Below, in pieces: positions 1 to 64,000 of a stretch of 64,000 nt of DNA. This DNA comes from a virus. The position numbers were made by a program, and so were the translations under genes. Position 1 is the stretch's first letter, and each line of letters begins with the position of its first letter. The notes under the pieces were generated by a model, which did not search any database, was not told the origin of the DNA, and saw nothing but the letters and a program-made list of their open reading frames with translations. The stretch is taken from positions 1 to 64,000 of IMG/VR virus record IMGVR_UViG_3300030004_000014, one strand, 5' to 3'.

Positions 1-37
1 GCGAACTAAGAAAACAACGTAATATCCCATCTTTTCG

Positions 38-73
38 ATACAAGACGAGGAGCATATGCTCCTCGTCTTGTAT
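38..73. terminator. Intergenic hairpin upstream of endolysin
   Basis: Perfect 36-base palindrome with a purine-rich left arm and a central CATATG, followed by an A/T-rich tract. It is the first of twenty similar hairpins that mark gene ends in this window. It probably terminates the transcript entering from the left edge. Confidence 0.7.
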
Positions 74-123
74 ATTTTAATTTTTTACTATGATATGAAT
101 ATATACTTCAAAGGAGTAAAATA

Positions 124-783
124 GTGTTAGAATCGATCATAACTCAAAGATTATTAGATGTTGCATTTCCAGAACATGAAGATGATACAAATGATTTAGT
201 TCCAAGTTTTATTGAAACGTGTGAAAAGTTTGAAATTAATACACCAGTTAGATTGTGTATGTTTCTAGGGCAGATTGCAGTCGAATCTGGCGATATGAAT
301 GAGTTAGAAGAGAATCTAAATTATAGAGCCGCTACATTAACAAAATTATGGCCTAAACGATTTCCTGCATCAATTGCCAAATCATATGAACATAAAGCAT
401 CTGCTATTGCCAATAGAGCTTATGCTAGTAGAATGGGAAATGGTCCAGAATCATCTGGCGATGGTTTTAAATATAGAGGAAGATGTCCTATTCAATGTAC
501 TGGTAAAGATAATTATGAACAATTAACCAAAGATTTTGGTAAAGACATAGGTGTCGATTTTGTTGAAGATCCTGATTTGTTAGGTGATCCTAAATATGGT
601 ATTTTGGCTACTGGTAGCTGGTGGGAAAAACACAAATTAAATGAAGTTGCCGATACTTGTAATATTGGAAAAGTAACTCAAATTATTAATGGTGGACAAA
701 TCGGTATCGACGAGCGCACTAAACGAACTATGGAATTATTTAAATATTTTAATATTGATCCTGATTCAATGGGAGATGAATAA
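124..783 (+). CDS. Endolysin, GH19 chitinase/lysozyme-like
   Basis: Predicted peptidoglycan hydrolase that lyses the host at the end of infection. It shows the phage GH19 pattern: FLGQIAVESG (likely catalytic Glu54), EENLNY at about residues 62-67, YRGR..IQCTGKDNY at about 116-130 and INGGQIGIDERTKR near the C-terminus. In the usual YRGRGliQlTG motif two positions are Cys here, which is odd. The start is a GTG preceded by AAAGGAG. No signal peptide is visible, so export should need a holin. The next gene starts directly after the stop and is holin-like, which supports a lysis module. At 219 residues it is close to single-domain GH19 endolysins. Confidence 0.88.
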   Translation: MLESIITQRLLDVAFPEHEDDTNDLVPSFIETCEKFEINTPVRLCMFLGQIAVESGDMNELEENLNYRAATLTKLWPKRFPASIAKSYEHKASAIANRAYASRMGNGPESSGDGFKYRGRCPIQCTGKDNYEQLTKDFGKDIGVDFVEDPDLLGDPKYGILATGSWWEKHKLNEVADTCNIGKVTQIINGGQIGIDERTKRTMELFKYFNIDPDSMGDE

Positions 784-1725
784 ATGATTACAAATATTGA
801 TATTGATAACCCAGACAATCCATTACATATGCTGGAGATAGTATCTCCGCATATTTATGATGCTTTACATTGTTCTTTTAGAAATACTGCATTAGCTTAT
901 GTTAAGAAAGGATTAAATTTAGAAGGCGACGCTTCATTGGATAATGTCTATGAAGCATTAGATGTTTTAGATACTAATGAATTAAAAGGGCTAAGAGAAC
1001 AGGATAAAGAATTCGAAACAGATCTAAAAGCCACTGGTGCCAATATTAAGAAATTGGTAAAACAAAGAAATGCTTATTTAAAGAAAAAAGAGAAAGAAGA
1101 TCGTAAGAAAGAAGATGAAGAAATCAAACGTACGAATCATCTTGAACGATTAAAGCATGATAGTAGAGGTGTCTCTCCTAAGAATATGATAAGATTGGGA
1201 TTTAGTATCGTTATAGGTTATTTTGCTGTTGTTATTACTATTATGGTTTTTGATACTAACATGTCTGTTGCTATGTCGCACGTATTATCAGTAACACTAG
1301 GATCTATCGGATCACTAGCTGGTGTTGTAGTTACTTATTTCTTTGGTGGTTCTGCGAGTGGCGATCATGCAATGAAACAATTCTCTAGTAATACATCTAC
1401 TGAAGCCGATAGTGCTGATGCATTGGCTAAACTTATGAGTGCTCAATCGAATAATCTAATGAATGTGGTGAACTCAAATGCCCAATCAAATTCAACATCG
1501 ACCATTGCGGCGGCGTCAGCGACAACGGCGAATATTGGCCAAGCTGCCGTTTCCAGTCAGACTAATAATCAAAGCGATCAAGATAAAACTTCTATTTTTG
1601 ATATTGCTTTGGAAGATATAGAAAACTATGTTGAAGAAGAATTATCTGAATTATTACCAAATGGTATTAAACGAAGACTGGCAAAAGAACCTGATGAAAA
1701 TAATAGAAATGCACATGATGAATAA
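784..1725 (+). CDS. Holin-like membrane protein with coiled coil
   Basis: The start codon directly follows the endolysin stop, so the two are probably co-translated. Residues about 65-130 are highly charged and probably coiled coil. Two hydrophobic segments follow, at about 136-156 and 166-188; the second ends in VVVTYFFGGSASGDHA, resembling the Gly/Tyr/Phe-rich end of phage holins. The last 110 residues are Ser/Asn/Ala-rich, then acidic. Inference: it permeabilises the inner membrane for the endolysin. At 313 residues it is long for a holin, so a structural or spanin-like membrane role is possible. Confidence 0.6.
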   Translation: MITNIDIDNPDNPLHMLEIVSPHIYDALHCSFRNTALAYVKKGLNLEGDASLDNVYEALDVLDTNELKGLREQDKEFETDLKATGANIKKLVKQRNAYLKKKEKEDRKKEDEEIKRTNHLERLKHDSRGVSPKNMIRLGFSIVIGYFAVVITIMVFDTNMSVAMSHVLSVTLGSIGSLAGVVVTYFFGGSASGDHAMKQFSSNTSTEADSADALAKLMSAQSNNLMNVVNSNAQSNSTSTIAAASATTANIGQAAVSSQTNNQSDQDKTSIFDIALEDIENYVEEELSELLPNGIKRRLAKEPDENNRNAHDE

Positions 1726-1734
1726 TATATAAAG

Positions 1735-1768
1735 TATGAAGGGATGGGCATATGCCCATCCCTTCATA
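1735..1768. terminator. Bidirectional hairpin terminator
   Basis: Perfect 34-base palindrome centred on GGGCATATGCCC. It lies between the convergent ends of the holin-like gene (+) and a virion-like gene (-), so it can serve both strands. Confidence 0.75.
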
Positions 1769-1776
1769 TTCATTAT

Positions 1777-3642
1777 TTAAACTTTAATTTTAATAGAATT
1801 AATAATCATCTGAGACATATAGAAAGTAGAACTATCGGCGGTAATATTAAGACCAATACCAGAATTAGCAGATACCATATTAACTGAAAATCCTTCAATA
1901 GTATTTGTAGAACTATTCATATAAACGGCAGATCCGTTGGTTACTGAAGAATTGCCAGACATTGGAATCGAAACAATTGTGGGAATATTGTTATTTACAG
2001 CGATCATATTAATTTCAATCTCTTTAATATCAGCAATATTTAAAGAAGGATCTATATTTGTCAAAGGAACAGAATAAGAAGTTCCTAAAGGAATAGCAGA
2101 GGCAGCAATCGATGTTGTAGAAATAACATAACCAGCTTTATTGGGGAGTGTGTGTTTAATAGACTCAGATGACGAATTTGATGATGACCACAATGTTGAA
2201 TTATCAGGAAGCAAGAAATTATCATCATTGGCAGAAAGACTAGAGACAGAAGTAGGAGGTAGAATCCAACAAGATTCACTACCACTTAAATCCTGAATAG
2301 CAAGAGTTTCTATTAATGAAGTAGATTTAAAGCCAATCTGTAAATAGATACCACTTTCTTCTTCATTATCATAAACAATTCTAAACTGAGGAACATTGGA
2401 AATAGGTGATTTAGAAATATCATTATTCATGTTTGTAGCAATAGATTCAATAACCATAGGATTTGTTGAAGAAAGATTAACATTAACAAATATATCTGTA
2501 GAAACAGCAGCATTCAACATCTGTAAACGATAATGAAGTCTATCAGAAATAACAATATCAGAAGCACCAGTAGCCTTATACAAACTACCGATATTAAACC
2601 AATGAAAATTTGTATCAATTAAAGCAAGCTTATAAACCCGACTCATACCGGATGTAAAATCACCATATGTCGGGACACCGTTCGTTAAAAGACACCGCAT
2701 TCTTGTCTCCAGATCTCTTAGACGTGTTGTGAGGTCATTCATGATAGGAGTCGTAGGAAGATTAAATGTTGTTAAGAAAGACATACTTCCTAAAAATGCT
2801 TCCATATTCTCAGCAACTTTATAAATAGCAGAAACATCACTTTGAGTAACACGACCACCAAAGGCTTGATATTCAATAGTAACAGGACCGGCATATGGTT
2901 CTGTTATAACTAAGAAATCAAACACACCACCAATATTAGAAGACAACTTAGTTTTTGTTAAATTACAATCACCTAATGTAAATCCATTCCCTATGGTTAA
3001 TGATTTATTCGTATCTACTAACTTAACAATAAGATCATTTTGATAGAATGAACCCTGTAATGGTTTTATCTTATTTAATCCATTAAATGTATTAATAGTT
3101 TGTGTTTCGCCAATGATATAATTCTCACTCGATAATCCAGTAAGATCTATCTCCAATAACTTTGGAGTTAAAGAAGAAACACTAAAAGAATTATTAACAG
3201 GAGAAATAAGATTTTGAATATTAGCAATTTGTTGTGCTAATTCAACAATTAGTTCTGGACTAAAATCAACTGTTCCAACTTGACTAATACTACTTTTTAA
3301 TGTATCTGGATATAGTGCTTGATAGTCAATAGAGATAGTATAATTATTTGTAAAAGAAGCATTGATCTTAATACTTTTTACAAGAGTAGCATCAAATTCA
3401 CTACTAGCAAAAGTGGCTTCCGAAATGGCAGTATAATCAATATCATCTGCTTCAATAATCCAATCCATTGACTGGTTCATCGAAACATTAATGGTTCCTA
3501 TTCTAGTAACAGATAATGAACTTAAGTAAACAGGTCTGTAAAATTCTATTCTTTGATTTGCAGTAAAAATAACATAGTTCTTATTTGTTACTTTATAATC
3601 AGGATTTTGACCTGTAAGGTCTGGGCCATAAATCGATGCCAT
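1777..3642 (-). CDS. Putative virion/tail fibre-like protein
   Basis: A 621-residue protein rich in Ser, Thr, Asn and Ile with few charged residues, a composition typical of beta-rich phage fibre or baseplate-periphery proteins. The start MASIYGPDLTGQNPDYKVTN and the alternating beta-prone segments fit a structural role, but I recognise no specific family. It is the last of three minus-strand genes (5634 to 1777) that share this composition and are closely spaced, so they probably form one transcript. It ends at the bidirectional hairpin. Function is inferred from composition and context only. Confidence 0.55.
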   Translation of the reverse strand: MASIYGPDLTGQNPDYKVTNKNYVIFTANQRIEFYRPVYLSSLSVTRIGTINVSMNQSMDWIIEADDIDYTAISEATFASSEFDATLVKSIKINASFTNNYTISIDYQALYPDTLKSSISQVGTVDFSPELIVELAQQIANIQNLISPVNNSFSVSSLTPKLLEIDLTGLSSENYIIGETQTINTFNGLNKIKPLQGSFYQNDLIVKLVDTNKSLTIGNGFTLGDCNLTKTKLSSNIGGVFDFLVITEPYAGPVTIEYQAFGGRVTQSDVSAIYKVAENMEAFLGSMSFLTTFNLPTTPIMNDLTTRLRDLETRMRCLLTNGVPTYGDFTSGMSRVYKLALIDTNFHWFNIGSLYKATGASDIVISDRLHYRLQMLNAAVSTDIFVNVNLSSTNPMVIESIATNMNNDISKSPISNVPQFRIVYDNEEESGIYLQIGFKSTSLIETLAIQDLSGSESCWILPPTSVSSLSANDDNFLLPDNSTLWSSSNSSSESIKHTLPNKAGYVISTTSIAASAIPLGTSYSVPLTNIDPSLNIADIKEIEINMIAVNNNIPTIVSIPMSGNSSVTNGSAVYMNSSTNTIEGFSVNMVSANSGIGLNITADSSTFYMSQMIINSIKIKV

Positions 3643-3656
3643 ATGACTTTATCCCT

Positions 3657-4280
3657 TTATGATGTTGATGAAGTAGTTGTTAAATCAACTATAATTTTTT
3701 GTAATTCAGTGATAAGTGTTTTTTGAGATTGTATAGTTTTATTTTGGTCAACAATTTGTTGGTATAATGGATTATAAGCTATAGCATTTGCTTTACGTTC
3801 TTCTTTAAGTGTATCATATTGGTTCTGAGTAAGATACTGTGTATCCAAGGATACCATAACAGCAGGATTTTCAGTACCTGTTATTTTTGTAACAATTCCA
3901 TTAATCTCATTTAAAATCCAAGATGGAATATCTGAATCTTTATAAGTACCAACTTGAATAACAATAGCGATATCGTCATATGCAGATACTGTAGGATCTG
4001 GGACAGTATCCATAAGAGTCGATGGTATATAATAAGTCGTAGAACTATCAGTTACACTCATAAGACCCATAATAATGTCATCTTGGTAATTAGCCCAATC
4101 ATTTTCATAGTCATTTGATGTTAGACCAGCAGGAATATAACAACTATTAACTAAATCAATACTATTTGAAACAGCATCGTCGAATGTCATAACTTCTACT
4201 AACTGATAAATACCAGTTAATGCAGAAAATCTAGACTGGAATGTATAATAACAAACTGAATTAAGAGCTGGTGTTTGCAT
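3657..4280 (-). CDS. Putative virion-associated protein
   Basis: A 207-residue acidic, Ser/Thr/Asp-rich protein that starts MQTPALNSVCYYTFQSRF. The last ~35 residues look like a short coiled coil (QQIVDQNKTIQSQKTLITEL), a common trimerisation feature of phage fibre proteins. It lies 4 bases after the upstream gene and 14 bases before the downstream one, in a three-gene minus-strand operon. No family recognised; the structural role is inferred from neighbours and composition. Confidence 0.5.
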   Translation of the reverse strand: MQTPALNSVCYYTFQSRFSALTGIYQLVEVMTFDDAVSNSIDLVNSCYIPAGLTSNDYENDWANYQDDIIMGLMSVTDSSTTYYIPSTLMDTVPDPTVSAYDDIAIVIQVGTYKDSDIPSWILNEINGIVTKITGTENPAVMVSLDTQYLTQNQYDTLKEERKANAIAYNPLYQQIVDQNKTIQSQKTLITELQKIIVDLTTTSSTS

Positions 4281-4284
4281 ATTT

Positions 4285-5634
4285 TTAAGATCCAGCAGAA
4301 TATGAAGAATTCACCATAACATAAAATTCTATATTAAGAACACTAAAGCTGATGAAATCAACATTGTTAACAGTCTGCATCTGATATGGTCCATTACTTT
4401 GATTATTAATAATCAATGAAAGAATAGTACTTAATGTTTTGGAAAATTTCTGAGTATATGTATTCATTAATGCAAAATTTGTATCAGTTGTTGCATAAGA
4501 CTGATATGTAGGATGTTGTTCAACAAGACTCATATAGTTGCTATCATTAGCACTATCTGGAATACCAACAACATAAATATCATCATACGAAGACTGTAAT
4601 AACTGCATATTTGATTCAATAAACGTAGAAGTTAAACCAGGAAGGTTTTCAATAAGATATGAAGTAATATTTTGTAAAGGAATAATACCTTGATAAATAG
4701 TCGAAGTAGATGATTTATATGTGTTGTTGTATAAAGGAATAAGATAGAAAGTTTCATCAACGAAAAGTTCTGGACATCTTGTTTCCCAAACAGTCAAGCT
4801 ACCAATACCAGATGCCACAATGTAGTTTTTAATAGCTGCTCTCTGAGAAGAAAAAAGAGGGGTTTTACCTTTATATATTAATGTAAATAATACACTTGTA
4901 CTATTATTAGCATCGTCATAAAAAGTAGCTTTATAACCCACGACACCGGATTGTGTATATGGTTGTGTAGAAGATCCATTTAAACTATTGATATCATTAA
5001 TAGCAGTTTGATAAGACGTTGTAAAAATATTTCCAGTTGTTGTGATAAGATCAGCATTATAGAGGGTTGTTAAATCTAATTGTGGAATGATAATATCAAT
5101 AGTAAATATAGGATACGTATTCTGGAAGAAAATATCATCCAAGTAAATAGTAAATTGATTTTCATTTTCAAATGAATCGATAAATGAGAATGTTACTGAT
5201 TTAGGAAGAGCAACTACTTGCCCATTACTTGTTGTAACCGAAGACGAATATTCTGTACTATATGTAATAGAATTTCCAACATAGCCAACATTAGAAGACA
5301 TGTAGCTCTCAATATAATTAGATTCTAAATTATTAGCATATAAGAAACAAGCAGCATCTATGACATTAAAGAAATTTGAGAAATCAGTAGCGGTCCATGT
5401 TCCAATAGTTGTAATGAAATCAGAAGATTGTGCAGAATCAAGAATAAGGTGTAGTTTTGTTGTATATATCTCTGAATTTAGTTGTACATTTCTTGATGTT
5501 CTGGTATCATTTAAATAATAAGCAGTATTGAAATATGTTAAGCTTTTCTGAGAAATCTGACAAGCACCACCAACACCATAGTTTCCTTCTTTTGATATTA
5601 AGAAGGTGTTATCGACTAGAAACATATAAATCAT
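4285..5634 (-). CDS. Putative virion/tail protein
   Basis: First gene of the three-gene minus-strand virion-like operon, about 449 residues. An upstream in-frame ATG exists at 5649, but the ATG at 5634 has GGGAG 8 bases before it and is preferred. The protein is Thr/Ser/Tyr/Asn-rich with an extended, beta-prone character and no membrane segment or known motif. The gene is divergent from the dCTP deaminase gene; the shared intergenic region holds an AT-rich element (CGATATTATAG on the minus strand) that resembles the second promoter class of this genome. Function inferred. Confidence 0.5.
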   Translation of the reverse strand: MIYMFLVDNTFLISKEGNYGVGGACQISQKSLTYFNTAYYLNDTRTSRNVQLNSEIYTTKLHLILDSAQSSDFITTIGTWTATDFSNFFNVIDAACFLYANNLESNYIESYMSSNVGYVGNSITYSTEYSSSVTTSNGQVVALPKSVTFSFIDSFENENQFTIYLDDIFFQNTYPIFTIDIIIPQLDLTTLYNADLITTTGNIFTTSYQTAINDINSLNGSSTQPYTQSGVVGYKATFYDDANNSTSVLFTLIYKGKTPLFSSQRAAIKNYIVASGIGSLTVWETRCPELFVDETFYLIPLYNNTYKSSTSTIYQGIIPLQNITSYLIENLPGLTSTFIESNMQLLQSSYDDIYVVGIPDSANDSNYMSLVEQHPTYQSYATTDTNFALMNTYTQKFSKTLSTILSLIINNQSNGPYQMQTVNNVDFISFSVLNIEFYVMVNSSYSAGS

Positions 5635-5752
5635 TTTGTATGCTCCCATAAGAGTAATATGGTTAAACTATAATATCGTTTCTTCATACTTATTAAATAT
5701 TATACTTTAGAACCATAATTTGAAATTACTCTCTATAAGACAGGGGTTCACA

Positions 5753-6385
5753 ATGAAATGCTTTAAAGGTATTTTGAACGATAAACAAATTGAAGAATTA
5801 TGTAATAAAGATAATGAAAAACCTATGATTGTTCCATTTTGTGAAAAGATGGTATCTTCTTCTATTGTTTCTTATGGTGTTGGATCATTTGGATATGACA
5901 TTCGATTAGCTCCTATTTTTCATGTTTTCAAGAAACCTTCTCTCTTAGATAATATCTTAACTTATCTAGATTTTAAGAAGAAAGTTATTATCGATCCTAA
6001 GACTATTTCTAATGAAGATAAAATGAAGTTGTGTTATGAAATTGAAGCAGATGAAGTTATTATCCCTCCTCACGGTTTTGTTCTCGGCCATACGGTTGAA
6101 AAGTTTGATATGCCTAGAAATATTTTAGGAATTGCTGTTGGTAAAAGCACATTGGCTAGATGCGGTGTTCAAGTTCTTGTTACTCCTTTAGAGCCAGGAT
6201 GGCGTGGTGATCTTGTCATTGAGATTTTTAATAGTACTCATTTTCCTGTTCGTATTAAAGCCAATGAAGGAATATGTCAGCTGATATTCTTAGGTGGTAA
6301 TATACCAAATACGACATATGACGATAGAAATGGTAAATATCAAGATCAAGTAGGCATTACGCACGCTAAGATAAAAGAGGACTAA
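5753..6385 (+). CDS. dcd: dCTP deaminase/dUTPase-family enzyme
   Basis: Member of the trimeric dCTP deaminase/dUTPase superfamily, which turns dCTP into dUTP (or dUMP) for dTTP synthesis. Visible motifs: SYGVGSFGYDIRLAP near the N-terminus, then GKSTLARCGVQVLVTPLEPG, which carries the Dcd signature (GKSS/T.AR.G, with catalytic Glu in the LEPGW segment), then ANEGICQLIF. It is about 210 residues, near the bacterial Dcd length of ~190. A TTG start 33 bases upstream is possible, but the ATG at 5753 follows CAGGGG and gives the usual Dcd N-terminus. The nearby Nudix gene also fits nucleotide-pool control. Deaminase versus bifunctional activity cannot be told from sequence alone. Confidence 0.88.
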   Translation: MKCFKGILNDKQIEELCNKDNEKPMIVPFCEKMVSSSIVSYGVGSFGYDIRLAPIFHVFKKPSLLDNILTYLDFKKKVIIDPKTISNEDKMKLCYEIEADEVIIPPHGFVLGHTVEKFDMPRNILGIAVGKSTLARCGVQVLVTPLEPGWRGDLVIEIFNSTHFPVRIKANEGICQLIFLGGNIPNTTYDDRNGKYQDQVGITHAKIKED

Positions 6386-6400
6386 TTTAAGTAAAAAATT

Positions 6401-6409
6401 ATCTTATAG
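6401..6409 (+). promoter_or_regulatory. Class B promoter-like motif (ATCTTATAG)
   Basis: Preceded by an A-rich run and 32 bases upstream of the 6441 start. The same element recurs before 56982 and, with small changes, before 23665, 38761 and 52032. Confidence 0.5.
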
Positions 6410-6440
6410 CACTGGCTATTTAACAGAGGGATTTATTGAT

Positions 6441-7283
6441 ATGTTTAATAGATCTAAAATACTAACAAATTCTCAGAGATTAAATAATCTTATTAATTAT
6501 GATAATATCCTTCCTAGAGAAAAACTTGTTGCTGCTACAGAATTCTTTGGAATTTTTAAATCAGATCCTAATGCACATATTGAAAAATACATAAAACATT
6601 TTAATGCACTTAAGACCGATATCATGTCTTCTAGAGACTATATGAAAGATGTTATTAGTAATCGTGAAAATGAATGTAAAGATCTTAAGCTAATGGTTTC
6701 TGGTAAGAAAATAAATGTTTCTAAATTTAAAGAATTAAAACCCGAGAAATACTGTTTTTCATATAAAGTATTTACACAATTTGAAGAAGACCTTCCGCAT
6801 ATCGATAATTTTATTAAAGTTGTTGTTGCTGCTAAAACGGCTACAGATGATAATACAATGAATGATTTCTTTAATATCATTAATACTAATATTAGACGTT
6901 GCGAATCATTAAGTATCGTCAATGATAAATATAAAGAGCCTGTTGTTGTCATATCAGATTGGGCATGTCGTCAGTTAGATAAAGATAGAACGTATGAAGA
7001 GCTCGGATATCCTCGTAACTTTGTTGATATTGCTATACGTAGATTTACTGAAGATGAAAAATTTATTAGAGATCTTTTTAATATTTATGAATCTCTCAGT
7101 CATAGATCCGAGAATCTTATTGATAAAATTAAACAGAATAAACCAAATGTCACAACCTGTTGTATTATATGTTGGCAATTGTTCTTCATTGTAAAAATAT
7201 TAAATACTACGATTGGTGCATTCTCTACAATTCATACTTTTTCTTTAATGGCCGCTAAAAAGATTGCTCATTCATATGAATAG
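6441..7283 (+). CDS. Unknown protein, 280 aa
   Basis: Not recognised. Mostly helical and charged for the first 230 residues, with a more hydrophobic Cys-containing stretch at about 233-270 (TTCCIICWQLFFIVKIL) that could be a membrane or buried helix. It follows the dCTP deaminase gene by 55 bases but has its own class B promoter-like motif, and it ends at a strong hairpin. In size and helical style it resembles the unknown proteins at 40155 and 41131, but I cannot show homology by eye. Confidence 0.75.
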   Translation: MFNRSKILTNSQRLNNLINYDNILPREKLVAATEFFGIFKSDPNAHIEKYIKHFNALKTDIMSSRDYMKDVISNRENECKDLKLMVSGKKINVSKFKELKPEKYCFSYKVFTQFEEDLPHIDNFIKVVVAAKTATDDNTMNDFFNIINTNIRRCESLSIVNDKYKEPVVVISDWACRQLDKDRTYEELGYPRNFVDIAIRRFTEDEKFIRDLFNIYESLSHRSENLIDKIKQNKPNVTTCCIICWQLFFIVKILNTTIGAFSTIHTFSLMAAKKIAHSYE

Positions 7284-7290
7284 AAAATAG

Positions 7291-7324
7291 TAGATGAGGA
7301 GTGGCATATGCCACTCCTCATCTA
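7291..7324. terminator. Hairpin terminator
   Basis: Perfect 34-base palindrome centred on GGCATATGCC with GATGAGGAGT in the left arm, just after the stop at 7283. Confidence 0.75.
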
Positions 7325-7340
7325 ACTCCCAATCAGTTAT

Positions 7341-7361
7341 TAAGTATATATTACTAAAATG
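7341..7361 (+). promoter_or_regulatory. Class A promoter-like motif
   Basis: AAGTATATATTACTAAAATG, a variant of the A/T-rich motif found seven times in the window. It lies 36 bases before the next start codon and directly after a hairpin terminator. Confidence 0.55.
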
Positions 7362-7396
7362 TTATATCTATATTTTAAAAGAGGAAACAAGAAGAA

Positions 7397-7969
7397 ATGT
7401 CGCATATGAAAAAACTTATTATTCTTGTATTTATGTTCGTTGGATGTTGTATCAGTATTAAATATATTTATGATCGACGCGACTATGATGAATATAATAA
7501 TATTAATCACGAATCTACTAAAGTAGAAAAAGAATATTATTTAAATCAATGGAATAATTGTTTAAATCTTATAAACAAAAATAAAATCATGCATTGTGCT
7601 ATTCCTGTCTTAACAGAACTCCAACGACACGATTTAGAAAATCCTGTGTTTGCATACTACTTTGGTATGACATATGAGTTATCAGATGAATCTGAATATG
7701 CTTATATGTATTATAAAGCTGCTGTTAAACAAGACCCAACTTTATCATTTGTTAAAGATAATGATGATTTTGAAAATAAATTTAATAAATTGGCTATTGA
7801 ACATAATGATAAACAAGTAAGTGATTACATTACTTCATTTAAATTACAGAAAGAGAAAGATACTACACTTAAATCAAAACGAGATACTGATGAACAATCT
7901 ATTCTATCAGCTTATGTAGTTTCTATGTCATTAATTTGTATTGTAATTGTATTATTTATTGTAATTTAA
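7397..7969 (+). CDS. Membrane-anchored TPR-like protein
   Basis: A 190-residue protein with an N-terminal hydrophobic segment (about residues 5-20, after MKK; a signal anchor or, given the Cys pair GCC, possibly a lipoprotein-like signal), a helical middle and a C-terminal hydrophobic segment at about 170-189. The middle contains a tetratricopeptide-like pair (FAYYFGMTYELSDESEYAYM, then YYKAAVKQDP). This suggests a periplasmic or membrane-tethered protein-binding role. It is a single-gene unit with its own class A promoter motif. No family assigned. Confidence 0.7.
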   Translation: MSHMKKLIILVFMFVGCCISIKYIYDRRDYDEYNNINHESTKVEKEYYLNQWNNCLNLINKNKIMHCAIPVLTELQRHDLENPVFAYYFGMTYELSDESEYAYMYYKAAVKQDPTLSFVKDNDDFENKFNKLAIEHNDKQVSDYITSFKLQKEKDTTLKSKRDTDEQSILSAYVVSMSLICIVIVLFIVI

Positions 7970-7986
7970 TACTTCGATTTTTAAAT

Positions 7987-8006
7987 AAATATATATTATA
8001 CATTTG
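7987..8006 (+). promoter_or_regulatory. Class A promoter-like motif
   Basis: AAATATATATTATACATTTG, close to the best copies at 12272 and 18274. The next plausible coding start is about 360 bases away, beyond a hairpin, so it probably drives an untranslated RNA. Confidence 0.55.
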
Positions 8007-8295
8007 CTAGGTAGATGAGTATGTAATAAAAGCTACCAAGGAGAGAGTTTAACCTTTCTGGTTTTTCCAGTTGTGTTAAACTTCCCTTGTCAAACTTCTT
8101 CTTGTTGGTAATAAAAATCCATCTGCCTTGGATCACTGGGGAGTGATCTGCATAGGGCGTTGCCGAAGGAAATGGGACGATGATCAAGAGAGAGTCGGGG
8201 CTCTTATTATCTCGTATTTTAATTTCTAAACAAAGAAAAAATTATTTTCTTAAAACAATAATTTCACGAAGAAGGGGGAATCCCCCTTCTTTTCT
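8007..8295 (+). ncRNA. Candidate structured non-coding RNA
   Basis: The 400 bases between 7969 and 8370 contain no convincing gene, although they have a promoter-like motif at the left and a hairpin plus T-rich tail at the right. Inside are several complementary segments: GGTAG with CTACC (8011 to about 8037), a long hairpin at about 8037-8096 built from AGTTTAAC/GTTAAACT with an inner CTGG/CCAG, and GATCACT-GGGG-AGTGATC at about 8130-8147. GC is clearly higher than in the surrounding intergenic DNA. A 63-codon minus-strand ORF here starts with TTG and has no ribosome site, so I do not call it. No known RNA family recognised. Confidence 0.5.
8269..8291 (+). terminator. Hairpin terminator with T tract
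   Basis: AAGAAGGGGGA, one unpaired A, then TCCCCCTTCTT, followed by a pyrimidine-rich tail. It closes the candidate RNA unit before the Nudix gene. Confidence 0.75.
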
Positions 8296-8369
8296 TCTCA
8301 AAAACAAAAAATAATTTATATTAAAAATAATATGACTAATGCTTTTTGGCTTGATAGGGGCCTTGTTAA

Positions 8370-8807
8370 ATGAATAACCGAACTAGAGTCTTTTTAAAGA
8401 ATAAAAATAATGAAATCTTATTTATTATAAGAAAACCATCGCGAGAAAGACAACAGTTTAAAATCTTATTTCCTGGTGGTGGTAAGAAGTTTAATGAAGA
8501 TGAAGCAGATTGTGGAATTAGAGAAATAAAAGAAGAATTAAAATTGAAACTTAAAAAGAATAAATTAAAATATTTATTTCATATTTATGATGAGAAATAT
8601 GATTTTACCTTTTATGAATACGAAGATATACTTTTAAATGAAGAAGTCATTAATAATGAACCTGAGAATTTTTCAGAAGTCGTATGGTTAAAATTAGAGA
8701 ATGTTAATAAATATATTTCTGATAATAACTTAGAAAGATCTACTAAATTTGATAATGCTTTAATGTTGTATTCTATGCTAGATGAAAATAAGGAATTAAA
8801 AAGATAG
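8370..8807 (+). CDS. Nudix hydrolase
   Basis: A 145-residue Nudix protein that hydrolyses nucleoside diphosphates linked to another group. The Nudix box is visible at about residues 36-58: G(x5)E(x7)REIKEEL, with the metal-binding REIKEE intact; the Gly usually found after EEx is Lys here. N-terminal strands (RVFLKNKNNEILFIIRKPSR) and FPGGGKKF fit the fold. Substrate unknown; phage Nudix enzymes may clean damaged dNTPs, cleave ADP-ribose/NAD-type compounds or act on RNA caps. It is 19 bases before the next gene, in one transcript. Confidence 0.88.
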   Translation: MNNRTRVFLKNKNNEILFIIRKPSRERQQFKILFPGGGKKFNEDEADCGIREIKEELKLKLKKNKLKYLFHIYDEKYDFTFYEYEDILLNEEVINNEPENFSEVVWLKLENVNKYISDNNLERSTKFDNALMLYSMLDENKELKR

Positions 8808-8826
8808 AATAAGAGGAAGTCTACAA

Positions 8827-9699
8827 ATGCCTAAACGGAATATAAGTAATATGAAAGTATTTCAAAAGATGTTATTTAGTAAATATCTCACCGTTGATGA
8901 AAATGATGTTATTCGTAATACACAAACTGGAAATATTGTTGGTAAAAGTAGTTCTAAGGTATATCCATTAGTTCAGATTAAATATGAAGGAACTACATAT
9001 AACATTGGGTGTCATTACATTATCTGGATGCATCATAATAACTTAAAGCTTCCTAATAGTGATTACATCATGTCTTTTGCAGATAAGAATCCTTCTAATT
9101 ATAAATATGATAATATTGTTTATATTCCACGTGTCGATTTTATGAAAAAGATTAAAGGACGACAGAATAAAATAAATGATAATAGATCTATGACTACAGA
9201 ACAAGTTATCAGATGCAGAACAAACTATGCTAATGGTACACAATCTTTAAATGAAATAAAAAATGAATTACAAAAAGAGGGTGTTTGTATTTCAAGACCT
9301 TCTGTAATCTCTATGTTACATAATAAAACATATAAAGATATCCCCGCTGTTGAAAAAACTGTCACATTAACTGCTGGTGATAGAATTAAATCAAAACCAA
9401 AAGTTATTAGACCTAAAGTGGTAAAGGTAAAAGTTATTAAAGAAAAGATGCCAAGAATTAAGAAGGTAGTTGAAAAACAAAATACAAATACTCTTCGTAG
9501 TTTCATATGTTATCATCTTAAACATATTAAACAACAGTCAGATGAATTTATCTGTTCTCTCTTTAATGACCTAACGCCAGAAACTATTGAAACAAATATC
9601 AATAACTATGATTTTAAATTGTATTATAAGAATAGAATACATTGTATTGAAAAGTTTAAAGATAAACCAAAACTTCTTAAGAAACTTATGCTTATTTAA
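8827..9699 (+). CDS. HNH/homing-endonuclease-like DNA-binding protein
   Basis: 290 residues. The first ~100 follow the layout of phage HNH proteins: a strand pair (VIRNTQTGNIVG), then YNIGCHYIIWMHHNN and DKNPSNYKYDNIVYI, matching the VHRLVA...NHIDGNKTNNRLDNL pattern. The His that normally opens that last motif appears to be Ser (IMSFADKNPSN), so nuclease activity is doubtful. Residues about 123-160 (MTTEQVIRCRTNYANGTQSL, then ISRPSVISMLHNKTYKDI) look like the helix-turn-helix that follows HNH domains in homing enzymes. The basic KPKVIRPKVVKVK stretch adds DNA affinity. It could be a former homing endonuclease or a regulator. Confidence 0.65.
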   Translation: MPKRNISNMKVFQKMLFSKYLTVDENDVIRNTQTGNIVGKSSSKVYPLVQIKYEGTTYNIGCHYIIWMHHNNLKLPNSDYIMSFADKNPSNYKYDNIVYIPRVDFMKKIKGRQNKINDNRSMTTEQVIRCRTNYANGTQSLNEIKNELQKEGVCISRPSVISMLHNKTYKDIPAVEKTVTLTAGDRIKSKPKVIRPKVVKVKVIKEKMPRIKKVVEKQNTNTLRSFICYHLKHIKQQSDEFICSLFNDLTPETIETNINNYDFKLYYKNRIHCIEKFKDKPKLLKKLMLI

Positions 9700-9757
9700 A
9701 TAATATTAATGAACTAAGGATCATATATTCACATTCTACCTGGGGGGTAGTTCAAAC

Positions 9758-10132
9758 ATGGGTAAGCGTAATCGTACTCAGTCGGATGATAACAATAGAT
9801 CCAAGAAGAAAAAGAAAGTCATTGTTGGTTATGACGAAGTTATTACCCTAGCTAAGAAAAACGTAACAGATCCTACTCATGGTAAATTTCTTACTGAACT
9901 GCTAAATAGAATAAAATTAAATAATAATAAATGTCTTTCATTTAAAGGATCTCACAATGAAACAATAAATGATATCTTTGATGAAAATAGAAATATTCAG
10001 AATATAAATATCGATTTTGCTAATAAAACATTCGCTAATATAATTGATTGTGTTAATACAAATTTCCTTCTTTTGCGAATAATTGGTAATACCCTGAATG
10101 AAATGGGTCATGATCTTAGTTTCTCTTTTTGA
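9758..10132 (+). CDS. Unknown small protein with basic N-terminus
   Basis: 124 residues. The first 20 are very basic (MGKRNRTQSDDNNRSKKKKK), suggesting nucleic-acid contact; the rest is helical with no motif I recognise. A GGGGGG run lies 10-15 bases before the ATG and may act as a ribosome site. It ends just before a strong hairpin. Confidence 0.65.
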   Translation: MGKRNRTQSDDNNRSKKKKKVIVGYDEVITLAKKNVTDPTHGKFLTELLNRIKLNNNKCLSFKGSHNETINDIFDENRNIQNINIDFANKTFANIIDCVNTNFLLLRIIGNTLNEMGHDLSFSF

Positions 10133-10142
10133 TACATTCTGA

Positions 10143-10175
10143 CTATCCATAGGGCTCTTGGAGCCCTATGGATAG
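10143..10175. terminator. Hairpin terminator
   Basis: Perfect 15-bp stem with a TTG loop, just after the stop at 10132. Confidence 0.7.
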
Positions 10176-10211
10176 CTGTCTCACAACTCTAAACAAAGGA
10201 GATGTTCTCTT

Positions 10212-10580
10212 ATGAATGATGCAGCTAAAAATAATTTCGATATCATTAAAAAAATGGATAAGTTTAAACTTCCTATTCATGTAATTTATAATTGTGATAT
10301 ATCTAATACCAAAAAGTTTGTTGGCGTCAGTACAACGGGACTTCTAAGTTCTATGGGTGGCGCTTTACATATTTGCAATATTCTCGGAAGAGATAATGTC
10401 AATGTCGGATGTTGGTTGACTCCTATAAAATTCAAGTGTAGTATTGAAGAACTTGAGATTGTTAAACAACTGCTTGAAGAAACTTTACAAATACCAGAAC
10501 CACTATTCGATAGAGACAAATCATCTCTTGTTGTATTTTCAGTTAAAGACAATATCAACGATGTAAACATTTATATATAA
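10212..10580 (+). CDS. Unknown protein, 122 aa
   Basis: Not recognised. A compact mixed alpha/beta protein by eye, with a Gly-rich segment (STTGLLSSMGGALHICNILG) in the middle and an acidic helix (IEELEIVKQLLEETLQ). The start follows AAAGGAG. It is the first gene of a two-gene unit with the small membrane protein 24 bases downstream. Confidence 0.7.
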   Translation: MNDAAKNNFDIIKKMDKFKLPIHVIYNCDISNTKKFVGVSTTGLLSSMGGALHICNILGRDNVNVGCWLTPIKFKCSIEELEIVKQLLEETLQIPEPLFDRDKSSLVVFSVKDNINDVNIYI

Positions 10581-10604
10581 CTCTAACAAATAAGGGATGC
10601 AATC

Positions 10605-10814
10605 ATGGAATCGCTCTTAGTATGTATACTCATTTATACTTGGATCGGATTAACAATTTGTATTGTCCAGAAAAAACAGTGGAAGGGAGCTTTGCACACT
10701 CCTACACTATTTGATTATTTATTATGGTTCCTTGGATGGTATATGATTTTACCCATAGAAATCTATACCAAATATAAAAATTATGAAATCATACATTACA
10801 GTAAAAAAGGCTAG
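10605..10814 (+). CDS. Small membrane protein, 69 aa
   Basis: Two likely membrane segments (about residues 3-20 and 36-52) separated by a basic loop, ending in a basic tail (KYKNYEIIHYSKKG). Preceded by AAGGGATG. Unknown function; small phage membrane proteins often alter host membrane processes or exclude other phages, but nothing here proves it. Confidence 0.7.
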   Translation: MESLLVCILIYTWIGLTICIVQKKQWKGALHTPTLFDYLLWFLGWYMILPIEIYTKYKNYEIIHYSKKG

Positions 10815-10826
10815 AAATTAATTGAG

Positions 10827-10854
10827 AGATGGAGGGTCAAATGACCCTCCATCT
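10827..10854. terminator. Hairpin terminator
   Basis: Stem GATGGAGGGTCA/TGACCCTCCATC with an AA loop, 12 bases after the stop. Confidence 0.75.
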
Positions 10855-10879
10855 TATCTCTATTTTTTTAATAATATTA

Positions 10880-10905
10880 ACATACGTACAGTAGTACTTG
10901 TATGT
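10880..10905. other. Second intergenic hairpin
   Basis: ACATAC and GTATGT enclose GTAC-AGTA-GTAC, giving a 10-bp stem with a two-base bulge. It differs from the GA-rich terminator family and lies in the 228-base gap before the DUF3841-like gene. Role unknown. Confidence 0.4.
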
Positions 10906-10997
10906 TTATCTTATAATATCTCATATTAATAGTATCCAACACCAAAGAGATATATCCTTATTAAAATCACATTAAATATATTTTTGCTATTTTATTT

Positions 10998-11017
10998 AAA
11001 TATATATTATTCATTTG
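10998..11017 (+). promoter_or_regulatory. Class A promoter-like motif
   Basis: AAATATATATTATTCATTTG, only 26 bases before the next ATG. This limits the transcription start to the end of the motif or just after it. Confidence 0.6.
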
Positions 11018-11042
11018 ATTATACTCTTTTGGGGATAACGAT

Positions 11043-11597
11043 ATGAAAGTATGGAGCATCTTACCAGAATCAGTATATTTGAAACTTATGGAAAATGATA
11101 TTCTTATTTGCGATCGTTTAGAATATACAGATATTGAATTTAGACGAGCTTATCACTGGATGCGTAATCAAATGAATAAAAGATTAGAAACAGCATATCG
11201 TGACAGATTTCCTTTATGGGTGTGGATACACCATGGTACGAAATCAGGAAAACCCGATCTACGAGAAAGTCATCTTGGTATTAAAGGGTCTATTAATTAT
11301 TGTGTTGAATTCGATATACCGGAAAAAGATATACTACAGTCAGATTTTTCATTATGGCACTGTGTACTTGGTGACTGGTATCTTGCTTCATCTGAAGAAG
11401 AAAGTACTGAGTATGATACACAACTTAAACTATATGGCAATACTCCAGAATTAGAGCATAAGAAGATACAATCATGGGAATGCATTTTCGATATAGGTAT
11501 CACGAATGACTGGATTGGTACTGGTACGACTCAAGGATGTGTATGGGAATTTAAGAAATCTGAAATTAAAAACTCTCAAAGATTTATAGCTAGATAG
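11043..11597 (+). CDS. DUF3841-like protein
   Basis: 184 residues matching what I recall of the DUF3841 pattern: MKVWSILPESVYLKLMEND, then PLWVWIHHGTKSGKPDLRES, VEFDIPEKDILQSDFSLWHCVL and a C-terminal SWECIFDIG. The biochemical role of the family is not established as far as I know. It is the first gene of a unit with an AlpA-like regulator and an unknown gene downstream, driven by a class A motif. A GGGG ribosome-site-like run lies 8 bases before the ATG. Confidence 0.65.
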   Translation: MKVWSILPESVYLKLMENDILICDRLEYTDIEFRRAYHWMRNQMNKRLETAYRDRFPLWVWIHHGTKSGKPDLRESHLGIKGSINYCVEFDIPEKDILQSDFSLWHCVLGDWYLASSEEESTEYDTQLKLYGNTPELEHKKIQSWECIFDIGITNDWIGTGTTQGCVWEFKKSEIKNSQRFIAR

Positions 11598-11610
11598 GAG
11601 GACTGTTAAA

Positions 11611-11841
11611 ATGACATCAGATAGACCAATATATCTTTCTGAATCTGATAATATTACTTTGGATGATGTTACATTATTTAGTATTATTAATCTTATGGAA
11701 ATATTTGGAGTGCCTCAAAATACTATTGAACAGTGGATAAGCAAATCTGAGAAATATAAATTTCCTAAAGCTATTATGGTTGGCGATAGCCCTAGATGGT
11801 TTAAAGAAGATATTTCAACTTGGATACGCTGTGGAAAATAA
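11611..11841 (+). CDS. AlpA/excisionase-like small DNA-binding protein
   Basis: 76 residues. Residues about 28-74 fit the winged helix-turn-helix of AlpA/MerR-type excisionase-like proteins: LMEIFGVPQNTIEQWI (helix-turn-helix), then KYKFPKAIMVGDSPRWFKED and ISTWI, parallel to the family's FPkpi.ig.r..rW...ev..Wi. It likely binds DNA as a small transcription factor. It begins 13 bases after the DUF3841-like gene with AGGAGG before the ATG. Confidence 0.7.
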   Translation: MTSDRPIYLSESDNITLDDVTLFSIINLMEIFGVPQNTIEQWISKSEKYKFPKAIMVGDSPRWFKEDISTWIRCGK

Positions 11842-11877
11842 AGAATTTTTAAACACCTCTCTGAAAGGAAACAAGCT

Positions 11878-12213
11878 ATGGATGAATCTAGAATAGCTTC
11901 GCGCATTGCATTAGAACATATATTCATAATGACAATGACAAGTAAGCACTATAAGTATTGTTCTAATGATCTTTCAAATATTATCATTAAACTTATTATT
12001 GAATATTTATCAAATTTTGATAAGAATGCCAAAGAAGTTAACATCGATCTTGCCACAATTCTTCACAGACTTGGTGTTGATAAAGATCGTCCAGATGCTG
12101 AAGATGTTACTGATATTCTTATAGCATTGATGGAGTATATTCAGAATAGATGGAATAATATTGTTATCAGTTATGACAAAACCAACTTGTCTACTATTCG
12201 TATATCTTGTTAA
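11878..12213 (+). CDS. Unknown helical protein, 111 aa
   Basis: Not recognised. Helical, slightly acidic, with no membrane segment. The start follows GAAAGGAAAC. It is the last gene of the 11043-12213 unit and ends at a hairpin with a T tract. Confidence 0.7.
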   Translation: MDESRIASRIALEHIFIMTMTSKHYKYCSNDLSNIIIKLIIEYLSNFDKNAKEVNIDLATILHRLGVDKDRPDAEDVTDILIALMEYIQNRWNNIVISYDKTNLSTIRISC

Positions 12214-12214
12214 T

Positions 12215-12246
12215 AGAGAGGGAAGGGGAAATCCCCTTCCCTCTCT
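12215..12246 (+). terminator. Hairpin terminator with T tract
   Basis: Stem AGAGAGGGAAGGGGA/TCCCCTTCCCTCTCT with an AA loop, followed by TTTTT. It overlaps the end of the preceding coding region's trailer. Confidence 0.8.
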
Positions 12247-12271
12247 TTTTAAATGTATTTCATATTATTTC

Positions 12272-12291
12272 AAATATATATTACTATATTG
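12272..12291 (+). promoter_or_regulatory. Class A promoter-like motif, best copy
   Basis: AAATATATATTACTATATTG, identical to the copy at 18274. Its last G is the first base of the tRNA-like gene. Confidence 0.6.
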
Positions 12292-12362
12292 AGTTTATAG
12301 CTCAGTCGGTAGAGCGCGAGTATTTATATTCGATGTCGTTGGTTCGAGTCCAACTAAACTTT
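12291..12362 (+). tRNA. tRNA-like gene, anticodon uncertain
   Basis: A cloverleaf can be drawn. Acceptor GAGTTTA pairs with TAAACTT (one G-T). The D arm is GCTC-AGTCGGTA-GAGC. The T arm is GTTGG-TTCGAGT-CCAAC. The anticodon stem CGAGT/ATTCG leaves only a six-base loop (ATTTAT), or eight if the last pair opens, so the anticodon cannot be assigned with confidence. No CCA is encoded. It is either an aberrant or degraded phage tRNA or a tRNA mimic. The beta subunit gene ends on the opposite strand directly downstream. Confidence 0.6.
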
Positions 12363-12366
12363 TTAT

Positions 12367-13818
12367 TTATTTTTTACCGAAATAGATATTTATCATCTCT
12401 TGTTCAGAAGCTTTCATAAGTCTAGCCATAGTACCCATTTTGAATGGGCTTGTAACGATACGTTTATTAACACCACGAGCAGAGAATAGCATATCTAAAT
12501 GAACACCAGATTCAGTCTTACATTGTTCTTCCATGATTGATGCAGTTGTTGACTTCAACTGATTACCAACAACCAATTTAGATCCACATTCATGATTTAG
12601 TTTTTCAACAATAGTAAATGATAATAAAACAGTATCAACATCAAATTCAGTTCCAAGATATTTAGTACCGATAGGAACTAATCCTGGTTCTGGATAATCT
12701 ATATTTTTTCTAGTACCTTTAGTAACATCATGTAATTTAACATGTTTACGTTCTATCTTCTTAACAATATTAGCCAATGTAGGAGTCATATCTTCTATAG
12801 GACAACTATACATAACATCGATATTTCTAATAATTCCATGATATTTAGCTTTTGGTGATTTCTTATTTAATTCTTGTAAAACATCGTCACTATTATCACC
12901 ACCTAAGAAATCTAAATCACTATCTTCAATAATACATAATCTATCTGTAATTTCAACAGTATCTCCAATACCCAACATTTCATGAACAATTGTTTTATTA
13001 TTTATTCTAATAGTACGAACATGAGCGGGTTCAATTTGCATAGTCTGAGAGAAATCTTTTGAAATAAGATTAGAATCTTCCCAGGTTTGATCGTGTTCTA
13101 ATAAAGCAACTGTAGCAGTAACACCATGTTTCCAACCAACTTGTTTACTATAAGGATCTGCTTCAAAGAATCCACTATTATAAGCAATAACATCACCTTC
13201 TTTAACCTTATCACCTTTATTAAAATTCAATTTAATATTTTGACTAATGAATGAACCAGAAACACTTGTATACTTTGTTTCAAAACTAAAAATATCTATA
13301 TCATTATTTTTACTATAGTTAAAGACATCTAATCTAATATACAGATTTGATTTACTAGATCTATAGTCTTCAGTAGTTTTATTATTATAGAAATCAGGTA
13401 GATTATTCGATAAGCTTTTAATAGGTCCAATAGCACTTACTCTAAAGAGATAATCATCAATACGATAGATATCATTTAATTTTAGATCTGTATTTTTATC
13501 TTGATAAATAAAAAGAGGTTCTTCCATCTTAATTGTTTCTTTCATATAGTTTTTAAAATTAACCTTTGTGGTATAGTCTTTAGAAATAATATTTAAATCA
13601 AGTACTTTAAAAACAGGTTCATTGTAAGTTACTTTAATGAGTTTTAATTGTTCATCAATATCGGTAACAACACCATCTCTTTTGGCTATACAAGCAAATG
13701 TCTCATTTGTTCTGTGAGCAATAGTATTTTCAAAACCAGTTCTGACTCTATAAATTTCAGCATTTTCACAAGGGAGTTGATGAACCAACTGAATGTTAAT
13801 AAAATTTGCGCGTTTGGC
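12367..13818 (-). CDS. rpoB: RNA polymerase beta subunit, 3' exon
   Basis: C-terminal 483 residues of a phage multisubunit RNAP beta subunit, joined by splicing to the exon ending at 14263. The exon begins AKRANFINIQLVHQLP, matching bacterial beta DANRALMGSNMQRQAVP, and continues with IAHRTNETFACIAKRDGVVTDID (bacterial DSGAvvvAKRDGVVeyvD). Near the end, VVGNQLKSTTASIMEEQCKTESGVHLDMLFSARGVNKRI... corresponds to the GNKGviS / vDivLnPlGVPSRMNvGQ region close to the active site. The open frame extends to a TTG at 13830, but those last codons belong to the intron. It ends next to the tRNA-like gene. Confidence 0.88.
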   Translation of the reverse strand, partial: AKRANFINIQLVHQLPCENAEIYRVRTGFENTIAHRTNETFACIAKRDGVVTDIDEQLKLIKVTYNEPVFKVLDLNIISKDYTTKVNFKNYMKETIKMEEPLFIYQDKNTDLKLNDIYRIDDYLFRVSAIGPIKSLSNNLPDFYNNKTTEDYRSSKSNLYIRLDVFNYSKNNDIDIFSFETKYTSVSGSFISQNIKLNFNKGDKVKEGDVIAYNSGFFEADPYSKQVGWKHGVTATVALLEHDQTWEDSNLISKDFSQTMQIEPAHVRTIRINNKTIVHEMLGIGDTVEITDRLCIIEDSDLDFLGGDNSDDVLQELNKKSPKAKYHGIIRNIDVMYSCPIEDMTPTLANIVKKIERKHVKLHDVTKGTRKNIDYPEPGLVPIGTKYLGTEFDVDTVLLSFTIVEKLNHECGSKLVVGNQLKSTTASIMEEQCKTESGVHLDMLFSARGVNKRIVTSPFKMGTMARLMKASEQEMINIYFGKK

Positions 13819-14262
13819 CGATATCTTCAATAGGAGTCGTTACTTCCTACCCGTCTCTTTTGGAAGGAGACAGCTCTATGTTTCCATAGATGTCGAGACT
13901 ATATCTTCATCCTGCTCATACGAGGGAGGATGTCTCTCATTTCCATCTCACTTAAGATGTACAGATTGAAAAGATCTTAGTCGTTGAACGTTCTCCATGG
14001 CACATCATCCGATGTTCTGTAGGAGCTTCGCTGCTAATGAGGATCTTTGATCCTACGGTTGCCCATTTCCTATCCCAGTATGACTCTGGGGTCATCCGTC
14101 TCGTTTTCAGACCATCACGATTGTCGTTACCAACTGCGTTGTGGTGAGACAGCTTTAGGGGTTTCCAGCAATTAGAGAGAATTCTATCTCAAGATTTCAC
14201 TTGAGTAGGACAGCTGTTCTGAATGATCTTACACGGATAGTATCCGTTTCATTCAGTTTTCT
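13819..14262 (-). ncRNA. Group I intron in the beta subunit gene
   Basis: The 444 bases between the beta exons show the conserved core on the minus strand: a P-like segment with GCTGGAAACCCCTAAAGCT (about 14152-14170), Q (AATGGGCAACCGTAGG, 14052-14067), R with GTTCAACGACTA (about 13978-13989) and S (AAGATATAGTCTC, 13895-13907). GACTA in R pairs with TAGTC in S (P7). The proposed boundaries follow group I rules (exon ends in T, intron ends in G) and join in frame as ...INED|AKRAN..., matching the bacterial beta sequence DDANRA. I could not find a convincing P1 by eye, so exact ends may shift. No ORF lies inside. Confidence 0.88.
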
Positions 14263-17200
14263 ATCTTCGTTGATTGCACACGGCATCAGCATAGATGTCA
14301 ATGATAATACCTGAGTTGCTTTAATCTTTTTAAGATCAACACTATCAAGATCGTAAGTTCCACGAATATCATTAATAACAGGATCTACTGATAAATAAGA
14401 TTTAATAGCAACCTTACCAGAATCAGGAGTACATTCAGATAATACACCAACGCCGTCTTCTGGATATGTTCTATCATCGACCATAAATGATTGAGCAGTT
14501 CTACCACCCTGCCCGGCATAAGTAACCGTTAACTTATCTTGAATTTCATGAATAGGATTAATTTCATCAAATAACTGAACAGACTGATCATTAAGAATTT
14601 CATAAAAAACAGCATCTGGATTAATAGAGAATGATTTTTTATTAACTCGTTGATTTCTATAAGTAGCATAACTACGAGCCATATGGTTATAAAGAACAGT
14701 TACCAATCTCTCATATCCACGAGTTCTTAGATTTCTCATAGAAGATGTCTGAATAGCATAATCGTAAGATAACATTTCAGTTGCTTTAACCAATAAATTA
14801 AAGAAGTCTGTAGGCATATTCATCTTCTTTAAAGTATCTCTTGTAATAGTATCAATAAAGAAATCAAAGTTATCAGTAATACCTTTTAGATAGTTAACCT
14901 TTTCTCCATTATCTAACAACATAACGTAATAGGCATCTTTCTCATTTAAGTCTTTTAATTCAAAGTTAGAAGTATTGTATTTTAAGAGTCCTGAAACAAT
15001 TAAAGACTTTTCAATAGGATATCGATCAAACACTAAATATCCATCACTAAAGGGAACAATAATAGATGATAACTTATCTTTAGGAATATCTCTCTTTTCA
15101 GTATAAAAAGTATAGTCTATTTTAAGTTGTTTAAGAACTTGTGTAAGTCCATACTGAAAGCCCATAATAAAAATAATAGGAAAGTTCTTATCTAGGATCT
15201 TTAATTCAGTCCACTCATGTACTACTTTAGGTAATGGCATTTTTCCTTTAAATTCTGATACTAATATGTCAAGTATACAAGAGGAGTTTACTTCTGTATT
15301 TGTCTTCAAATCTATTTCATGAATAACATTATCAAAACCAAAGAATAATAAATTCTTATTTTTCATGCCGCAACAAACACCATACTTTTTCTCTAATGGA
15401 ATGACTTTGTCTTTCTCTAGAATCTTTTTAACAAAATCAAATCTTTCTGTAAGATCAAAGAATAACTGATAATTTGTTGTGATGAGTTGACTAAACTTAT
15501 CAGCAACACATGTATATTCATACGGAAGTTTAGTAGGTGATTTCAATGCACCATAAACAATAGTTAGTCCTATTTTACTCTTATAAATATTGGCAATATA
15601 ATTCTGAATAAATATTCTAAAACTATGAACCTTATGTTTATTTCTTTCAACAATAGTTTTGTTATAGTTAGAAGCTAGTGAAACTCTATTAGGAGCCACT
15701 TTACATATAGGAACATTAACTTCTTGTTTAATCATTCTCGACTTAATACCATTTGCTAACATAATACCATCATCACTTACTATTGGAAGTTTAAAGACAA
15801 CTTTGTGTTTCTTACCTTCCATATCTTCATATGTAAACTTAAATCTCTTTACTCTATTGATTCTAGAGATTTCTTCACTCTCTTCGATATCAGTTAAGAA
15901 CAACCCAACACTATGAAAATGTAATGCAACATTAGCAATATCTTTATATAAATTTTCATTTATGTAATGTTCATCTAATTTAATAGCAGATGAAGATAAC
16001 ATAGATTCATCAAGTACATGATCCTTTAAGAAATTTAATTTATTTTTACTTATAGCAACATCTGGAGTTGCATCAATATGTTCAGATAATGATTTATTAT
16101 TTAGTTTAACACCTTTATAAATCTGAGCAACTCTTTTTAATCTCTTTTGCTGAGCTTCAGAAAGATTAGGATAATTATTAATATAATCAACTGCTTGATT
16201 GTCGATGATAGAAGAAGGAATATTATCACTTAATTCTTGAACTTCAATATCTTTACCTTGTACTTTAATAGCATTACGAATAATAACAAGATAGTGATTA
16301 TACTTAATAGTTTTTTCTTTGTCTTTTGAAACAGGTATAAGCCAGGTATACCAGCGTTCTAGCGCATGTAAGTTTAAATATCTAATTCCAGTTTCTGATG
16401 TTAGGACATCATCTTCGCTATTCAGAATAATCTTCTTTATAGTCTTTTCACCAAAGAAAATTTCAAACCGATTTGCTTTAATAAAAGTATCTTTAGAAAG
16501 TGAATTATTTGATCTCTTCTCTTTTAATAAATGTTCTATAAACTTAATAAATTTTTCACTTTCATCACTGGAATGAATATCAAGATCGTTTGTAGTATCG
16601 ATAAGGTTATGCATAACCATAGCACCACTAGAGCATATTACTAGCTTCTCTAAACTATCTTTATTAAATATTTTCATCTTCTTAATAATATCTACTCTTG
16701 TCATAGGTTTATTTGTTAATAAATCTAATTCATCATCGTCTTCAATATCAATTATTTGTTGTTCGTCTTGATTTTCTTCTTTTAATGTTTCTAATTCAGT
16801 CAAGTTATCAATATCTATCAATTTAATAAGTTTGTTAGTATTTGCTTTTAAACTACTAACATTTTGATCTTTAGGAATATCATTTTTATCTTCATCTGTT
16901 ATTTCTGTATGTTCTGTAATATCATTATCTTCAGTATCGTCATCTTCTCTACCTTGAGTTTCAACAATCTTATCGTAGCCATGTTCGTCTAAGTTATCAG
17001 TATCTATATTCATATGTCCGGCTAATTGTAGATTTGTAATATGTTTCATAACACTTAGCATCATTGATGTATCTTTAACTTTATCAAACATATGTCTCAT
17101 ATCACCAAGATTATAAATAATGGCTTTATCACCAGCTGTTAAAATAATATTTGTTCTGTCTAATTCTGGTACTGTCAATTCATTAAATAAAGAAGTAGCA

Positions 17201-17949
17201 TTAACAAATTCATCTTTTTCTTTTACTCTAGAAACAAAGTTAAATAAGTGGATTAAGAAGTAATAGGTAAAGTCTTTACAATTCTTGAATTTAAGATTTT
17301 GATAATTAATTTCTTTCATAGTTGTTGTAAATGAAGATCTCTTATAAATGATAGAAGAAATCGGAATATGAATATAGTGAAGTTTGTGATCAATCTTAAC
17401 AGTTGTATCTAAGATAGTTTTTAAAATAGCTTCAAATGTTCTATATCCTTGTAGTTTTCCACCAATAGGTTGTGCTGTTGTAATAGCATTATAATTAACA
17501 ATAGGAAGAACATTACTTTTATTGAGCATAGATGCTAACATACTTGATCTTTTAACATTATGATGTTTCTTAAAGAAGTTTTGAATCTCTGATGTAAAAG
17601 ATTGAGGTCTATACTTTAAGTTATCATCAATAAAGAATCTAGACTCTTTTTCTGGTAAAGCTAACTGATTCCATAAATAAAGAGTAAATTTCTCATTTTT
17701 AATAAATGTATCATTTAGATCTGGAGATATGGTTAAGTGTTTATTCTGTAAAAATTGGTCAACGACATGATAAACTGAATTATTAGGAAGTTGTAAGTTT
17801 TCAACTCTAACTAATAAGTTAGGAATATTAGATCTTTTCCATGTTGTATATTTAGTTTTAAACTGTTGAAAAACAAATTTTTCAAGAGCAGCTTCTTCAT
17901 TGAAAGTTACAATACCACCATCCTCTGTTTGAAATGTATATGGCTCCAT
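14263..17949 (-). CDS. rpoB: RNA polymerase beta subunit, 5' exon
   Basis: First 1229 residues of the beta subunit; the spliced protein would be about 1712 residues, longer than bacterial beta (~1340). Recognisable beta sequence is in the last 250 residues: NPIHEIQDKLTVTYAGQGG, then RTYPEDGVGVLSECTPDSGK (bacterial HpthyGRvcPIETPEGpNiGL), and LTSMLMPCAINED, like bacterial SLIPFLEHDDA. Residues about 330-420 are a very acidic insert. Without splicing, reading continues to a stop at 14197 inside the intron and gives a useless truncated beta. The partners, two beta' pieces, are at 21882 and 55483. Whether this is the virion-packaged or late enzyme is unknown. Confidence 0.85.
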
Positions 17950-18085
17950 TACAACATCCTATTTTGTAGTTCTAAATTATGGTAAATTTTATTAAATCAA
18001 AATTTCTTTAATATAAGTTAAAAATCTTTAAAGATTATATATTTTATGGTTTACTTTAGGCCTTTTCTACTGAAAGGATCTAGAT

Positions 18086-18226
18086 ATGGATACTTTTGAT
18101 ATTCTATTTATAATTAGTTTTATTATATGTTTTATAATCTTTTTATCTTTTGTCTTTAAACTACCAAAAGAAAAATCATTGTCAACAAAATATACTCAAA
18201 TTAAAAATGTTAAATACTTTTTCTGA
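18086..18226 (+). CDS. Tiny single-pass membrane protein, 46 aa
   Basis: Short ORF with AAAGGA 8 bases before the ATG. Residues 4-25 form one very hydrophobic segment (Phe/Ile-rich), followed by a basic tail (KLPKEKSLSTKY). It ends just before a strong hairpin, so it forms its own unit. Function unknown. Confidence 0.6.
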   Translation: MDTFDILFIISFIICFIIFLSFVFKLPKEKSLSTKYTQIKNVKYFF

Positions 18227-18230
18227 TCAT

Positions 18231-18262
18231 AACTACAGTAGGGCATATGCCCTACTGTAGTT
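18231..18262. terminator. Hairpin terminator
   Basis: Perfect 32-base palindrome centred on GGGCATATGCCC, 5 bases after the 46-residue gene. Confidence 0.75.
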
Positions 18263-18273
18263 TAAATCTATTG

Positions 18274-18293
18274 AAATATATATTACTATATTG
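18274..18293 (+). promoter_or_regulatory. Class A promoter-like motif, best copy
   Basis: AAATATATATTACTATATTG, identical to the copy before the tRNA-like gene, 47 bases upstream of the next ATG. Confidence 0.6.
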
Positions 18294-18339
18294 ACTTAAG
18301 GATGCATTAAGTATCCATTCTCTTTTGCTGAGGTTTACC

Positions 18340-18705
18340 ATGACTTATTTTCCTCTTGTTGTTGCTAGATTCTTTACGATCACTCTTGACAAGGATGTTC
18401 TCGAACATACCAAGACTTACGAACATGAAAAAGAGACATACGAGTTCATCGTGAAGTGGACTGGCCTGACTCCGACCTGGAAAGTCGTCGCGCAGTTTAA
18501 CTGCTTGATCAGAAATCTTGGAGGTTGGGCTCCCCTGACTTTCCTGTCGCTGATCGGCTTATCAGTCGAATATGGGTTTAACTCCAAGCTGTTCCTGGCG
18601 GCCCCCGTGGCGCTTAGTTTCGATCTGGTGGTGCTTCTTACCAGCATTATCCAGAAACTGAGCAATCCCATTTTTGGGCTTCTTTATAAGGAGGAACATA
18701 TCTGA
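18340..18705 (+). CDS. Small membrane protein, 121 aa
   Basis: Start at the ATG after GCTGAGG; an in-frame TTG upstream is less likely. The first half is polar with an acidic/basic stretch, and residues about 65-110 hold two hydrophobic segments (LTFLSLIGLSVEYGF and APVALSFDLVVLL). Its base composition (about 50% GC in places) is well above that of its neighbours. A ribosome-site-like AAGGAGG lies near its own end, at about 18690. No family recognised; position in a small-gene array suggests an early accessory function. Confidence 0.65.
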   Translation: MTYFPLVVARFFTITLDKDVLEHTKTYEHEKETYEFIVKWTGLTPTWKVVAQFNCLIRNLGGWAPLTFLSLIGLSVEYGFNSKLFLAAPVALSFDLVVLLTSIIQKLSNPIFGLLYKEEHI

Positions 18706-18718
18706 AAGGGATATGAAC

Positions 18719-18994
18719 ATGGACGAAAGCAATCTTGTTCCAAAACTGAGGTTCGAGTTCAATCTACTGATCCTGATGAGAGATAAAGATATACATGAAA
18801 ATCAGGAACGGATGATCGGACTTCAGAACATTCTCATGAAATCTACTGCTTTTCCGAATAGCAGTGATGGCATCGTCTTCAAGGAGAACATCATTTCGGA
18901 AAACGAGCGCGAGTTCATTCTTGATATCATCGTCAAGAACACGCAGTTCAAGCTATATAGAAAGATGGGACTAGTTTCTGTTGTGTTTATATAA
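18719..18994 (+). CDS. Unknown small protein, 91 aa
   Basis: Starts at the ATG 8 bases after GAAAGGG; another ATG 6 bases earlier is too close to that site. Acidic/basic helical protein (LMRDKDIHENQERMIGLQ) with no motif recognised. Same transcript as the upstream membrane protein and similarly raised GC. Ends at a hairpin. Confidence 0.6.
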   Translation: MDESNLVPKLRFEFNLLILMRDKDIHENQERMIGLQNILMKSTAFPNSSDGIVFKENIISENEREFILDIIVKNTQFKLYRKMGLVSVVFI

Positions 18995-19005
18995 GTGGAA
19001 ACTAT

Positions 19006-19030
19006 GGGGGAGAGCATCATGCTCTCCCCC
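19006..19030. terminator. Hairpin terminator
   Basis: Stem GGGGGAGAGC/GCTCTCCCCC with a five-base loop, 11 bases after the stop. Confidence 0.8.
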
Positions 19031-19054
19031 TTAATATCTTTTCTTTTTTATTTG

Positions 19055-19074
19055 AGATATATATTACTTATTTG
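19055..19074 (+). promoter_or_regulatory. Class A promoter-like motif
   Basis: AGATATATATTACTTATTTG, 41 bases upstream of the 33-residue gene and 25 bases after a terminator. Confidence 0.55.
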
Positions 19075-19114
19075 AAAGTTTTAACCCTATCTAATGTATG
19101 ATTAGGAGAGAGAA

Positions 19115-19216
19115 ATGAAGGCCGATAAAGCAAATCTCGAAGGTGTTGTTTATCTCGCCTTCGCTATGTTCGGAATGATAGTAATCATGGTGCTCGCATA
19201 TACTCCGGCACAATGA
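19115..19216 (+). CDS. Tiny membrane protein, 33 aa
   Basis: ATG preceded by AGGAGAGA. Short acidic/basic start (MKADKANLEG) and one hydrophobic segment (VVYLAFAMFGMIVIMVLAY). It has its own promoter-like motif and terminator, which makes this very short ORF believable. Function unknown. Confidence 0.6.
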   Translation: MKADKANLEGVVYLAFAMFGMIVIMVLAYTPAQ

Positions 19217-19225
19217 TCATTAACT

Positions 19226-19255
19226 CTAGGGTGAGTTCATATGAACTCACCCTAG
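19226..19255. terminator. Hairpin terminator
   Basis: Perfect 30-base palindrome with a central CATATG, 10 bases after the 33-residue gene. Confidence 0.75.
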
Positions 19256-19273
19256 TATGTGGAGAATAATCAC

Positions 19274-19399
19274 GTGGCAAAAATATTTCTTTGTAAGAAA
19301 CATGGATGTGGGCACGAACTAACCAGTATTAAAGATAACGAAGTCTGTGACTGGTGTGGCTCGCCCATGGAGAAAATTGCTGCAATATTCGGCGTGTGA
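19274..19399 (+). CDS. Tiny zinc-ribbon protein, 41 aa
   Basis: GTG start with TGGAGAA about 8 bases upstream. It carries two Cys pairs, C-x4-C (FLCKKHGCGH) and C-x2-C (VCDWCGSP), with a His after the first, as in minimal zinc ribbons. Such small proteins can bind RNA, DNA or a host protein. It sits between two hairpins; whether the first one is read through or a promoter lies between is not clear. Confidence 0.6.
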   Translation: MAKIFLCKKHGCGHELTSIKDNEVCDWCGSPMEKIAAIFGV

Positions 19400-19402
19400 A
19401 TA

Positions 19403-19434
19403 AGAGAGGGAGTGGCATATGCCACTCCCTCTCT
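19403..19434. terminator. Hairpin terminator
   Basis: Perfect 32-base palindrome centred on GGCATATGCC; it lies between the convergent ends of the zinc-ribbon gene (+) and the 91-residue gene (-). Confidence 0.75.
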
Positions 19435-19449
19435 CACCTTTTATTTTTT

Positions 19450-19725
19450 CTATAAATCAAGATGTTCTGATAGAGTACAATATCCAATACTTTCATTAGT
19501 AACATTTCTTCTAATATTAACAAGTTCGCAACAATTATTATTTATAACAGTTTGTCCATCATACATAATAATTTCATCATTACAATATTTTTTAATATTT
19601 GTAATAATCACCATAGCATTAGGGACGTGATTTTTAAAAATAGGATCATTGATCTGACACATTGTAACGTCACCAATTTTCAAAGACTTTGAAAAAGTTT
19701 GTATTTGTGACATTTCAAATGACAT
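19450..19725 (-). CDS. Unknown 91-aa protein downstream of maturase
   Basis: Last gene of the radical-SAM operon, starting 6 bases after the maturase stop. It is a small, probably beta-rich protein (SLKIGDVTMCQINDP, then NAMVIITNIKKY and EIIMYDGQTVI) with five Cys, including a CC pair. No family recognised. Position suggests either an accessory factor of the modification system (a substrate-recognition protein, for example) or an independent small barrel protein. I see no clear PqqD-like winged-helix pattern. Confidence 0.7.
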   Translation of the reverse strand: MSFEMSQIQTFSKSLKIGDVTMCQINDPIFKNHVPNAMVIITNIKKYCNDEIIMYDGQTVINNNCCELVNIRRNVTNESIGYCTLSEHLDL

Positions 19726-19731
19726 CCTATT

Positions 19732-21027
19732 TTAGACTGGGAGTTTAAATTTATCTACAGAAAGGCCAAAAATGTTTTTTCTACTTTCTGGCAAAGTATC
19801 AGAACATATATAAAGAGGTACATAACCAGTTTGTGATTCAAATGCAACAGCAAATAAAGGAATAAGATTTGTATAAGACATTTCGCAGGATGAAGCAAAT
19901 AACTCATCTTGAATAAAGAAACAACTTCCTCTACATGTAGATAACACAGGACAATCTTTACAATTCTCTCGTCTAGACCAATGTGTACCAGTATTTAATT
20001 TTACTTCATCGAGTTTTGTAATATCACCGATTTTATGAGATTCACCATTCTGAGCTATGGTATTAGCAGATGTATTTTGACATGTCAATATATCCCCATT
20101 CATATTAACAACGAGAACATTTTCTGCATCTAAACCACAACCTTGTGGATCATTAACATGACTTTCAACATTAAAATGGGAAGTCATAACATTTTTTTGA
20201 TTTGGTAATCTATCAAATAAACCAGGATTTTGTTTAAACTCTAACCAGTTATATAGACGTAAACTTTGCATTTCTTCATGAGTGAAATTAATCGAATCTT
20301 TACTATCATCAGAATAAGCAACAACATATCCCATTTCCGAGAAATTGATGATATCTCTCTTAGGAAATTTATTCATAAAGAATTCAATAATTTTTGATCT
20401 AGAGTAATTTTGTTTATTAAGAACAGATCCGAAACAGAATCTACCTTTGAATTTTTCCAAAATATAGTCGATAACTTCATAGTTAGTATCTAATGGATCA
20501 TCACCACGGACGTGTTGTCCAGGGCCATCGTGAGACATAGACATGGTAAATCCATTATCAAATAGAAAGTCAGCAATTTCTTTTGTAAGAAGACTACCAT
20601 TAGTAATAATACCAAAATTAGTTTTTGGCATAAGCGGTCTTAGTTTTTCAATAAGAGGTTTTAATTTTTTCCAATAAACTAATGGTTCTCCGCCCCAAAA
20701 CTGTAATTTCCTAATACCACTTAAATCTACATTATCTATTAATTTATTAACAAATTCATCAACATCGTACTTATCTTTTGTTTCAGAGTGCGCTAAGAAT
20801 TTCTGAGAACAATAACTACAATTGAAATTACAAGAAATGCCGAGCTGAATTTTCATGAAATAAGGAGTTCTTGATTTCTTACACGGAGTTTCTTTAGATA
20901 CACTAAACGGAACTATAACTTCTGTAGATTCAATTTCCTTAGCTGAAATTCTATTCGTAAGACTATCAAAATAAAAATACTTTTGTTCTTCAGTTTCCCA
21001 ATCTTCACAAAGAATTTTATAAATCAT
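19732..21027 (-). CDS. Radical SAM/SPASM peptide-maturase-like enzyme
   Basis: 431 residues. The radical SAM cluster motif CNFNCSYC is at about residues 66-73, followed by FWGGEPLVYW (the GGE that binds SAM) and SMSHDGPG. The C-terminus holds a full SPASM set for two extra Fe-S clusters: C297, then G-x4-C ending at C316, then C356-x2-C-x5-C-x3-C369 and C381. SPASM enzymes of this layout modify peptides or proteins, often forming thioether or C-C links at Cys. The ATG at 21027 with GAGGAG upstream is preferred to an overlapping start at 21066. It begins 17 bases after an extremely Cys-rich gene, its probable substrate. Confidence 0.92.
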   Translation of the reverse strand: MIYKILCEDWETEEQKYFYFDSLTNRISAKEIESTEVIVPFSVSKETPCKKSRTPYFMKIQLGISCNFNCSYCSQKFLAHSETKDKYDVDEFVNKLIDNVDLSGIRKLQFWGGEPLVYWKKLKPLIEKLRPLMPKTNFGIITNGSLLTKEIADFLFDNGFTMSMSHDGPGQHVRGDDPLDTNYEVIDYILEKFKGRFCFGSVLNKQNYSRSKIIEFFMNKFPKRDIINFSEMGYVVAYSDDSKDSINFTHEEMQSLRLYNWLEFKQNPGLFDRLPNQKNVMTSHFNVESHVNDPQGCGLDAENVLVVNMNGDILTCQNTSANTIAQNGESHKIGDITKLDEVKLNTGTHWSRRENCKDCPVLSTCRGSCFFIQDELFASSCEMSYTNLIPLFAVAFESQTGYVPLYICSDTLPESRKNIFGLSVDKFKLPV

Positions 21028-21043
21028 TGTACTTTTCTCCTCA

Positions 21044-21571
21044 TCAGTCACCGGAACCGGCACCATTAGACAAGTCTACGATCGAACAATTACAGTTACA
21101 ATTGTATTGACAATTACAATTACAATTACAATCGGCTTGTATACCAGTTGTATGACTATAAGCACACTGGTTTGTACCCATTGGAGTACAAGCACAATTA
21201 CATTGTACCATATCCTCATTATAAATCCAATTTAAACCATCATAACAAGCATCGTAAGTAATAACAATTCCGCATTGAGAACCATCAAGTTTATAATAAT
21301 TAGGACTACTAAAATTACACACAGATTCTTGCACACACTGTCCAGTAGAAGCACAATTTGTTGTAGTAGAAGTCGCTGTTCTTGTAATACTATTTTGAGA
21401 AGAAACAGGAGTAAAATAATTATATCCTCTTAAAGATTGTAACCCGTTTGCCATTCCATAAGGAGTATTTGCTTTAATAGTTGCCATACTCAATGTAGCA
21501 TTAGAAGCGTTACCCATTAATACATCTATATCAGAAAAATTAATAGCACCAGATGTAGGAATATTTGTCAT
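21044..21571 (-). CDS. Cys-rich virion-like protein, candidate maturase substrate
   Basis: 175 residues in two parts. Residues 1-52 (SGAINFSDIDVLMG, then LQSLRGYNYF) resemble the start of phage fibre/structural proteins with an IsfsdIn.elg pattern. Residues 73-162 hold all 16 Cys (73, 79, 85, 100, 109, 124, 126, 128, 136, 148, 150, 152, 154, 158, 160, 162), including an alternating Asn-Cys run at 148-162. The tail is Gly/Ser-rich. Such a Cys load in a cytoplasmic phage product makes little sense without metal binding or enzymatic cross-linking, and the radical SAM gene follows at once. The ATG overlaps the upstream stop (ATGA), so translation is coupled. Confidence 0.85.
   Translation of the reverse strand: MTNIPTSGAINFSDIDVLMGNASNATLSMATIKANTPYGMANGLQSLRGYNYFTPVSSQNSITRTATSTTTNCASTGQCVQESVCNFSSPNYYKLDGSQCGIVITYDACYDGLNWIYNEDMVQCNCACTPMGTNQCAYSHTTGIQADCNCNCNCQYNCNCNCSIVDLSNGAGSGD
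21086..21130. repeat. Hexanucleotide repeat coding Asn-Cys
   Basis: About seven copies of a six-base unit close to ACAATT (plus strand), coding the Cys-Asn alternation of residues 148-162. Slippage could change the number of Cys residues without breaking the frame. Confidence 0.7.
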
Positions 21572-21864
21572 TGTTGATTACTCGTCAAATAAAGTAACAG
21601 ATCATTTATGTCTGTACTGCCAGTTTCTATTCTTAATTTAATAAGATCTATGATTTCTCCTGTTGTATCAGATTTAATTTGTGTAGCAAGTTCTGTGGCA
21701 TAAGTCGTTAACGTATCATTAAAAAATCCATAAATATCTTGTTCTGTTAATATAGTAGTTTCTATAGTACTTTTACCTGTTGTATCAGCAGCAACTAATT
21801 TAGTTTTATAGGCAGTAATAGCTGTTGTTATCTGATCATTTGTAAAACTGGACGCAATGGGCAT
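21568..21864 (-). CDS. Unknown Thr-rich 98-aa protein
   Basis: Acidic, Thr-rich helical protein (TTAITAYKTKLVAADTTGKS; LATQIKSDTTGEIIDLIKLR). Not recognised. Its stop overlaps the start of the Cys-rich gene (ATGA), which suggests coordinated amounts. It could be a small structural partner or chaperone of that protein. Good ribosome site (GGAGAGAAAAGGA) before the ATG. Confidence 0.7.
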   Translation of the reverse strand: MPIASSFTNDQITTAITAYKTKLVAADTTGKSTIETTILTEQDIYGFFNDTLTTYATELATQIKSDTTGEIIDLIKLRIETGSTDINDLLLYLTSNQQ

Positions 21865-21881
21865 TCCTTTTCTCTCCTATA

Positions 21882-23549
21882 TTAGAAAGGTCTTGAGACA
21901 GCTAATGCAAAATAATCAATACCATTTGTCTGTGCACCAATTAATAGTTGTTTCTGACTATTAATAACGGAAGCAATACTATTTAAATAATTTAAGTTTT
22001 CTATATTTGCTGTATCTGACATCATTATGTTTCCAGAAGTCATATCGCCATCATAATCAGCATCAAGACCGGGTGCTCTTAATGCCGCAATAGTACAAGA
22101 ATTATTAATAGGATTATCTAGGACAGGATATTGATTATATATCTTTCTTAAATTACCAGAAATAGCTGATCTCAGTTTTATGATACGACCAGGTGTCGTT
22201 GAAACCAAATGTATTTTACTGGGATAACAGGATTCATTCTGAATAACAGGATATCTAGTATTAAACATTGTCTTTTCGATACCGTTATGAATAGCACTGA
22301 ATGTTGACAAATAGAAAAGTTCTAACCAGGTTAAAGGTCTAATATATTCTTTTTTGATCTGTCTATTAAAAACATTTTTAAAGTCATTCATACCACGGAA
22401 TAATGTAATTTCATCTCCTGTATCATATACCATAAACAGATAATATTCTTTATTATTTTTATCTCTAATACTAACAGGACGTTTAGCAAAGTGAGGATTT
22501 TTAAATTTAGAAATAAGATCGCCAATAGCTTCATTTGTATTAAACTTAGCAAGTTCCTGATCAGTTACTTCCGTATATTCTAGATTTAATGTCGATTTAT
22601 TTGTTAATAGAATTTTATTATTACCTCTTTGTCCAAATATAAAATCAAAGAATGCTACTCTAACCCAATGAACAACAGCCGGTTGTAAACCTTTAGCTGC
22701 TTGTAATACACCAATCTTCGTTTCATCTGGTTTTATAACTTGTAAATCATTTGGTGTCATACATTGATATGAAGCACCCGTAATAACATTACGAGTTCCC
22801 CATGTAATCTTACGTTGTGCCCAAACACCATTAATAAATCCTTTTTTACCATCAACGATATTGTAAATATATTCATAAATTTCAACCATCTTCTTTTGTA
22901 AATTTAATCTTACTGTATCGAACACAGCAGATTGCGCATTTTCCAATGAAGATAATGCTAATCCTAAGGATAAAGCGGATGAATAAATCTTATTAATATC
23001 ATCTTGAGAAATACGCTGTTGATCTTCTTCGATATCTCGTAAACCGGCAGGAAGTACTAATAAATATTTTGTAAATAAATTACCTTCTTTCTTATATTTT
23101 TCAATATCTTTAATGCGATCTTCTCTAGCTCTAGATTCAGTTAATTTAAATTCTATTTTAGGAAGATACTTCATAAAGAAAGAGTAACCAGTACCGGCAT
23201 CTATTGTTGTTTCAGGAGTTGGACACTTTTTAAAATCATTGATAGTATTATCAAAGATTGCATATTCTGTACCATTAATAATATTCTCATAAAGAGATCC
23301 TAATTTTATAATATTTTTATAAATGAGAGGTTGTAAAATATAAGTATGCATATCTATATACCCAAAACTAACTAATCTTTTTGTATCACCGATCATTCCA
23401 AAAATCTGTTCTGAGAAAAAACCTTCTGAGTGAAATGATGTACTCGACGGTTCATAAATGGCATGCGACGTTATTGGTAAACAACCATTTTCTTTAATAT
23501 ATTGCTCTGGATTAATAAGCCAAATATTTAATGCATTTTCGACTATCAT
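21882..23549 (-). CDS. rpoC: RNA polymerase beta' subunit, N-terminal part
   Basis: About 555 residues carrying the RNAP active-site motif: GLDADYDGDMTSGN at about residues 494-507, the phage form of NADFDGD, whose three Asp bind catalytic Mg2+. KGFINGVWAQRKITWGTRNVITG corresponds to bacterial GKrGrfRqnLlGKRVDySgRsVI. The protein ends some 50 residues after the active site; the rest of beta' is a separate gene at 55483. The ATG at 23549 follows AAAGGA; an in-frame ATG 33 bases upstream has no such site. It heads the operon that includes the maturase genes. Confidence 0.9.
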   Translation of the reverse strand: MIVENALNIWLINPEQYIKENGCLPITSHAIYEPSSTSFHSEGFFSEQIFGMIGDTKRLVSFGYIDMHTYILQPLIYKNIIKLGSLYENIINGTEYAIFDNTINDFKKCPTPETTIDAGTGYSFFMKYLPKIEFKLTESRAREDRIKDIEKYKKEGNLFTKYLLVLPAGLRDIEEDQQRISQDDINKIYSSALSLGLALSSLENAQSAVFDTVRLNLQKKMVEIYEYIYNIVDGKKGFINGVWAQRKITWGTRNVITGASYQCMTPNDLQVIKPDETKIGVLQAAKGLQPAVVHWVRVAFFDFIFGQRGNNKILLTNKSTLNLEYTEVTDQELAKFNTNEAIGDLISKFKNPHFAKRPVSIRDKNNKEYYLFMVYDTGDEITLFRGMNDFKNVFNRQIKKEYIRPLTWLELFYLSTFSAIHNGIEKTMFNTRYPVIQNESCYPSKIHLVSTTPGRIIKLRSAISGNLRKIYNQYPVLDNPINNSCTIAALRAPGLDADYDGDMTSGNIMMSDTANIENLNYLNSIASVINSQKQLLIGAQTNGIDYFALAVSRPF

Positions 23550-23624
23550 ATTTTTCCTTTCATTATATATATTAGGATTCATAATATCGTGTAATAAGTT
23601 AAATATTATTTATATTAAAAAATC

Positions 23625-23633
23625 ATCTTATGA
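23625..23633 (+). promoter_or_regulatory. Class B promoter-like motif
   Basis: ATCTTATGA after an A-rich run, 32 bases upstream of the start at 23665. Confidence 0.4.
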
Positions 23634-23664
23634 TTAATTCATACTGGGTAGAAGGACCTATCCG

Positions 23665-24540
23665 ATGGACCAGACAGTTAGGTATTCCGATGAATTGCGA
23701 GATAAGATTTTTAATAAATCATTTACTGATGAAGATATTGAAAAAATAAAAGCTATTAAACAAGATAAAGATGCATTAGATAAATTTTCAGAGAAGATGA
23801 TTACTGGCGGATTGATTACTCCAGATAATATCTATATCGATTTACAATATTTTAAAGATTTAAAATTAGGATCATTGATGTCTCTTTTGTATAAAGAGTC
23901 AAAGATAAACGACGTTTCTGAAAAGTTTAATAAAATTAAATTAAACATGCAAAAATATACTGAAAGAAAAACGGACGATCTTTCTAAGTATTTTGATATT
24001 GGATATACTAATGATGATATTGATAATCACCTAAACGATCCTCAGTATTCTGATGAAATATTTATGTTATCTCCAGCTACAGCATTTATTCATGTATTAT
24101 CATGTCAGACTCAAGTTAATGTTAATCATTCTGCTGTTATAGGAAAAAGAGATGTTATTACATTTACTGTTAATACTTATCCACTTAACTTGGGCAATAC
24201 ACCAAAACGTCTTCTTGGAGATTTTATCAATAGTGTCTATTATTGTAATTGTAATGTAATTTATAAATCCCCTTCTGATATAGCTAAGACAATAAAAGAT
24301 TATGATGAATTATACTTATTCAATCTTGATAAACTAAGTCAGATTGATTTATTTCAAAAACAATTTTCAGAATTAACTTTCTTAGGAAAACGTATTTTTG
24401 CTCCTGCATTATTTAAAGATGAACATTCTTATAAAATTGAAGAAAGTCAAGTAAATGGATGGTTGAATTTAGGATGTGATTTTACATATGTTAGATCTGA
24501 ACAGTTTTCTCCTGGTGTAGAAAAGGACAATAAGAAATGA
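23665..24540 (+). CDS. Unknown protein upstream of tape measure
   Basis: 291 residues, not recognised. The first third is charged and helical and the last two thirds look mixed alpha/beta (SAVIGKRDVITFTVNTYPLN). It overlaps the tape measure start by 4 bases (ATGA), so the two are translationally coupled. The position just before a tape measure is usually taken by tail assembly or tail-tube-associated proteins, but I see no frameshift here, and the function is inferred from place only. Confidence 0.7.
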   Translation: MDQTVRYSDELRDKIFNKSFTDEDIEKIKAIKQDKDALDKFSEKMITGGLITPDNIYIDLQYFKDLKLGSLMSLLYKESKINDVSEKFNKIKLNMQKYTERKTDDLSKYFDIGYTNDDIDNHLNDPQYSDEIFMLSPATAFIHVLSCQTQVNVNHSAVIGKRDVITFTVNTYPLNLGNTPKRLLGDFINSVYYCNCNVIYKSPSDIAKTIKDYDELYLFNLDKLSQIDLFQKQFSELTFLGKRIFAPALFKDEHSYKIEESQVNGWLNLGCDFTYVRSEQFSPGVEKDNKK

Positions 24541-27500
24541 CAGACAGTATTTTTAATGGATTAGGATTATCAGATTTAAAATCTATAGACAATTCATCTC
24601 CTCCTAGTATTCAGAAAGAACAAATTAAAGATATAAATACTCCAGTCAAATCTCCTACAACAAATATCATTGATGGATTAGATTTAGAAAGCGATAAATT
24701 AGATAACGTTATGAGTAAGATCAATAATACTTTTAAAACAAAGAATAGAGTGAAAGAATTAAGTATAGATTTGCATTCTATAGATTCTAATGCTTCTTTA
24801 CAAAATACATCAGATTTACATTCATATATTCTAGATCGTAAAAAGATCGCTACTAATTTAAATACAGCATTTAAAGGTTCTGTTAGTAAAGCTGTTTCTG
24901 GAGATAATGAAAAAACTAAAAATACTGGAGCTACTGTTAAAGGTGAGTTTGATCTTGCTATTAATACAATCATAAATGAAAAGATTTTACTAAATGGATT
25001 TACAACATTAAACAGAATTAATATAAATCAATTACAAGTCTTGAAGAACATAAATAAATTTAATACATCTATCTTTACAAACTATCTCTCACAGAGCTTA
25101 TCATTACAATACAAACAGACCGCATTGACCAAAGATTTATTAAATGTTACAAGAGCAGTTGGGGCTATCATTGAAGGTAAGTTAGATGCCATCAAAATAA
25201 ATACTTCATTGTCTATACCTAAAAAAGAATCGATGATTGATCATATCAAAGGAAGTATCAAGAAATCTTTTTATGATAAAATAGGAAGGACTGTTATAGA
25301 TACTGGATATGACCTTGGAAAAAAGCATCTATTTGATCCTACACTAACAGCAGTTAAAGATATTAGTTCTGGTAGAAAATCTGTAAAACAAGTTAAAGAT
25401 GAATTATCTGCACATATGAAAAAACAATATGATCATTATTCTAAAAAAACTATAGATCTTAAAAGACACAGCTTTGATGTAGCTAGAAGAAATGGTGGAA
25501 AAAGAACAGAGAACGTCCTTGATTTCTTAGATGATTCTGGTTCATATGTTAAAAATAAATCGATGGCAGCATACTCATTCACTTTAGATAAATTACATGA
25601 ATTTAATGAAAGTGATTTTAAGAAAGATATCATAAATAAATATGATACGACATCTAGACGTATTGGTGTAAATGCTAGAAATTATAAACGCAAATTTGAC
25701 CATCTTCATCTTAAAGATCATATTGAAGAATTCATGTCAGATATGACTCCAGATATGATTAAGAGATTGGCGAATGATAAGAAATTAAGAGATAGATATT
25801 TTAGAGCTAAAAAGAAACATATTCAAGATTTTATTAATAAGAATAAAACTGATTTAGGTGCTCATTATAGAGAAGTTGAAAAATCTTTAAAAGACAAAGT
25901 TACATGTTTTGAACAGTATGTAGATTCAAATGAATTTGTACATAAAAATCAAGTTAGATATAAAGCTTTAAAGCGCAAGATAAAAAGAACTGATTTCAAG
26001 AAAGAAATTACAAATAGTAAAAAATCAATTGGAAATAGATTAACAAATATTAAAAATAGTATTTTTGATGATAATGATATTCATGATGATATTACTGAAG
26101 ATTATGTTAATTCTTCACATTCTAATAAATCTCATATCGCCAATGACGATATTGAAATTCTTAAGTTATATATTAATGAAATTAATAACTACAATAGAAC
26201 AGGATCTGGTAAGATTCCGAGTGATGTTAAGAAACTAGCTAATGAATTAGGACTCATAAAGAAACAGTCTGTTAAGAATAAGGTTAGAAATCTTTCAAGT
26301 AGATATATTCCAAAAGCAGCTTCTAAATCAGAGTTTACAAGAATTACTAAAAATGTTAGATCTACAACTACGAATAGTTATAACACAGCAAAAGATAAAG
26401 TACGAGATACATACAACTCTATTACTGAAGATGGTGTTTTAAATAAGATTAGTAAATTAAAATCTGGAATAGGAAATAAGATTCCATTATCTGAAGAAAC
26501 ACGAGATAAGATTTTAAGTTATCTTCCTGAAATTAATGCGCTTGCTGCTGGTAAGAAAATAGCCGGTGTTCCATTAGATGTTTTAGAGATTTGTGGAGAA
26601 GCTGGTATTCTCCCAAGCAAAATTGTTTCGGTCGCTAGATTGGCTGATAAAGCAGTTGATAAAGGATACTTGCATCATAGTGCTAAAGGTGTCACAAAGA
26701 GAGTTCTCAAAGGACAACTTGCTTATGGTACTGGTGGTTTGGGTGGTAGTTCTGAAGGAAATGGAATATATGGTGGTGGAGTCAATATAGATTTAAATCC
26801 GCTTAAAGAATCTATTGATAGTTTTCACCAATCATTTAGAACATTCAGTGCCGCATCGTTAAAAGTTTTTAAATCTATGCAGACTGGTAGTGGTGCCACA
26901 GGGAATGGTTCTGGTAGCATAAATACTGTTCAAGAAAAAACTCGTATGCAAAAAATTATGGGTAAACTTAAATTCTGGAAAAAAGATAATACACCCAATA
27001 ATAAACCTGAAGAGATTGGAGATATTCATAAATTATTTAAAGCTGCTACTACGGTTGTTGGCGGGTCTGCTTCTGTCTATGGAAAATATTTAAAGTTTAT
27101 GGGACATATTCCTGCCTTTGGTACAAAGGTATTGTTTGGAAAACATGAAAATGATCCATTTGTTGATGTTTATAGGAAAGATCAGAGAGATGCAGGACAT
27201 CCTCTTGTTACCAAAAAACAATTAGAAAAAGGATGCTATTTTAAAGATGGTAATCCTGTTAGAAATGTCTCTTATATTAAAGAACCTATTTTTGATAAGA
27301 AAGGTAATATGCTTGTTAGTGAAGAAGATATTAAAGCTGGATTAGTGGATATTAGAGGAAAGAATATAGCGAATCGTAAATTTACAATATCTCGATTTGG
27401 TAAAATGGCGGATATTACTGGTATGCTAGGAAGTAAAGCATTAGGTATTACTGGATCTTTAGCTAAAGTTTATGGTCATACTTTACTTGGTTTAGGAAAG

Positions 27501-30500
27501 GCTGGTTTTGGTGCTGCTAAATTCTTAGGTGGAAAAGCTGTTGATTTATTAAACGGAGATGCTGTCAAGACATTAACAAAAGGCGGTGTTGGTTTAGCTG
27601 GTGTTCTTGGTAAGATGTATGGTGGTATGTTTGGTATGGGTTTAAAAGGATTGGGTGGTGCCGGTAAATTTGGAACTGGGTTATTGGGAAATATGTTAGG
27701 ATTTAATAAAGGTGGTGGAAATAAGAAGGATCTTGAAGAAATAGTTGGTAGAAGACTAGATACTATTATTGGTATTCTACATGGTAGTCATATACCAGTT
27801 CCTCCAAATTCTGGAAGAAATAGATTTAATAGAGTTGTTGGTGGAATGCATAATGTTGCTAATTTAAATAAAACAGTTAGAAATAAACTCAATGCAGTTA
27901 TGAGAACAACTAGTCAATTAAGACCTAGAGCAGAATCACATATAGAACAGAATGCTGATAGACATCCAGCTCTTATGAATATTGTTAGTGCTAATAGTCT
28001 TAATCACTATGCTAATATGCAACATACTCCCGCTAATAATGTTGATCATGATAATAATGATGAGCATCACGATAGTACAGCAGAGACACTTATCGAATTG
28101 GCTATTGGAAATTATTTAAAAGATAAAGCTATAAAAGGTGGTAAATATGTATTTGGTAAAACTGCTACTGGTGCAAAGTTTATTGGAAAAGGAGTTGGTA
28201 AAGGCGTAAGCCTTGCTGCAAAAGGAGTTGGTGCTTCTGCTAAAGTTGCCGGTAAAGGAGCTATGATTGTTGGTAAAGGTGCTGCAAAAGGAACATCTGC
28301 TGTGGTAAAAGGTGTTATTAATGTATTAGGAAAAACTAAGTATGGTAGGATGGTATCAGCTGCTGCATTAACGGCAGGTGCTGGCTATGCTGCTTATAAA
28401 GGTATGAATAGAGCTGATACGAGAGCCAAAGAAGATCAGCGTAGTCTTTATGGATCTGCTGGCGGTGCAGCACGAAATGCTGTTGCTACAGATGCTGCGG
28501 TTTATGGTGCTGCTGCTGTTGGTAGTAAACTTATTTCTAAAGCTGCTGGCAAACTCGGTATTGACATTGGTGCAAAATTAGCTGCTAGAGCTGGTGCTAA
28601 GCTTATTCCTGGTGTTGGTCTTGTACTAGGGACGGCTTCTGCTGTCATGCGGGCACGGCGAGGCGATTATCTTGGTTCTGTATTAGAATTTGCAAGCGGT
28701 CTTGTTTCAACTGTTCCTTTCGTTGGTACTGCTATATCGGTTGGTATTGATGGTTATTTAGCATATAGAGATTATAATAATTCTTATAAAGTTGCTGATC
28801 ATTCACAGAAGTTTATTACAAAAGATCGTGTTACTGCATATGGCTTTGATGTGAGATATAAAGAGGATGTTTTACAACTAGAACACGATGTTCATGTTGC
28901 TATGTCTGAAAAAGGAGCTAAAGTAACTAAAAGTAGATTAAGTTCTTTTGCTAAACTGTTTGGACTACCTGATCTATCGAAAGATCCTATTGCATATAAA
29001 TATTTCTTACTGTGGTATAATAATAGATTTGTTAATATCTTTTCAAGATACTGTGCTATTCTAAAATCATTTGGTTTACAGTATTCAGTACAAGACGAAG
29101 TAGATAAAAACACTATGAATAAAGTTATACCTGAGTTTCAAAAACAAACTGCTAATATTGTTAATCAACATAAATCACTTGTATTATCTAAATCTGCGTT
29201 TGATAAATATAAAGCCGACTATGAAAAAAGTGAAAAAGATAAACAACAAAAAGATAAAGATAAATTACATCCTAAAACTGTACCAAATACTACAACAGAT
29301 AATAAAGATAATAGTAATTTAAAAGTATTAACGGCTCTAGAAGTTAGTAAACTTAAAACAACACAAGTAAATAAGATATCACCAGAACATTTTCCTGATA
29401 AAAATAGTAATAGTAATAGTAATAGTAATAAGTCTACTAAAAAAGTCGTAGCTAGTCATGTCATGACACCAGCCGAAGTTATTGCAAATAGATCAAATAA
29501 ACTTCATGAAGATTCTCCAAGAGGATTCGATAGAGCAACTAAAACTGTTAAAGAAAATAATCCTAGAGATATTGCTAAGTTTAATAAGAAAGTTGTTGAA
29601 ACTTCTGTTGATCAATCTAGTACGGTTTCTAAATATGTAAAAGCTAAAGATGATGAATATGGTCCTCATATGCCTTCTGGTCCTGCAAATGACAATTCAA
29701 AAACTGTTGTTGGTAATGATAATACTGCATTAATAAGTAAAGCCAAAACAGCAGTTGCTGCTCCTTCTACTCCGTCAAGTCCGGACAGTCTTGGTTCATT
29801 AAGTGCTAAATTTGAATCTTCTGCAAAAGGGTCTTCTGCTGTTGGTTATGATAAAGTTGGTGGAACGTCATATGGTAAGTATCAGATAGCGTCTGCGGTT
29901 GGTACATTTAGTGCGTTTATTAAGTTCTTAAAATCTCAACCTGGTAATGGTCCTATTGTTGCACAGCGATTAGAATCTGCTGGTCGTGCTAATACTGGAT
30001 CTAAATCCGGTACTGTTCCTGACGAATGGAAAAAAATTGTTAGTGAAGGATTAATGAGTGATTATGAGCATGCATTCATTAAGAAAACTATATATGATAA
30101 AGCTCTTGATAAAATAAAAGGAAAAGCTAGAGAATACGTCGATAAATTTAAAGCAGTACAACAAGTATTGTGGTCAACTGCTGTTGGTAGTGGTGCCGGT
30201 GGCGCAGCAAATATATTTAATTCTGTTGGTGAAAAAGCACAAAATGTTTCAGAATTTATTAAAGCTGTTTATGAAAAACGTAGTACTAAATATGGTAGTT
30301 CTACTGCTGGTGTACAAGCAAGTATGGTAAATAGATTTAAGGATGAATCTAAACTAGCACTTGGTATGATTGGTGGAGAGGGTGATAGTACTATGCAAGT
30401 TGCTAGTGCATCGACTCCTTCTGCTCCTACGACAGATACAAAACAGGCACCCGCTAGTTCTGGTGGTACACAACCGGTACAGACGGCATCTGCTTCTAGC

Positions 30501-31013
30501 GATTCTTCTGGTATCGCAGGGTCTGGTCCTAGCGTTGGCGAAACACAAGCTAGTCAGTCTATTGCAAAACAATCAATGCCGAGTTCAAGTGGTGGTAATT
30601 CATTAGCTATGAATGCTTTTAATGGTATGGATAATACGGTATCAACATCAAATACTGTTGCACAGAGAAGAGGTGCAGTTGCTTCAACTGCTGCTAGAAA
30701 CAGTACGATGTCTGCTAATTCTACTGCCAGAGATATTACAACAACTGCTAATACTGTTGCTGATACTGCAAAAAGTATTGCTTCATTGACAAACGTTATG
30801 AAAACTGCATTTGGCGTTAAACAAGATGGTACAAGCATAATGCATGATATGCATAAAACATTAGCTACTAATACTAAACAACCTCCGATGGTCAATATGC
30901 CCATTTCTACACATCAGGATAATCGTACTCAGGTTAGTCATAATGAAGAAAGTGGTAATAAAGATGCTTATGATGGTTTTGGTATAAACATTCAAAAACA
31001 GATGGTGGGGTAA
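24537..31013 (+). CDS. Tape measure protein with lytic domain
   Basis: At 2158 residues this is by far the longest gene and should set tail length. Residues 1-900 are helical and basic. About 940-1065 and 1190-1260 are Gly/Ala/Leu-rich hydrophobic segments (KVYGHTLLGLGKAGFGAAKF; GKGVSLAAKGVGASAKVAGK) that could enter the host membrane. About 1745-1920 resembles a VgrG3-type muralytic domain: LGSLSAKFESS, then GGTSYGKYQIASAVGTFSAF and VQQVLWSTAVGSGAGGA. That Glu would be the catalytic candidate. The tail (about 1930-2080) is low-complexity Ser/Thr/Ala. Muralytic domains in tape measures help open peptidoglycan at DNA entry. The next gene begins 3 bases after the stop. Confidence 0.85.
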   Translation: MTDSIFNGLGLSDLKSIDNSSPPSIQKEQIKDINTPVKSPTTNIIDGLDLESDKLDNVMSKINNTFKTKNRVKELSIDLHSIDSNASLQNTSDLHSYILDRKKIATNLNTAFKGSVSKAVSGDNEKTKNTGATVKGEFDLAINTIINEKILLNGFTTLNRININQLQVLKNINKFNTSIFTNYLSQSLSLQYKQTALTKDLLNVTRAVGAIIEGKLDAIKINTSLSIPKKESMIDHIKGSIKKSFYDKIGRTVIDTGYDLGKKHLFDPTLTAVKDISSGRKSVKQVKDELSAHMKKQYDHYSKKTIDLKRHSFDVARRNGGKRTENVLDFLDDSGSYVKNKSMAAYSFTLDKLHEFNESDFKKDIINKYDTTSRRIGVNARNYKRKFDHLHLKDHIEEFMSDMTPDMIKRLANDKKLRDRYFRAKKKHIQDFINKNKTDLGAHYREVEKSLKDKVTCFEQYVDSNEFVHKNQVRYKALKRKIKRTDFKKEITNSKKSIGNRLTNIKNSIFDDNDIHDDITEDYVNSSHSNKSHIANDDIEILKLYINEINNYNRTGSGKIPSDVKKLANELGLIKKQSVKNKVRNLSSRYIPKAASKSEFTRITKNVRSTTTNSYNTAKDKVRDTYNSITEDGVLNKISKLKSGIGNKIPLSEETRDKILSYLPEINALAAGKKIAGVPLDVLEICGEAGILPSKIVSVARLADKAVDKGYLHHSAKGVTKRVLKGQLAYGTGGLGGSSEGNGIYGGGVNIDLNPLKESIDSFHQSFRTFSAASLKVFKSMQTGSGATGNGSGSINTVQEKTRMQKIMGKLKFWKKDNTPNNKPEEIGDIHKLFKAATTVVGGSASVYGKYLKFMGHIPAFGTKVLFGKHENDPFVDVYRKDQRDAGHPLVTKKQLEKGCYFKDGNPVRNVSYIKEPIFDKKGNMLVSEEDIKAGLVDIRGKNIANRKFTISRFGKMADITGMLGSKALGITGSLAKVYGHTLLGLGKAGFGAAKFLGGKAVDLLNGDAVKTLTKGGVGLAGVLGKMYGGMFGMGLKGLGGAGKFGTGLLGNMLGFNKGGGNKKDLEEIVGRRLDTIIGILHGSHIPVPPNSGRNRFNRVVGGMHNVANLNKTVRNKLNAVMRTTSQLRPRAESHIEQNADRHPALMNIVSANSLNHYANMQHTPANNVDHDNNDEHHDSTAETLIELAIGNYLKDKAIKGGKYVFGKTATGAKFIGKGVGKGVSLAAKGVGASAKVAGKGAMIVGKGAAKGTSAVVKGVINVLGKTKYGRMVSAAALTAGAGYAAYKGMNRADTRAKEDQRSLYGSAGGAARNAVATDAAVYGAAAVGSKLISKAAGKLGIDIGAKLAARAGAKLIPGVGLVLGTASAVMRARRGDYLGSVLEFASGLVSTVPFVGTAISVGIDGYLAYRDYNNSYKVADHSQKFITKDRVTAYGFDVRYKEDVLQLEHDVHVAMSEKGAKVTKSRLSSFAKLFGLPDLSKDPIAYKYFLLWYNNRFVNIFSRYCAILKSFGLQYSVQDEVDKNTMNKVIPEFQKQTANIVNQHKSLVLSKSAFDKYKADYEKSEKDKQQKDKDKLHPKTVPNTTTDNKDNSNLKVLTALEVSKLKTTQVNKISPEHFPDKNSNSNSNSNKSTKKVVASHVMTPAEVIANRSNKLHEDSPRGFDRATKTVKENNPRDIAKFNKKVVETSVDQSSTVSKYVKAKDDEYGPHMPSGPANDNSKTVVGNDNTALISKAKTAVAAPSTPSSPDSLGSLSAKFESSAKGSSAVGYDKVGGTSYGKYQIASAVGTFSAFIKFLKSQPGNGPIVAQRLESAGRANTGSKSGTVPDEWKKIVSEGLMSDYEHAFIKKTIYDKALDKIKGKAREYVDKFKAVQQVLWSTAVGSGAGGAANIFNSVGEKAQNVSEFIKAVYEKRSTKYGSSTAGVQASMVNRFKDESKLALGMIGGEGDSTMQVASASTPSAPTTDTKQAPASSGGTQPVQTASASSDSSGIAGSGPSVGETQASQSIAKQSMPSSSGGNSLAMNAFNGMDNTVSTSNTVAQRRGAVASTAARNSTMSANSTARDITTTANTVADTAKSIASLTNVMKTAFGVKQDGTSIMHDMHKTLATNTKQPPMVNMPISTHQDNRTQVSHNEESGNKDAYDGFGINIQKQMVG
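29403..29430 (+). repeat. AATAGT hexanucleotide repeat
   Basis: About 4.7 tandem copies in the tape measure gene coding an Asn-Ser run in a charged linker just before the lytic domain. Copy-number change would keep the frame and alter linker length. Confidence 0.7.
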
Positions 31014-31016
31014 TTC

Positions 31017-33026
31017 ATGACAAGCATAGCCGATAATAATGAAACACTTGTTAGAAATGCATTTATTGTATCATTTTCAGAAACTGGTGATTTTAATAAC
31101 TACATAGAAGTTCTTGGTTATGAACTTCAGTCTGATTTAGGAACTGATGGTAGTGGTACGGTTGATAATCCATCAACACCTACTGCTGTACAGTCTATGT
31201 TAGATTCTCCAAGTGCTGATGGTGCTATTCCTGTATATTTTACAAAGAGAAAATGTAGAGATACTTCTATTGGTGGAAATGATGCTATTAACTGTTTACC
31301 ACAATTTTGTAATAACGATGATATTCCATATGATTTAACATCGAGTAATGCAACTGGTGGTTATTTAGATGGAAATAATTCTAGTGGTATAGGTCAAATG
31401 GGCAGAGTTTATAGTCAGATGTATGATGATACAAAACGGATTGCATATTTTACATTTGGTGTTCCTAAATTTAATAACGTTGCTGATTTCTATTCAAAAG
31501 CAGTTAGTGATAAATTACTTAATTTAATGAATAACGGCGAGTCTAGTGTTACTATTGGTAATCTTGTTGGTACAGTTATTGGTACAATTATTAAACTTCC
31601 TGCTCTTCCGCTTATCTGGATTTATAATGCTGTCCAAGGCGCTACAAAAACACCTATTACAAAGTACTATGATTTTAAATCAACTATGCCTCTGTATTAC
31701 AGATGTGTCAATTCGTTTCTTATTTCATTAGCAATTAATATGGGTTTGTGTAATGATGGATATTTTACACAAGGAAATGCTAAATTAAATTTAGATCAAA
31801 ATGGTTCACAAACAGAACCGACAAGTACAGCACAAGAAGCTATTGCAGACTCTGTTGCAAGTAGTCTTTCTCCAGGTTCTGCTACTGATATGCCAGATCT
31901 ATTTAGAGATTATGGATTTGATATTTTTCAGATCATGTTAAGAAAACATAAGTATGAAGATGTTAATTTTAATATTGGTAGCATGTCTACAGATCAAGCG
32001 TTGCAGAACTTAATGAGTGGTTCGGTTACAACCGAAGATACTAGCGGAACTATCACAGATGATACAAGTACTAGTACTACTTCTATTATTGAAGAATTTA
32101 CAGACGATTTTATTACACAATTCGGATCACAGGTTGTTGGTACTCTTTATGATGCCGCATTATTTGTTGGGTTTAGAGTAGAAAAAGGCACTGATACATC
32201 TGAATCATTTGGTAATCAAACTGGTAAATCAGCTATGGAAGAAAGTGTTAACAGTAGAATAAGTCAAAATAGAGGAAATATTTTTAATACCATGGCTGGA
32301 AAATTATCTGGTACCGCTTTAGATGGTTTTGTTAAAGCTGGTATTGATGTTGCTAAAGGTGTTGTAGAAGGCGCTGGTCTTCAGGGTATTGAAAATGTTG
32401 TAGCCGGAACTGCTTATATAGACTTTCCTGAAGTTTGGATGAATAGTGATTTTAGCAGAAGTTATAGTTTAAATCTGTCATTAAGATCTCCTTATGGAGA
32501 TCCTTACTCACTGATGCAGAATCTTTATATTCCATATGCTATGTTGTTTTGTGCTGCTGTTCCTAGGTCGGCTGGTCAGGCTGCATATACATCACCTTTC
32601 TTATGTCGTGTTTATTGTCGTGGTATGTTTTCTATTCCATTGGGTATTATATCTTCTATGCATGTAAAACGCGGTGCTGATCAATATGGATGGACATATG
32701 GTGGATTACCAACATGTCTTGATATTAGTATGGATTTAAAAGATCTATCTCCCGCTCTGTATGTTGCTATTGGTGGTGATGCAGATGGTATCCCTGATAT
32801 CTTTGGTGCTAACTCATCATTCCAAGAATATATGGCTACGTTATCTGGTATTGGTTTGAAAGAACGCATGTCTTTCTTTATTAATATTAGAAAGAAAGCT
32901 GAATATATACTAAAGTTACAATCTGCTACTAAGTTATCTCCTTTCTATTGGGGTATGGTCGCTGGTGATTCATTACCAGGAAGATTGATATCTCGTTTTA
33001 TTCCATCTCGACTTAATACAAACTAA
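31017..33026 (+). CDS. Putative tail/baseplate protein after tape measure
   Basis: 669 residues starting MTSIADNNETLVRNAFIVSF. The C-terminal part (about 480-600) has a pattern I associate with baseplate-hub/tail-tube initiator proteins: YSLNLSLRSPYGDPYSLMQN, then CRVYCRGMFSIPLGIISSMH and YGGLPTCLDISMDLKDL. A hydrophobic stretch at about 180-205 (VGTVIGTIIKLPALPLIWIY) is odd for such a protein. Placement right after the tape measure matches T4 genes 48/54, though homology is inference. It ends at a hairpin. Confidence 0.65.
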   Translation: MTSIADNNETLVRNAFIVSFSETGDFNNYIEVLGYELQSDLGTDGSGTVDNPSTPTAVQSMLDSPSADGAIPVYFTKRKCRDTSIGGNDAINCLPQFCNNDDIPYDLTSSNATGGYLDGNNSSGIGQMGRVYSQMYDDTKRIAYFTFGVPKFNNVADFYSKAVSDKLLNLMNNGESSVTIGNLVGTVIGTIIKLPALPLIWIYNAVQGATKTPITKYYDFKSTMPLYYRCVNSFLISLAINMGLCNDGYFTQGNAKLNLDQNGSQTEPTSTAQEAIADSVASSLSPGSATDMPDLFRDYGFDIFQIMLRKHKYEDVNFNIGSMSTDQALQNLMSGSVTTEDTSGTITDDTSTSTTSIIEEFTDDFITQFGSQVVGTLYDAALFVGFRVEKGTDTSESFGNQTGKSAMEESVNSRISQNRGNIFNTMAGKLSGTALDGFVKAGIDVAKGVVEGAGLQGIENVVAGTAYIDFPEVWMNSDFSRSYSLNLSLRSPYGDPYSLMQNLYIPYAMLFCAAVPRSAGQAAYTSPFLCRVYCRGMFSIPLGIISSMHVKRGADQYGWTYGGLPTCLDISMDLKDLSPALYVAIGGDADGIPDIFGANSSFQEYMATLSGIGLKERMSFFINIRKKAEYILKLQSATKLSPFYWGMVAGDSLPGRLISRFIPSRLNTN

Positions 33027-33035
33027 GTTTAAATG

Positions 33036-33065
33036 ACATAGAGGGACCACGAGGTCCCTCTATGT
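33036..33065. terminator. Hairpin terminator
   Basis: Stem ACATAGAGGGACC/GGTCCCTCTATGT with an ACGA loop, after the tail operon. Confidence 0.8.
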
Positions 33066-33123
33066 TGTTAATCATGTTTTAAAATTATAGTATAGATTTG
33101 GCCCATTTTAAGGGATATCCATC

Positions 33124-34509
33124 ATGGATTTCAAAGAGGCAACAGATTCAGTTTTGTCATATCTATTAGACGTTTGTTTTAGTAAATTATCAAGTCTTCC
33201 TACTTTGGGAAAAGAAGATATTAAAAAGATCATCGATACTCTAATTATTGAAAAGAAAGCTACTATTGCTGTAAATACAGATCTTGGTATTTGTGTTACT
33301 AGACTTGTTGATTTCGGCAATTGGGATGATTATTGCTATGGTATCGTTGATACGGTTGCTAAAGATATTGCTAAATATATTAGTACTAATTTACATTTCA
33401 TCAGAAATGATGCTGTTGATATTGCTACTCATATTTCCAATAAAATTGAAAGCAATTTACCAAATGTTGAAGACCCGATTATATATGAAAAGAATATTAT
33501 TGATTGGGGTCGCTTAAATGATGAAAATTTGATGTCTAATGTTTCATTGATTTTAAATAATAGATTCAATATGGAATCTATTGCCTCCACTGTCGGTTCT
33601 TCTGTAATTGCTATTAATAGAATTAAAAATTCTAAGATCAAAACAATCCATACTGATTATATTACTAAAGTTCTTAAATCGACAGAGTGTAATGAATTTA
33701 CCAGTATTCTTACTGATAATATTTCTTTTGCTAGATTTGTCATTGACTTAGCAGATAAGTTAGCACACGCCTTTTATAGAACTAATCTAAAATCAATTAT
33801 TGAAAAAATTGATTACTATGAAGATAAAATTATTCATCTTGGTGCCGACAATGAATTTGGGGAATCTGCTCCCGCTCTCGATGAAAATATTGAAGTCTTA
33901 AAAGTTGTTATTATGTTAACTCGTTATGTTCTCAATTACTATCGTAATATCAATAAAGATGTTTTATTCTTTGATAAGACCACGATCAATTCTGATGCTT
34001 TACATGATGTTGACCACGATGCTGTTGATTTATATTCTATCTTTATCAATAGTAGTAAGTATAATGGACGAGATGTTCGTTTTGGTGTCACGAAAGATTA
34101 TGTTAATTCTTCTAAAGAGAATCTTAAAGATATTGTTGAAGCTACACAGAATGAGCGCAATAATAATTTTAAAATCATCTATGAGAATAAACAACGTGAA
34201 TTGTTAATTTATGAGATGAATATGTATTATAAAGACTTGATTGAAAAAGATCCTAGAGCTAATATTCTTATTGATAAATTGAATGATTCTATTGGTTTAT
34301 CGATCAGTCTTTTGAATACAAATTCTCTGGTTGATATTTTGGTCAAATTTGTTATTGAAATGGAAGATAATAAACTTATGAAATTGTTATATACTGCCAT
34401 TAATTATTATATCAACAAATTAGTTGATGTTAAAGAAATCTCTTCTGAAGACATCGCAACAACTTTATATTTGGGAACTGGTGATACTATCTTGACTGTT
34501 ATCGAATAA
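33124..34509 (+). CDS. Unknown helical protein, 461 aa
   Basis: Not recognised. Mostly helical and acidic, with long hydrophilic helices and no membrane segment. Good ribosome site (AAGGGAT) and an AT-rich promoter-like element (TTATAGTATAGATT) about 35 bases upstream. It sits alone between hairpins at 33036 and 34525. In style it resembles the unknown proteins at 40155, 41131 and 54350, so it may belong to a set of large helical virion or scaffold proteins. Confidence 0.75.
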   Translation: MDFKEATDSVLSYLLDVCFSKLSSLPTLGKEDIKKIIDTLIIEKKATIAVNTDLGICVTRLVDFGNWDDYCYGIVDTVAKDIAKYISTNLHFIRNDAVDIATHISNKIESNLPNVEDPIIYEKNIIDWGRLNDENLMSNVSLILNNRFNMESIASTVGSSVIAINRIKNSKIKTIHTDYITKVLKSTECNEFTSILTDNISFARFVIDLADKLAHAFYRTNLKSIIEKIDYYEDKIIHLGADNEFGESAPALDENIEVLKVVIMLTRYVLNYYRNINKDVLFFDKTTINSDALHDVDHDAVDLYSIFINSSKYNGRDVRFGVTKDYVNSSKENLKDIVEATQNERNNNFKIIYENKQRELLIYEMNMYYKDLIEKDPRANILIDKLNDSIGLSISLLNTNSLVDILVKFVIEMEDNKLMKLLYTAINYYINKLVDVKEISSEDIATTLYLGTGDTILTVIE

Positions 34510-34524
34510 TCTATTTATGACTTG

Positions 34525-34556
34525 ATCACGGGAAGGGCGTAGGCCCTTCCCGTGAT
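34525..34556. terminator. Bidirectional hairpin terminator
   Basis: 14-bp stem with GTAG loop between the convergent ends of the 461-residue gene (+) and the baseplate-like gene (-). Confidence 0.8.
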
Positions 34557-34565
34557 AAGTACATC

Positions 34566-37475
34566 TCAATTTGATAATTTAAATGTAATATTAATATTAG
34601 GCTCTAACGACAATGTATTTGCAATAGGATCACAAACAAGTTGTAATGGGATAACTGGAATCATATTTGTATTCTGATTAAACAAAGTTTGTAGTGAAGT
34701 ATCGCCGTTGATACCATTAACATCAGCAGATGTAATCTGATCGGGGAATGCATTTTCAATTAATGATTCAATATATGTCATTGATATAGTTTCTTCTGTA
34801 AGAACAACATTTATAATATCGATAACTTTATTCTTAATAACATTCTGACTGGATTCACTATCTATAACAGACATTGTCACATAGAGAGTCATATCAAATA
34901 TCAAGCCAATATCAACAGTTGTTGTTTTACCATTTCCAATATATAAAGTAATATTTCCAATTGAGTTATTAGGAACAAAGTACAACTCTGTTCTTTCTAA
35001 CAAACTATTTTGCATAGTTGTAATAGTAGTAAGGTACGAATTGACAACAGAAGATAAATTCGATACAAAGGATATATCTGTTGTATTATCACTATAAAAC
35101 AGTCTAATATCAAATAACATTGAAGTGATGTAATATACTAATGTTCTATCGGCCATAACAATAGGATTGCCAAACTCATCTAATACTAAATCATTGATAT
35201 TGTGTTCAATTATTTTATTTCCTGTAGCATCTAGAACAAAGTCTCCACTATTATGAATAATTGTTAATTCAGGAACTCCATTATTAATTGTATATGTAGG
35301 AACCCCAGTACTATCAGTTGCATATACATCATTCTGATAGGTATGATAAACAGTACTGATATATTTTTTATATGTTTGTGAACTATAAGAAGCATCTGTA
35401 ATATTAAAGATTGTATTTGATAAATTAGTACCAAAAATAATATCAATAGATTGTTTACTAATACCAATATATTTAGTATAAGGACTTATTAATGATCCAG
35501 TAATCGTAGAGTCAATAGCTGCTCCAGTGATAACACCAGGAGCTACTAAAAAATAAACTTCAAATGTAGTTTCTAAATCTATATAACAATCTGTAGTATC
35601 TGTTTGTGTTTGATACAATGTTGTTTCAAAAGTATCGTCATTTTTAATAAGGTATGTTGTTGGAATAGACACTTCATAAACATACATGGAAGAACCATTT
35701 GTAGCAGTCTGTATTCCGCCATATGTTGCATAAGCATACATGCTACTACTATCAGAAGCAACTGTTTTTAAAAGAACAACAACATTAGATTGATCAATAG
35801 CTGTCATATCTGATGTAGGAATACACCCTAATGTAATATTAAAACCACCAGTACCATTATCTAAATGATTAACGATCACATCGACAATAGAGATCTGTGC
35901 ACTCACATTTGAATTTTCAGCAATGAAATTGATATTATTACATTTAGGAGAAGTAAGATCATAAGAAACTGAAACGGGATAATCTTCTGATAAATATGTT
36001 ACAATATGGAAAGGACATTTTAAAATAGTTTCGTTGTTTAATAATGTTGCCAGGTCAGTTTTTGATAATTTATCTAAACCAGAAACATATGTATCTGTTA
36101 GTGGGGTTGCGACCATACTTATTTTAGAATATGTATAATACATTGTTGGTAGTATAGTTATTGTATTACTATTAAAGTTAAGAATAGATTTAATGTCTGA
36201 AGTATTTGTTGTATCTATTTGAATATTACCATTAACTAAAGGAACATATGAATTGGCACCACCAGAAATAGTAGCACTACCATTAAGAATACGAGATGTG
36301 ATATTATCAACATATCGTGTTAATGTAAATCCATTCTTAGCAAAGAATGTTTCTAATTCTTCTTCTGTCACAGGGACTGAATCATCCAGAGCATCTGCAT
36401 TAATAGCTGCTTTTAACTGATCAAATGTTAATGCACTAGAACCTCCTGTAATAACAGTATCTAATGGAGTTAAACTCAATGTTGATAAATTCTTTAAAAT
36501 AGAAGAATATGAAGTCACATCATAGAAATCTAAGTTAAGATCGATATTACCAGTAGAAGACTCTACTGATGTAATAACATAGTCTAATGATCCTTGTGTT
36601 GTATATGTTTCAATTAATATCTTGTTTCCCATAAGTCCACTAGAAAAATAAACTGATGGAATAGTTACAACATAAGACGATATGTCTGAATAAATATCAA
36701 GCTTAGCTGTAGGAACAGTAACATCATAAACATCTTTTGTTAATGTATATTCAATTTCTTCCCATGCATTATTTGTTCCAGTATTTGTATAAATCCTAGC
36801 AGCATAAAACTGATCAGTATAAGGAATAGACATATTAAAACCTTCAGTATCCGTAATCGTTTTTTGACTGACGGATACATCAAATTGAAAAACAGGGATG
36901 TCTATACTAATTAGACTTAATAATGAAAATGAATATGGTCCAATTGTTGTCAAAACATTAGATGATAATGTATAAAGAGGATTTATAACTGAAGTATCCC
37001 AATAAATATTAAATGTGTTTGTAACACTATTGATATCTATATTGATAGGATAATAAATACCAAATGTTAAATTTCCAATTGTAAAAATAGTTCCTCTCGG
37101 TATAACAACTCTATTGTACTGAGAATTATATTTAATAGCATTACTAATGAGGTAATTTGCATCTAGAGTAACACGTACTGTTGTATTAGCAGGTCCTGCT
37201 GTAATTTTTACGAAATCGAAGTTACTAACATGATAGAGCAGTTCTTTCATAGTTGTAGCTCTTTGAGCATAATAAACATTATTAGCACTTTTGAATAGAT
37301 TAACTGATTGTGAACACATAGAAGACCCAGCTTCTAATAAATTACAAAAAGCATTATTAGGATCAGCGATATCATATATTCCATTTTGTCTATTGGAAAT
37401 TTCATCTAGAATTTTATAAACCATAGTTCCCGGATTTGCTAATATTTCACTTCCTAATGTAATATCATCAAACAT
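34566..37475 (-). CDS. Putative baseplate wedge protein (gp6/J-like)
   Basis: 969 residues. The first 150 show a layout like gp6/J-type wedge proteins: NPGTMVYKILDEISNRQNGI, DPNNAFCNLLEAGSSMCSQS, ATTMKELLYHVSNFDFVKIT, then PANTTVRVTL. The rest is beta-rich, Thr/Ser/Asn-heavy and long for the family. Baseplate wedges link the hub to the fibres and drive sheath contraction. The assignment rests on pattern memory, so treat it as tentative; a large peripheral baseplate protein is the alternative. It follows the 394-residue gene by 14 bases. Confidence 0.6.
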   Translation of the reverse strand: MFDDITLGSEILANPGTMVYKILDEISNRQNGIYDIADPNNAFCNLLEAGSSMCSQSVNLFKSANNVYYAQRATTMKELLYHVSNFDFVKITAGPANTTVRVTLDANYLISNAIKYNSQYNRVVIPRGTIFTIGNLTFGIYYPINIDINSVTNTFNIYWDTSVINPLYTLSSNVLTTIGPYSFSLLSLISIDIPVFQFDVSVSQKTITDTEGFNMSIPYTDQFYAARIYTNTGTNNAWEEIEYTLTKDVYDVTVPTAKLDIYSDISSYVVTIPSVYFSSGLMGNKILIETYTTQGSLDYVITSVESSTGNIDLNLDFYDVTSYSSILKNLSTLSLTPLDTVITGGSSALTFDQLKAAINADALDDSVPVTEEELETFFAKNGFTLTRYVDNITSRILNGSATISGGANSYVPLVNGNIQIDTTNTSDIKSILNFNSNTITILPTMYYTYSKISMVATPLTDTYVSGLDKLSKTDLATLLNNETILKCPFHIVTYLSEDYPVSVSYDLTSPKCNNINFIAENSNVSAQISIVDVIVNHLDNGTGGFNITLGCIPTSDMTAIDQSNVVVLLKTVASDSSSMYAYATYGGIQTATNGSSMYVYEVSIPTTYLIKNDDTFETTLYQTQTDTTDCYIDLETTFEVYFLVAPGVITGAAIDSTITGSLISPYTKYIGISKQSIDIIFGTNLSNTIFNITDASYSSQTYKKYISTVYHTYQNDVYATDSTGVPTYTINNGVPELTIIHNSGDFVLDATGNKIIEHNINDLVLDEFGNPIVMADRTLVYYITSMLFDIRLFYSDNTTDISFVSNLSSVVNSYLTTITTMQNSLLERTELYFVPNNSIGNITLYIGNGKTTTVDIGLIFDMTLYVTMSVIDSESSQNVIKNKVIDIINVVLTEETISMTYIESLIENAFPDQITSADVNGINGDTSLQTLFNQNTNMIPVIPLQLVCDPIANTLSLEPNINITFKLSN

Positions 37476-37489
37476 CGATCTTGTCTCCT

Positions 37490-38674
37490 TTAGACACCCA
37501 TAGTCTCTTTCATAGCTTCAACAGATTTTGATGGTAACGTTGAATTTACTGTAATGTCTTCAAACATTGATTCTATTTTACTTTTATATGGGTTGTCTAA
37601 TGATTTATCTGTTAAGAACACCATTTCATTCATACCCACTTTCTTACTATTAAATAAACCATAAGTATCAACATATGGAAATCCGATATAGTTATAATTT
37701 GAAGAGACTGGAACTTTTGTATAACTTTGTATATCAGAAATAGTTTTATCTCCGCTGAACTTCATAGTAACTCTATTAAAATCTTGAAATATCATAGGAT
37801 TCATATATTCTATTTTATTACAGAAGAAGTTTACGCTTAAATTAATATTCTCATGTAAGAATGCTTGTTTTTCACTATGATTAAATGACTGACCAATAGG
37901 GTGTGATTTGAACATACATCCAGTTGCTTTAGCCCATTTTGTAATATACTGTCTTGAAGGATCTAAAATAAATCTATAAATAGAACATGTATAATTCATT
38001 CTTCTTAAGAAGATATCGTCCTGATAAGCAACAGTTAAACCAGTTGGTAATAGTTCAACATAATGCAACCAGTAATATAACAAAGCACTGATAAAACTAC
38101 CTTGAATATCTCTGAATGTTAAATTTAAATCATATGTTCTATTCAACATATCTGAACCACGAACAAATGTAAAATCTTCACAGAAGAATCCTTCTGCAAT
38201 TGTTTCAGTATCGAGTGTAGGATCTGGCCAACCAGTCTGACTCATTAATGTATTAGATAATGGGATAAGAAAAGGAGAATTATTATCAATAAATGGACAC
38301 TGGTCCGCTAATGGTTTAAATACTCCAGAATCTGCTAAATATGTATCCAGCATCATTCTGACTGCAAAATTAATACTTGTAGTATCAATGGTATCTAACA
38401 TAGCCATTACGTTATCTCGTCTTAAAGAAGGCATAGATAAATTAAGTCTAGGTCTTGTTATAAAAGTAAGACCTGGTGTATCAGTAACAGGCAACATAAC
38501 ATTTCTATTAAATCGATCATACGATGCCAAAATGTTTTCATATTGATACTCAGAACTGCCGAAACCCGAATACATAAAAGATTGTTTTGTAAGAAGATCC
38601 ATTATTTCTTGGTGTTCGCCATCATAAAGACTTATATTTCCAGTACTAGCTTTTTGTATTTCATAGTCGCCCAT
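37490..38674 (-). CDS. Putative virion structural protein
   Basis: 394 residues. An in-frame ATG lies 33 bases upstream, but the ATG at 38674 has GGAGG 10 bases before it and is preferred. The middle (YDLNLTFRDIQGSFISALLY, later RMNYTCSIYRFILDPSR) recalls the layout of the tail protein at 31017 and of jumbo-phage baseplate/neck proteins. No membrane segment. It heads the minus-strand baseplate operon and is divergent from the gene at 38761. Confidence 0.6.
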   Translation of the reverse strand: MGDYEIQKASTGNISLYDGEHQEIMDLLTKQSFMYSGFGSSEYQYENILASYDRFNRNVMLPVTDTPGLTFITRPRLNLSMPSLRRDNVMAMLDTIDTTSINFAVRMMLDTYLADSGVFKPLADQCPFIDNNSPFLIPLSNTLMSQTGWPDPTLDTETIAEGFFCEDFTFVRGSDMLNRTYDLNLTFRDIQGSFISALLYYWLHYVELLPTGLTVAYQDDIFLRRMNYTCSIYRFILDPSRQYITKWAKATGCMFKSHPIGQSFNHSEKQAFLHENINLSVNFFCNKIEYMNPMIFQDFNRVTMKFSGDKTISDIQSYTKVPVSSNYNYIGFPYVDTYGLFNSKKVGMNEMVFLTDKSLDNPYKSKIESMFEDITVNSTLPSKSVEAMKETMGV

Positions 38675-38725
38675 ATGGAATTCGCCTCCATAAAGTGTAC
38701 AAATCATAGTATATTTTAAAAAGAT

Positions 38726-38734
38726 ATTTTATAG
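38726..38734 (+). promoter_or_regulatory. Class B promoter-like motif
   Basis: ATTTTATAG after an A-rich run, 27 bases upstream of the start at 38761. Confidence 0.4.
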
Positions 38735-38760
38735 ATTGTGGAATTATAAGGATTTCCAAA

Positions 38761-40140
38761 ATGGCTATTCCTGCCGTGCTTACTGCCGTCTCTGGCGTTT
38801 CGTCTATGCTTAATGCTGTAAAGTCATTAGGTGTTAAAACTCCAGAAGGTGAGGTTACTGTTGGTGATGTTATTAATGCCACTAAAGATATTAAAGATAG
38901 TGCTAATGTAAGTCTTTTTTCATTTGCTAAAAAGAGCATGATCATAAGCCGTATTTACATCGACGAAACTGTTGCTTCTGAACCTATCATGACAGATGTC
39001 GTTAAAACAACACACAACTTATTTGCTGCTCTTGTCCTTAATGCTCTCCAGATGAACAATTATGTTACCGGTGGTAAGACTATTGAAAGCATGATTAAGG
39101 TTGTCGCTACTGAATCTCTGACAAAAGAACATGTTTCTTCTATTGCCGCTTTCGAAGCTATGAATACAACATATAAAACAAAAATTAAATTAAACAGAAA
39201 TGTCTTTAGTTTAGAAGATTTAAAGGAAGATGAATTTAAATATAAGCAGCAAAAAGATGCTGTTGATTACATCATCGACCATAGTAAAGATGCTTATAAA
39301 AGAAATAAAGATGAACAAGATCGTACTCATCAGGACAATCGTGATAAGACACAAGATGAGAAAGATCGTTTGGCTCAGAAGAGCAGACAACAAGATACAA
39401 TGCTTAAAATTATGGATCTTGAAAATAAGAATAAGCAGACTCCTTATGGTACAAAAGGCCAGGTTGTCTCATTAGCTGGTGACAATCATATTCCTGCTGG
39501 TAAAGTTATTGAAGTTACTCTACAGAACCCTGATAATCATCACGCCAATGTCACTATTAATTTATTAGTTCAGATGTCTCCCTACATCATGCCGATCCGT
39601 GTTGCTATTGAAGCTATTAAACTGAATGTTGTTCATACATTTATGCAGCGCTACTTACAGTGGAAGACTGGTGAGATTTCTTTCTGGGGCGATCTTGTGT
39701 TTAATATGGATGTTATTCGTGATCGTAATAAAGCTATGCGTCAGGATAGCACTGGTATTCTATCTGAGATGGCTAAACAGCAGACTAAAAATCGTGGTAA
39801 AGCATATGCTAATATTGCTTATAAGCAAGCAGACCGTTCTCGCAATTTAGCAAATGCTGTCATGGTATTTAGCGGCGATGCTGCTAAATTGGCTCAGGCA
39901 GAATCTGGTTTTACATTTGAAAATAAAGAAATGCGCGATGACTTCTTTGCTAAGTCTTTTACCATGATGATTATCATTGTTGATACGATGTACAATACTG
40001 TCACTATGTATTACAATGGTTTAGATACTGTTTCTACATTTACATTTGATCAAATGAAAACATCTGCTAAGGGTGGTGGGAACTTAGATATTGTCTCTGT
40101 TCTTAATGCTTTAAACCAGGGCAAGGCTCCTAAGTTCTAA
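38761..40140 (+). CDS. Unknown, probably abundant virion protein
   Basis: 459 residues. Starts with a small-residue helix (MAIPAVLTAVSGVSSMLNAV), then a helical region and a highly charged coiled-coil-like segment at about 165-225 (KRNKDEQDRTHQDNRDKTQD). The C-terminal half is mixed, with QMSPYIMPIRVAIEAIKLNV. C-rich synonymous codons are more frequent than in neighbours, which often marks highly expressed phage genes. It is the first of four closely spaced genes (to 43564). It may be an inner-body, neck or sheath-associated protein; not recognised. Confidence 0.7.
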   Translation: MAIPAVLTAVSGVSSMLNAVKSLGVKTPEGEVTVGDVINATKDIKDSANVSLFSFAKKSMIISRIYIDETVASEPIMTDVVKTTHNLFAALVLNALQMNNYVTGGKTIESMIKVVATESLTKEHVSSIAAFEAMNTTYKTKIKLNRNVFSLEDLKEDEFKYKQQKDAVDYIIDHSKDAYKRNKDEQDRTHQDNRDKTQDEKDRLAQKSRQQDTMLKIMDLENKNKQTPYGTKGQVVSLAGDNHIPAGKVIEVTLQNPDNHHANVTINLLVQMSPYIMPIRVAIEAIKLNVVHTFMQRYLQWKTGEISFWGDLVFNMDVIRDRNKAMRQDSTGILSEMAKQQTKNRGKAYANIAYKQADRSRNLANAVMVFSGDAAKLAQAESGFTFENKEMRDDFFAKSFTMMIIIVDTMYNTVTMYYNGLDTVSTFTFDQMKTSAKGGGNLDIVSVLNALNQGKAPKF

Positions 40141-40154
40141 GAAAGGTTCTTTCC

Positions 40155-41138
40155 ATGAAATTTATGTTAGGTGGGTTCTTCTCCCGCATCTTCAAGTCTA
40201 AGAAGAATTCTATTCGTAAGTCTGATTTATTAGATATTATTGATATCAATCTTGAAAATGTTGACGATATGATCGATATCACTTCTAAGAGTATTGATGT
40301 CTTAAAATCTTTAACGGTTATTATTAGAAATAAGAAACAGAACCATAACATTTCTGATTTTTATAATCATTATAGTAATTTCTTGAAGTTGACAAATACT
40401 ACAGTTGCTGGTTTAGAATCTAAAGCTATGTTGAGTTCTTTTATTACTCTATTTAAGATCATGGAAAACGATTTGACAATTATTAGAAATGAATTTAATA
40501 CTGTTTTTAGTGCGGGAACAGACCCTACTGAGATTACTATTGAACAGATGAAGATGTCTCATGCTTCTTGTATCGGTTATATTCAGTTCATTCCTAAAGT
40601 TATCAACTTTTATACTTACATGTTTGATTACATGATGGCAGATGCTACAAATACAGTCGATACTGTTCCTCGGTATCGTATTGAAGAAATTATTGCAAAT
40701 ACGAATGCTGTTGCTTCATTCTTTGATATTCTATTCAATCGTAGATCTGGTCAGACTATTTTAACTGAAATTGAAATGATGCGTAAGAATAATAATGACT
40801 TCTTTATTCAGACGGATAAAGTCGTTATTGATGATACTGTTAATTTCAATGATTATAGCATTGCTATTAAAGGGTTATTGAATACTGGATTTGCTGTATT
40901 CTCTCCTATTTTGTTTGTTATGGATTCTATTGAAAGTGTCAAGCGTCGTATTAATGAAGAACGTAAATATAGAAAAGATTGGTTATTGGCTAAGATTTCA
41001 TTATATCGCCAGATGATGCAGAAGTTGGATACTGAATCTGCCGATTATAGAAAACTCGAAGAATTGGTTAATAAATTGAATGACGAAGTTACAAAATGCG
41101 ATAAGGCTATCCATGATTTCGAGGTAGGCCATGGCTAA
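40155..41138 (+). CDS. Unknown helical protein, 327 aa
   Basis: Not recognised. Almost entirely helical with long charged heptad-like segments at both ends (the C-terminus reads as a coiled coil, RMNEERKYRKDW-like). A basic start (FFSRIFKSKKNSIRKSD) may contact DNA or membrane. It starts 14 bases after the 459-residue gene with AAAGGTTC before the ATG, and overlaps the next gene by 8 bases. Confidence 0.7.
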   Translation: MKFMLGGFFSRIFKSKKNSIRKSDLLDIIDINLENVDDMIDITSKSIDVLKSLTVIIRNKKQNHNISDFYNHYSNFLKLTNTTVAGLESKAMLSSFITLFKIMENDLTIIRNEFNTVFSAGTDPTEITIEQMKMSHASCIGYIQFIPKVINFYTYMFDYMMADATNTVDTVPRYRIEEIIANTNAVASFFDILFNRRSGQTILTEIEMMRKNNNDFFIQTDKVVIDDTVNFNDYSIAIKGLLNTGFAVFSPILFVMDSIESVKRRINEERKYRKDWLLAKISLYRQMMQKLDTESADYRKLEELVNKLNDEVTKCDKAIHDFEVGHG

Positions 41139-42087
41139 TTCAAGACTCGATAGACAGGCTGATATTAAGAAATTCAAGTTACTGAGTAGTGATTCTGATA
41201 TTGCTTATTTTATGATTATGGTTCTTAAGTATACCAATCTACTAAGACGGTTTAATGATAAAAATTATGTATTTGAAAAAGGTATTCATTATCTACATGA
41301 ATTCAAACAGTTCTCATTGACACCAATGCCAACTGAATTAGATTATGATGAGCAGTTTGGTGTCTATGGTAATAAAACTAAAAATATTCAGAATACGGTT
41401 TTACAGAAATTTATTTCATCTTCCATTAATACAAATATTATGACAATGTATGCTGGTCTATTTAAATGTATTGATAGAATGACAACTGGTAGATCATTAT
41501 CAGTAAATATTGATACATTAGATCCCATTTCTTTAGAATATGTTAAATCTATATTGAAGCTAACTAATTTCAATAATACGAAAACTATAAGTGGCGATAA
41601 CAATATTCTTTATAATTTGGAAACAACACTTTATAGTACAATGATTGGCTCTTTAAATGGTGTTGCAAAATCCATTTCTTATATCAGCCCTTTTATTGAC
41701 AAGATAAGAACTATCACAACATCTGAAGTATTAGAGTTTAAAGATCATGTAAGTATTTTAAGAATTTTTATCTATATCATTTGCAGAATGACAAATACAA
41801 GTATAAATGAAATTGAATGTAATTTTAAACATGTTCATCATAGAAGATTAGATTTTAAAATATCTAATAGCACACTATTGTGTGCTCCTATTTCTCTTCC
41901 TGTTATCAAATCTATTCCAGAAGAAAATTATCAAATTTCGAATGATGGTAGTGAATACCTTATTGCTATGGAAGATTATTTCTCTAGATTAGCAGGCTTG
42001 TATACACGATTCAATGAAGACAATGTTTCAGTCATTAATAAGAAGTTAAAATCTCCGTTATATACTACGAATGCTATTTGGGGCTAG
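41131..42087 (+). CDS. Unknown protein, 318 aa
   Basis: Not recognised. Mixed helical protein with no visible motif (MANSRLDRQADIKKFKLLSS at the start). It overlaps the upstream gene by 8 bases, so it is probably translationally coupled and made in proportion to it. Third gene of the 38761-43564 block. Confidence 0.7.
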   Translation: MANSRLDRQADIKKFKLLSSDSDIAYFMIMVLKYTNLLRRFNDKNYVFEKGIHYLHEFKQFSLTPMPTELDYDEQFGVYGNKTKNIQNTVLQKFISSSINTNIMTMYAGLFKCIDRMTTGRSLSVNIDTLDPISLEYVKSILKLTNFNNTKTISGDNNILYNLETTLYSTMIGSLNGVAKSISYISPFIDKIRTITTSEVLEFKDHVSILRIFIYIICRMTNTSINEIECNFKHVHHRRLDFKISNSTLLCAPISLPVIKSIPEENYQISNDGSEYLIAMEDYFSRLAGLYTRFNEDNVSVINKKLKSPLYTTNAIWG

Positions 42088-42121
42088 TATTTTTCACAGA
42101 CACAAGAACGAGTCAAAAATC

Positions 42122-43564
42122 ATGGCAAATACAAAAAAGCGTATTTCACTATCGAATGTCATTTCGATTGTGTCTCAGTTCAAGGATGCGATCAATGGTG
42201 TTCGTAGTGGCCTTGAGAATATGCAGCATATTAGCTGCGAATTGAAAGAATCTCGTCATATCGCTAATGTTCTCAGACACGGTGGTATGAACAAATCTAT
42301 TATCTCTATTATTAATCCTGGTAATATTCACACTGGTTCTATTAAATCTATGCCTGCTCAAGAATCCCTTGATGATGTTGATGTCGATCCTACAGATCGC
42401 CGTGTTGAAAGTTTAACTTCTGAAATAGATGATATTAATGATTCCAATAATACTCGTATAAAGGATTGGTTGGGTAATGTCAGAGATAACCTTGGTGAAG
42501 TCTTCTCGAAACTCGAAGACAATGTTGCTCTGCTTGATGCGCAATTGGATAAAACTTCTGCTCGCCTTTCCACGAATAGTGTTGAAAATACTGAAGTCAA
42601 TAATACTGCTCTTGTTGCGATCAATTCTTCGGCCTTGTTAGAAAAATTAAATGTACTTAAAAATCTGATTAAAGATATCGATATTAAACACATTGATCCT
42701 CTGGATAATGATAGTATTAATGCTGTTGCTGAACATCTGAAATCTTTTGTTGAAGCTCTCAATCCTATTACTGGTGCTCAATATGATCAGTCTTCAAATA
42801 CAATTATTCATTTAAAAGATAATATCAAAGAAAATTATATTGAATCGAAGGGTACTGTCAATAATCTCGGTTACAGTTACCAGAATGTTCTGGAAATCAT
42901 TACCGCTGCTGATGAACTCTGTGATGAACTTGAAGTGCTCATCGGTCGCGCTGAAGGCATTTTGACCAATGTCTCTGACATGGTCAACTATGCTCATGGT
43001 GTCGACAATGATGTTCCGCCTCAGGTTGAAAATGCTATTGGTAATGAGGATGATATCGAGACACCGTCAAACGTGTCACAAATCGACATCATTCATGATA
43101 ATATAGCTCATCACGTATCGCTGTTTATCGAAACTATTGATGCTGCGTTATCGTGCATTTCTTGTGTTCTGCATGTTGCAGATCCGTTTACAAAGAAAGA
43201 GGACATCATGCCTGATATAGATGAAAACTTGGACATCGTCACCGACGCCGAAGACATTCTGGATGCCGATCCTGCCAATCTGGTGGTCGAAGACGAGGAA
43301 GTCGAAGTTCCCGCCGACCTCGAATTCGGTGCTGTCGAAGATGCTGAGCTGGCTGGCGAAGGCAATGGCGCCGAGAACACCTTCGAAGATCCTATCGATC
43401 TGCCGGAAAAGACCGAGGACAAGCTGGAAGGTGAAGGGTTCGAGGACCCCGAGAACGACGGCCAGCATCATGAGATCAACAACGACGATCCCGAAAATGC
43501 CGGCAATGGCGAACGCCATGAAGAAGACTCGGCCGGCGCCGAAGTCGATCCTGAAAACCTGTAA
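42122..43564 (+). CDS. Unknown protein with acidic GC-rich tail
   Basis: About 480 residues, starting at MANTKKRISLSNVISIVSQF; an upstream in-frame start overlapping the previous gene is less likely. Residues 1-340 are helical, coiled-coil-like and AT-rich in codons. The last ~120 residues (from about 43200) are extremely acidic (DADPANLVVEDEEVEVPADL and similar), and their DNA jumps to about 60% GC with GC-ending codons. The change is abrupt within one frame. The tail could be an acquired host-like segment or a charged scaffold/DNA-mimic tail. Function unknown. Confidence 0.75.
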   Translation: MANTKKRISLSNVISIVSQFKDAINGVRSGLENMQHISCELKESRHIANVLRHGGMNKSIISIINPGNIHTGSIKSMPAQESLDDVDVDPTDRRVESLTSEIDDINDSNNTRIKDWLGNVRDNLGEVFSKLEDNVALLDAQLDKTSARLSTNSVENTEVNNTALVAINSSALLEKLNVLKNLIKDIDIKHIDPLDNDSINAVAEHLKSFVEALNPITGAQYDQSSNTIIHLKDNIKENYIESKGTVNNLGYSYQNVLEIITAADELCDELEVLIGRAEGILTNVSDMVNYAHGVDNDVPPQVENAIGNEDDIETPSNVSQIDIIHDNIAHHVSLFIETIDAALSCISCVLHVADPFTKKEDIMPDIDENLDIVTDAEDILDADPANLVVEDEEVEVPADLEFGAVEDAELAGEGNGAENTFEDPIDLPEKTEDKLEGEGFEDPENDGQHHEINNDDPENAGNGERHEEDSAGAEVDPENL

Positions 43565-43580
43565 TTTTTCAGGCTGATCA

Positions 43581-43613
43581 TATACCAGGTGGAGCATTGC
43601 TCCACCTGGTATA
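43581..43613. terminator. Hairpin terminator
   Basis: 16-bp stem (TATACCAGGTGGAGCA and complement) with a single-base loop, 16 bases after the stop. Confidence 0.8.
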
Positions 43614-43674
43614 GATTTTCTTATTATTTTAGACCACTTTATAGATCATTTCTTTTTTATACGAAAGGACAAAA

Positions 43675-45099
43675 ATGTTAACATATGGCTTTGAACGCAT
43701 TTCTTTTCAAAATAATAGTAAATTAGCTAAACGTATTTTTACTTGTGTTAATGATACAATGATTAAGTTAGAGGATAAATATAATGAAGTTAAAACATTT
43801 ACGATAGGAACTGTACATCCATATACTGAAATAACTGATAAGTTTAAGAAAGAGTTAGAGACTATTGTTTTTGAAGAAACCGGAGTAAACAATCAAGTTT
43901 TTGTAGATCCTTCTTTAACTTATTTTAATGGGGCTATGTTAACACTATTTGATCCTATCATTGAAAAAGATGATTTAAATTCTCATATTTATATTACTGA
44001 TGCTATGCAAGGAACACATAACGATATAGAACATAATAAATCTAATTATAATTCATATAAACAAACATTAGAAATAATTTCAAATAATTTAGATCTAAAT
44101 ACTTCAAGATTAAAGTCTAATGTTTCAAAGATAAGATCAAAGTTATTTTTATATTTATCAGTATTAATGAGTAAGTGCTTATATCCTGTTCATATTACAC
44201 CAGAAGAAGTGACTGCAATGATCTTACATGAAATTGGTCACACTATGACATATATTGAATTATGTACAGCTATGTATCATAGATGTGATATTATTTCAAA
44301 TTCTGTAAAACTATTACAATTAGAAAAAGATGATGAAATTTTAAATAAATACGGAACTGATCTTATTGAAATCATTAAGAATAATAAAGACCTAACAACT
44401 ATAGAAAAAGAAAACTTAATTAAATTGATAACTGACGATAATAAGAATAAAGCATATAATTTAGGAATAGCAACCATCATTACTGCTATATCCGATAAGA
44501 AACTTATTTCAGATAAAAACTTTCAGAATGCTAAAGTAAGTGATATCGTATTAACTAAATTAAACTTTGCTTATATAGAAAGAATAGCTGACGAATTTTG
44601 TGTTAGGCATGGATATGGTCATCATCTCATCTCTGGGCTTGAAAAATCTAGAAAATATCAGTTAGGAGATTTCGATACTAAGTATGTACCGTATGTAAGA
44701 ACTGTCTCTACTTTAACATTATTAATGAAATATTTCTTTGGTCCTATTACAAACGGATTCATAAGTGGATACGATGATGATATCTTAAGATGCGAAGAAG
44801 TTTATTTTAATACATTAGTTCGATTTAAAGATAGTAATTTACCAAAGGATGTTTCACTAGATTTTATTAATTCTATTAAATCATTGAAGAATACTATCAA
44901 TGAGATTAAGGAAAGAGATATTCATAAGTTTAGAAATTTGATATTCAGTACTATCCTACGTATATCAAATTCTGGATCATTATCAGATATGTTAGCATCT
45001 GCAAATATGATTAGAGATTATGAGATTTTACAGAAGATGACAAACAATCTTATTCGTAATCCTTTTTACTATCAATCAGAACGACTAAAACATTTTTAA
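43675..45099 (+). CDS. Zinc metalloprotease (HExxH)
   Basis: 474 residues with a classical zincin motif, AMILHEIGHTMTYIE, at about residues 182-196: H185 and H189 bind zinc, E186 is the catalytic base. The expected third ligand is the Glu in ERIADEFCVRHG at about 302, an arrangement like M48-type peptidases (E..AD..a...G). No membrane helices are obvious, unlike many M48 enzymes. It lies just after four possible virion genes, so virion-protein maturation is a possible role; an attack on host proteins is another. It is a single-gene unit between two hairpins. Confidence 0.78.
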   Translation: MLTYGFERISFQNNSKLAKRIFTCVNDTMIKLEDKYNEVKTFTIGTVHPYTEITDKFKKELETIVFEETGVNNQVFVDPSLTYFNGAMLTLFDPIIEKDDLNSHIYITDAMQGTHNDIEHNKSNYNSYKQTLEIISNNLDLNTSRLKSNVSKIRSKLFLYLSVLMSKCLYPVHITPEEVTAMILHEIGHTMTYIELCTAMYHRCDIISNSVKLLQLEKDDEILNKYGTDLIEIIKNNKDLTTIEKENLIKLITDDNKNKAYNLGIATIITAISDKKLISDKNFQNAKVSDIVLTKLNFAYIERIADEFCVRHGYGHHLISGLEKSRKYQLGDFDTKYVPYVRTVSTLTLLMKYFFGPITNGFISGYDDDILRCEEVYFNTLVRFKDSNLPKDVSLDFINSIKSLKNTINEIKERDIHKFRNLIFSTILRISNSGSLSDMLASANMIRDYEILQKMTNNLIRNPFYYQSERLKHF

Positions 45100-45104
45100 T
45101 ACAG

Positions 45105-45138
45105 TAGTCTGAGAAGGCCTCTCGGCCTTCTCAGACTA
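45105..45138. terminator. Hairpin terminator
   Basis: 15-bp stem (TAGTCTGAGAAGGCC and complement) with a TCTC loop. Confidence 0.8.
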
Positions 45139-45172
45139 GGATATCTATATAAATTGTAATTCGTTTTATTTC

Positions 45173-45192
45173 AGATATATATTACTATTTTG
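45173..45192 (+). promoter_or_regulatory. Class A promoter-like motif
   Basis: AGATATATATTACTATTTTG, 74 bases upstream of the 45266 start; the leader is longer than for other copies. Confidence 0.55.
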
Positions 45193-45265
45193 CATAGATA
45201 GATATAGAAGTCTCGTTTGTGCTAGATACGGCAAGGTATCTATAAGTAACTTGAGGAGAGCCATC

Positions 45266-45943
45266 ATGTCACTTAATCCCGAAGATGAACAGTTCGGCGA
45301 TGATGGCGAGCAAGGAACTCCTAAGTTCGCCCTTCCTCCGAGAGAGCTTAAAGCTGTCCCGTTGGAGGCGACACCCGAACGAGTTGCGGAGCTTAATCGT
45401 CGAGGAACGGTTGTTGCCAATATCCTCAACGAACTTGTTCGGCAGGATGAGCTCGCAGGCTTTACGCCGGAACAAATCAAGATCCGACATAAAGCTCAGT
45501 ACTACCAAGCTTTAGCATTACAGACGCTCAATCCGAACGCCTGCATCACAATTATCGATCCTTTGGAGAATCTCGAAATGCCCAAGAACAACGAAACCCT
45601 CGTCGACATCGCCAATTCCCAGGCCGTCAACCTCGAAACCATCGAAGTGAAGCCCGAGATCATTCGACTCGAATCAGGCGAACTTGTGCAGGTCCTGCGT
45701 CTGTCGAACGGCCAGATCATTCCGCTCAATCAGCGTGGCGGCATCAACCAGACCACCGGCAATCCCCAGATCATTTCCGTTCCGGCGGAAAAGGAAGAAG
45801 AAGAAGGTTATTCCTGGAAGAAGATCGCGCTCGGCGTGGTCGGCCTCGCCATCGTCGGCGGCGCCCTCTATTACGGCTACAAACAAATCAGCGGCAATTC
45901 CGAAGCTGTCGGCGATGTGGCCATGGCTCTGGCTGAAGTCTGA
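45266..45943 (+). CDS. Unknown single-pass membrane protein, GC-rich
   Basis: 225 residues; ATG with GAGGAG about 9 bases upstream (an upstream TTG is unlikely). The N-terminus is acidic, the middle is helical (VVANILNELVRQDEL; QIKIRHKAQYYQALALQTLN) and one membrane segment lies at about 196-212 (IALGVVGLAIVGGALYYGY) after a Glu run. GC rises towards the 3' end to above 60%, with host-like codons, unlike nearly all neighbours. Driven by a class A motif. Not recognised; an early host-targeting role is a guess. Confidence 0.7.
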   Translation: MSLNPEDEQFGDDGEQGTPKFALPPRELKAVPLEATPERVAELNRRGTVVANILNELVRQDELAGFTPEQIKIRHKAQYYQALALQTLNPNACITIIDPLENLEMPKNNETLVDIANSQAVNLETIEVKPEIIRLESGELVQVLRLSNGQIIPLNQRGGINQTTGNPQIISVPAEKEEEEGYSWKKIALGVVGLAIVGGALYYGYKQISGNSEAVGDVAMALAEV

Positions 45944-45948
45944 TCGGC

Positions 45949-45985
45949 ATGGATGGGGGAGAGTAACATCTCCCCCTCCGTCCAT
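45949..45985. terminator. Hairpin terminator
   Basis: Core stem GGGGGAGA/TCTCCCCC with a six-base loop, plus a weaker outer stem. Confidence 0.65.
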
Positions 45986-46018
45986 ACAATTTTATTTTTC
46001 TTTATGTGGAGAAAAACT

Positions 46019-46441
46019 ATGGATGACCTCATTGAATGTTATTTGATAATCGATAGCATTCAATTTTATTATACTTCAAAACATGATGGAGTTTGTGTTA
46101 TTCAGGTTGATAATTACTTTAAAGGAAATAGCTACAAGCCAGTAAAGAAAGTTTATGGAATTGGTAAACCCATTAATAGATTAGAAACTAAAATTTCTAA
46201 TTTAGAAATGCCAATAAAGAATGGGTACTTATTTGAAAAAGTAGATAGTATCATATATTTTGTTGCTATTGAAGAACGAACAGATATTAAAATAATTTGG
46301 GATACCAGAAATACAATTTCATTAGTTGATTTTATCGAGAAGCGAGTACATGCTATTGATGCTATTGACAAGACTTTAAAAAGTAGAATTATTTGGAAAC
46401 TGGAGAATGATCATGGGTACTGGCGAAACGCTGTAAATTGA
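46019..46441 (+). CDS. Unknown protein, 140 aa
   Basis: Starts at the ATG after TGTGGAGAAAAAC; earlier in-frame starts lie inside the hairpin. Mixed alpha/beta (MDDLIECYLIIDSIQFYY; KIIWDTRNTISLVDFIEKRV). Not recognised. Convergent with the minus-strand 137-residue gene across a hairpin. Confidence 0.65.
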   Translation: MDDLIECYLIIDSIQFYYTSKHDGVCVIQVDNYFKGNSYKPVKKVYGIGKPINRLETKISNLEMPIKNGYLFEKVDSIIYFVAIEERTDIKIIWDTRNTISLVDFIEKRVHAIDAIDKTLKSRIIWKLENDHGYWRNAVN

Positions 46442-46471
46442 TGAAGGACGAGGCTATGCCTCGTCCTTCAT
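46441..46471. terminator. Bidirectional hairpin terminator
   Basis: 14-bp stem with TAT loop, directly at the end of the 46019 gene and before the convergent gene end at 46481. Confidence 0.8.
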
Positions 46472-46480
46472 TGATATTTT

Positions 46481-46894
46481 TTAAGAAGATGTGTTTGTCA
46501 CAGTACATTTATATCCAGCATTGCTTAAAATAGTAATGATACTATCTTGTCCATTATTAGGAATATCATAAACATCTATAGTGTAAATGGTCGTATCTTG
46601 AATAATACTAAAACTACCATTCTGAATCCATTCATTGGCAAATACAACCAATGTACCATCATCGAGTCTAATTAAGAAATATGTTAATGTCTGATAAGCT
46701 GGGATAGCACTATTATTTTTTTGTGCATCTGTATTATACTGAACAATATCACGATACTGTTGAGCAATGTCATACTCAACAATACCACGGATAGTACCAG
46801 AATAGCTGACACTATCTTTGTTATTAACTGATGTAAAAACTACTTTATCTCCACGAATACTATCTGTAACATATTGAGTCATTGTAGATGTCAT
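46481..46894 (-). CDS. Unknown beta-rich protein, 137 aa
   Basis: Thr/Ser/Asn/Tyr-rich, beta-prone, like the virion proteins of this window (TLTYFLIRLDDGTLVVFANE). Its ATG directly follows the chaperonin stop (TAA-ATG), so it is translated with it. It may be a structural protein or a chaperonin client; no family recognised. Confidence 0.65.
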   Translation of the reverse strand: MTSTMTQYVTDSIRGDKVVFTSVNNKDSVSYSGTIRGIVEYDIAQQYRDIVQYNTDAQKNNSAIPAYQTLTYFLIRLDDGTLVVFANEWIQNGSFSIIQDTTIYTIDVYDIPNNGQDSIITILSNAGYKCTVTNTSS

Positions 46895-48763
46895 TTATTT
46901 AATCTCCGTATTAACCGTATCTGGTATGATGATCTTGGAGGAATTAATGATCTTGGGAAGAACTTCCTTAAATCGTTTGATCATCTCAGAATACGTTTCA
47001 ATTGGCTGTACCAATACAATATACTCAAGGTCTTCAACAGTAGGAGGAGTATCACTATAAGAAAATATAAGTGTTTTTAAAATAGTAGATTCGGAAAGAT
47101 AATAAGTTTCTTTGTTATTATGAAGTCTATAGCTGAAAATTTCTTCATCAAAATTAACATCTATGAGATCTTTTCTATCAATATCTGTATGGATAATTTC
47201 GAGAAGTTCTCTAAAGATGTGTGCGTATTGAGTAAATTTAGTACTGTATACACAGTTTAAATACATATTAGAAACACCATCAAGAATAAATCCAGATTCA
47301 ATACTAGAGAGAACAGCACCAAATGAATCTTTAATGATCTGAAAATCTGTTAAGCACTCATAACGAGCACCAGATATCGTAATAATTTTTGGTTTAACAC
47401 AAACTAGCTTTCTATAGAAATTAATATATTCCCTTGCTAAGATATCATCATTGCCAGAATTAACTTGTTTATTACCAGAAGTGAGTTCTTCAATACGAGC
47501 TTTGAGTTCATCGACAAGTTCTGTATAGGGTCTAAACTTATTTCTGTTGAGATAAAATGGATGGAATCTATTGTTTGTCTTTTTATAAATATTATTGATT
47601 GTAATAAACTTGTCTTTATAATGAAACGAAGCATTCCGAATAATTGAATTCTCTAAAGGTTTATCATTCATATAGTTTTCAGCAACAGAATATTTACCAG
47701 AACAAGCAAGAATAGCTTTGAATAATAAAGCACCCTTTCCGGCCATAACATTACCCATAGCTGTAATAGGAATGATTTTGTTCTTATGTTTACGATTATA
47801 ATTACGAGTAATATCATAAACTTGAGAATCAAAGTTGGGGCACATAAGAAGTAATGTATTTTTAAGTTCTTCTTCATTTGTAATTCTTGTCAAATATTCC
47901 ATAACCAGTGTATAATCCATAGAACCTGGAATAAGAGCGTCTTCAATAACAAGAATATCGCATTTCTTATATATGCACTGAGTATCTAGTTTATAGTTCA
48001 TATAGTCTTGGTTAAGTGTACCGTTAAACATAAAATCATAATTTTGTTCTTCAACTGTAAATCTCTCAGAGGTTTCAAATGGAATCTGATTAACTGTGAA
48101 CATACCATTAAATTCTTCAGGTAGGGATTCGACAACATCACAGATAGCTCTAGCAATCTGATGATCGAACTTAGAAGAAATCATAGCTTGGTTATATGCA
48201 ACAAAACGAATAGCTTCTTCTTTAGTAATATTAAAATGTTTAACAAGTGAAAATTCAGAATTGTCTATGGTAATGGCACCATCTTCAATACACGATTCGA
48301 TAAAATCAATAAAGGCATTTAATTCATTAATGATTTCTTTGGATGATTTAATATCATTAGAAATAATATTTAGAAATTTAAAATTCTCACGTTTAATTCT
48401 AAAGAAATGTTCAATGATACTTAGGAAAATATACATAGTCGATGTAGTACCATCTTTAGCTTTATCATCAATTCTATTTCCAATATACTTCAACAGATCA
48501 GAGATGTGATGCTGAACTCCATTAGCATATTCAATAGAACTAATAATCGTAATACCATCATTCGTAAATAAATTATTATATTTTTCTCGATAGTTATTTC
48601 CATTAAATAAAACAATCATAGCATCAGATGCATCGGGGCCACAATGTTCTGACAAAAGATATTTCATTTTAACACATGTATCAATAACAAAATCAACAAA
48701 CTTCTTACCACTGATAATATTTAAACTATTCTTATCTCTATTCAGATTTGTTTTTTCTGACAT
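46895..48763 (-). CDS. Divergent GroEL-like chaperonin
   Basis: 622 residues. The ATP site is recognisable: FTNDGITI at about 66-73 (GroEL ITNDGVTV) and DKAKDGTTSTMYIFLSII at about 100-117 (GroEL NDVAGDGTTTATVLAQAI), where Asp104 matches GroEL D87. DSFGAVLSSIESGFILDGVS at about 479-498 matches GroEL [20 protein letters not shown], so Asp479 matches catalytic D398. The apical region is strongly diverged and there is no GGM tail. Known phage chaperonins work without GroES; this one probably folds virion or replication proteins. AAGGAAGG precedes the ATG. It lies in an operon with tail-assembly-like genes. Confidence 0.85.
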   Translation of the reverse strand: MSEKTNLNRDKNSLNIISGKKFVDFVIDTCVKMKYLLSEHCGPDASDAMIVLFNGNNYREKYNNLFTNDGITIISSIEYANGVQHHISDLLKYIGNRIDDKAKDGTTSTMYIFLSIIEHFFRIKRENFKFLNIISNDIKSSKEIINELNAFIDFIESCIEDGAITIDNSEFSLVKHFNITKEEAIRFVAYNQAMISSKFDHQIARAICDVVESLPEEFNGMFTVNQIPFETSERFTVEEQNYDFMFNGTLNQDYMNYKLDTQCIYKKCDILVIEDALIPGSMDYTLVMEYLTRITNEEELKNTLLLMCPNFDSQVYDITRNYNRKHKNKIIPITAMGNVMAGKGALLFKAILACSGKYSVAENYMNDKPLENSIIRNASFHYKDKFITINNIYKKTNNRFHPFYLNRNKFRPYTELVDELKARIEELTSGNKQVNSGNDDILAREYINFYRKLVCVKPKIITISGARYECLTDFQIIKDSFGAVLSSIESGFILDGVSNMYLNCVYSTKFTQYAHIFRELLEIIHTDIDRKDLIDVNFDEEIFSYRLHNNKETYYLSESTILKTLIFSYSDTPPTVEDLEYIVLVQPIETYSEMIKRFKEVLPKIINSSKIIIPDTVNTEIK

Positions 48764-49190
48764 ACTTAATACCTTCCTTGTCTAATTTTTGTTTTCTTTG
48801 TTCTTCTTCATATTCTTTAATACGACGTTCATTATCTTCTATGATTATTTTTTCTAATACAGTAAATCTATGATACGTTAATTTCATAGTTTCTTTTAAG
48901 TTTAATCCAAACTTAGTATGCCATTCTGTATTGAATAAAATATTAGCTACCTTCTTATAAAGTTTATTAAACTCCCAATGCTTAGATCTATTATGAAAAC
49001 CAACATCTGACATATATGGTAATAGTGAATCAATATGAAGAGTTTCTTCATTAATAGCTTGTAATAGCGAAGTTCTTACAATACCGTAAATACCTCTTAA
49101 ATTTAATTCTCGAATAAGATTCTCTTTTTTATTAATACTTGCTTCTACTTCTTCTTGTGTAACATCATCAATCGAGTCTGCGACTGAATA
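48738..49190 (-). CDS. Frameshift extension ORF (tail-assembly-like)
   Basis: 150 residues in the -1 frame relative to the upstream gene, entered at the run of seven T (49190-49196). From the slip point the frame reads YSVADSIDDVTQEEVEAS, then RELNLRGIYGIVRTSL and LLPYMSDVGFH. No ATG, GTG or TTG occurs in this frame before the ATG at 49013, which itself has no ribosome site, yet the frame is open and protein-like far upstream of it. This argues for programmed -1 frameshifting, giving a ~689-residue fusion. The helical C-terminus (NERRIKEYEEEQRKQKLDKE) overlaps the chaperonin start. In T4, genes 26 and 51 occupy adjacent places of this type. Confidence 0.75.
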   Translation of the reverse strand, partial: YSVADSIDDVTQEEVEASINKKENLIRELNLRGIYGIVRTSLLQAINEETLHIDSLLPYMSDVGFHNRSKHWEFNKLYKKVANILFNTEWHTKFGLNLKETMKLTYHRFTVLEKIIIEDNERRIKEYEEEQRKQKLDKEGIKYVRKNKSE

Positions 49191-50806
49191 AAAAAAGTGG
49201 TTTCGGGGTCCACCGTATAAAACCCTTCAGAATAGGTTTCAGGAGTATGACCACAATGAGGGCAAGATTTAACCGGATAGCAAATATGAGAAATCTCAGA
49301 CTTACCAATAAACTTTTCAACATCTTGAGGAAGATTACATCCAGGATTACGCTTAAACAGAATAGATAAACCTTCATTAATAACAGATTCTTCAGTACTT
49401 TCTTTATTCACCTTACCATTCTTAACAATACGGATTTTACTAATATAGGGAACGTATGATTTAAATAAGGAATACTTCAAAGCAATATCAATTGAATCTC
49501 TACGCTCTTTATCATTATTACCATGTTCTTGTGCAATGATTTCAGAAACAAAACGACGGCCATATTCAAGATATTGTTTAATAGACGGAATACTGAATTC
49601 AAATTCAAACTGAACATTATCAGAAACAGTATAACGACCAGTGTCTTTGAACCCTAAGAGTTCTTGATACTTGGTATACATATCAGGAGTAACAGTTTTC
49701 ATGCTCTTAAGATTAAAGATATTATCAACCTTCATTTTACTAAAATCATTACGACGAAGTTTAATGATATTAATCAGTTCAGTGACAGAATTATTGCATG
49801 ACGTACAAACATAAGTATAATTATAACCTTCGGGATGCATAAGCGCCGCAAGTGTCAACATAATAACAGGATAATCAGTAATCTTAATATTTGAAATAAG
49901 AGTGTCTTCGAGACGCCAATTACTCAGATTAGTCCCAACTGTAGAATCTAAGAACAGACGAGTACCTTCTTCTTTAATAAAGAAATCATTAAACAAATAG
50001 AAAACAACACCAAGTTCACGACCATAAACATTAATAGATTCATAGGCATTATTAAAATATGCATTTAATTTATCCATATCAGGATGTGCCAATTCAATAT
50101 TAAAACCACTATTCATAAGAGGAATACGCATACAGTCACTAACTTCGAACCTGACTTCATTAAGACCGTCAATAGAATCAATAATACGAATATCATTATG
50201 ATCAGTAGGTTTAACAGTATAGCGATTACCAAGAATACCTTTACCCTTATCATCGATATATGTAGGAGCAAACATACTCTTATTTTCAATATCTTTAATA
50301 GCTAATTGTCGGCGAATAGCTTCTGTTTCAAAAGGAGTATTATTCTGAGTACCACGTACTGTATTAATAAATGCCTGAGCGACAGGATCGGTATCGATCT
50401 TATCTTCGGGAATATCACTGAAATAAGCATTCATTGCCTTAATAACATCTTCACTTTTCTGACCAATAAAATACCCTGTATTCTCAGCCATTAATTCAAA
50501 ATTAGCTTTATCGACAATATCGTTTTCAGTTTCCACTGAACCATCTTCGGCGATTTCGTCGTAGAAAGGCTCAGCTTCAACATCGTCGATATCATCAGAA
50601 ACAACAATAACTTTATTTTCTAAAGGAGTTTTATCAGAAGAATTATTAGTTTCATTATTTGATTCGAGTTCAGTAGTTAAAGATTCTTCATTACCACTAA
50701 CGCTATTAACCACACCACCACTTCCACCATCCATGGTAAATGTTGGAGTTATTTTTAAAATATCTTTATCTAACAGATTATCAGTTTTGTTAGGATCGTC
50801 GGACAT
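49145..50806 (-). CDS. Baseplate/tail-assembly-like Zn protein
   Basis: 553 residues if read without frameshift. The first 120 are acidic and low-complexity. The rest has two Cys pairs far apart (VCTSCNNS and SCPHCGHTP), which probably form one zinc site, as in T4 gp26-like baseplate-hub assembly proteins; I infer this from the pattern and from the downstream partner. The last codons include ACT TTT TTT ATT, a T-TTT-TTT slippery sequence, after which a -1 shift extends the protein by 150 residues. Co-directional with the chaperonin. Confidence 0.7.
   Translation of the reverse strand: MSDDPNKTDNLLDKDILKITPTFTMDGGSGGVVNSVSGNEESLTTELESNNETNNSSDKTPLENKVIVVSDDIDDVEAEPFYDEIAEDGSVETENDIVDKANFELMAENTGYFIGQKSEDVIKAMNAYFSDIPEDKIDTDPVAQAFINTVRGTQNNTPFETEAIRRQLAIKDIENKSMFAPTYIDDKGKGILGNRYTVKPTDHNDIRIIDSIDGLNEVRFEVSDCMRIPLMNSGFNIELAHPDMDKLNAYFNNAYESINVYGRELGVVFYLFNDFFIKEEGTRLFLDSTVGTNLSNWRLEDTLISNIKITDYPVIMLTLAALMHPEGYNYTYVCTSCNNSVTELINIIKLRRNDFSKMKVDNIFNLKSMKTVTPDMYTKYQELLGFKDTGRYTVSDNVQFEFEFSIPSIKQYLEYGRRFVSEIIAQEHGNNDKERRDSIDIALKYSLFKSYVPYISKIRIVKNGKVNKESTEESVINEGLSILFKRNPGCNLPQDVEKFIGKSEISHICYPVKSCPHCGHTPETYSEGFYTVDPETTFFIQSQTRLMMLHKKK
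49190..49196 (-). promoter_or_regulatory. Candidate -1 ribosomal frameshift site
   Basis: Seven T in the 0 frame arranged as T-TTT-TTT, 39 bases before the 0-frame stop. I saw no clear stimulatory hairpin just downstream. Confidence 0.65.
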
Positions 50807-50807
50807 T

Positions 50808-51590
50808 TTACACAGTCCCTTTCTTTTTTGGGATGACGAATGATAGACACCTTACATCATACATTTCTACATAATTTTCTTCTCTTACATATGCACCATA
50901 TCGAATACCAGATTCGTCTTTAACTTTATAATAAACTATATATATTTCAGTAGTGTCATTTAGTGGTTTTAAGATATTATTACCAGCTACAAAAAGAAAT
51001 GATAGCTGATTATATTCATTATTAAGATTGAGAATACTAAGCTCTTCTGGCTCTTGTTTATGAACAAAACTATTAGTATTTTTTGGTATTGTTATTTTTA
51101 CTTTAGGATTTAATGTGTTATCGAAGAATTCATTAATACTTTTTTCATATTCAGTTATAATGCTTGATATAATAAAGAATTCGTCACATATACCACAGAT
51201 ACGTTTCTTAACATCATCTTTGTTAATATAAATGTTATTATCAATATGTTCAATAACAACGCCATCAAAATTCCACTTTAATTTATTCATAAAAGCTGTA
51301 AATTCATTAATATAAAAGACATAACATTTATTCTTTTTAAAATCGAATAATTTAAGGAATTCTGTGAAAATTGCTTTTTCTTCTTCATTTAATAAATTAA
51401 CAACACCTATAGAAAATCGAATATCACCAAATTCAAACCTAGACGGTTTTGCATTAGATAAAAGAATATGATCATCCTTAACAAGATTAATATACATATA
51501 TTGTAATTTTCTATTAAAAGGTCTTTGTAGATACTCTTGAAAAATATCTTGAAGTTTATATTTTTTTCGTTCTTTAGGTTTTTTCGTCAT
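50808..51590 (-). CDS. Unknown protein, 260 aa
   Basis: Not recognised. Basic start (MTKKPKERKKYKLQDIFQEY), then mixed alpha/beta, ending in a likely small beta domain (EIYIVYYKVKDESGIRYGAY). Its stop is 1 base before the next gene, and it overlaps the upstream 97-residue gene by 17 bases, so the minus-strand block from 51867 to 46481 is probably one transcript of tail-assembly, chaperonin and related genes. Confidence 0.7.
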   Translation of the reverse strand: MTKKPKERKKYKLQDIFQEYLQRPFNRKLQYMYINLVKDDHILLSNAKPSRFEFGDIRFSIGVVNLLNEEEKAIFTEFLKLFDFKKNKCYVFYINEFTAFMNKLKWNFDGVVIEHIDNNIYINKDDVKKRICGICDEFFIISSIITEYEKSINEFFDNTLNPKVKITIPKNTNSFVHKQEPEELSILNLNNEYNQLSFLFVAGNNILKPLNDTTEIYIVYYKVKDESGIRYGAYVREENYVEMYDVRCLSFVIPKKKGTV

Positions 51591-51867
51591 TTTTTGTAAG
51601 ATTGAGTTCAGAAATTGTTTCTCTTAATTTAGCATCTACTGCATTAATACCATCATTAAGTTTAATAAGACTATCGGCAGATGTATGACTAGGTTCGGTA
51701 ATCAGATTTTTCATACCATCAGAAGCAAGAGATAAAATAGTTAATGTGTCAGAGGTGGAATCAGTAACACCGAGCTTTGAAATACCATCGATAGTGTTAT
51801 CGATAGTCTTCAGACGATCGGACTGATGATTGAGCTCTTTTGTGATATTTGGGCAAGTATCGACCAT
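51574..51867 (-). CDS. Small coiled-coil protein, 97 aa
   Basis: Starts MVDTCPNITKELNHQSDRLK. Helical with heptad-like spacing of Leu/Ile, suggesting a coiled coil. Preceded by AGAGGACACT as a possible ribosome site. First gene of the minus-strand block. Function unknown. Confidence 0.65.
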   Translation of the reverse strand: MVDTCPNITKELNHQSDRLKTIDNTIDGISKLGVTDSTSDTLTILSLASDGMKNLITEPSHTSADSLIKLNDGINAVDAKLRETISELNLTKNDEKT

Positions 51868-51988
51868 AGTGTCCTCTAATTTTCAAGATGTTATTCCTCA
51901 TTGGGTTCTTACGGAATCATTACCTTGGAGATTTCAGTCTTATAATGTAATATGAAAATTTATTAATATACTAATAATTAACGAATTT

Positions 51989-51997
51989 ATCTTATAA
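51989..51997 (+). promoter_or_regulatory. Class B promoter-like motif
   Basis: ATCTTATAA, 35 bases before the DNA polymerase start at 52032. Confidence 0.4.
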
Positions 51998-52031
51998 GAA
52001 TTCTAGAATATATGCATAGGAGTTTGTGTTC

Positions 52032-54302
52032 ATGCTAGAATATTTTAAACAACACGAATACAAAAAAAAGCGTACTACACTAGCAATTTCATATGTTCAA
52101 AATATTGTTTCGTATATTAAAACCATGAACCCTAATATGTCAGAAGACCTTATTAAAACATTTGTAACAAATTATATTAAAGAAAATATGCAAAGACCTA
52201 CTATAGAAATTATTGATCATCCTTCATACGGAAATGCAGAATTAAAAACAGTTGATCTATACGACCATGTTAGAAAACATCAATATAAGCTTATTACTCC
52301 TTGTGGTACTATTTATCAGACTCCAGACATTAAAGAAAGTTTTCTAAAAGTAAAGATCAATAAGAATCTAGCCAAACGTAAAAAACTAAAAAACGAAATG
52401 TTAAGAGCAGGTGAAATTGGTGATGAGATTACAGCATCGAAAGCTAATTATGGACAATCACAAGTAAAGATTAATACAAATGCTATCCCAGGAGCTCATG
52501 GTTCTGAATTTAATTGTCTATCTGATGTTGCTAACTATAATGGTGTGACCTCTACTGCCAGACATGGTGTCATGTGTGGTTATGCACATACTGAGAAATT
52601 TATTAGTGGTAATTTCTATTTTCCTGATATAGAACACATTATTAATTATTGCATCTGTCTTAAAAGAATATTTAACAGAGAACAAGTAGAAAATGTTGTC
52701 AATAAATTTAATTTATATATTCCTACTGTTAAAGATATAGTTGATCATTTCTTACAAAGTACCCAATTCTATATCAGAAAAGAATTTATTGAAAGTGATA
52801 TTTATGATCTTATCTCTAAGTTCGATAATATGGAAAGATGTTTTATCTTCTATGCATCGTGTTTAAAGAATATAGTTATGTTTAATACAGAATTCTTTTT
52901 ACCTTATTTAGACAAGTTCTTCGATAGGGATAATTTGATTATAGATAATGATGTTAATATTAAAAAGATTAATGACTTCAAAGGAGATCTTAAAAATGTT
53001 ATTACTTCATTAAATTCTGATCTTATTGACAATTTACCATTAGAAGATGCTATCAAGGATAATCACCCTAATGTAAGAAATCTTATTACTATTGGTGATA
53101 GAATGCTTAACCATACAGATGAAATTCAAGATATTATTTCTACATTTATAACAATTGATATGGATGTTGCTGATGCTATGGGTCATCCAAATATGATCAG
53201 GCGATGTGTCATTGCATCAGATACTGATAGTGTTATCTTTACAGTACAAGATTGGGTAAAGTGGTATACCGGACATTATTTACAATTTAGTAAGAAAGCA
53301 TTTAATATTAATGCATTTGTGGTCTTTATGTTAAGTATGTCTATTGAACATTTATTTGCAAGGTTGAGTACAAGTTTTGGTATCGTCGGAAAAGATGCTG
53401 AAAGAATTATTATGAAGAATGAATTTCTATATCCTATTATGCTCAATACCCCGTTACCAAAACATTATATCGGATTGATTACAATTCAGGAAGGTAAGAT
53501 TCTTGCTAAAATTAAACTTGATATTAAAGGTCTTACTTTAAGATCTAGTGCACATTGTTTAGAAACAAGAACCTCTACAAATAAATTTATTGATTATGTA
53601 TTAGATGGTGCAACTAAAACTGGTAGTTTGAGTGCCGAAGAAACATTTATGTTTGTTTATGAACACGAACAGACTGTTTATAAATCATTATTAAATGGTG
53701 ATAAGACATTCCTAACAGTTACTCCTATTAATGAAAAAGAACAATATACAGATCCATTAGTTTCAAAATACTTTTATTATTTATTTTGGTCTGAAGTATT
53801 TGCAGAAGAATATGGTGAGTTCTTATTACCTTCTAAAGGACACGTTGTTCATTTATTAAATAAAGGAAAGTCTATTAAATCGGAAGCTTATTTAAATTAT
53901 CTTAAAGAAAAGAATGAGAAGTTATACATCAAGCTTGTCAACTTCTTTGATAAATATCCAAACAAAAATATTAGTTTTATTATTTTTCCATCATCTATTA
54001 AAAAGATTCCAGAAATATTTATACCATTAATTAATTATAGACGAATTGTATTTGATAATTCTACTCCTCATTATTTAATTATTAGAAGTTTAGGTATTCC
54101 TTTTGGCGATAGTAAAGTTGGTACCATCATTAGTGATATTTATGGACAGGATCTTATTGCCGGTACGGTATCTGGAAAAAAGACTGAAGATGATAGCATG
54201 TTAGAAGATGAAGATATTACCAAATTATTAGAAGATGTTGAAGCAGAAGATAATGTTAATGATACAGAGAGTGGTGGTACTGAAGATGATGACGAAGAGT
54301 AG
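52032..54302 (+). CDS. Family B DNA polymerase, C-terminal part
   Basis: 756 residues starting at ATG 52032 (AGGAG 9 bases upstream; a GTG at 52026 is too close). Fingers: a basic helix (KINKNLAKRKKLKNEMLRAG) at about 105-125. Motif B is KINTNAIPGAHG near 146-157 (family Kx3NSxYG), followed by a TSTARHG element. Motif C is ASDTDSV with Asp397 and Asp399 (family YGDTDS). KHYIGL and KLDIKGLTLRSS near 476-500 match the KKRYAG/KGi segment, then the thumb. The 3'-5' exonuclease and palm motif A (DxxSLYPS) are absent and must come from another gene. The C-terminus is acidic. Confidence 0.85.
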   Translation: MLEYFKQHEYKKKRTTLAISYVQNIVSYIKTMNPNMSEDLIKTFVTNYIKENMQRPTIEIIDHPSYGNAELKTVDLYDHVRKHQYKLITPCGTIYQTPDIKESFLKVKINKNLAKRKKLKNEMLRAGEIGDEITASKANYGQSQVKINTNAIPGAHGSEFNCLSDVANYNGVTSTARHGVMCGYAHTEKFISGNFYFPDIEHIINYCICLKRIFNREQVENVVNKFNLYIPTVKDIVDHFLQSTQFYIRKEFIESDIYDLISKFDNMERCFIFYASCLKNIVMFNTEFFLPYLDKFFDRDNLIIDNDVNIKKINDFKGDLKNVITSLNSDLIDNLPLEDAIKDNHPNVRNLITIGDRMLNHTDEIQDIISTFITIDMDVADAMGHPNMIRRCVIASDTDSVIFTVQDWVKWYTGHYLQFSKKAFNINAFVVFMLSMSIEHLFARLSTSFGIVGKDAERIIMKNEFLYPIMLNTPLPKHYIGLITIQEGKILAKIKLDIKGLTLRSSAHCLETRTSTNKFIDYVLDGATKTGSLSAEETFMFVYEHEQTVYKSLLNGDKTFLTVTPINEKEQYTDPLVSKYFYYLFWSEVFAEEYGEFLLPSKGHVVHLLNKGKSIKSEAYLNYLKEKNEKLYIKLVNFFDKYPNKNISFIIFPSSIKKIPEIFIPLINYRRIVFDNSTPHYLIIRSLGIPFGDSKVGTIISDIYGQDLIAGTVSGKKTEDDSMLEDEDITKLLEDVEAEDNVNDTESGGTEDDDEE

Positions 54303-54320
54303 GGCTTTTAGCCCTACTCT
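54296..54320. terminator. Hairpin terminator
   Basis: 11-bp stem (AGAGTAGGGCT and complement) with TTT loop; it overlaps the stop codon of the DNA polymerase gene. Confidence 0.75.
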
Positions 54321-54349
54321 CTTATTTCAATAATAGAAAAAAATATACT

Positions 54350-55486
54350 ATGACATCCTCAAACATAAGAGGTATACCTTCTATGATTCAGACTGAGACA
54401 TATGAAAACTTTATATCTAGATTATGTACAGTTTCAAAAAATGTAAGAGATGCTATTGAAAGTCAGTCTTATTTATTATCCCACGATCCAGATAGTGTTA
54501 CCGATGATGATATTTTGTATTATGCATTAGATATTATTCTAGATGATTTTAATCAATTAGGTATTGAATTCAATTGTAATAGAAATGATATGTTTTCTAA
54601 CGCTTTACATATTGAATTATTTATTACATTAGCTGAAATTACAAATGCTACCACTTTATATTTATCTATGAAAGATATGGATTTTAAAACAATTATACGA
54701 TCCATTCTTACAGATGGTGGCCCCGAAACATCAACAGTTGGCGATCTATTACATTTTGTTGGTGTCGTAAATGAAAAGACAAGAGAGACTTTATATAGTT
54801 GTTATGAATACCTTATTGATAAAGTATCATCATCTCAGATCTTTGATATGTATTTAGATGGTTTGTTAAAGATAGATGATAGTTCGATTGAATTTGAAAT
54901 CGATAATGAATATGTTACTAGATTTATGAGAAGGACATATTCTGTCTCTAGACTTTATAATAGTTTGATTTCTGCTTTTAATATTCAATTTAGAAATAAA
55001 TTCGACATTGATATTCTCTATGTACTGGTCGAGATGCATATTAATTTTATAACATCAAAAGATAATGTTAATCAGTTTGCTTGGCTTGATGCGGTTACTA
55101 TAGATAAAGTCGGTGGTAATACTATTCTTATCAACGCCCTTATTACCAAATATCAATATACGTTGAATACACTATCTCCTTTATGTATTGGGTATTATAA
55201 GGATAAACCTACATTTAATAAACAAACTATATGTCTCATTATTCTATTATCTTCTATTGTAAATACAATCTATGAATTTTCACATATAAATAAAGAAACT
55301 TCTAAAGATGTATATATTAAAAATATTTTAGACAACTATAAAGAAAGAATTACAGAAGCTACTGAAAATAACATATTTACAAATGTATTAGAAATGTTGG
55401 ATATGAAATATGTAAATCAGATCATGGATATTGTTAGATTATTTGACTTTAGTACATTCTTTAGTGCACAGGAAAACATTAAATGA
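54350..55486 (+). CDS. Unknown protein next to RNAP beta' C-part
   Basis: 378 residues, not recognised. Largely helical and acidic. It overlaps the start of the beta' C-part by 4 bases (ATGA), so the two are coupled. It might be a phage-specific RNAP subunit or assembly factor; known phage enzymes of this class carry one extra non-conserved subunit. That is inference from position only. Confidence 0.7.
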   Translation: MTSSNIRGIPSMIQTETYENFISRLCTVSKNVRDAIESQSYLLSHDPDSVTDDDILYYALDIILDDFNQLGIEFNCNRNDMFSNALHIELFITLAEITNATTLYLSMKDMDFKTIIRSILTDGGPETSTVGDLLHFVGVVNEKTRETLYSCYEYLIDKVSSSQIFDMYLDGLLKIDDSSIEFEIDNEYVTRFMRRTYSVSRLYNSLISAFNIQFRNKFDIDILYVLVEMHINFITSKDNVNQFAWLDAVTIDKVGGNTILINALITKYQYTLNTLSPLCIGYYKDKPTFNKQTICLIILLSSIVNTIYEFSHINKETSKDVYIKNILDNYKERITEATENNIFTNVLEMLDMKYVNQIMDIVRLFDFSTFFSAQENIK

Positions 55487-56931
55487 TTAATACAGCCAAA
55501 CATAATTTTATTTTAAACTATGTCAGAAACTTTCTTATATTAGATTTTCTTATTGATGTGTTTACGGAAAGTCAAAAGACTAAAGCAATAGTTATAGAAA
55601 ATGTTGGTTCTGATGGTAGTGTTAAAGTACAAGTAGAGGGAGACGATACATATCTGTATAAAGGAAAATTATTAAATGTATTAGGTCAACTTTATTATAT
55701 ATTTTCATTTACAGAAAATAATGATTTTGAATCATTAATCGACAATAATGAAACTGATATAACATACGATCCTTATTACAATATGGGTATTTATAAGAAT
55801 AAGAACATTAATAATATTATTTGCTATCCATTAAACATGACAGCGTCCGGTTTATTTTTTGGTTATGGTGATCATATTCTTATTACAAAAAATGATATTG
55901 TAAATGTACCAGATGGAGAACAAATAGAAACATCTATTGGTAGATTGCTTCTTAATTATGTATGGTTAGCAGATCCATTTGGTGATATTATTCCTTACAT
56001 GAATAACACTATTCGCCCTAAAAAAGATATCGATCCCCTTATTGTTACATTACTGATTGAAGGTAAAATTAAAGTTGATCAGGCGTATGCTTACTCAAGA
56101 AATCTTTATTATTTACAAAGAACCGAATTAGCAGTTCCTGCTTTTACTAAAAAATCTATTTGTATTAATCCTGCTATTATCAAGAGACGAGACGAACTCT
56201 TAATAGAATATGCCGAAGAGATTAAAAATGGTAATGCTATTGTTATGAATAAAATAGAAGAAGAACTTGTTAGAATGGACAAAGAAGATATTAGTACTGA
56301 CGTAAGTGCTGTCTTTTATGATCATGATAGTAAGTCATACGAAAATCACAGAAAAAATATGTTTATTACTGTTGGTGCTGTTAATAAGTTTGGTGATGAA
56401 TCTAACTATAACTTTATTGATAATAATATCGATGAAGGTTGGGACTTTAAGAATTTTGCTACTATCTGTAATGAAATTAGACGCGGTTCTTTTGGCCGAG
56501 CAAAAGAAACAGCTAAGGGTGGTGAAGAATCTAAATTTCTTATTCGTATTTTTCAGAATACAAGAATTATTGAAGATACCTGTGATTCTACTAGACACTT
56601 GACTCTTGAATTAACTAAGGATAATATTAAAGATTATTATTATAGAAATGTATTATCTCAAGATAATAAAACATACGAAACCATATATCCTGAAAATGTA
56701 TCAAAGTTTGTTAATAGAACTATTAAGATGAGATCTCCCCAGACATGCTCTACTAAAAATGGTTATTGTTATTCTTGCTGTGGTGAAGACTTTAGACAGA
56801 TGAATCAAGAAATTATGACTATGAATGCTATTACTGTCGGTACTGAATTCCTTAATCTATCAATGAAGGCTATGCATCAAGCATCGCTTGGATTATTTGA
56901 AGTAACATCTGTTAATAAATACCTATATTAG
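55483..56931 (+). CDS. rpoC: RNA polymerase beta' subunit, C-terminal part
   Basis: 482 residues continuing beta' after the active-site piece at 21882. RRGSFGRAKETAKGGEESKF at about 337-356 corresponds to the bridge-helix region (bacterial aReGlvDtAvkTaetGYltRrL). IKMRSPQTCSTKNGYCYSCCGEDFR near 423-447 matches vRs.ltCe...GvC..CYGrDLa, with the zinc-type Cys. TVGTEFLNLSMKAMHQASLG near 458-477 matches vGeavGiiAAQSIGEPGTQLTMRTFH. With the beta exons and the beta' N-part this gives the catalytic core of a phage RNAP. No sigma or alpha homologue is visible in the window. Confidence 0.88.
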   Translation: MINTAKHNFILNYVRNFLILDFLIDVFTESQKTKAIVIENVGSDGSVKVQVEGDDTYLYKGKLLNVLGQLYYIFSFTENNDFESLIDNNETDITYDPYYNMGIYKNKNINNIICYPLNMTASGLFFGYGDHILITKNDIVNVPDGEQIETSIGRLLLNYVWLADPFGDIIPYMNNTIRPKKDIDPLIVTLLIEGKIKVDQAYAYSRNLYYLQRTELAVPAFTKKSICINPAIIKRRDELLIEYAEEIKNGNAIVMNKIEEELVRMDKEDISTDVSAVFYDHDSKSYENHRKNMFITVGAVNKFGDESNYNFIDNNIDEGWDFKNFATICNEIRRGSFGRAKETAKGGEESKFLIRIFQNTRIIEDTCDSTRHLTLELTKDNIKDYYYRNVLSQDNKTYETIYPENVSKFVNRTIKMRSPQTCSTKNGYCYSCCGEDFRQMNQEIMTMNAITVGTEFLNLSMKAMHQASLGLFEVTSVNKYLY

Positions 56932-56938
56932 AAAAATA

Positions 56939-56947
56939 ATCTTATAG
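56939..56947 (+). promoter_or_regulatory. Class B promoter-like motif
   Basis: ATCTTATAG, identical to the copy at 6401, 35 bases upstream of the start at 56982. Confidence 0.5.
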
Positions 56948-56981
56948 TAACACGAAACCAACAAAGAGAAAGATCAGAAAT

Positions 56982-57806
56982 ATGTCTAAATTTGCTACAT
57001 ATGACAAAAACTCCAACTCGTCATCTGCTGCTGCTGGTTTGACTACAACACAGGTCAGCACACTGACAACGACTCAACTCGATTCTTTATCGACATCGCA
57101 GATAAATAATCTGACTACCACACAAGTTGTTGCTTTGGAATCTACACAGATTTCTGAGCTTATTTCAACAGATATTCAGTTATTAACTTCTACTGATATA
57201 AGCACTTTAACAACAACTCAGATTGATACTCTTGATACTACGCAGATCAATACATTGACTACAACACAGGTTGGTGAATTAATAACAACCAACATTCAGC
57301 AGTTACAGACTTCTCAAATTGCTGCCATTGTTGATAATCAGGTTACTGCTATCATTGATGAAGTTCTTGACAATACCAGTACTATTAATACTATTGTTAC
57401 TGATCCCAATGATACATCAGTTGCTATTATCAATCATTATCTTGAACTCTATGTTCCTATTGCTAAAGACGCTTTTGATCCTACTGGCTCCAAAATGAGA
57501 AATGCTGTTACTAATTTATTGTATGCTATGAACGAAGCTCTTCGTGTCAATAATGATATTGTTTATAATGCTATTTTCAATTTCGTCAATGAACACAAAG
57601 ATGGTATTATGGCACATGGTAGTTCAATGCGTGGTGTTCAGGGTCTTGGACGAACTGATATCGATCGTATTACTATTTTCTATGGTTTAATACATCGCAT
57701 TGCTACTGATGGTAAGAATACTCCTAAGTTTAACGAACAGAATATTAAAAACATTCTTAAGACGGATTATTTTATTCGGTGGGCTAAGAAGAAAATTAAT
57801 AAGTAA
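56982..57806 (+). CDS. Repeat (beta-solenoid-like) virion protein
   Basis: 274 residues. Residues about 18-120 are roughly ten imperfect 9-10-residue repeats of the type LTTTQ(I/V)xxL, a pattern seen in phage and bacterial surface proteins and consistent with a beta-solenoid or regular stalk. The C-terminal ~130 residues are helical (MRNAVTNLLYAMNEALRVNN) and non-repetitive. Probably a virion or fibre-attachment protein; family not recognised. It stands alone between a class B promoter motif and a hairpin. Confidence 0.7.
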   Translation: MSKFATYDKNSNSSSAAAGLTTTQVSTLTTTQLDSLSTSQINNLTTTQVVALESTQISELISTDIQLLTSTDISTLTTTQIDTLDTTQINTLTTTQVGELITTNIQQLQTSQIAAIVDNQVTAIIDEVLDNTSTINTIVTDPNDTSVAIINHYLELYVPIAKDAFDPTGSKMRNAVTNLLYAMNEALRVNNDIVYNAIFNFVNEHKDGIMAHGSSMRGVQGLGRTDIDRITIFYGLIHRIATDGKNTPKFNEQNIKNILKTDYFIRWAKKKINK

Positions 57807-57814
57807 TCATAAGG

Positions 57815-57848
57815 TCTACACGGTAGGGCATAAGCCCTACCGTGTAGA
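57815..57848. terminator. Bidirectional hairpin terminator
   Basis: 15-bp stem (TCTACACGGTAGGGC and complement) with ATAA loop, between convergent genes. Confidence 0.8.
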
Positions 57849-57856
57849 TATTAAAA

Positions 57857-58330
57857 TTATGACATATCTTTTGAATCAGTTCTTTTTTCAAAATCTTTAA
57901 TAGTACTTGCCATTTCTGCATTGTTATTTTTTAATTGATCCATAGATGCTGTTAACTCAGAGTCTTTACTAGCATTATCAACACCGACACCATCGTGTAA
58001 TGTAAAGTTTCCAAGTTGCATTTTATTGAGGACCTCCACAACAGCTGCACTGGCACTAGAAGTTGATTCTGAATCCTTCTGTTTAATTTTGGTACCAACT
58101 TTATCTTTAATAGCTTTTTCTTGAGATTCAACAACACCGACATATGTATTAACGAGAGAAATTTGAGCAGTTAATAACTCCGAATTTCCATTAGGATTAA
58201 TTTCTATTTTATCCATAGCTTTGTCTAAAATTTCTAATGCTTTACTTTTCTTTTTTTCACCACTATCATAAATTATATCTAACTTAATAAGGTCTTCATC
58301 TACTGATCTAGACTTAATTTCTTCGGTCAT
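57857..58330 (-). CDS. Small helical protein, possible small terminase
   Basis: 157 residues, helical and charged, with a Ser/Ala linker in the middle (SESTSSASAAVVEVLNKMQL). The segment KALEILDKAMDKIEINPNGN followed by LLTAQISLVNTYVGVVESQE has a layout a little like T4 gp16 small terminase (helix pair, then N-x-x-V-x-x-L), but this is weak. A scaffold-like or unknown protein is equally possible. Single gene on the minus strand between two plus-strand units. Confidence 0.6.
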   Translation of the reverse strand: MTEEIKSRSVDEDLIKLDIIYDSGEKKKSKALEILDKAMDKIEINPNGNSELLTAQISLVNTYVGVVESQEKAIKDKVGTKIKQKDSESTSSASAAVVEVLNKMQLGNFTLHDGVGVDNASKDSELTASMDQLKNNNAEMASTIKDFEKRTDSKDMS

Positions 58331-58467
58331 GTACTATCCCCAGTGTAAATTGTTTAAAGTTAAAATTATACTTAATAGTATAAACTATCAAGGGTGGAAC
58401 TATATAATATTTTTATATGGATTTTATCTATATATTATTAAAGAGAAGCACAAGGAAGATTAAGAGC

Positions 58468-60987
58468 ATGAGCGACAACAAACCGGTACGTTCATATACT
58501 GCTAAAAATATTATTACAGCTGGCGGACTTCTCCCTGTTAGGTTAACACCGACTCAGTTTATTACACATCTTAATACAAAAGGACAATTGCATCTTATTG
58601 GTGAACTAACATCTAATGCATTCGATGAGCATTTCTTGAAGTTTATCGATCATGGCGAACGCCCGCCTCTTACTATTGTTCTTATTAAAGATATTAAGAA
58701 TGAAACATATCAGATGATTATTAAAGACAATGGTCGTGGTATTCCTATCGAATCTTTGTTTGATAGTATTTGTGTTCTTCATACGTCTGGCAAATTCGAT
58801 ATCGAAGGTAATGCTACAACATATGCTTCTACTGGTGGTCAGTTCGGTATTGGTGCTAAAGCTGCTACTGGCGCTAGTAAAGATTTTAAAGGTATTACCA
58901 TGACAGAAGATGGATATGCTTCTGTCTATGCACATCAAGGTAATCCTGATCAAATCATTATAGATAAATCTGTAAAGCCAAAAGAAAGTGGTTATTGTAC
59001 TATCTTTGAATTTGATAAATTAATTTTAAGTGAAATTAATACTTTTAGTTCTACTGGTTATTTAGAACTGTTATTTAAGTTGAGAGCACTGGGATACTTT
59101 AAAACAAATAACATTATCTTTAAGAGTATTATTAATTCCGTCCCTAATAATTTCTGGAAAAAAGGTCCTGTCGAATCTATGGCATATATTGATTCTATTA
59201 TTAATAAAGCCACTACTGAATATTCATCACTCGATGACACAGATACCATTAGTTATTTAAGATCATATTTAAATATTAATCGTCCTTTTGTTTGGGAACT
59301 AAAGTTAGATGCTAAGGATGGCGATTCTTATATGTTTAATATTGAAATGTATTATACTAAAATGAATGATAAAAGTAAGTTCTTATCATTTGTAAATAAT
59401 ATTCAAATCGATGATAATGAAAGCACACACAATTCTACTATAGAAAAAGTATTAAAGAAAATTATGGGACCGATGATACTGGATGAAGCTATTAAGAAAT
59501 TCTTTATGTCTAATATGTATACCATACCACTTTATTATGCTATCAATATGTTTGTTAAGTATGCTAAACTTGCCGGTAGTACTAAGCATGGTTACTATGA
59601 TGATAACTTTGAAAAAGTATATACCAAAGTACTTCATGAACTATTTCAACAAAATATAGAAAAGGTTAATACATTATTCTCACTTATTAAAGACGATGTT
59701 GAACGCCTGTACAATATTAGTATTCTTGGTAAAACAGAACGTCCTAGAACATCTGCTCGATTTTATGAGAATCTAAATTTTCCTAATAAGTTTGTGAACT
59801 GTATGGAACCAGGTCATCCTGATTCTGAATTAATTTTGGTTGAGGGCGATTCTGCTAAAAATGTCGAAGGTCGTAATAGTAAATACCAAGCTATTTATGC
59901 ATTACGTGGCGTTCCTATGAATGCTTTAAAATTAATGCGAAATCAACCTGGCGATCCTAGTGCTTTTAGAAGTCCTGAGATTCTTAAGAAACTAAAAGCA
60001 AATGATATCTTTTATGACATTATGACTATTTTAAATATTGATCTTCATAACTTCGATGTTACAAAACTTAATTTTCGTAAAATTATTATTGCAACAGATG
60101 CTGATGAACATGGCTACCATATCGCTTCTTTGTTAATTGGTAACCTATATGCAATGTGTCCTAAACTCATTGAGACTGGTATGGTTCATGTGGCTATGCC
60201 TCCTCTTTATGGTTTGAAATATAAAGGTGATAAGTCTACTAAAGATAAAATTATTTATTTGCGAGACAGTGATGCTGTTACAGAATGGATGGCTAATGTT
60301 ATTTATAGAGAAGCTCTTTCAATTTCATATGATTTCAAGGGAAAACGATATACATTTACTGATGTTGATTATATTGGATCTATTAAGAAGATTATGGATA
60401 TTGGAAACATGATGCAGAATATTTCTAATGAACTCAATATTGATCTACAGATCCTTGAAATGTTAACGCATGTTACAAAATATTTAGAATATGGTTGTGT
60501 CGATGTGAATAAAATTAAAGAAATATTATCAATCGATAATACGATGGAATCTATCAATATTCATTATCATGAAAAGACACATAATCTTATTTTTGAAATT
60601 GGTAGAGAAGATATCTCTATTCCTCTTTATAATGTCAGAGAACGTTTATATGAATCTATTCTTCCTGTTTTGAATGAAATTGGTTGGAAAGAAGGTTTAC
60701 AGTTTTATGTGACGACAAATCACAATCCTAATTATATCGATTATCCTGTTTCTATTATGCAACTTTATACTATTCTTAAATCATTTGATAAATATGTTGA
60801 ATTAGAGAGATATAAAGGTCTTGGTAGTATGAATCCTTCTGACCTTGGTCGTATCTATAGTAATCCGAACAGTCGTCGTATTTTCCAAATAACATCTGTT
60901 GGAAGTATAAATGATATTTACAATATGTTAGGAGGTCAGAGTGATACACGTAAGGACATTTTTAACAAGCCTGAAGCTCAGTACTGA
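58468..60987 (+). CDS. gyrB: Type II topoisomerase, GyrB/ParE-like subunit
   Basis: 839 residues. The GHKL ATPase is clear: GELTSNAFDEHF (E46, N50, D53), IIKDNGRGIPIE near 85-95 and STGGQFGIGAKAATG near 121-135. The TOPRIM domain follows, with LVEGDSAKNVEGRN near 457-470 and IIATDADEHGYHIASL near 540-555, then ERYKGLGSMNPSDLG near the end. The enzyme passes DNA strands with the GyrA-like partner at 62547 and would relieve supercoils during phage replication. The start with AAGGAAG upstream is preferred over an in-frame ATG 51 bases earlier. The end overlaps the next gene. Confidence 0.93.
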   Translation: MSDNKPVRSYTAKNIITAGGLLPVRLTPTQFITHLNTKGQLHLIGELTSNAFDEHFLKFIDHGERPPLTIVLIKDIKNETYQMIIKDNGRGIPIESLFDSICVLHTSGKFDIEGNATTYASTGGQFGIGAKAATGASKDFKGITMTEDGYASVYAHQGNPDQIIIDKSVKPKESGYCTIFEFDKLILSEINTFSSTGYLELLFKLRALGYFKTNNIIFKSIINSVPNNFWKKGPVESMAYIDSIINKATTEYSSLDDTDTISYLRSYLNINRPFVWELKLDAKDGDSYMFNIEMYYTKMNDKSKFLSFVNNIQIDDNESTHNSTIEKVLKKIMGPMILDEAIKKFFMSNMYTIPLYYAINMFVKYAKLAGSTKHGYYDDNFEKVYTKVLHELFQQNIEKVNTLFSLIKDDVERLYNISILGKTERPRTSARFYENLNFPNKFVNCMEPGHPDSELILVEGDSAKNVEGRNSKYQAIYALRGVPMNALKLMRNQPGDPSAFRSPEILKKLKANDIFYDIMTILNIDLHNFDVTKLNFRKIIIATDADEHGYHIASLLIGNLYAMCPKLIETGMVHVAMPPLYGLKYKGDKSTKDKIIYLRDSDAVTEWMANVIYREALSISYDFKGKRYTFTDVDYIGSIKKIMDIGNMMQNISNELNIDLQILEMLTHVTKYLEYGCVDVNKIKEILSIDNTMESINIHYHEKTHNLIFEIGREDISIPLYNVRERLYESILPVLNEIGWKEGLQFYVTTNHNPNYIDYPVSIMQLYTILKSFDKYVELERYKGLGSMNPSDLGRIYSNPNSRRIFQITSVGSINDIYNMLGGQSDTRKDIFNKPEAQY

Positions 60988-61951
60988 TAATAATTGTAAT
61001 ATTAATGAACAGGAATGTACAGAAATAATAGATAATGACATTACTGGTATTCTTAATAAACTGAATAATGGAAATTATTTAAACATGGAAGCCAATGATA
61101 AAGAGATGTTGGATTGTATTCAACATCTCTTTAAAGATGATAAGTTCTTTAAAAAATATGATCTTAAATATGAAGAATCACATTTAGAAAATTATGAATT
61201 TAATAAGAGTTTAAGATACAATTTACGATTAGAGAAACTTATAACTGAATTATATGTTGGAGAAACGCAACGAACTTCTTTAAGCCATATTGTTAGAGCT
61301 CTAGAGAAAAATAATAGTACTCGTACATCATTAATTAATATGATCTATGTTCTACGAGAAGCTAGTACTGTACTTCATCAATATCCCGATATTGTTAATA
61401 TTCCTAAGATAAGCGAAATCACTAGATTAGATAATGAGAATATTTTAATACGGAATAATTTTAGAAAAAGTAGACCAACTGGAAAGATTAATGAAATCAT
61501 TCATATTAAAAGATCTGATAGGCAATCAACTATTAAAGAAATATTAAATTGTTTGATTTTATTGTTCTATACATCTTCTAGATTTACTATTGAAGATTTT
61601 AGTTTAAATGTGAAAATACGAGCACTTATACTAGAATACATTTCTGTTATAAGAGCAAACAATTATAATAATGTCAATATACATGCACATCGATATATCG
61701 TAAGATTGTTAAATCTCATTAATGTTGAATATAAAGATAATGTAGAACAAGATAAAATGAGTTATGAAGATTTTGAAAAATATATATTTAATACTATTTT
61801 AATATCTACAAATATTATATATAAAACATTCTTAGTTTTCATATTTGGACAGTTTTATTTACATACGGATGAAGAAACATTTAGAAAAGATTGGTGTTTG
61901 TTAGATCAGTCACTAGTTGATTATAGTACTAGATATATATTACTTAAGTGA
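60941..61951 (+). CDS. Unknown protein overlapping gyrB end
   Basis: 336 residues, not recognised. It begins at a GTG with AGGAGG 6 bases upstream, both inside the last 47 bases of the GyrB-like gene, so translation is probably coupled. Helical and charged, with no membrane segment or motif seen. Between two topoisomerase subunit genes, it could assist replication. Confidence 0.75.
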   Translation: MIHVRTFLTSLKLSTDNNCNINEQECTEIIDNDITGILNKLNNGNYLNMEANDKEMLDCIQHLFKDDKFFKKYDLKYEESHLENYEFNKSLRYNLRLEKLITELYVGETQRTSLSHIVRALEKNNSTRTSLINMIYVLREASTVLHQYPDIVNIPKISEITRLDNENILIRNNFRKSRPTGKINEIIHIKRSDRQSTIKEILNCLILLFYTSSRFTIEDFSLNVKIRALILEYISVIRANNYNNVNIHAHRYIVRLLNLINVEYKDNVEQDKMSYEDFEKYIFNTILISTNIIYKTFLVFIFGQFYLHTDEETFRKDWCLLDQSLVDYSTRYILLK

Positions 61952-61956
61952 AACAA

Positions 61957-61975
61957 GTTTACTTCTTAAGTAAAC
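61957..61975 (+). terminator. Small AT-rich hairpin
   Basis: GTTTACTT-CTT-AAGTAAAC, a perfect 8-bp stem after the stop at 61951. It is not of the GA-rich family; it may be a weak terminator or an RNA-stability element. Confidence 0.4.
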
Positions 61976-62014
61976 AAACTTAAACTGACAGCAGATTCCG
62001 AAGGACCACACCGG

Positions 62015-62440
62015 ATGCGCCTTTTTATCCTGAAAAGAGAAGTGGTTGGTACTAGCCATTATCTCGGTCGCATAGTGCGACTACTCTTCTACTGCCTCCG
62101 TGTTTCTAATGAAGATTATGTCAAGTCTTATTTTAATTATGGTGAATCTCTTGGTTGGCAGAATGATGCTATTATTCAACAGAAGAACAATCATGGAAAA
62201 TGTCTAAAAAACCCGAATGGTCAAATTACCTTTCCGAAGGCTATTTTCACTATTGTTAGCATTTTAAATCTTCGTATCAAGGACATTACATTTACTCTTG
62301 AGAAATCGGATGGTACTGAATTTGTTGTTTCTTATAATGACAAAATAGAGGATCTGGAAAAGAGACTCAATGCGCCTCCGGCTCCTGAAGATCCCGCAGA
62401 AGAACAAAATCCAACCTATGGCAATAATCGACTTTTATAA
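62015..62440 (+). CDS. Unknown protein, 141 aa
   Basis: AAGGA lies 9-13 bases before the ATG. The start is basic and partly hydrophobic (MRLFILKREVVGTSHYLGRI), the middle is mixed, and the tail is Pro/Glu-rich (APPAPEDPAEEQNPTYG). Not recognised. The first ~80 bases have higher GC than the rest. Ends at a strong hairpin. Confidence 0.65.
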   Translation: MRLFILKREVVGTSHYLGRIVRLLFYCLRVSNEDYVKSYFNYGESLGWQNDAIIQQKNNHGKCLKNPNGQITFPKAIFTIVSILNLRIKDITFTLEKSDGTEFVVSYNDKIEDLEKRLNAPPAPEDPAEEQNPTYGNNRLL

Positions 62441-62455
62441 GACATAATGACATAT

Positions 62456-62485
62456 ATGGAAGAGCACCTATAGGTGCTCTTCCAT
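62456..62485. terminator. Hairpin terminator
   Basis: Stem TGGAAGAGCACCTA/TAGGTGCTCTTCCA, a perfect palindrome followed by a T-rich run. Confidence 0.8.
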
Positions 62486-62546
62486 TATGTTTTTACTACT
62501 TTTGAGTATTATATAATCCAACATACATTAGGGAAAAGTAGATCGA

Positions 62547-64000
62547 ATGGAAGACATTTCCGCATCTGATACTATTCTCGATTTTACTAAAAAGTTTGGA
62601 ACTGGATTAATTGATAAAACATTTCCTAATAAATTTGATGGACTCAAAGACGGCCAGCGTCGTATCTTTTGGTCGTTGAGAAATGATATGAATGATATTA
62701 TTCCGAGTAGTCAATTAATTGCAAGTACTATTAAATATCATCCACACGGTGATGCTACTATTTATGAAACTGCTGTTAGACTAGCACAGAATTTTAATTG
62801 TAATCCTCCACTTATTGCATTTGAATCTTCCGTGGGTACTTATTCAAATCCTATACCTGCCAAAGGTCGATATACAAAATCAAGAATACCCGATTATACA
62901 AAAGATCTTTTTTACAAATCAATTGATATTAATACTTTACCGAAAAGATTATCCGATACCCATAGTGGTTATGAAGTTGAGTATTATATTCCTACTATTC
63001 CTTTGGCTTTGTATTTTGGAAGTGACTCTATTGGATTTGGTTATAATAGCGAAATCATGTCTAGGAACTTAGGTGATATTTGTGATATCGTTATTGCATA
63101 TGCAAACCATAGAAAGAATAGTCCTATATCACCATTTGATTATACTAAGATTGTAGAATTGTTCTTACCGGATACTCCTATTGACAATATACTTATTAAT
63201 AGAGAAGAACTTATTGAAAAATACAAACATGGTATGTTTAATGCACAATCTATTATTAGTGGTACTGTAAAACTGTGCAGTAATAAAATCATTATTTATA
63301 CCCTTCCATATGGAACTCCTTATGGTTCTATTATGGAAACTATGTTAGCATTAATGAAAGTTAAAAATGGTTGGTATGATCGTAATATTGAAAGAATCAC
63401 AGATAATTCATCAGAAAGAAATATTGGTAATCTTGTCATTGAGTTAAAGCCAAATAGAAATGTATTTGAAGCATGGTCAATGATCTCTAAGAAAATATCA
63501 TTTACAGGATCATTAAATCCAAATAATCATTTCTCTGAATATGGTTCTATTTTGAAAATAAGCCCCATTGCATTATTACGATATTGGTATGAAGCACGGT
63601 GTAACATTCTTATTTCTTCTAAGAAATATAAAATCTCTAAATTAACGACAGAATTGCGACAGCTTAATGCATTATTACTTATTTGTGACCATACCGATGA
63701 AGTTATCAAAATCATTAAAAATAACAATACCATAGAAGCTATTAAACTCTTTAGAAGTAAATTTCAGTTAACGACGTATCAGGCTTATTATATCCATAAA
63801 GCTCCTCTTAATACATTAGGAAAAGATTCAAAAGAAGAACTTCTTAATGCATTAAGAATCACAGAAAACAATATCGAAAAGATACTAACATCATTTAAAA
63901 ATATTGATAATGAAATAGCTGAAGAAGCGCAATATATGAAAGATAAATATACTGTAAAAAGAAAATGTATTAGTCATAAATTTATTGGATATGTGAAAGT
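62547..64000 (+). CDS. gyrA: Type II topoisomerase, GyrA/ParC-like subunit (partial)
   Basis: Open to the window end (484 codons seen). Breakage-reunion domain: FDGLKDGQRRIFWSL near 30-44 (family DGLKPvhRRIL), IKYHPHGDATIYETAVRLAQ near 62-81 (family KyHPHGD.avYd.ivRmAQ) and AKGRYTKSRIPDY near 105-117, where Tyr109 is the likely catalytic residue that links to cut DNA. It works with the GyrB-like subunit encoded upstream. GGGAAAAG lies about 14 bases before the ATG, so the ribosome site is weak. Whether a C-terminal DNA-wrapping domain exists cannot be seen. Confidence 0.9.
   Translation, partial: MEDISASDTILDFTKKFGTGLIDKTFPNKFDGLKDGQRRIFWSLRNDMNDIIPSSQLIASTIKYHPHGDATIYETAVRLAQNFNCNPPLIAFESSVGTYSNPIPAKGRYTKSRIPDYTKDLFYKSIDINTLPKRLSDTHSGYEVEYYIPTIPLALYFGSDSIGFGYNSEIMSRNLGDICDIVIAYANHRKNSPISPFDYTKIVELFLPDTPIDNILINREELIEKYKHGMFNAQSIISGTVKLCSNKIIIYTLPYGTPYGSIMETMLALMKVKNGWYDRNIERITDNSSERNIGNLVIELKPNRNVFEAWSMISKKISFTGSLNPNNHFSEYGSILKISPIALLRYWYEARCNILISSKKYKISKLTTELRQLNALLLICDHTDEVIKIIKNNNTIEAIKLFRSKFQLTTYQAYYIHKAPLNTLGKDSKEELLNALRITENNIEKILTSFKNIDNEIAEEAQYMKDKYTVKRKCISHKFIGYVK

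Follow-up and report, generated by a model that had tools for sequence, protein, structure and literature searches.

What does a phage do with a radical SAM enzyme? The role of radical SAM genes in environmental phage genomes is so far not known: an excerpt of one report describes 12 of them in a marine T4-like phage genome (PMC5332604), and a section of another describes two related pelagimyophages whose host-recognition clusters differ by radical SAM cassettes (PMC7029224). The window analysed here, a stretch of 64,000 nucleotides of viral DNA, raises this question in a concrete form, as a radical SAM/SPASM enzyme is encoded next to a Cys-rich protein. An initial sequence-only reading had taken the enzyme to be a maturase that staples a structural protein of the phage. 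The features concerned are the following.

19732..21027, minus strand: radical SAM/SPASM enzyme of 431 residues (PHROG 1802, 2e-53; Pfam; fold comparison)
19885..20139, minus strand: SPASM domain with seven conserved Cys (297, 316, 356, 359, 365, 369, 381; alignment of 27 enzymes)
20809..20832, minus strand: radical SAM cluster motif C66-x3-C70-x2-C73 (CNFNCSYC, residues 66-73; 27 of 27 aligned enzymes)
21044..21571, minus strand: putative substrate of 175 residues, a small N-terminal domain plus 16 Cys in residues 73-162 (open reading frame; 14 relatives aligned)
21086..21130, minus strand: main (Asn-Cys)n tract, residues 148-162, CNCNCNCQYNCNCNC, ending 13 residues short of the C-terminus
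21188..21202, minus strand: first Cys-Asn-Cys-Ala-Cys tract, residues 124-128 (sequence and alignment of relatives)
21416..21571, minus strand: N-terminal ~52 residues of 'P-x-S-G-x-I-x-x-S-D-I' type, a predicted small helical domain (block pLDDT 67-81; alignment of relatives)

On the minus strand the gene for the 175-residue protein comes first, and the enzyme gene begins 16 bases after its stop. The enzyme start is most likely 21027, which lies behind GAGGAG and is where the annotated start of the enzyme of Achromobacter phage JWF aligns; a start at 21066, which would overlap the Cys-rich gene, is also open. The protein belongs to the radical SAM superfamily (PF04055, 1.7e-13, 51.5 bits against a Pfam cut-off of 29.5), and its residues 25-386 are covered by the profile of PHROG 1802 (2e-53), a family listed as 'radical SAM domain-containing protein' with no function. 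SPASM domains follow the pattern C-x9-15-G-x4-C ... C-x2-C-x5-C-x3-C ... C, and the set is complete here (C297-x13-G-x4-C316 ... C356-x2-C359-x5-C365-x3-C369 ... C381). Across the alignment of 27 enzymes, Cys 66, 70, 73, 297, 316, 356, 359, 365 and 369 are kept in all and C381 in 26, which bears out the initial claim of an intact CxxxCxxC motif and a complete SPASM Cys set. No eighth conserved Cys is found in the linker ahead of the SPASM domain, where no column holds more than three Cys among the 27 enzymes.

The best fold matches of the enzyme model are CteB (9e-12; 5why/5wgg) and, second, anSME (2e-11), with TM-scores of about 0.53-0.55. Like the enzyme described here, the CteB and AlbA synthases combine a radical SAM core with a seven-Cys SPASM domain, and a Cys-rich substrate gene adjoins them. 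One source gives seven SPASM Cys for AlbA and CteB, unlike anSME with eight (PMC6231123), and the phage enzymes fit the former count, since 26 of the 27 have no Cys between C297 and C316. An open AuxI site does not follow from such a count: the site is filled by a remote Cys in SuiB and by an Asp in PqqE according to excerpts of two sources (PMC6231123, PMC8188230), and Asp308 is near-invariant in the phage enzymes. We infer an open site in the latter, with a non-Cys ligand as a possibility. In contrast to CteB and AlbA, the enzyme is phage-encoded and the substrate tract would sit at the C-terminus of a fibre-type protein instead of in a small leader-bearing peptide. The RRE domain typical of sactipeptide and ranthipeptide maturases was likewise seen neither in the Pfam scan nor in the AF2 model of the 431-residue enzyme, the one enzyme modelled, whose first 73 residues are helix-free and form strands only (2-8, 15-21, 26-28, 57-61). 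The best NCBIfam match is PapB (NF047865, 1.5e-21), with 77 bits against a cut-off of 340, while the viperin model (NF038283) scores 52.5 bits against 180; identity with a known NCBIfam maturase was rejected, none of the best 25 of 68 models (E<=1) reaching its cut-off. PapB, of the freyrasin system, joins Cys to Asp or Glu across 0-6 residues, as stated in a portion of PMC9413430, and a close alternation of residues could therefore be a substrate; unlike in PapB, the acceptor in the phage tract would mostly be Asn.

The resemblance to anSME raises the alternative that formylglycine is formed from Cys by oxidation; the fibre tips would then carry aldehydes reactive towards host amines. This idea draws on the second-best fold, on the annotation of the JWF gene as an anaerobic sulfatase maturase, and on the fact that the substrate of anSME, too, is a large protein. 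The catalytic base of anSME is the Asp that follows its last AuxI Cys, whereas this position is Gln in 25 of the 27 phage enzymes, and the missing residue between C297 and C316 is precisely the further SPASM Cys of anSME. Moreover, the NCBIfam anSME model reaches 54.8 bits against a cut-off of 349.45 and the tract has no sulfatase motif of the CxPxR type, so that we regard formylglycine formation as highly improbable. Another possibility is a non-thioether chemistry on the tract, such as D-residues or C-C links introduced by an epimerase- or cyclophane-type enzyme, which would lead to a beta-helical or ring-bearing tip. Such enzymes are members of the same superfamily, SuiB and the EpeE epimerase are among the folds similar to the model, the enzyme profile matches EpeE/YydG and SuiB (the cyclophane maturase YhhB far below cut-off), and an alternating modification would suit the strict alternation of residues. 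The full-length best matches, however, are CteB and anSME, EpeE being partial (TM 0.35), while the invariant partner in the alternation is Cys, and the SPASM domain has a Cys set of the CteB/AlbA type; this chemistry is accordingly judged unlikely.

As to the putative substrate, its 16 Cys (73, 79, 85, 100, 109, 124, 126, 128, 136, 148, 150, 152, 154, 158, 160 and 162) span residues 73-162 and therefore all lie within the last 103 residues, in full agreement with what had been read from the letters. The protein contains eight Asn-Cys dipeptides (mean 2.0 and maximum 8 in 20,000 shuffles) and three CxCxC tracts, a number attained in 0 of 20,000 shuffles. The 14 aligned relatives are 22-40% identical to it, and most have W-L-Q or similar ahead of the first Cys-Asn-Cys-Ala-Cys tract. 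Its structure model is of low confidence (mean pLDDT 48.8, poor past residue 53) and finds no match in BFVD at E<=0.001; tblastn of the phage collection gave no homologue with the whole protein at 1e-5, nor with the N-terminal 65 residues of one relative at 0.01. By profile search it has no clear structural-protein match of its own, its match to a PHROG tail fibre being weak (E 0.13), and the proposed virion-like character of its N-terminus draws its support from relatives. One of these (L288), whose N-terminus is of the same kind, has matches to several tail-fibre PHROGs, most of them through the S74 domain at its C-terminal end, and its residues 3-232 match phrog_8443 (5.6e-6). A place for the 175-residue protein in the virion is what we infer; the location of the gene pair between RNA polymerase subunit genes counts against it.

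The pairing of the enzyme with a Cys-alternating tract is strongly supported, and can be approached from either partner. Starting from the enzyme, a three-sequence alignment as query gave 17 loci, 15 of them with a Cys-x-Cys-x-Cys ORF nearby (12 of 14 when the window's two copies and JWF are set aside). With a 27-sequence query the tract was found near the enzyme in 120 of 160 loci, a sample that is not independent because the query was built partly from tract-bearing loci and in which some tracts (L164, for example) probably arose by chance; among untruncated loci the count is 93 of 113, and the background rate is 5 of 106 control locus-strands. These 160 loci comprise 80 viral and 80 genome loci, and the tract had to lie on the enzyme's strand, within 6 kb, and to contain N or D at one or more of its alternating positions (X), which yields 62 viral and 58 genome tracts; the figures become 63 and 55 for either strand over the whole locus, and 62 and 54 for the enzyme's strand over the whole locus. 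The strict tract is absent from 7 of 33 enzyme clusters, those of the phage locus L015 and of L190 and L221 included. An enzyme kept without a Cys-rich neighbour, which the sequence-only reading had named as evidence against its proposal, does occur in a minority, namely in the viral loci L015 and L239 and in bacterial clusters around L190 and L221. The conserved pairing that it had expected in jumbo phages does recur, but the system is broad and not a peculiarity of jumbo phages.

Starting from the tract, IMG/VR was scanned for the (Asn-Cys)n DNA motif, the same motif outside an ORF serving as control. Over whole contigs, and among the matches listed, a radical SAM domain at E<=0.001 is present in 52 of 67 with an ORF-borne tract versus 1 of 53 with a non-ORF motif (Fisher 5e-19); the counts are 46 of 67 versus 1 of 53 above the Pfam cut-off, and 50 of 59 versus 1 of 26 for contigs of at least 10 kb. 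In the flanks, again among the matches listed, the enzyme accompanies 45 of 67 ORF-borne tracts and 0 of 53 non-ORF motifs, all 45 pairs being on the same strand with the tract gene upstream of the enzyme in 44 and downstream in one (L043). Near-duplicates are common among the loci (L008-L011; L059/L074/L106/L138; L032/L052/L057). Of the 15 tract contigs among the 67 listed matches that have no radical SAM gene, seven carry the tract far from the C-terminus (L028, L034, L058, L084, L093, L102, L139), two look doubtful (L125, L128) and six are only 5-19 kb long (L072, L082, L110, L120, L124, L134). Shuffling and the comparison with motifs outside ORFs speak against chance as the source of tract and pairing, which was rejected. 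A DNA-repeat artefact was rejected as well: of 142 tract ORFs holding two or more Asn, 125 mix Asn or Cys codons.

It could still be argued that the enzyme is an unrelated accessory gene hitch-hiking in tail operons, as phage structural genes are clustered and normally co-oriented, and the tract is missing in some enzyme relatives. The contig counts given above argue against it, as does the association of one constant enzyme family with 14 tract body groups (single linkage; some perhaps doubtful ORFs). In addition, in the substrate group of the 175-residue protein the two open frames lie at most 33 bases apart or slightly overlap in 14 of 34 cases. Hitch-hiking is the least probable of the explanations considered.

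The tract has a characteristic composition and place. Its X residues are Asn in 467 of 718 cases, Ala in 96 and Asp in 88, a count in which the requirement for one N or D favours these two; Ser, Thr, His, Tyr, Lys and Ile, the other one-base neighbours of Asn codons, total 17, while Ala is two base changes away. Among 168 unique tract ORFs, whose protein bodies differ, the tract ends within 5 residues of the C-terminus in 126 and lies within 40 residues of it in 141. In 32 ORFs with more than 12 residues left after the tract, what comes next is Hint-type in 9, S74 in 2 and a shared CSKI[IV]C module in 15, the Pfam cut-off being exceeded by Hint in L001, L002 and L053 and by S74 in L013 and L288. 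Such Hint or S74 fibre ends, absent from the 175-residue protein, would expose the Cys tract. Tail-fibre PHROG families are matched by 6 of 9 scanned tract proteins (E<=0.01); the profile search gave no family match for the other 3. Judged on these sequences, the conserved element is the (Asn/Ala/Asp-Cys)n tract, usually C-terminal, rather than the 16-Cys protein as such.

Cys-x-Cys repeats are typical metal ligands, and the tract might accordingly be a metal- or Fe-S-binding tail, a metallothionein-like tip, with the enzyme serving another step. A radical enzyme would be unneeded for such a tail, yet among the matches listed 50 of the 58 contigs whose tract lies within 40 residues of the C-terminus (a threshold chosen after the fact) have one, against 2 of 9 others; metal binding does not require X to be largely Asn, Ala or Asp either. 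We hold this explanation to be very unlikely.

We consider it probable that the (Asn-Cys)n tail at the C-terminus of a fibre-type protein is the target of a phage radical SAM/SPASM maturase, which most likely introduces Cys thioether cross-links. The initial proposal of a phage maturase acting on a Cys-rich fibre-type protein is strongly supported by the recurrent pairing with many carriers; thioether formation is its putative chemistry. That the same pairing recurs at tail-fibre-like protein ends in many phages points to an undescribed chemical rework of fibre tips. In the postulated mechanism, the fibre protein would be synthesized with a short tract of alternating Cys that lies at its C-terminus or can be exposed there. 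A substrate Cys thiolate would be bound by the enzyme on the open iron of the AuxI cluster, a 5'-deoxyadenosyl radical would be made and hydrogen abstracted from the alternating Asn, Ala or Asp, and the Cys sulphur would then be joined to that residue with a loss of 2 Da per link. An Asn-Cys thioether is known in ruminococcin C, and an Ala-Cys thioether in a variant, according to a portion of PMC8188230. Where Hint or S74 follows the tract, self-cleavage would make the tract the mature end, and in many relatives a 2OG-Fe(II) oxygenase may modify it further, perhaps by hydroxylation. The outcome would be a compact fibre tip resistant to reduction and protease, which may serve attachment or trimer locking.

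Among the literature matches listed, with few subscription journals or preprints, neither phage fibres as targets of a radical SAM enzyme nor Asn-Cys fibre tails are described, and the literature searched does not describe a link of PHROG 1802 to the fibre tract. If the maturase proposal is true, some radical SAM genes would belong to virion assembly and host recognition instead of 'auxiliary metabolism', with RiPP-like radical chemistry on a viral fibre end and the tract as a portable modification tag. In a broader form, to which we give an even chance, diverse tailed phages possess a dedicated cassette for building an attachment-fibre tip that is knotted covalently and extensively modified, possibly with its three chains stapled to one another. 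This cassette would consist of the Asn-Cys-tailed fibre and the radical SAM/SPASM enzyme, often with 2OG-Fe(II) oxygenases, sometimes with a second radical SAM enzyme and sometimes with a self-cleaving Hint or S74 end. Viral structural proteins cross-linked by enzymes in this way would form a new class, and some of the orphan genes for radical SAM enzymes and oxygenases that are catalogued as 'auxiliary metabolic genes' would be accounted for. 2OG-Fe(II) oxygenases are frequent in the same cassette among relatives; none was found by profile search in the window, nor by PHROG 81 in three records of the studied phage.

The enzyme also occurs in two cultured Achromobacter phages, JWF and 2-1, with a tail fibre gene two genes upstream of it; the fibre bears the tract NCNCDCNCNCSC or NCNCDCNCSC and, behind it, a Hint domain. 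The pair in JWF offers direct experimental access. Three more enzymes used as queries of the phage collection at 1e-12 returned JWF twice and 2-1 again, and nothing else. Several radical SAM genes and 2OG oxygenases are described for a cultured Burkholderia jumbo phage in an excerpt of PMC11898562. In the S13 jumbo phage, CxC is absent from 24 translated proteins (gp60-64 and gp68-86), and gp72 ends in Cys-His repeats, with a radical SAM gene adjoining.

The 175-residue Cys-rich protein and the 431-residue radical SAM/SPASM enzyme lie, with two further ORFs of the same strand, between two RNA polymerase beta-subunit genes:

21882-23582, RNA polymerase beta-subunit gene, on one side of the pair
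21568-21864, minus strand, 98-aa ORF flanking the pair
21044-21571, minus strand, 175-aa Cys protein
19732-21027, minus strand, 431-aa enzyme
19450-19725, minus strand, 91-aa ORF flanking the pair
14197-17949, RNA polymerase beta-subunit gene, on the other side

RNA polymerase beta-subunit genes are likewise present in phiKZ-like jumbo phages. Pfam and PHROG scans gave no convincing family match for the 98-aa and 91-aa ORFs. The sequence-only reading had assigned 16 Cys to the smaller protein and a complete radical SAM and SPASM Cys set to the enzyme; both assignments are borne out, and every Cys of the former lies at residue 73 or later. The window is part of an 88,108-base IMG/VR virus record, and two contigs, 125 and 208 kb long, also carry the Cys protein together with the enzyme (at 100% identity). 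On the plus strand at 12291-12362, ARAGORN calls a tRNA-like gene whose two-base anticodon is odd.

The association between the enzyme and the tract, a Cys-x-Cys-x-Cys alternation mostly of the (Asn-Cys)n type, is observed when starting from the tract. Scanning IMG/VR for DNA encoding CNCNCNC yielded at least 120 stretches; among the matches listed, 67 carry the tract inside an ORF of at least 60 residues, and the 53 that do not serve as a natural control. With an enzyme profile built from the window and the Achromobacter phages JWF and 2-1, the enzyme was detected in the examined flank of 45/67 ORF-borne tracts versus 0/53 controls among these listed matches, and the 45 near pairs always share a strand, with the tract gene upstream of the enzyme in 44. 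In whole contigs, again among the matches listed, a radical SAM domain is present in 52/67 versus 1/53 at E<=0.001 (Fisher 5e-19) and in 46/67 versus 1/53 over the Pfam cut-off, all tract-first figures counting contigs, several of them near-duplicates, and not independent events. The control contigs are on average shorter than the tract-ORF contigs; among listed contigs of at least 10 kb, the domain is found in 50/59 versus 1/26 controls. Using a threshold set post hoc, it accompanies 50 of the 58 listed tracts located within 40 residues of the C-terminus and 2 of the 9 located elsewhere.

Starting from the enzyme, a narrow query (window, JWF and 2-1 only) retrieved 17 viral loci, 15 of which contain a Cys-x-Cys-x-Cys ORF with Asn or Asp. 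Once the window's two copies and JWF itself are removed, 12 of 14 loci remain with a tract ORF, four of these 14 (L008-L011; L numbers denote individual loci or contigs) looking like one virus. A wide query, A3, comprises 27 enzymes partly taken from tract-bearing loci, so that its counts are not independent; a tract ORF lies within 6 kb on the enzyme's strand in 62/80 viral and 58/80 bacterial-genome loci (each the best 80 of 215), and in 93/113 A3 loci whose flanks reach 3.5 kb or more before the enzyme and 1.5 kb or more after it. Since 5/106 control locus-strands also contain a tract ORF, a few of the A3 tract ORFs are due to chance. Counting every locus, those selected by tract as well, a tract-paired member exists in 26 of the 33 enzyme clusters (50% identity). 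Variant tails are CNCACRC in Rhodobacteraceae-type loci (L182, L183, L186) and SYCSYCTCACSDCSC in L216 and L217, the latter left out of the tract count, while in L264 and L274 the enzyme's neighbour, 307 aa long, contains 14-15 Cys and no strict tract. Loci in which the enzyme has no such neighbour at all include L015 and L239 from phages and, from bacteria, the clusters near L190 (Variovorax, Ramlibacter, others) and near L221/L222 (Bacteriovorax types). Bacterial assemblies, many of them MAGs (L143-L222), contain pairs as well: three come from Thalassobacter stenotrophicus (L178, L185, L209), and others from Limnohabitans, Rhodobacteraceae, Burkholderia paludis and further taxa; presumably, these pairs sit in prophages or in phage contigs that were binned. 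In L012 (6014-7093), L096 (same contig as L269) and L133, three small genes arranged in tandem near one enzyme gene each have a terminal Cys tract.

Among 50,697 phage records searched by tblastn, 11 matched the enzyme, and at least 80% of it is covered in three of them, JWF (twice) and 2-1, at 37.6-38.1% identity. In both phages a tail fibre lies two genes upstream of the enzyme, with NCNCDCNCNCSC in JWF and NCNCDCNCSC in 2-1, and a Hint domain directly follows the tract; the JWF fibre also contains a shufflon-type region. These fibre bodies are unlike the window protein, and what the three have in common is tract and enzyme. The occurrence in a cultured phage makes the system testable. Single linkage sorts the carrier bodies into 14 groups, which may over-merge fibres and include some doubtful ORFs. 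Six of nine scanned tract proteins have tail-fibre matches in PHROG at E<=0.01 (L001, L036, L066, L086, L132 and, weakly at E 0.008, L135), L086 also having collagen repeats; L029, L043 and L044 match nothing. The window protein is one of 34 that share a P-S-G-x-I-x-x-S-D type N-terminus; in this group the tract frame ends within 33 bases of the enzyme frame, or overlaps it, in 14, the enzyme comes first in 16 and the tract gene lies further upstream in four. Within the group, L288 ends in S74 and has tail-fibre PHROG matches, one across residues 3-232.

Tract statistics were drawn from 168 unique paired ORFs (198 before removal of identical ones; 181 loci). Asn makes up 65.0% of the 718 positions between Cys, followed by Ala (13.4%) and Asp (12.3%), under a tract rule that needs at least one Asn or Asp and thus favours these two, not Ala; Ser, Thr, His and Tyr together account for 17/718. 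Asn precedes the first Cys in 168/209 tracts. An origin as a simple DNA repeat is counted against by the mixed codons of 125/142 tract ORFs. The tract ends within 5 residues of the C-terminus in 126/168 ORFs and within 40 in 141/168. More than 12 residues follow it in 32 ORFs: Hint-type sequence, directly after or at most 8 residues away, in nine; S74 in two; a shared module that opens with CSKI[IV]C in 15, of which four have no more than a short CNC directly before it; and other tails in six, including the window protein with 13 residues. L001, L002 and L053 score above the curated Pfam cut-off for Hint, as do L013 and L288 for S74; Hint is matched below cut-off in L172, L229, L244, L285 and L292. 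Hint and S74 domains cleave themselves off the preceding chain, and therefore we infer that in these proteins, too, the tract would end up as the mature terminus, a striking convergence. The CSKI[IV]C module, of about 170 aa and unnamed, occurs in one substrate group (L008-L011, L043, L228, L231, L242, L250, others), lacks a Pfam match in L043, L228 and L264, and may represent a third type of end, self-cleaving or chaperone.

Built on the alignment of 27 sequences, the AlphaFold model of the enzyme is of good quality (pLDDT 88.8, pTM 0.87), and its nearest solved structures are CteB (5why), anSME (4k37) and TigE (8vpo), with TM of about 0.5-0.55. According to PMC6231123, the anSME auxiliary clusters are fully ligated, CteB AuxI has an open site that binds a Cys of the peptide, and AlbA is inferred to be CteB-like on account of its seven Cys. 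The phage enzymes resemble CteB and AlbA in having seven SPASM Cys, unlike anSME with its fully ligated clusters; 26/27 have no Cys between C297 and C316, the linker preceding this region has no further conserved Cys, and the residue after C316 is Gln, not Asp, in 25/27. Judged from sequence, the seven SPASM Cys and this Gln favour thioether over formylglycine chemistry. Asp308 is near-invariant, and a remote ligand like that of PqqE, in which a remote Asp is a cluster ligand, possibly fills the AuxI site. No RRE domain is seen, as the model has no helix before residue 74; direct recognition of the tract, or of the fibre, by the enzyme is probable. Among the NCBIfam matches listed, PapB ranks best, at 77 bits against a cut-off of 340. 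PapB forms links between a Cys and an Asp or Glu that lie 0-6 residues apart (PMC9413430), and ruminococcin C has an Asn-Cys thioether and, in an engineered variant, an Ala-Cys one (PMC8188230). Given these precedents, the Asn/Ala/Asp-Cys alternation is a plausible candidate thioether substrate.

As to class, the enzyme is a radical SAM and SPASM protein, falls outside PapB, anSME and viperin, and, going by its model, lacks the RRE that is typical of RiPP systems. Because of these outcomes the system would, by analogy, operate like a RiPP thioether maturase, yet is not classed as one, and its substrate class and role appear new. PHROG 1802 is named 'radical SAM domain-containing protein', nothing further, and no phage system of this kind was found among the matches listed in the literature searched, which was partially covered.

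Other genes often share the cassette. Iterated profiles, run over the entire locus at E 1e-5, detected two types of 2OG-Fe(II) oxygenase, type 1 in 47/80 viral and 50/80 genome loci and type 2 in 4/80 and 12/80 (each the best 80 of 215), with neither in 53 control loci. Type 1 seeds match PHROG 81 and score 20.9 and 21.7 for PF13759, under the cut-off of 27 (a downstream gene in L264 scores 64.1), and the type 2 seed is above cut-off for PF13640. An unnamed family of about 280 aa is present in 35/80 viral and 57/80 genome loci (each the best 80 of 215). Profile search of the window found neither oxygenase type nor this family, and the three records of its phage contain no PHROG 81 match. L018, L019, L029, L066 and L067 have, close to the main enzyme, an additional radical SAM frame that is shorter (341-363 aa), that of L066 matching PHROG 1802. 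In Burkholderia jumbo phage S13 (L302, PP856017, 60-109 kb), the gp70-gp82 cluster combines two 2OG-Fe(II) oxygenases and a cupin with a number of short genes for radical SAM proteins; gp72, directly after radical SAM gp71, has the C-terminal end VCHSSCHTSCHGSRGRR, a Cys-His repeat that may represent a second type of modified tail.
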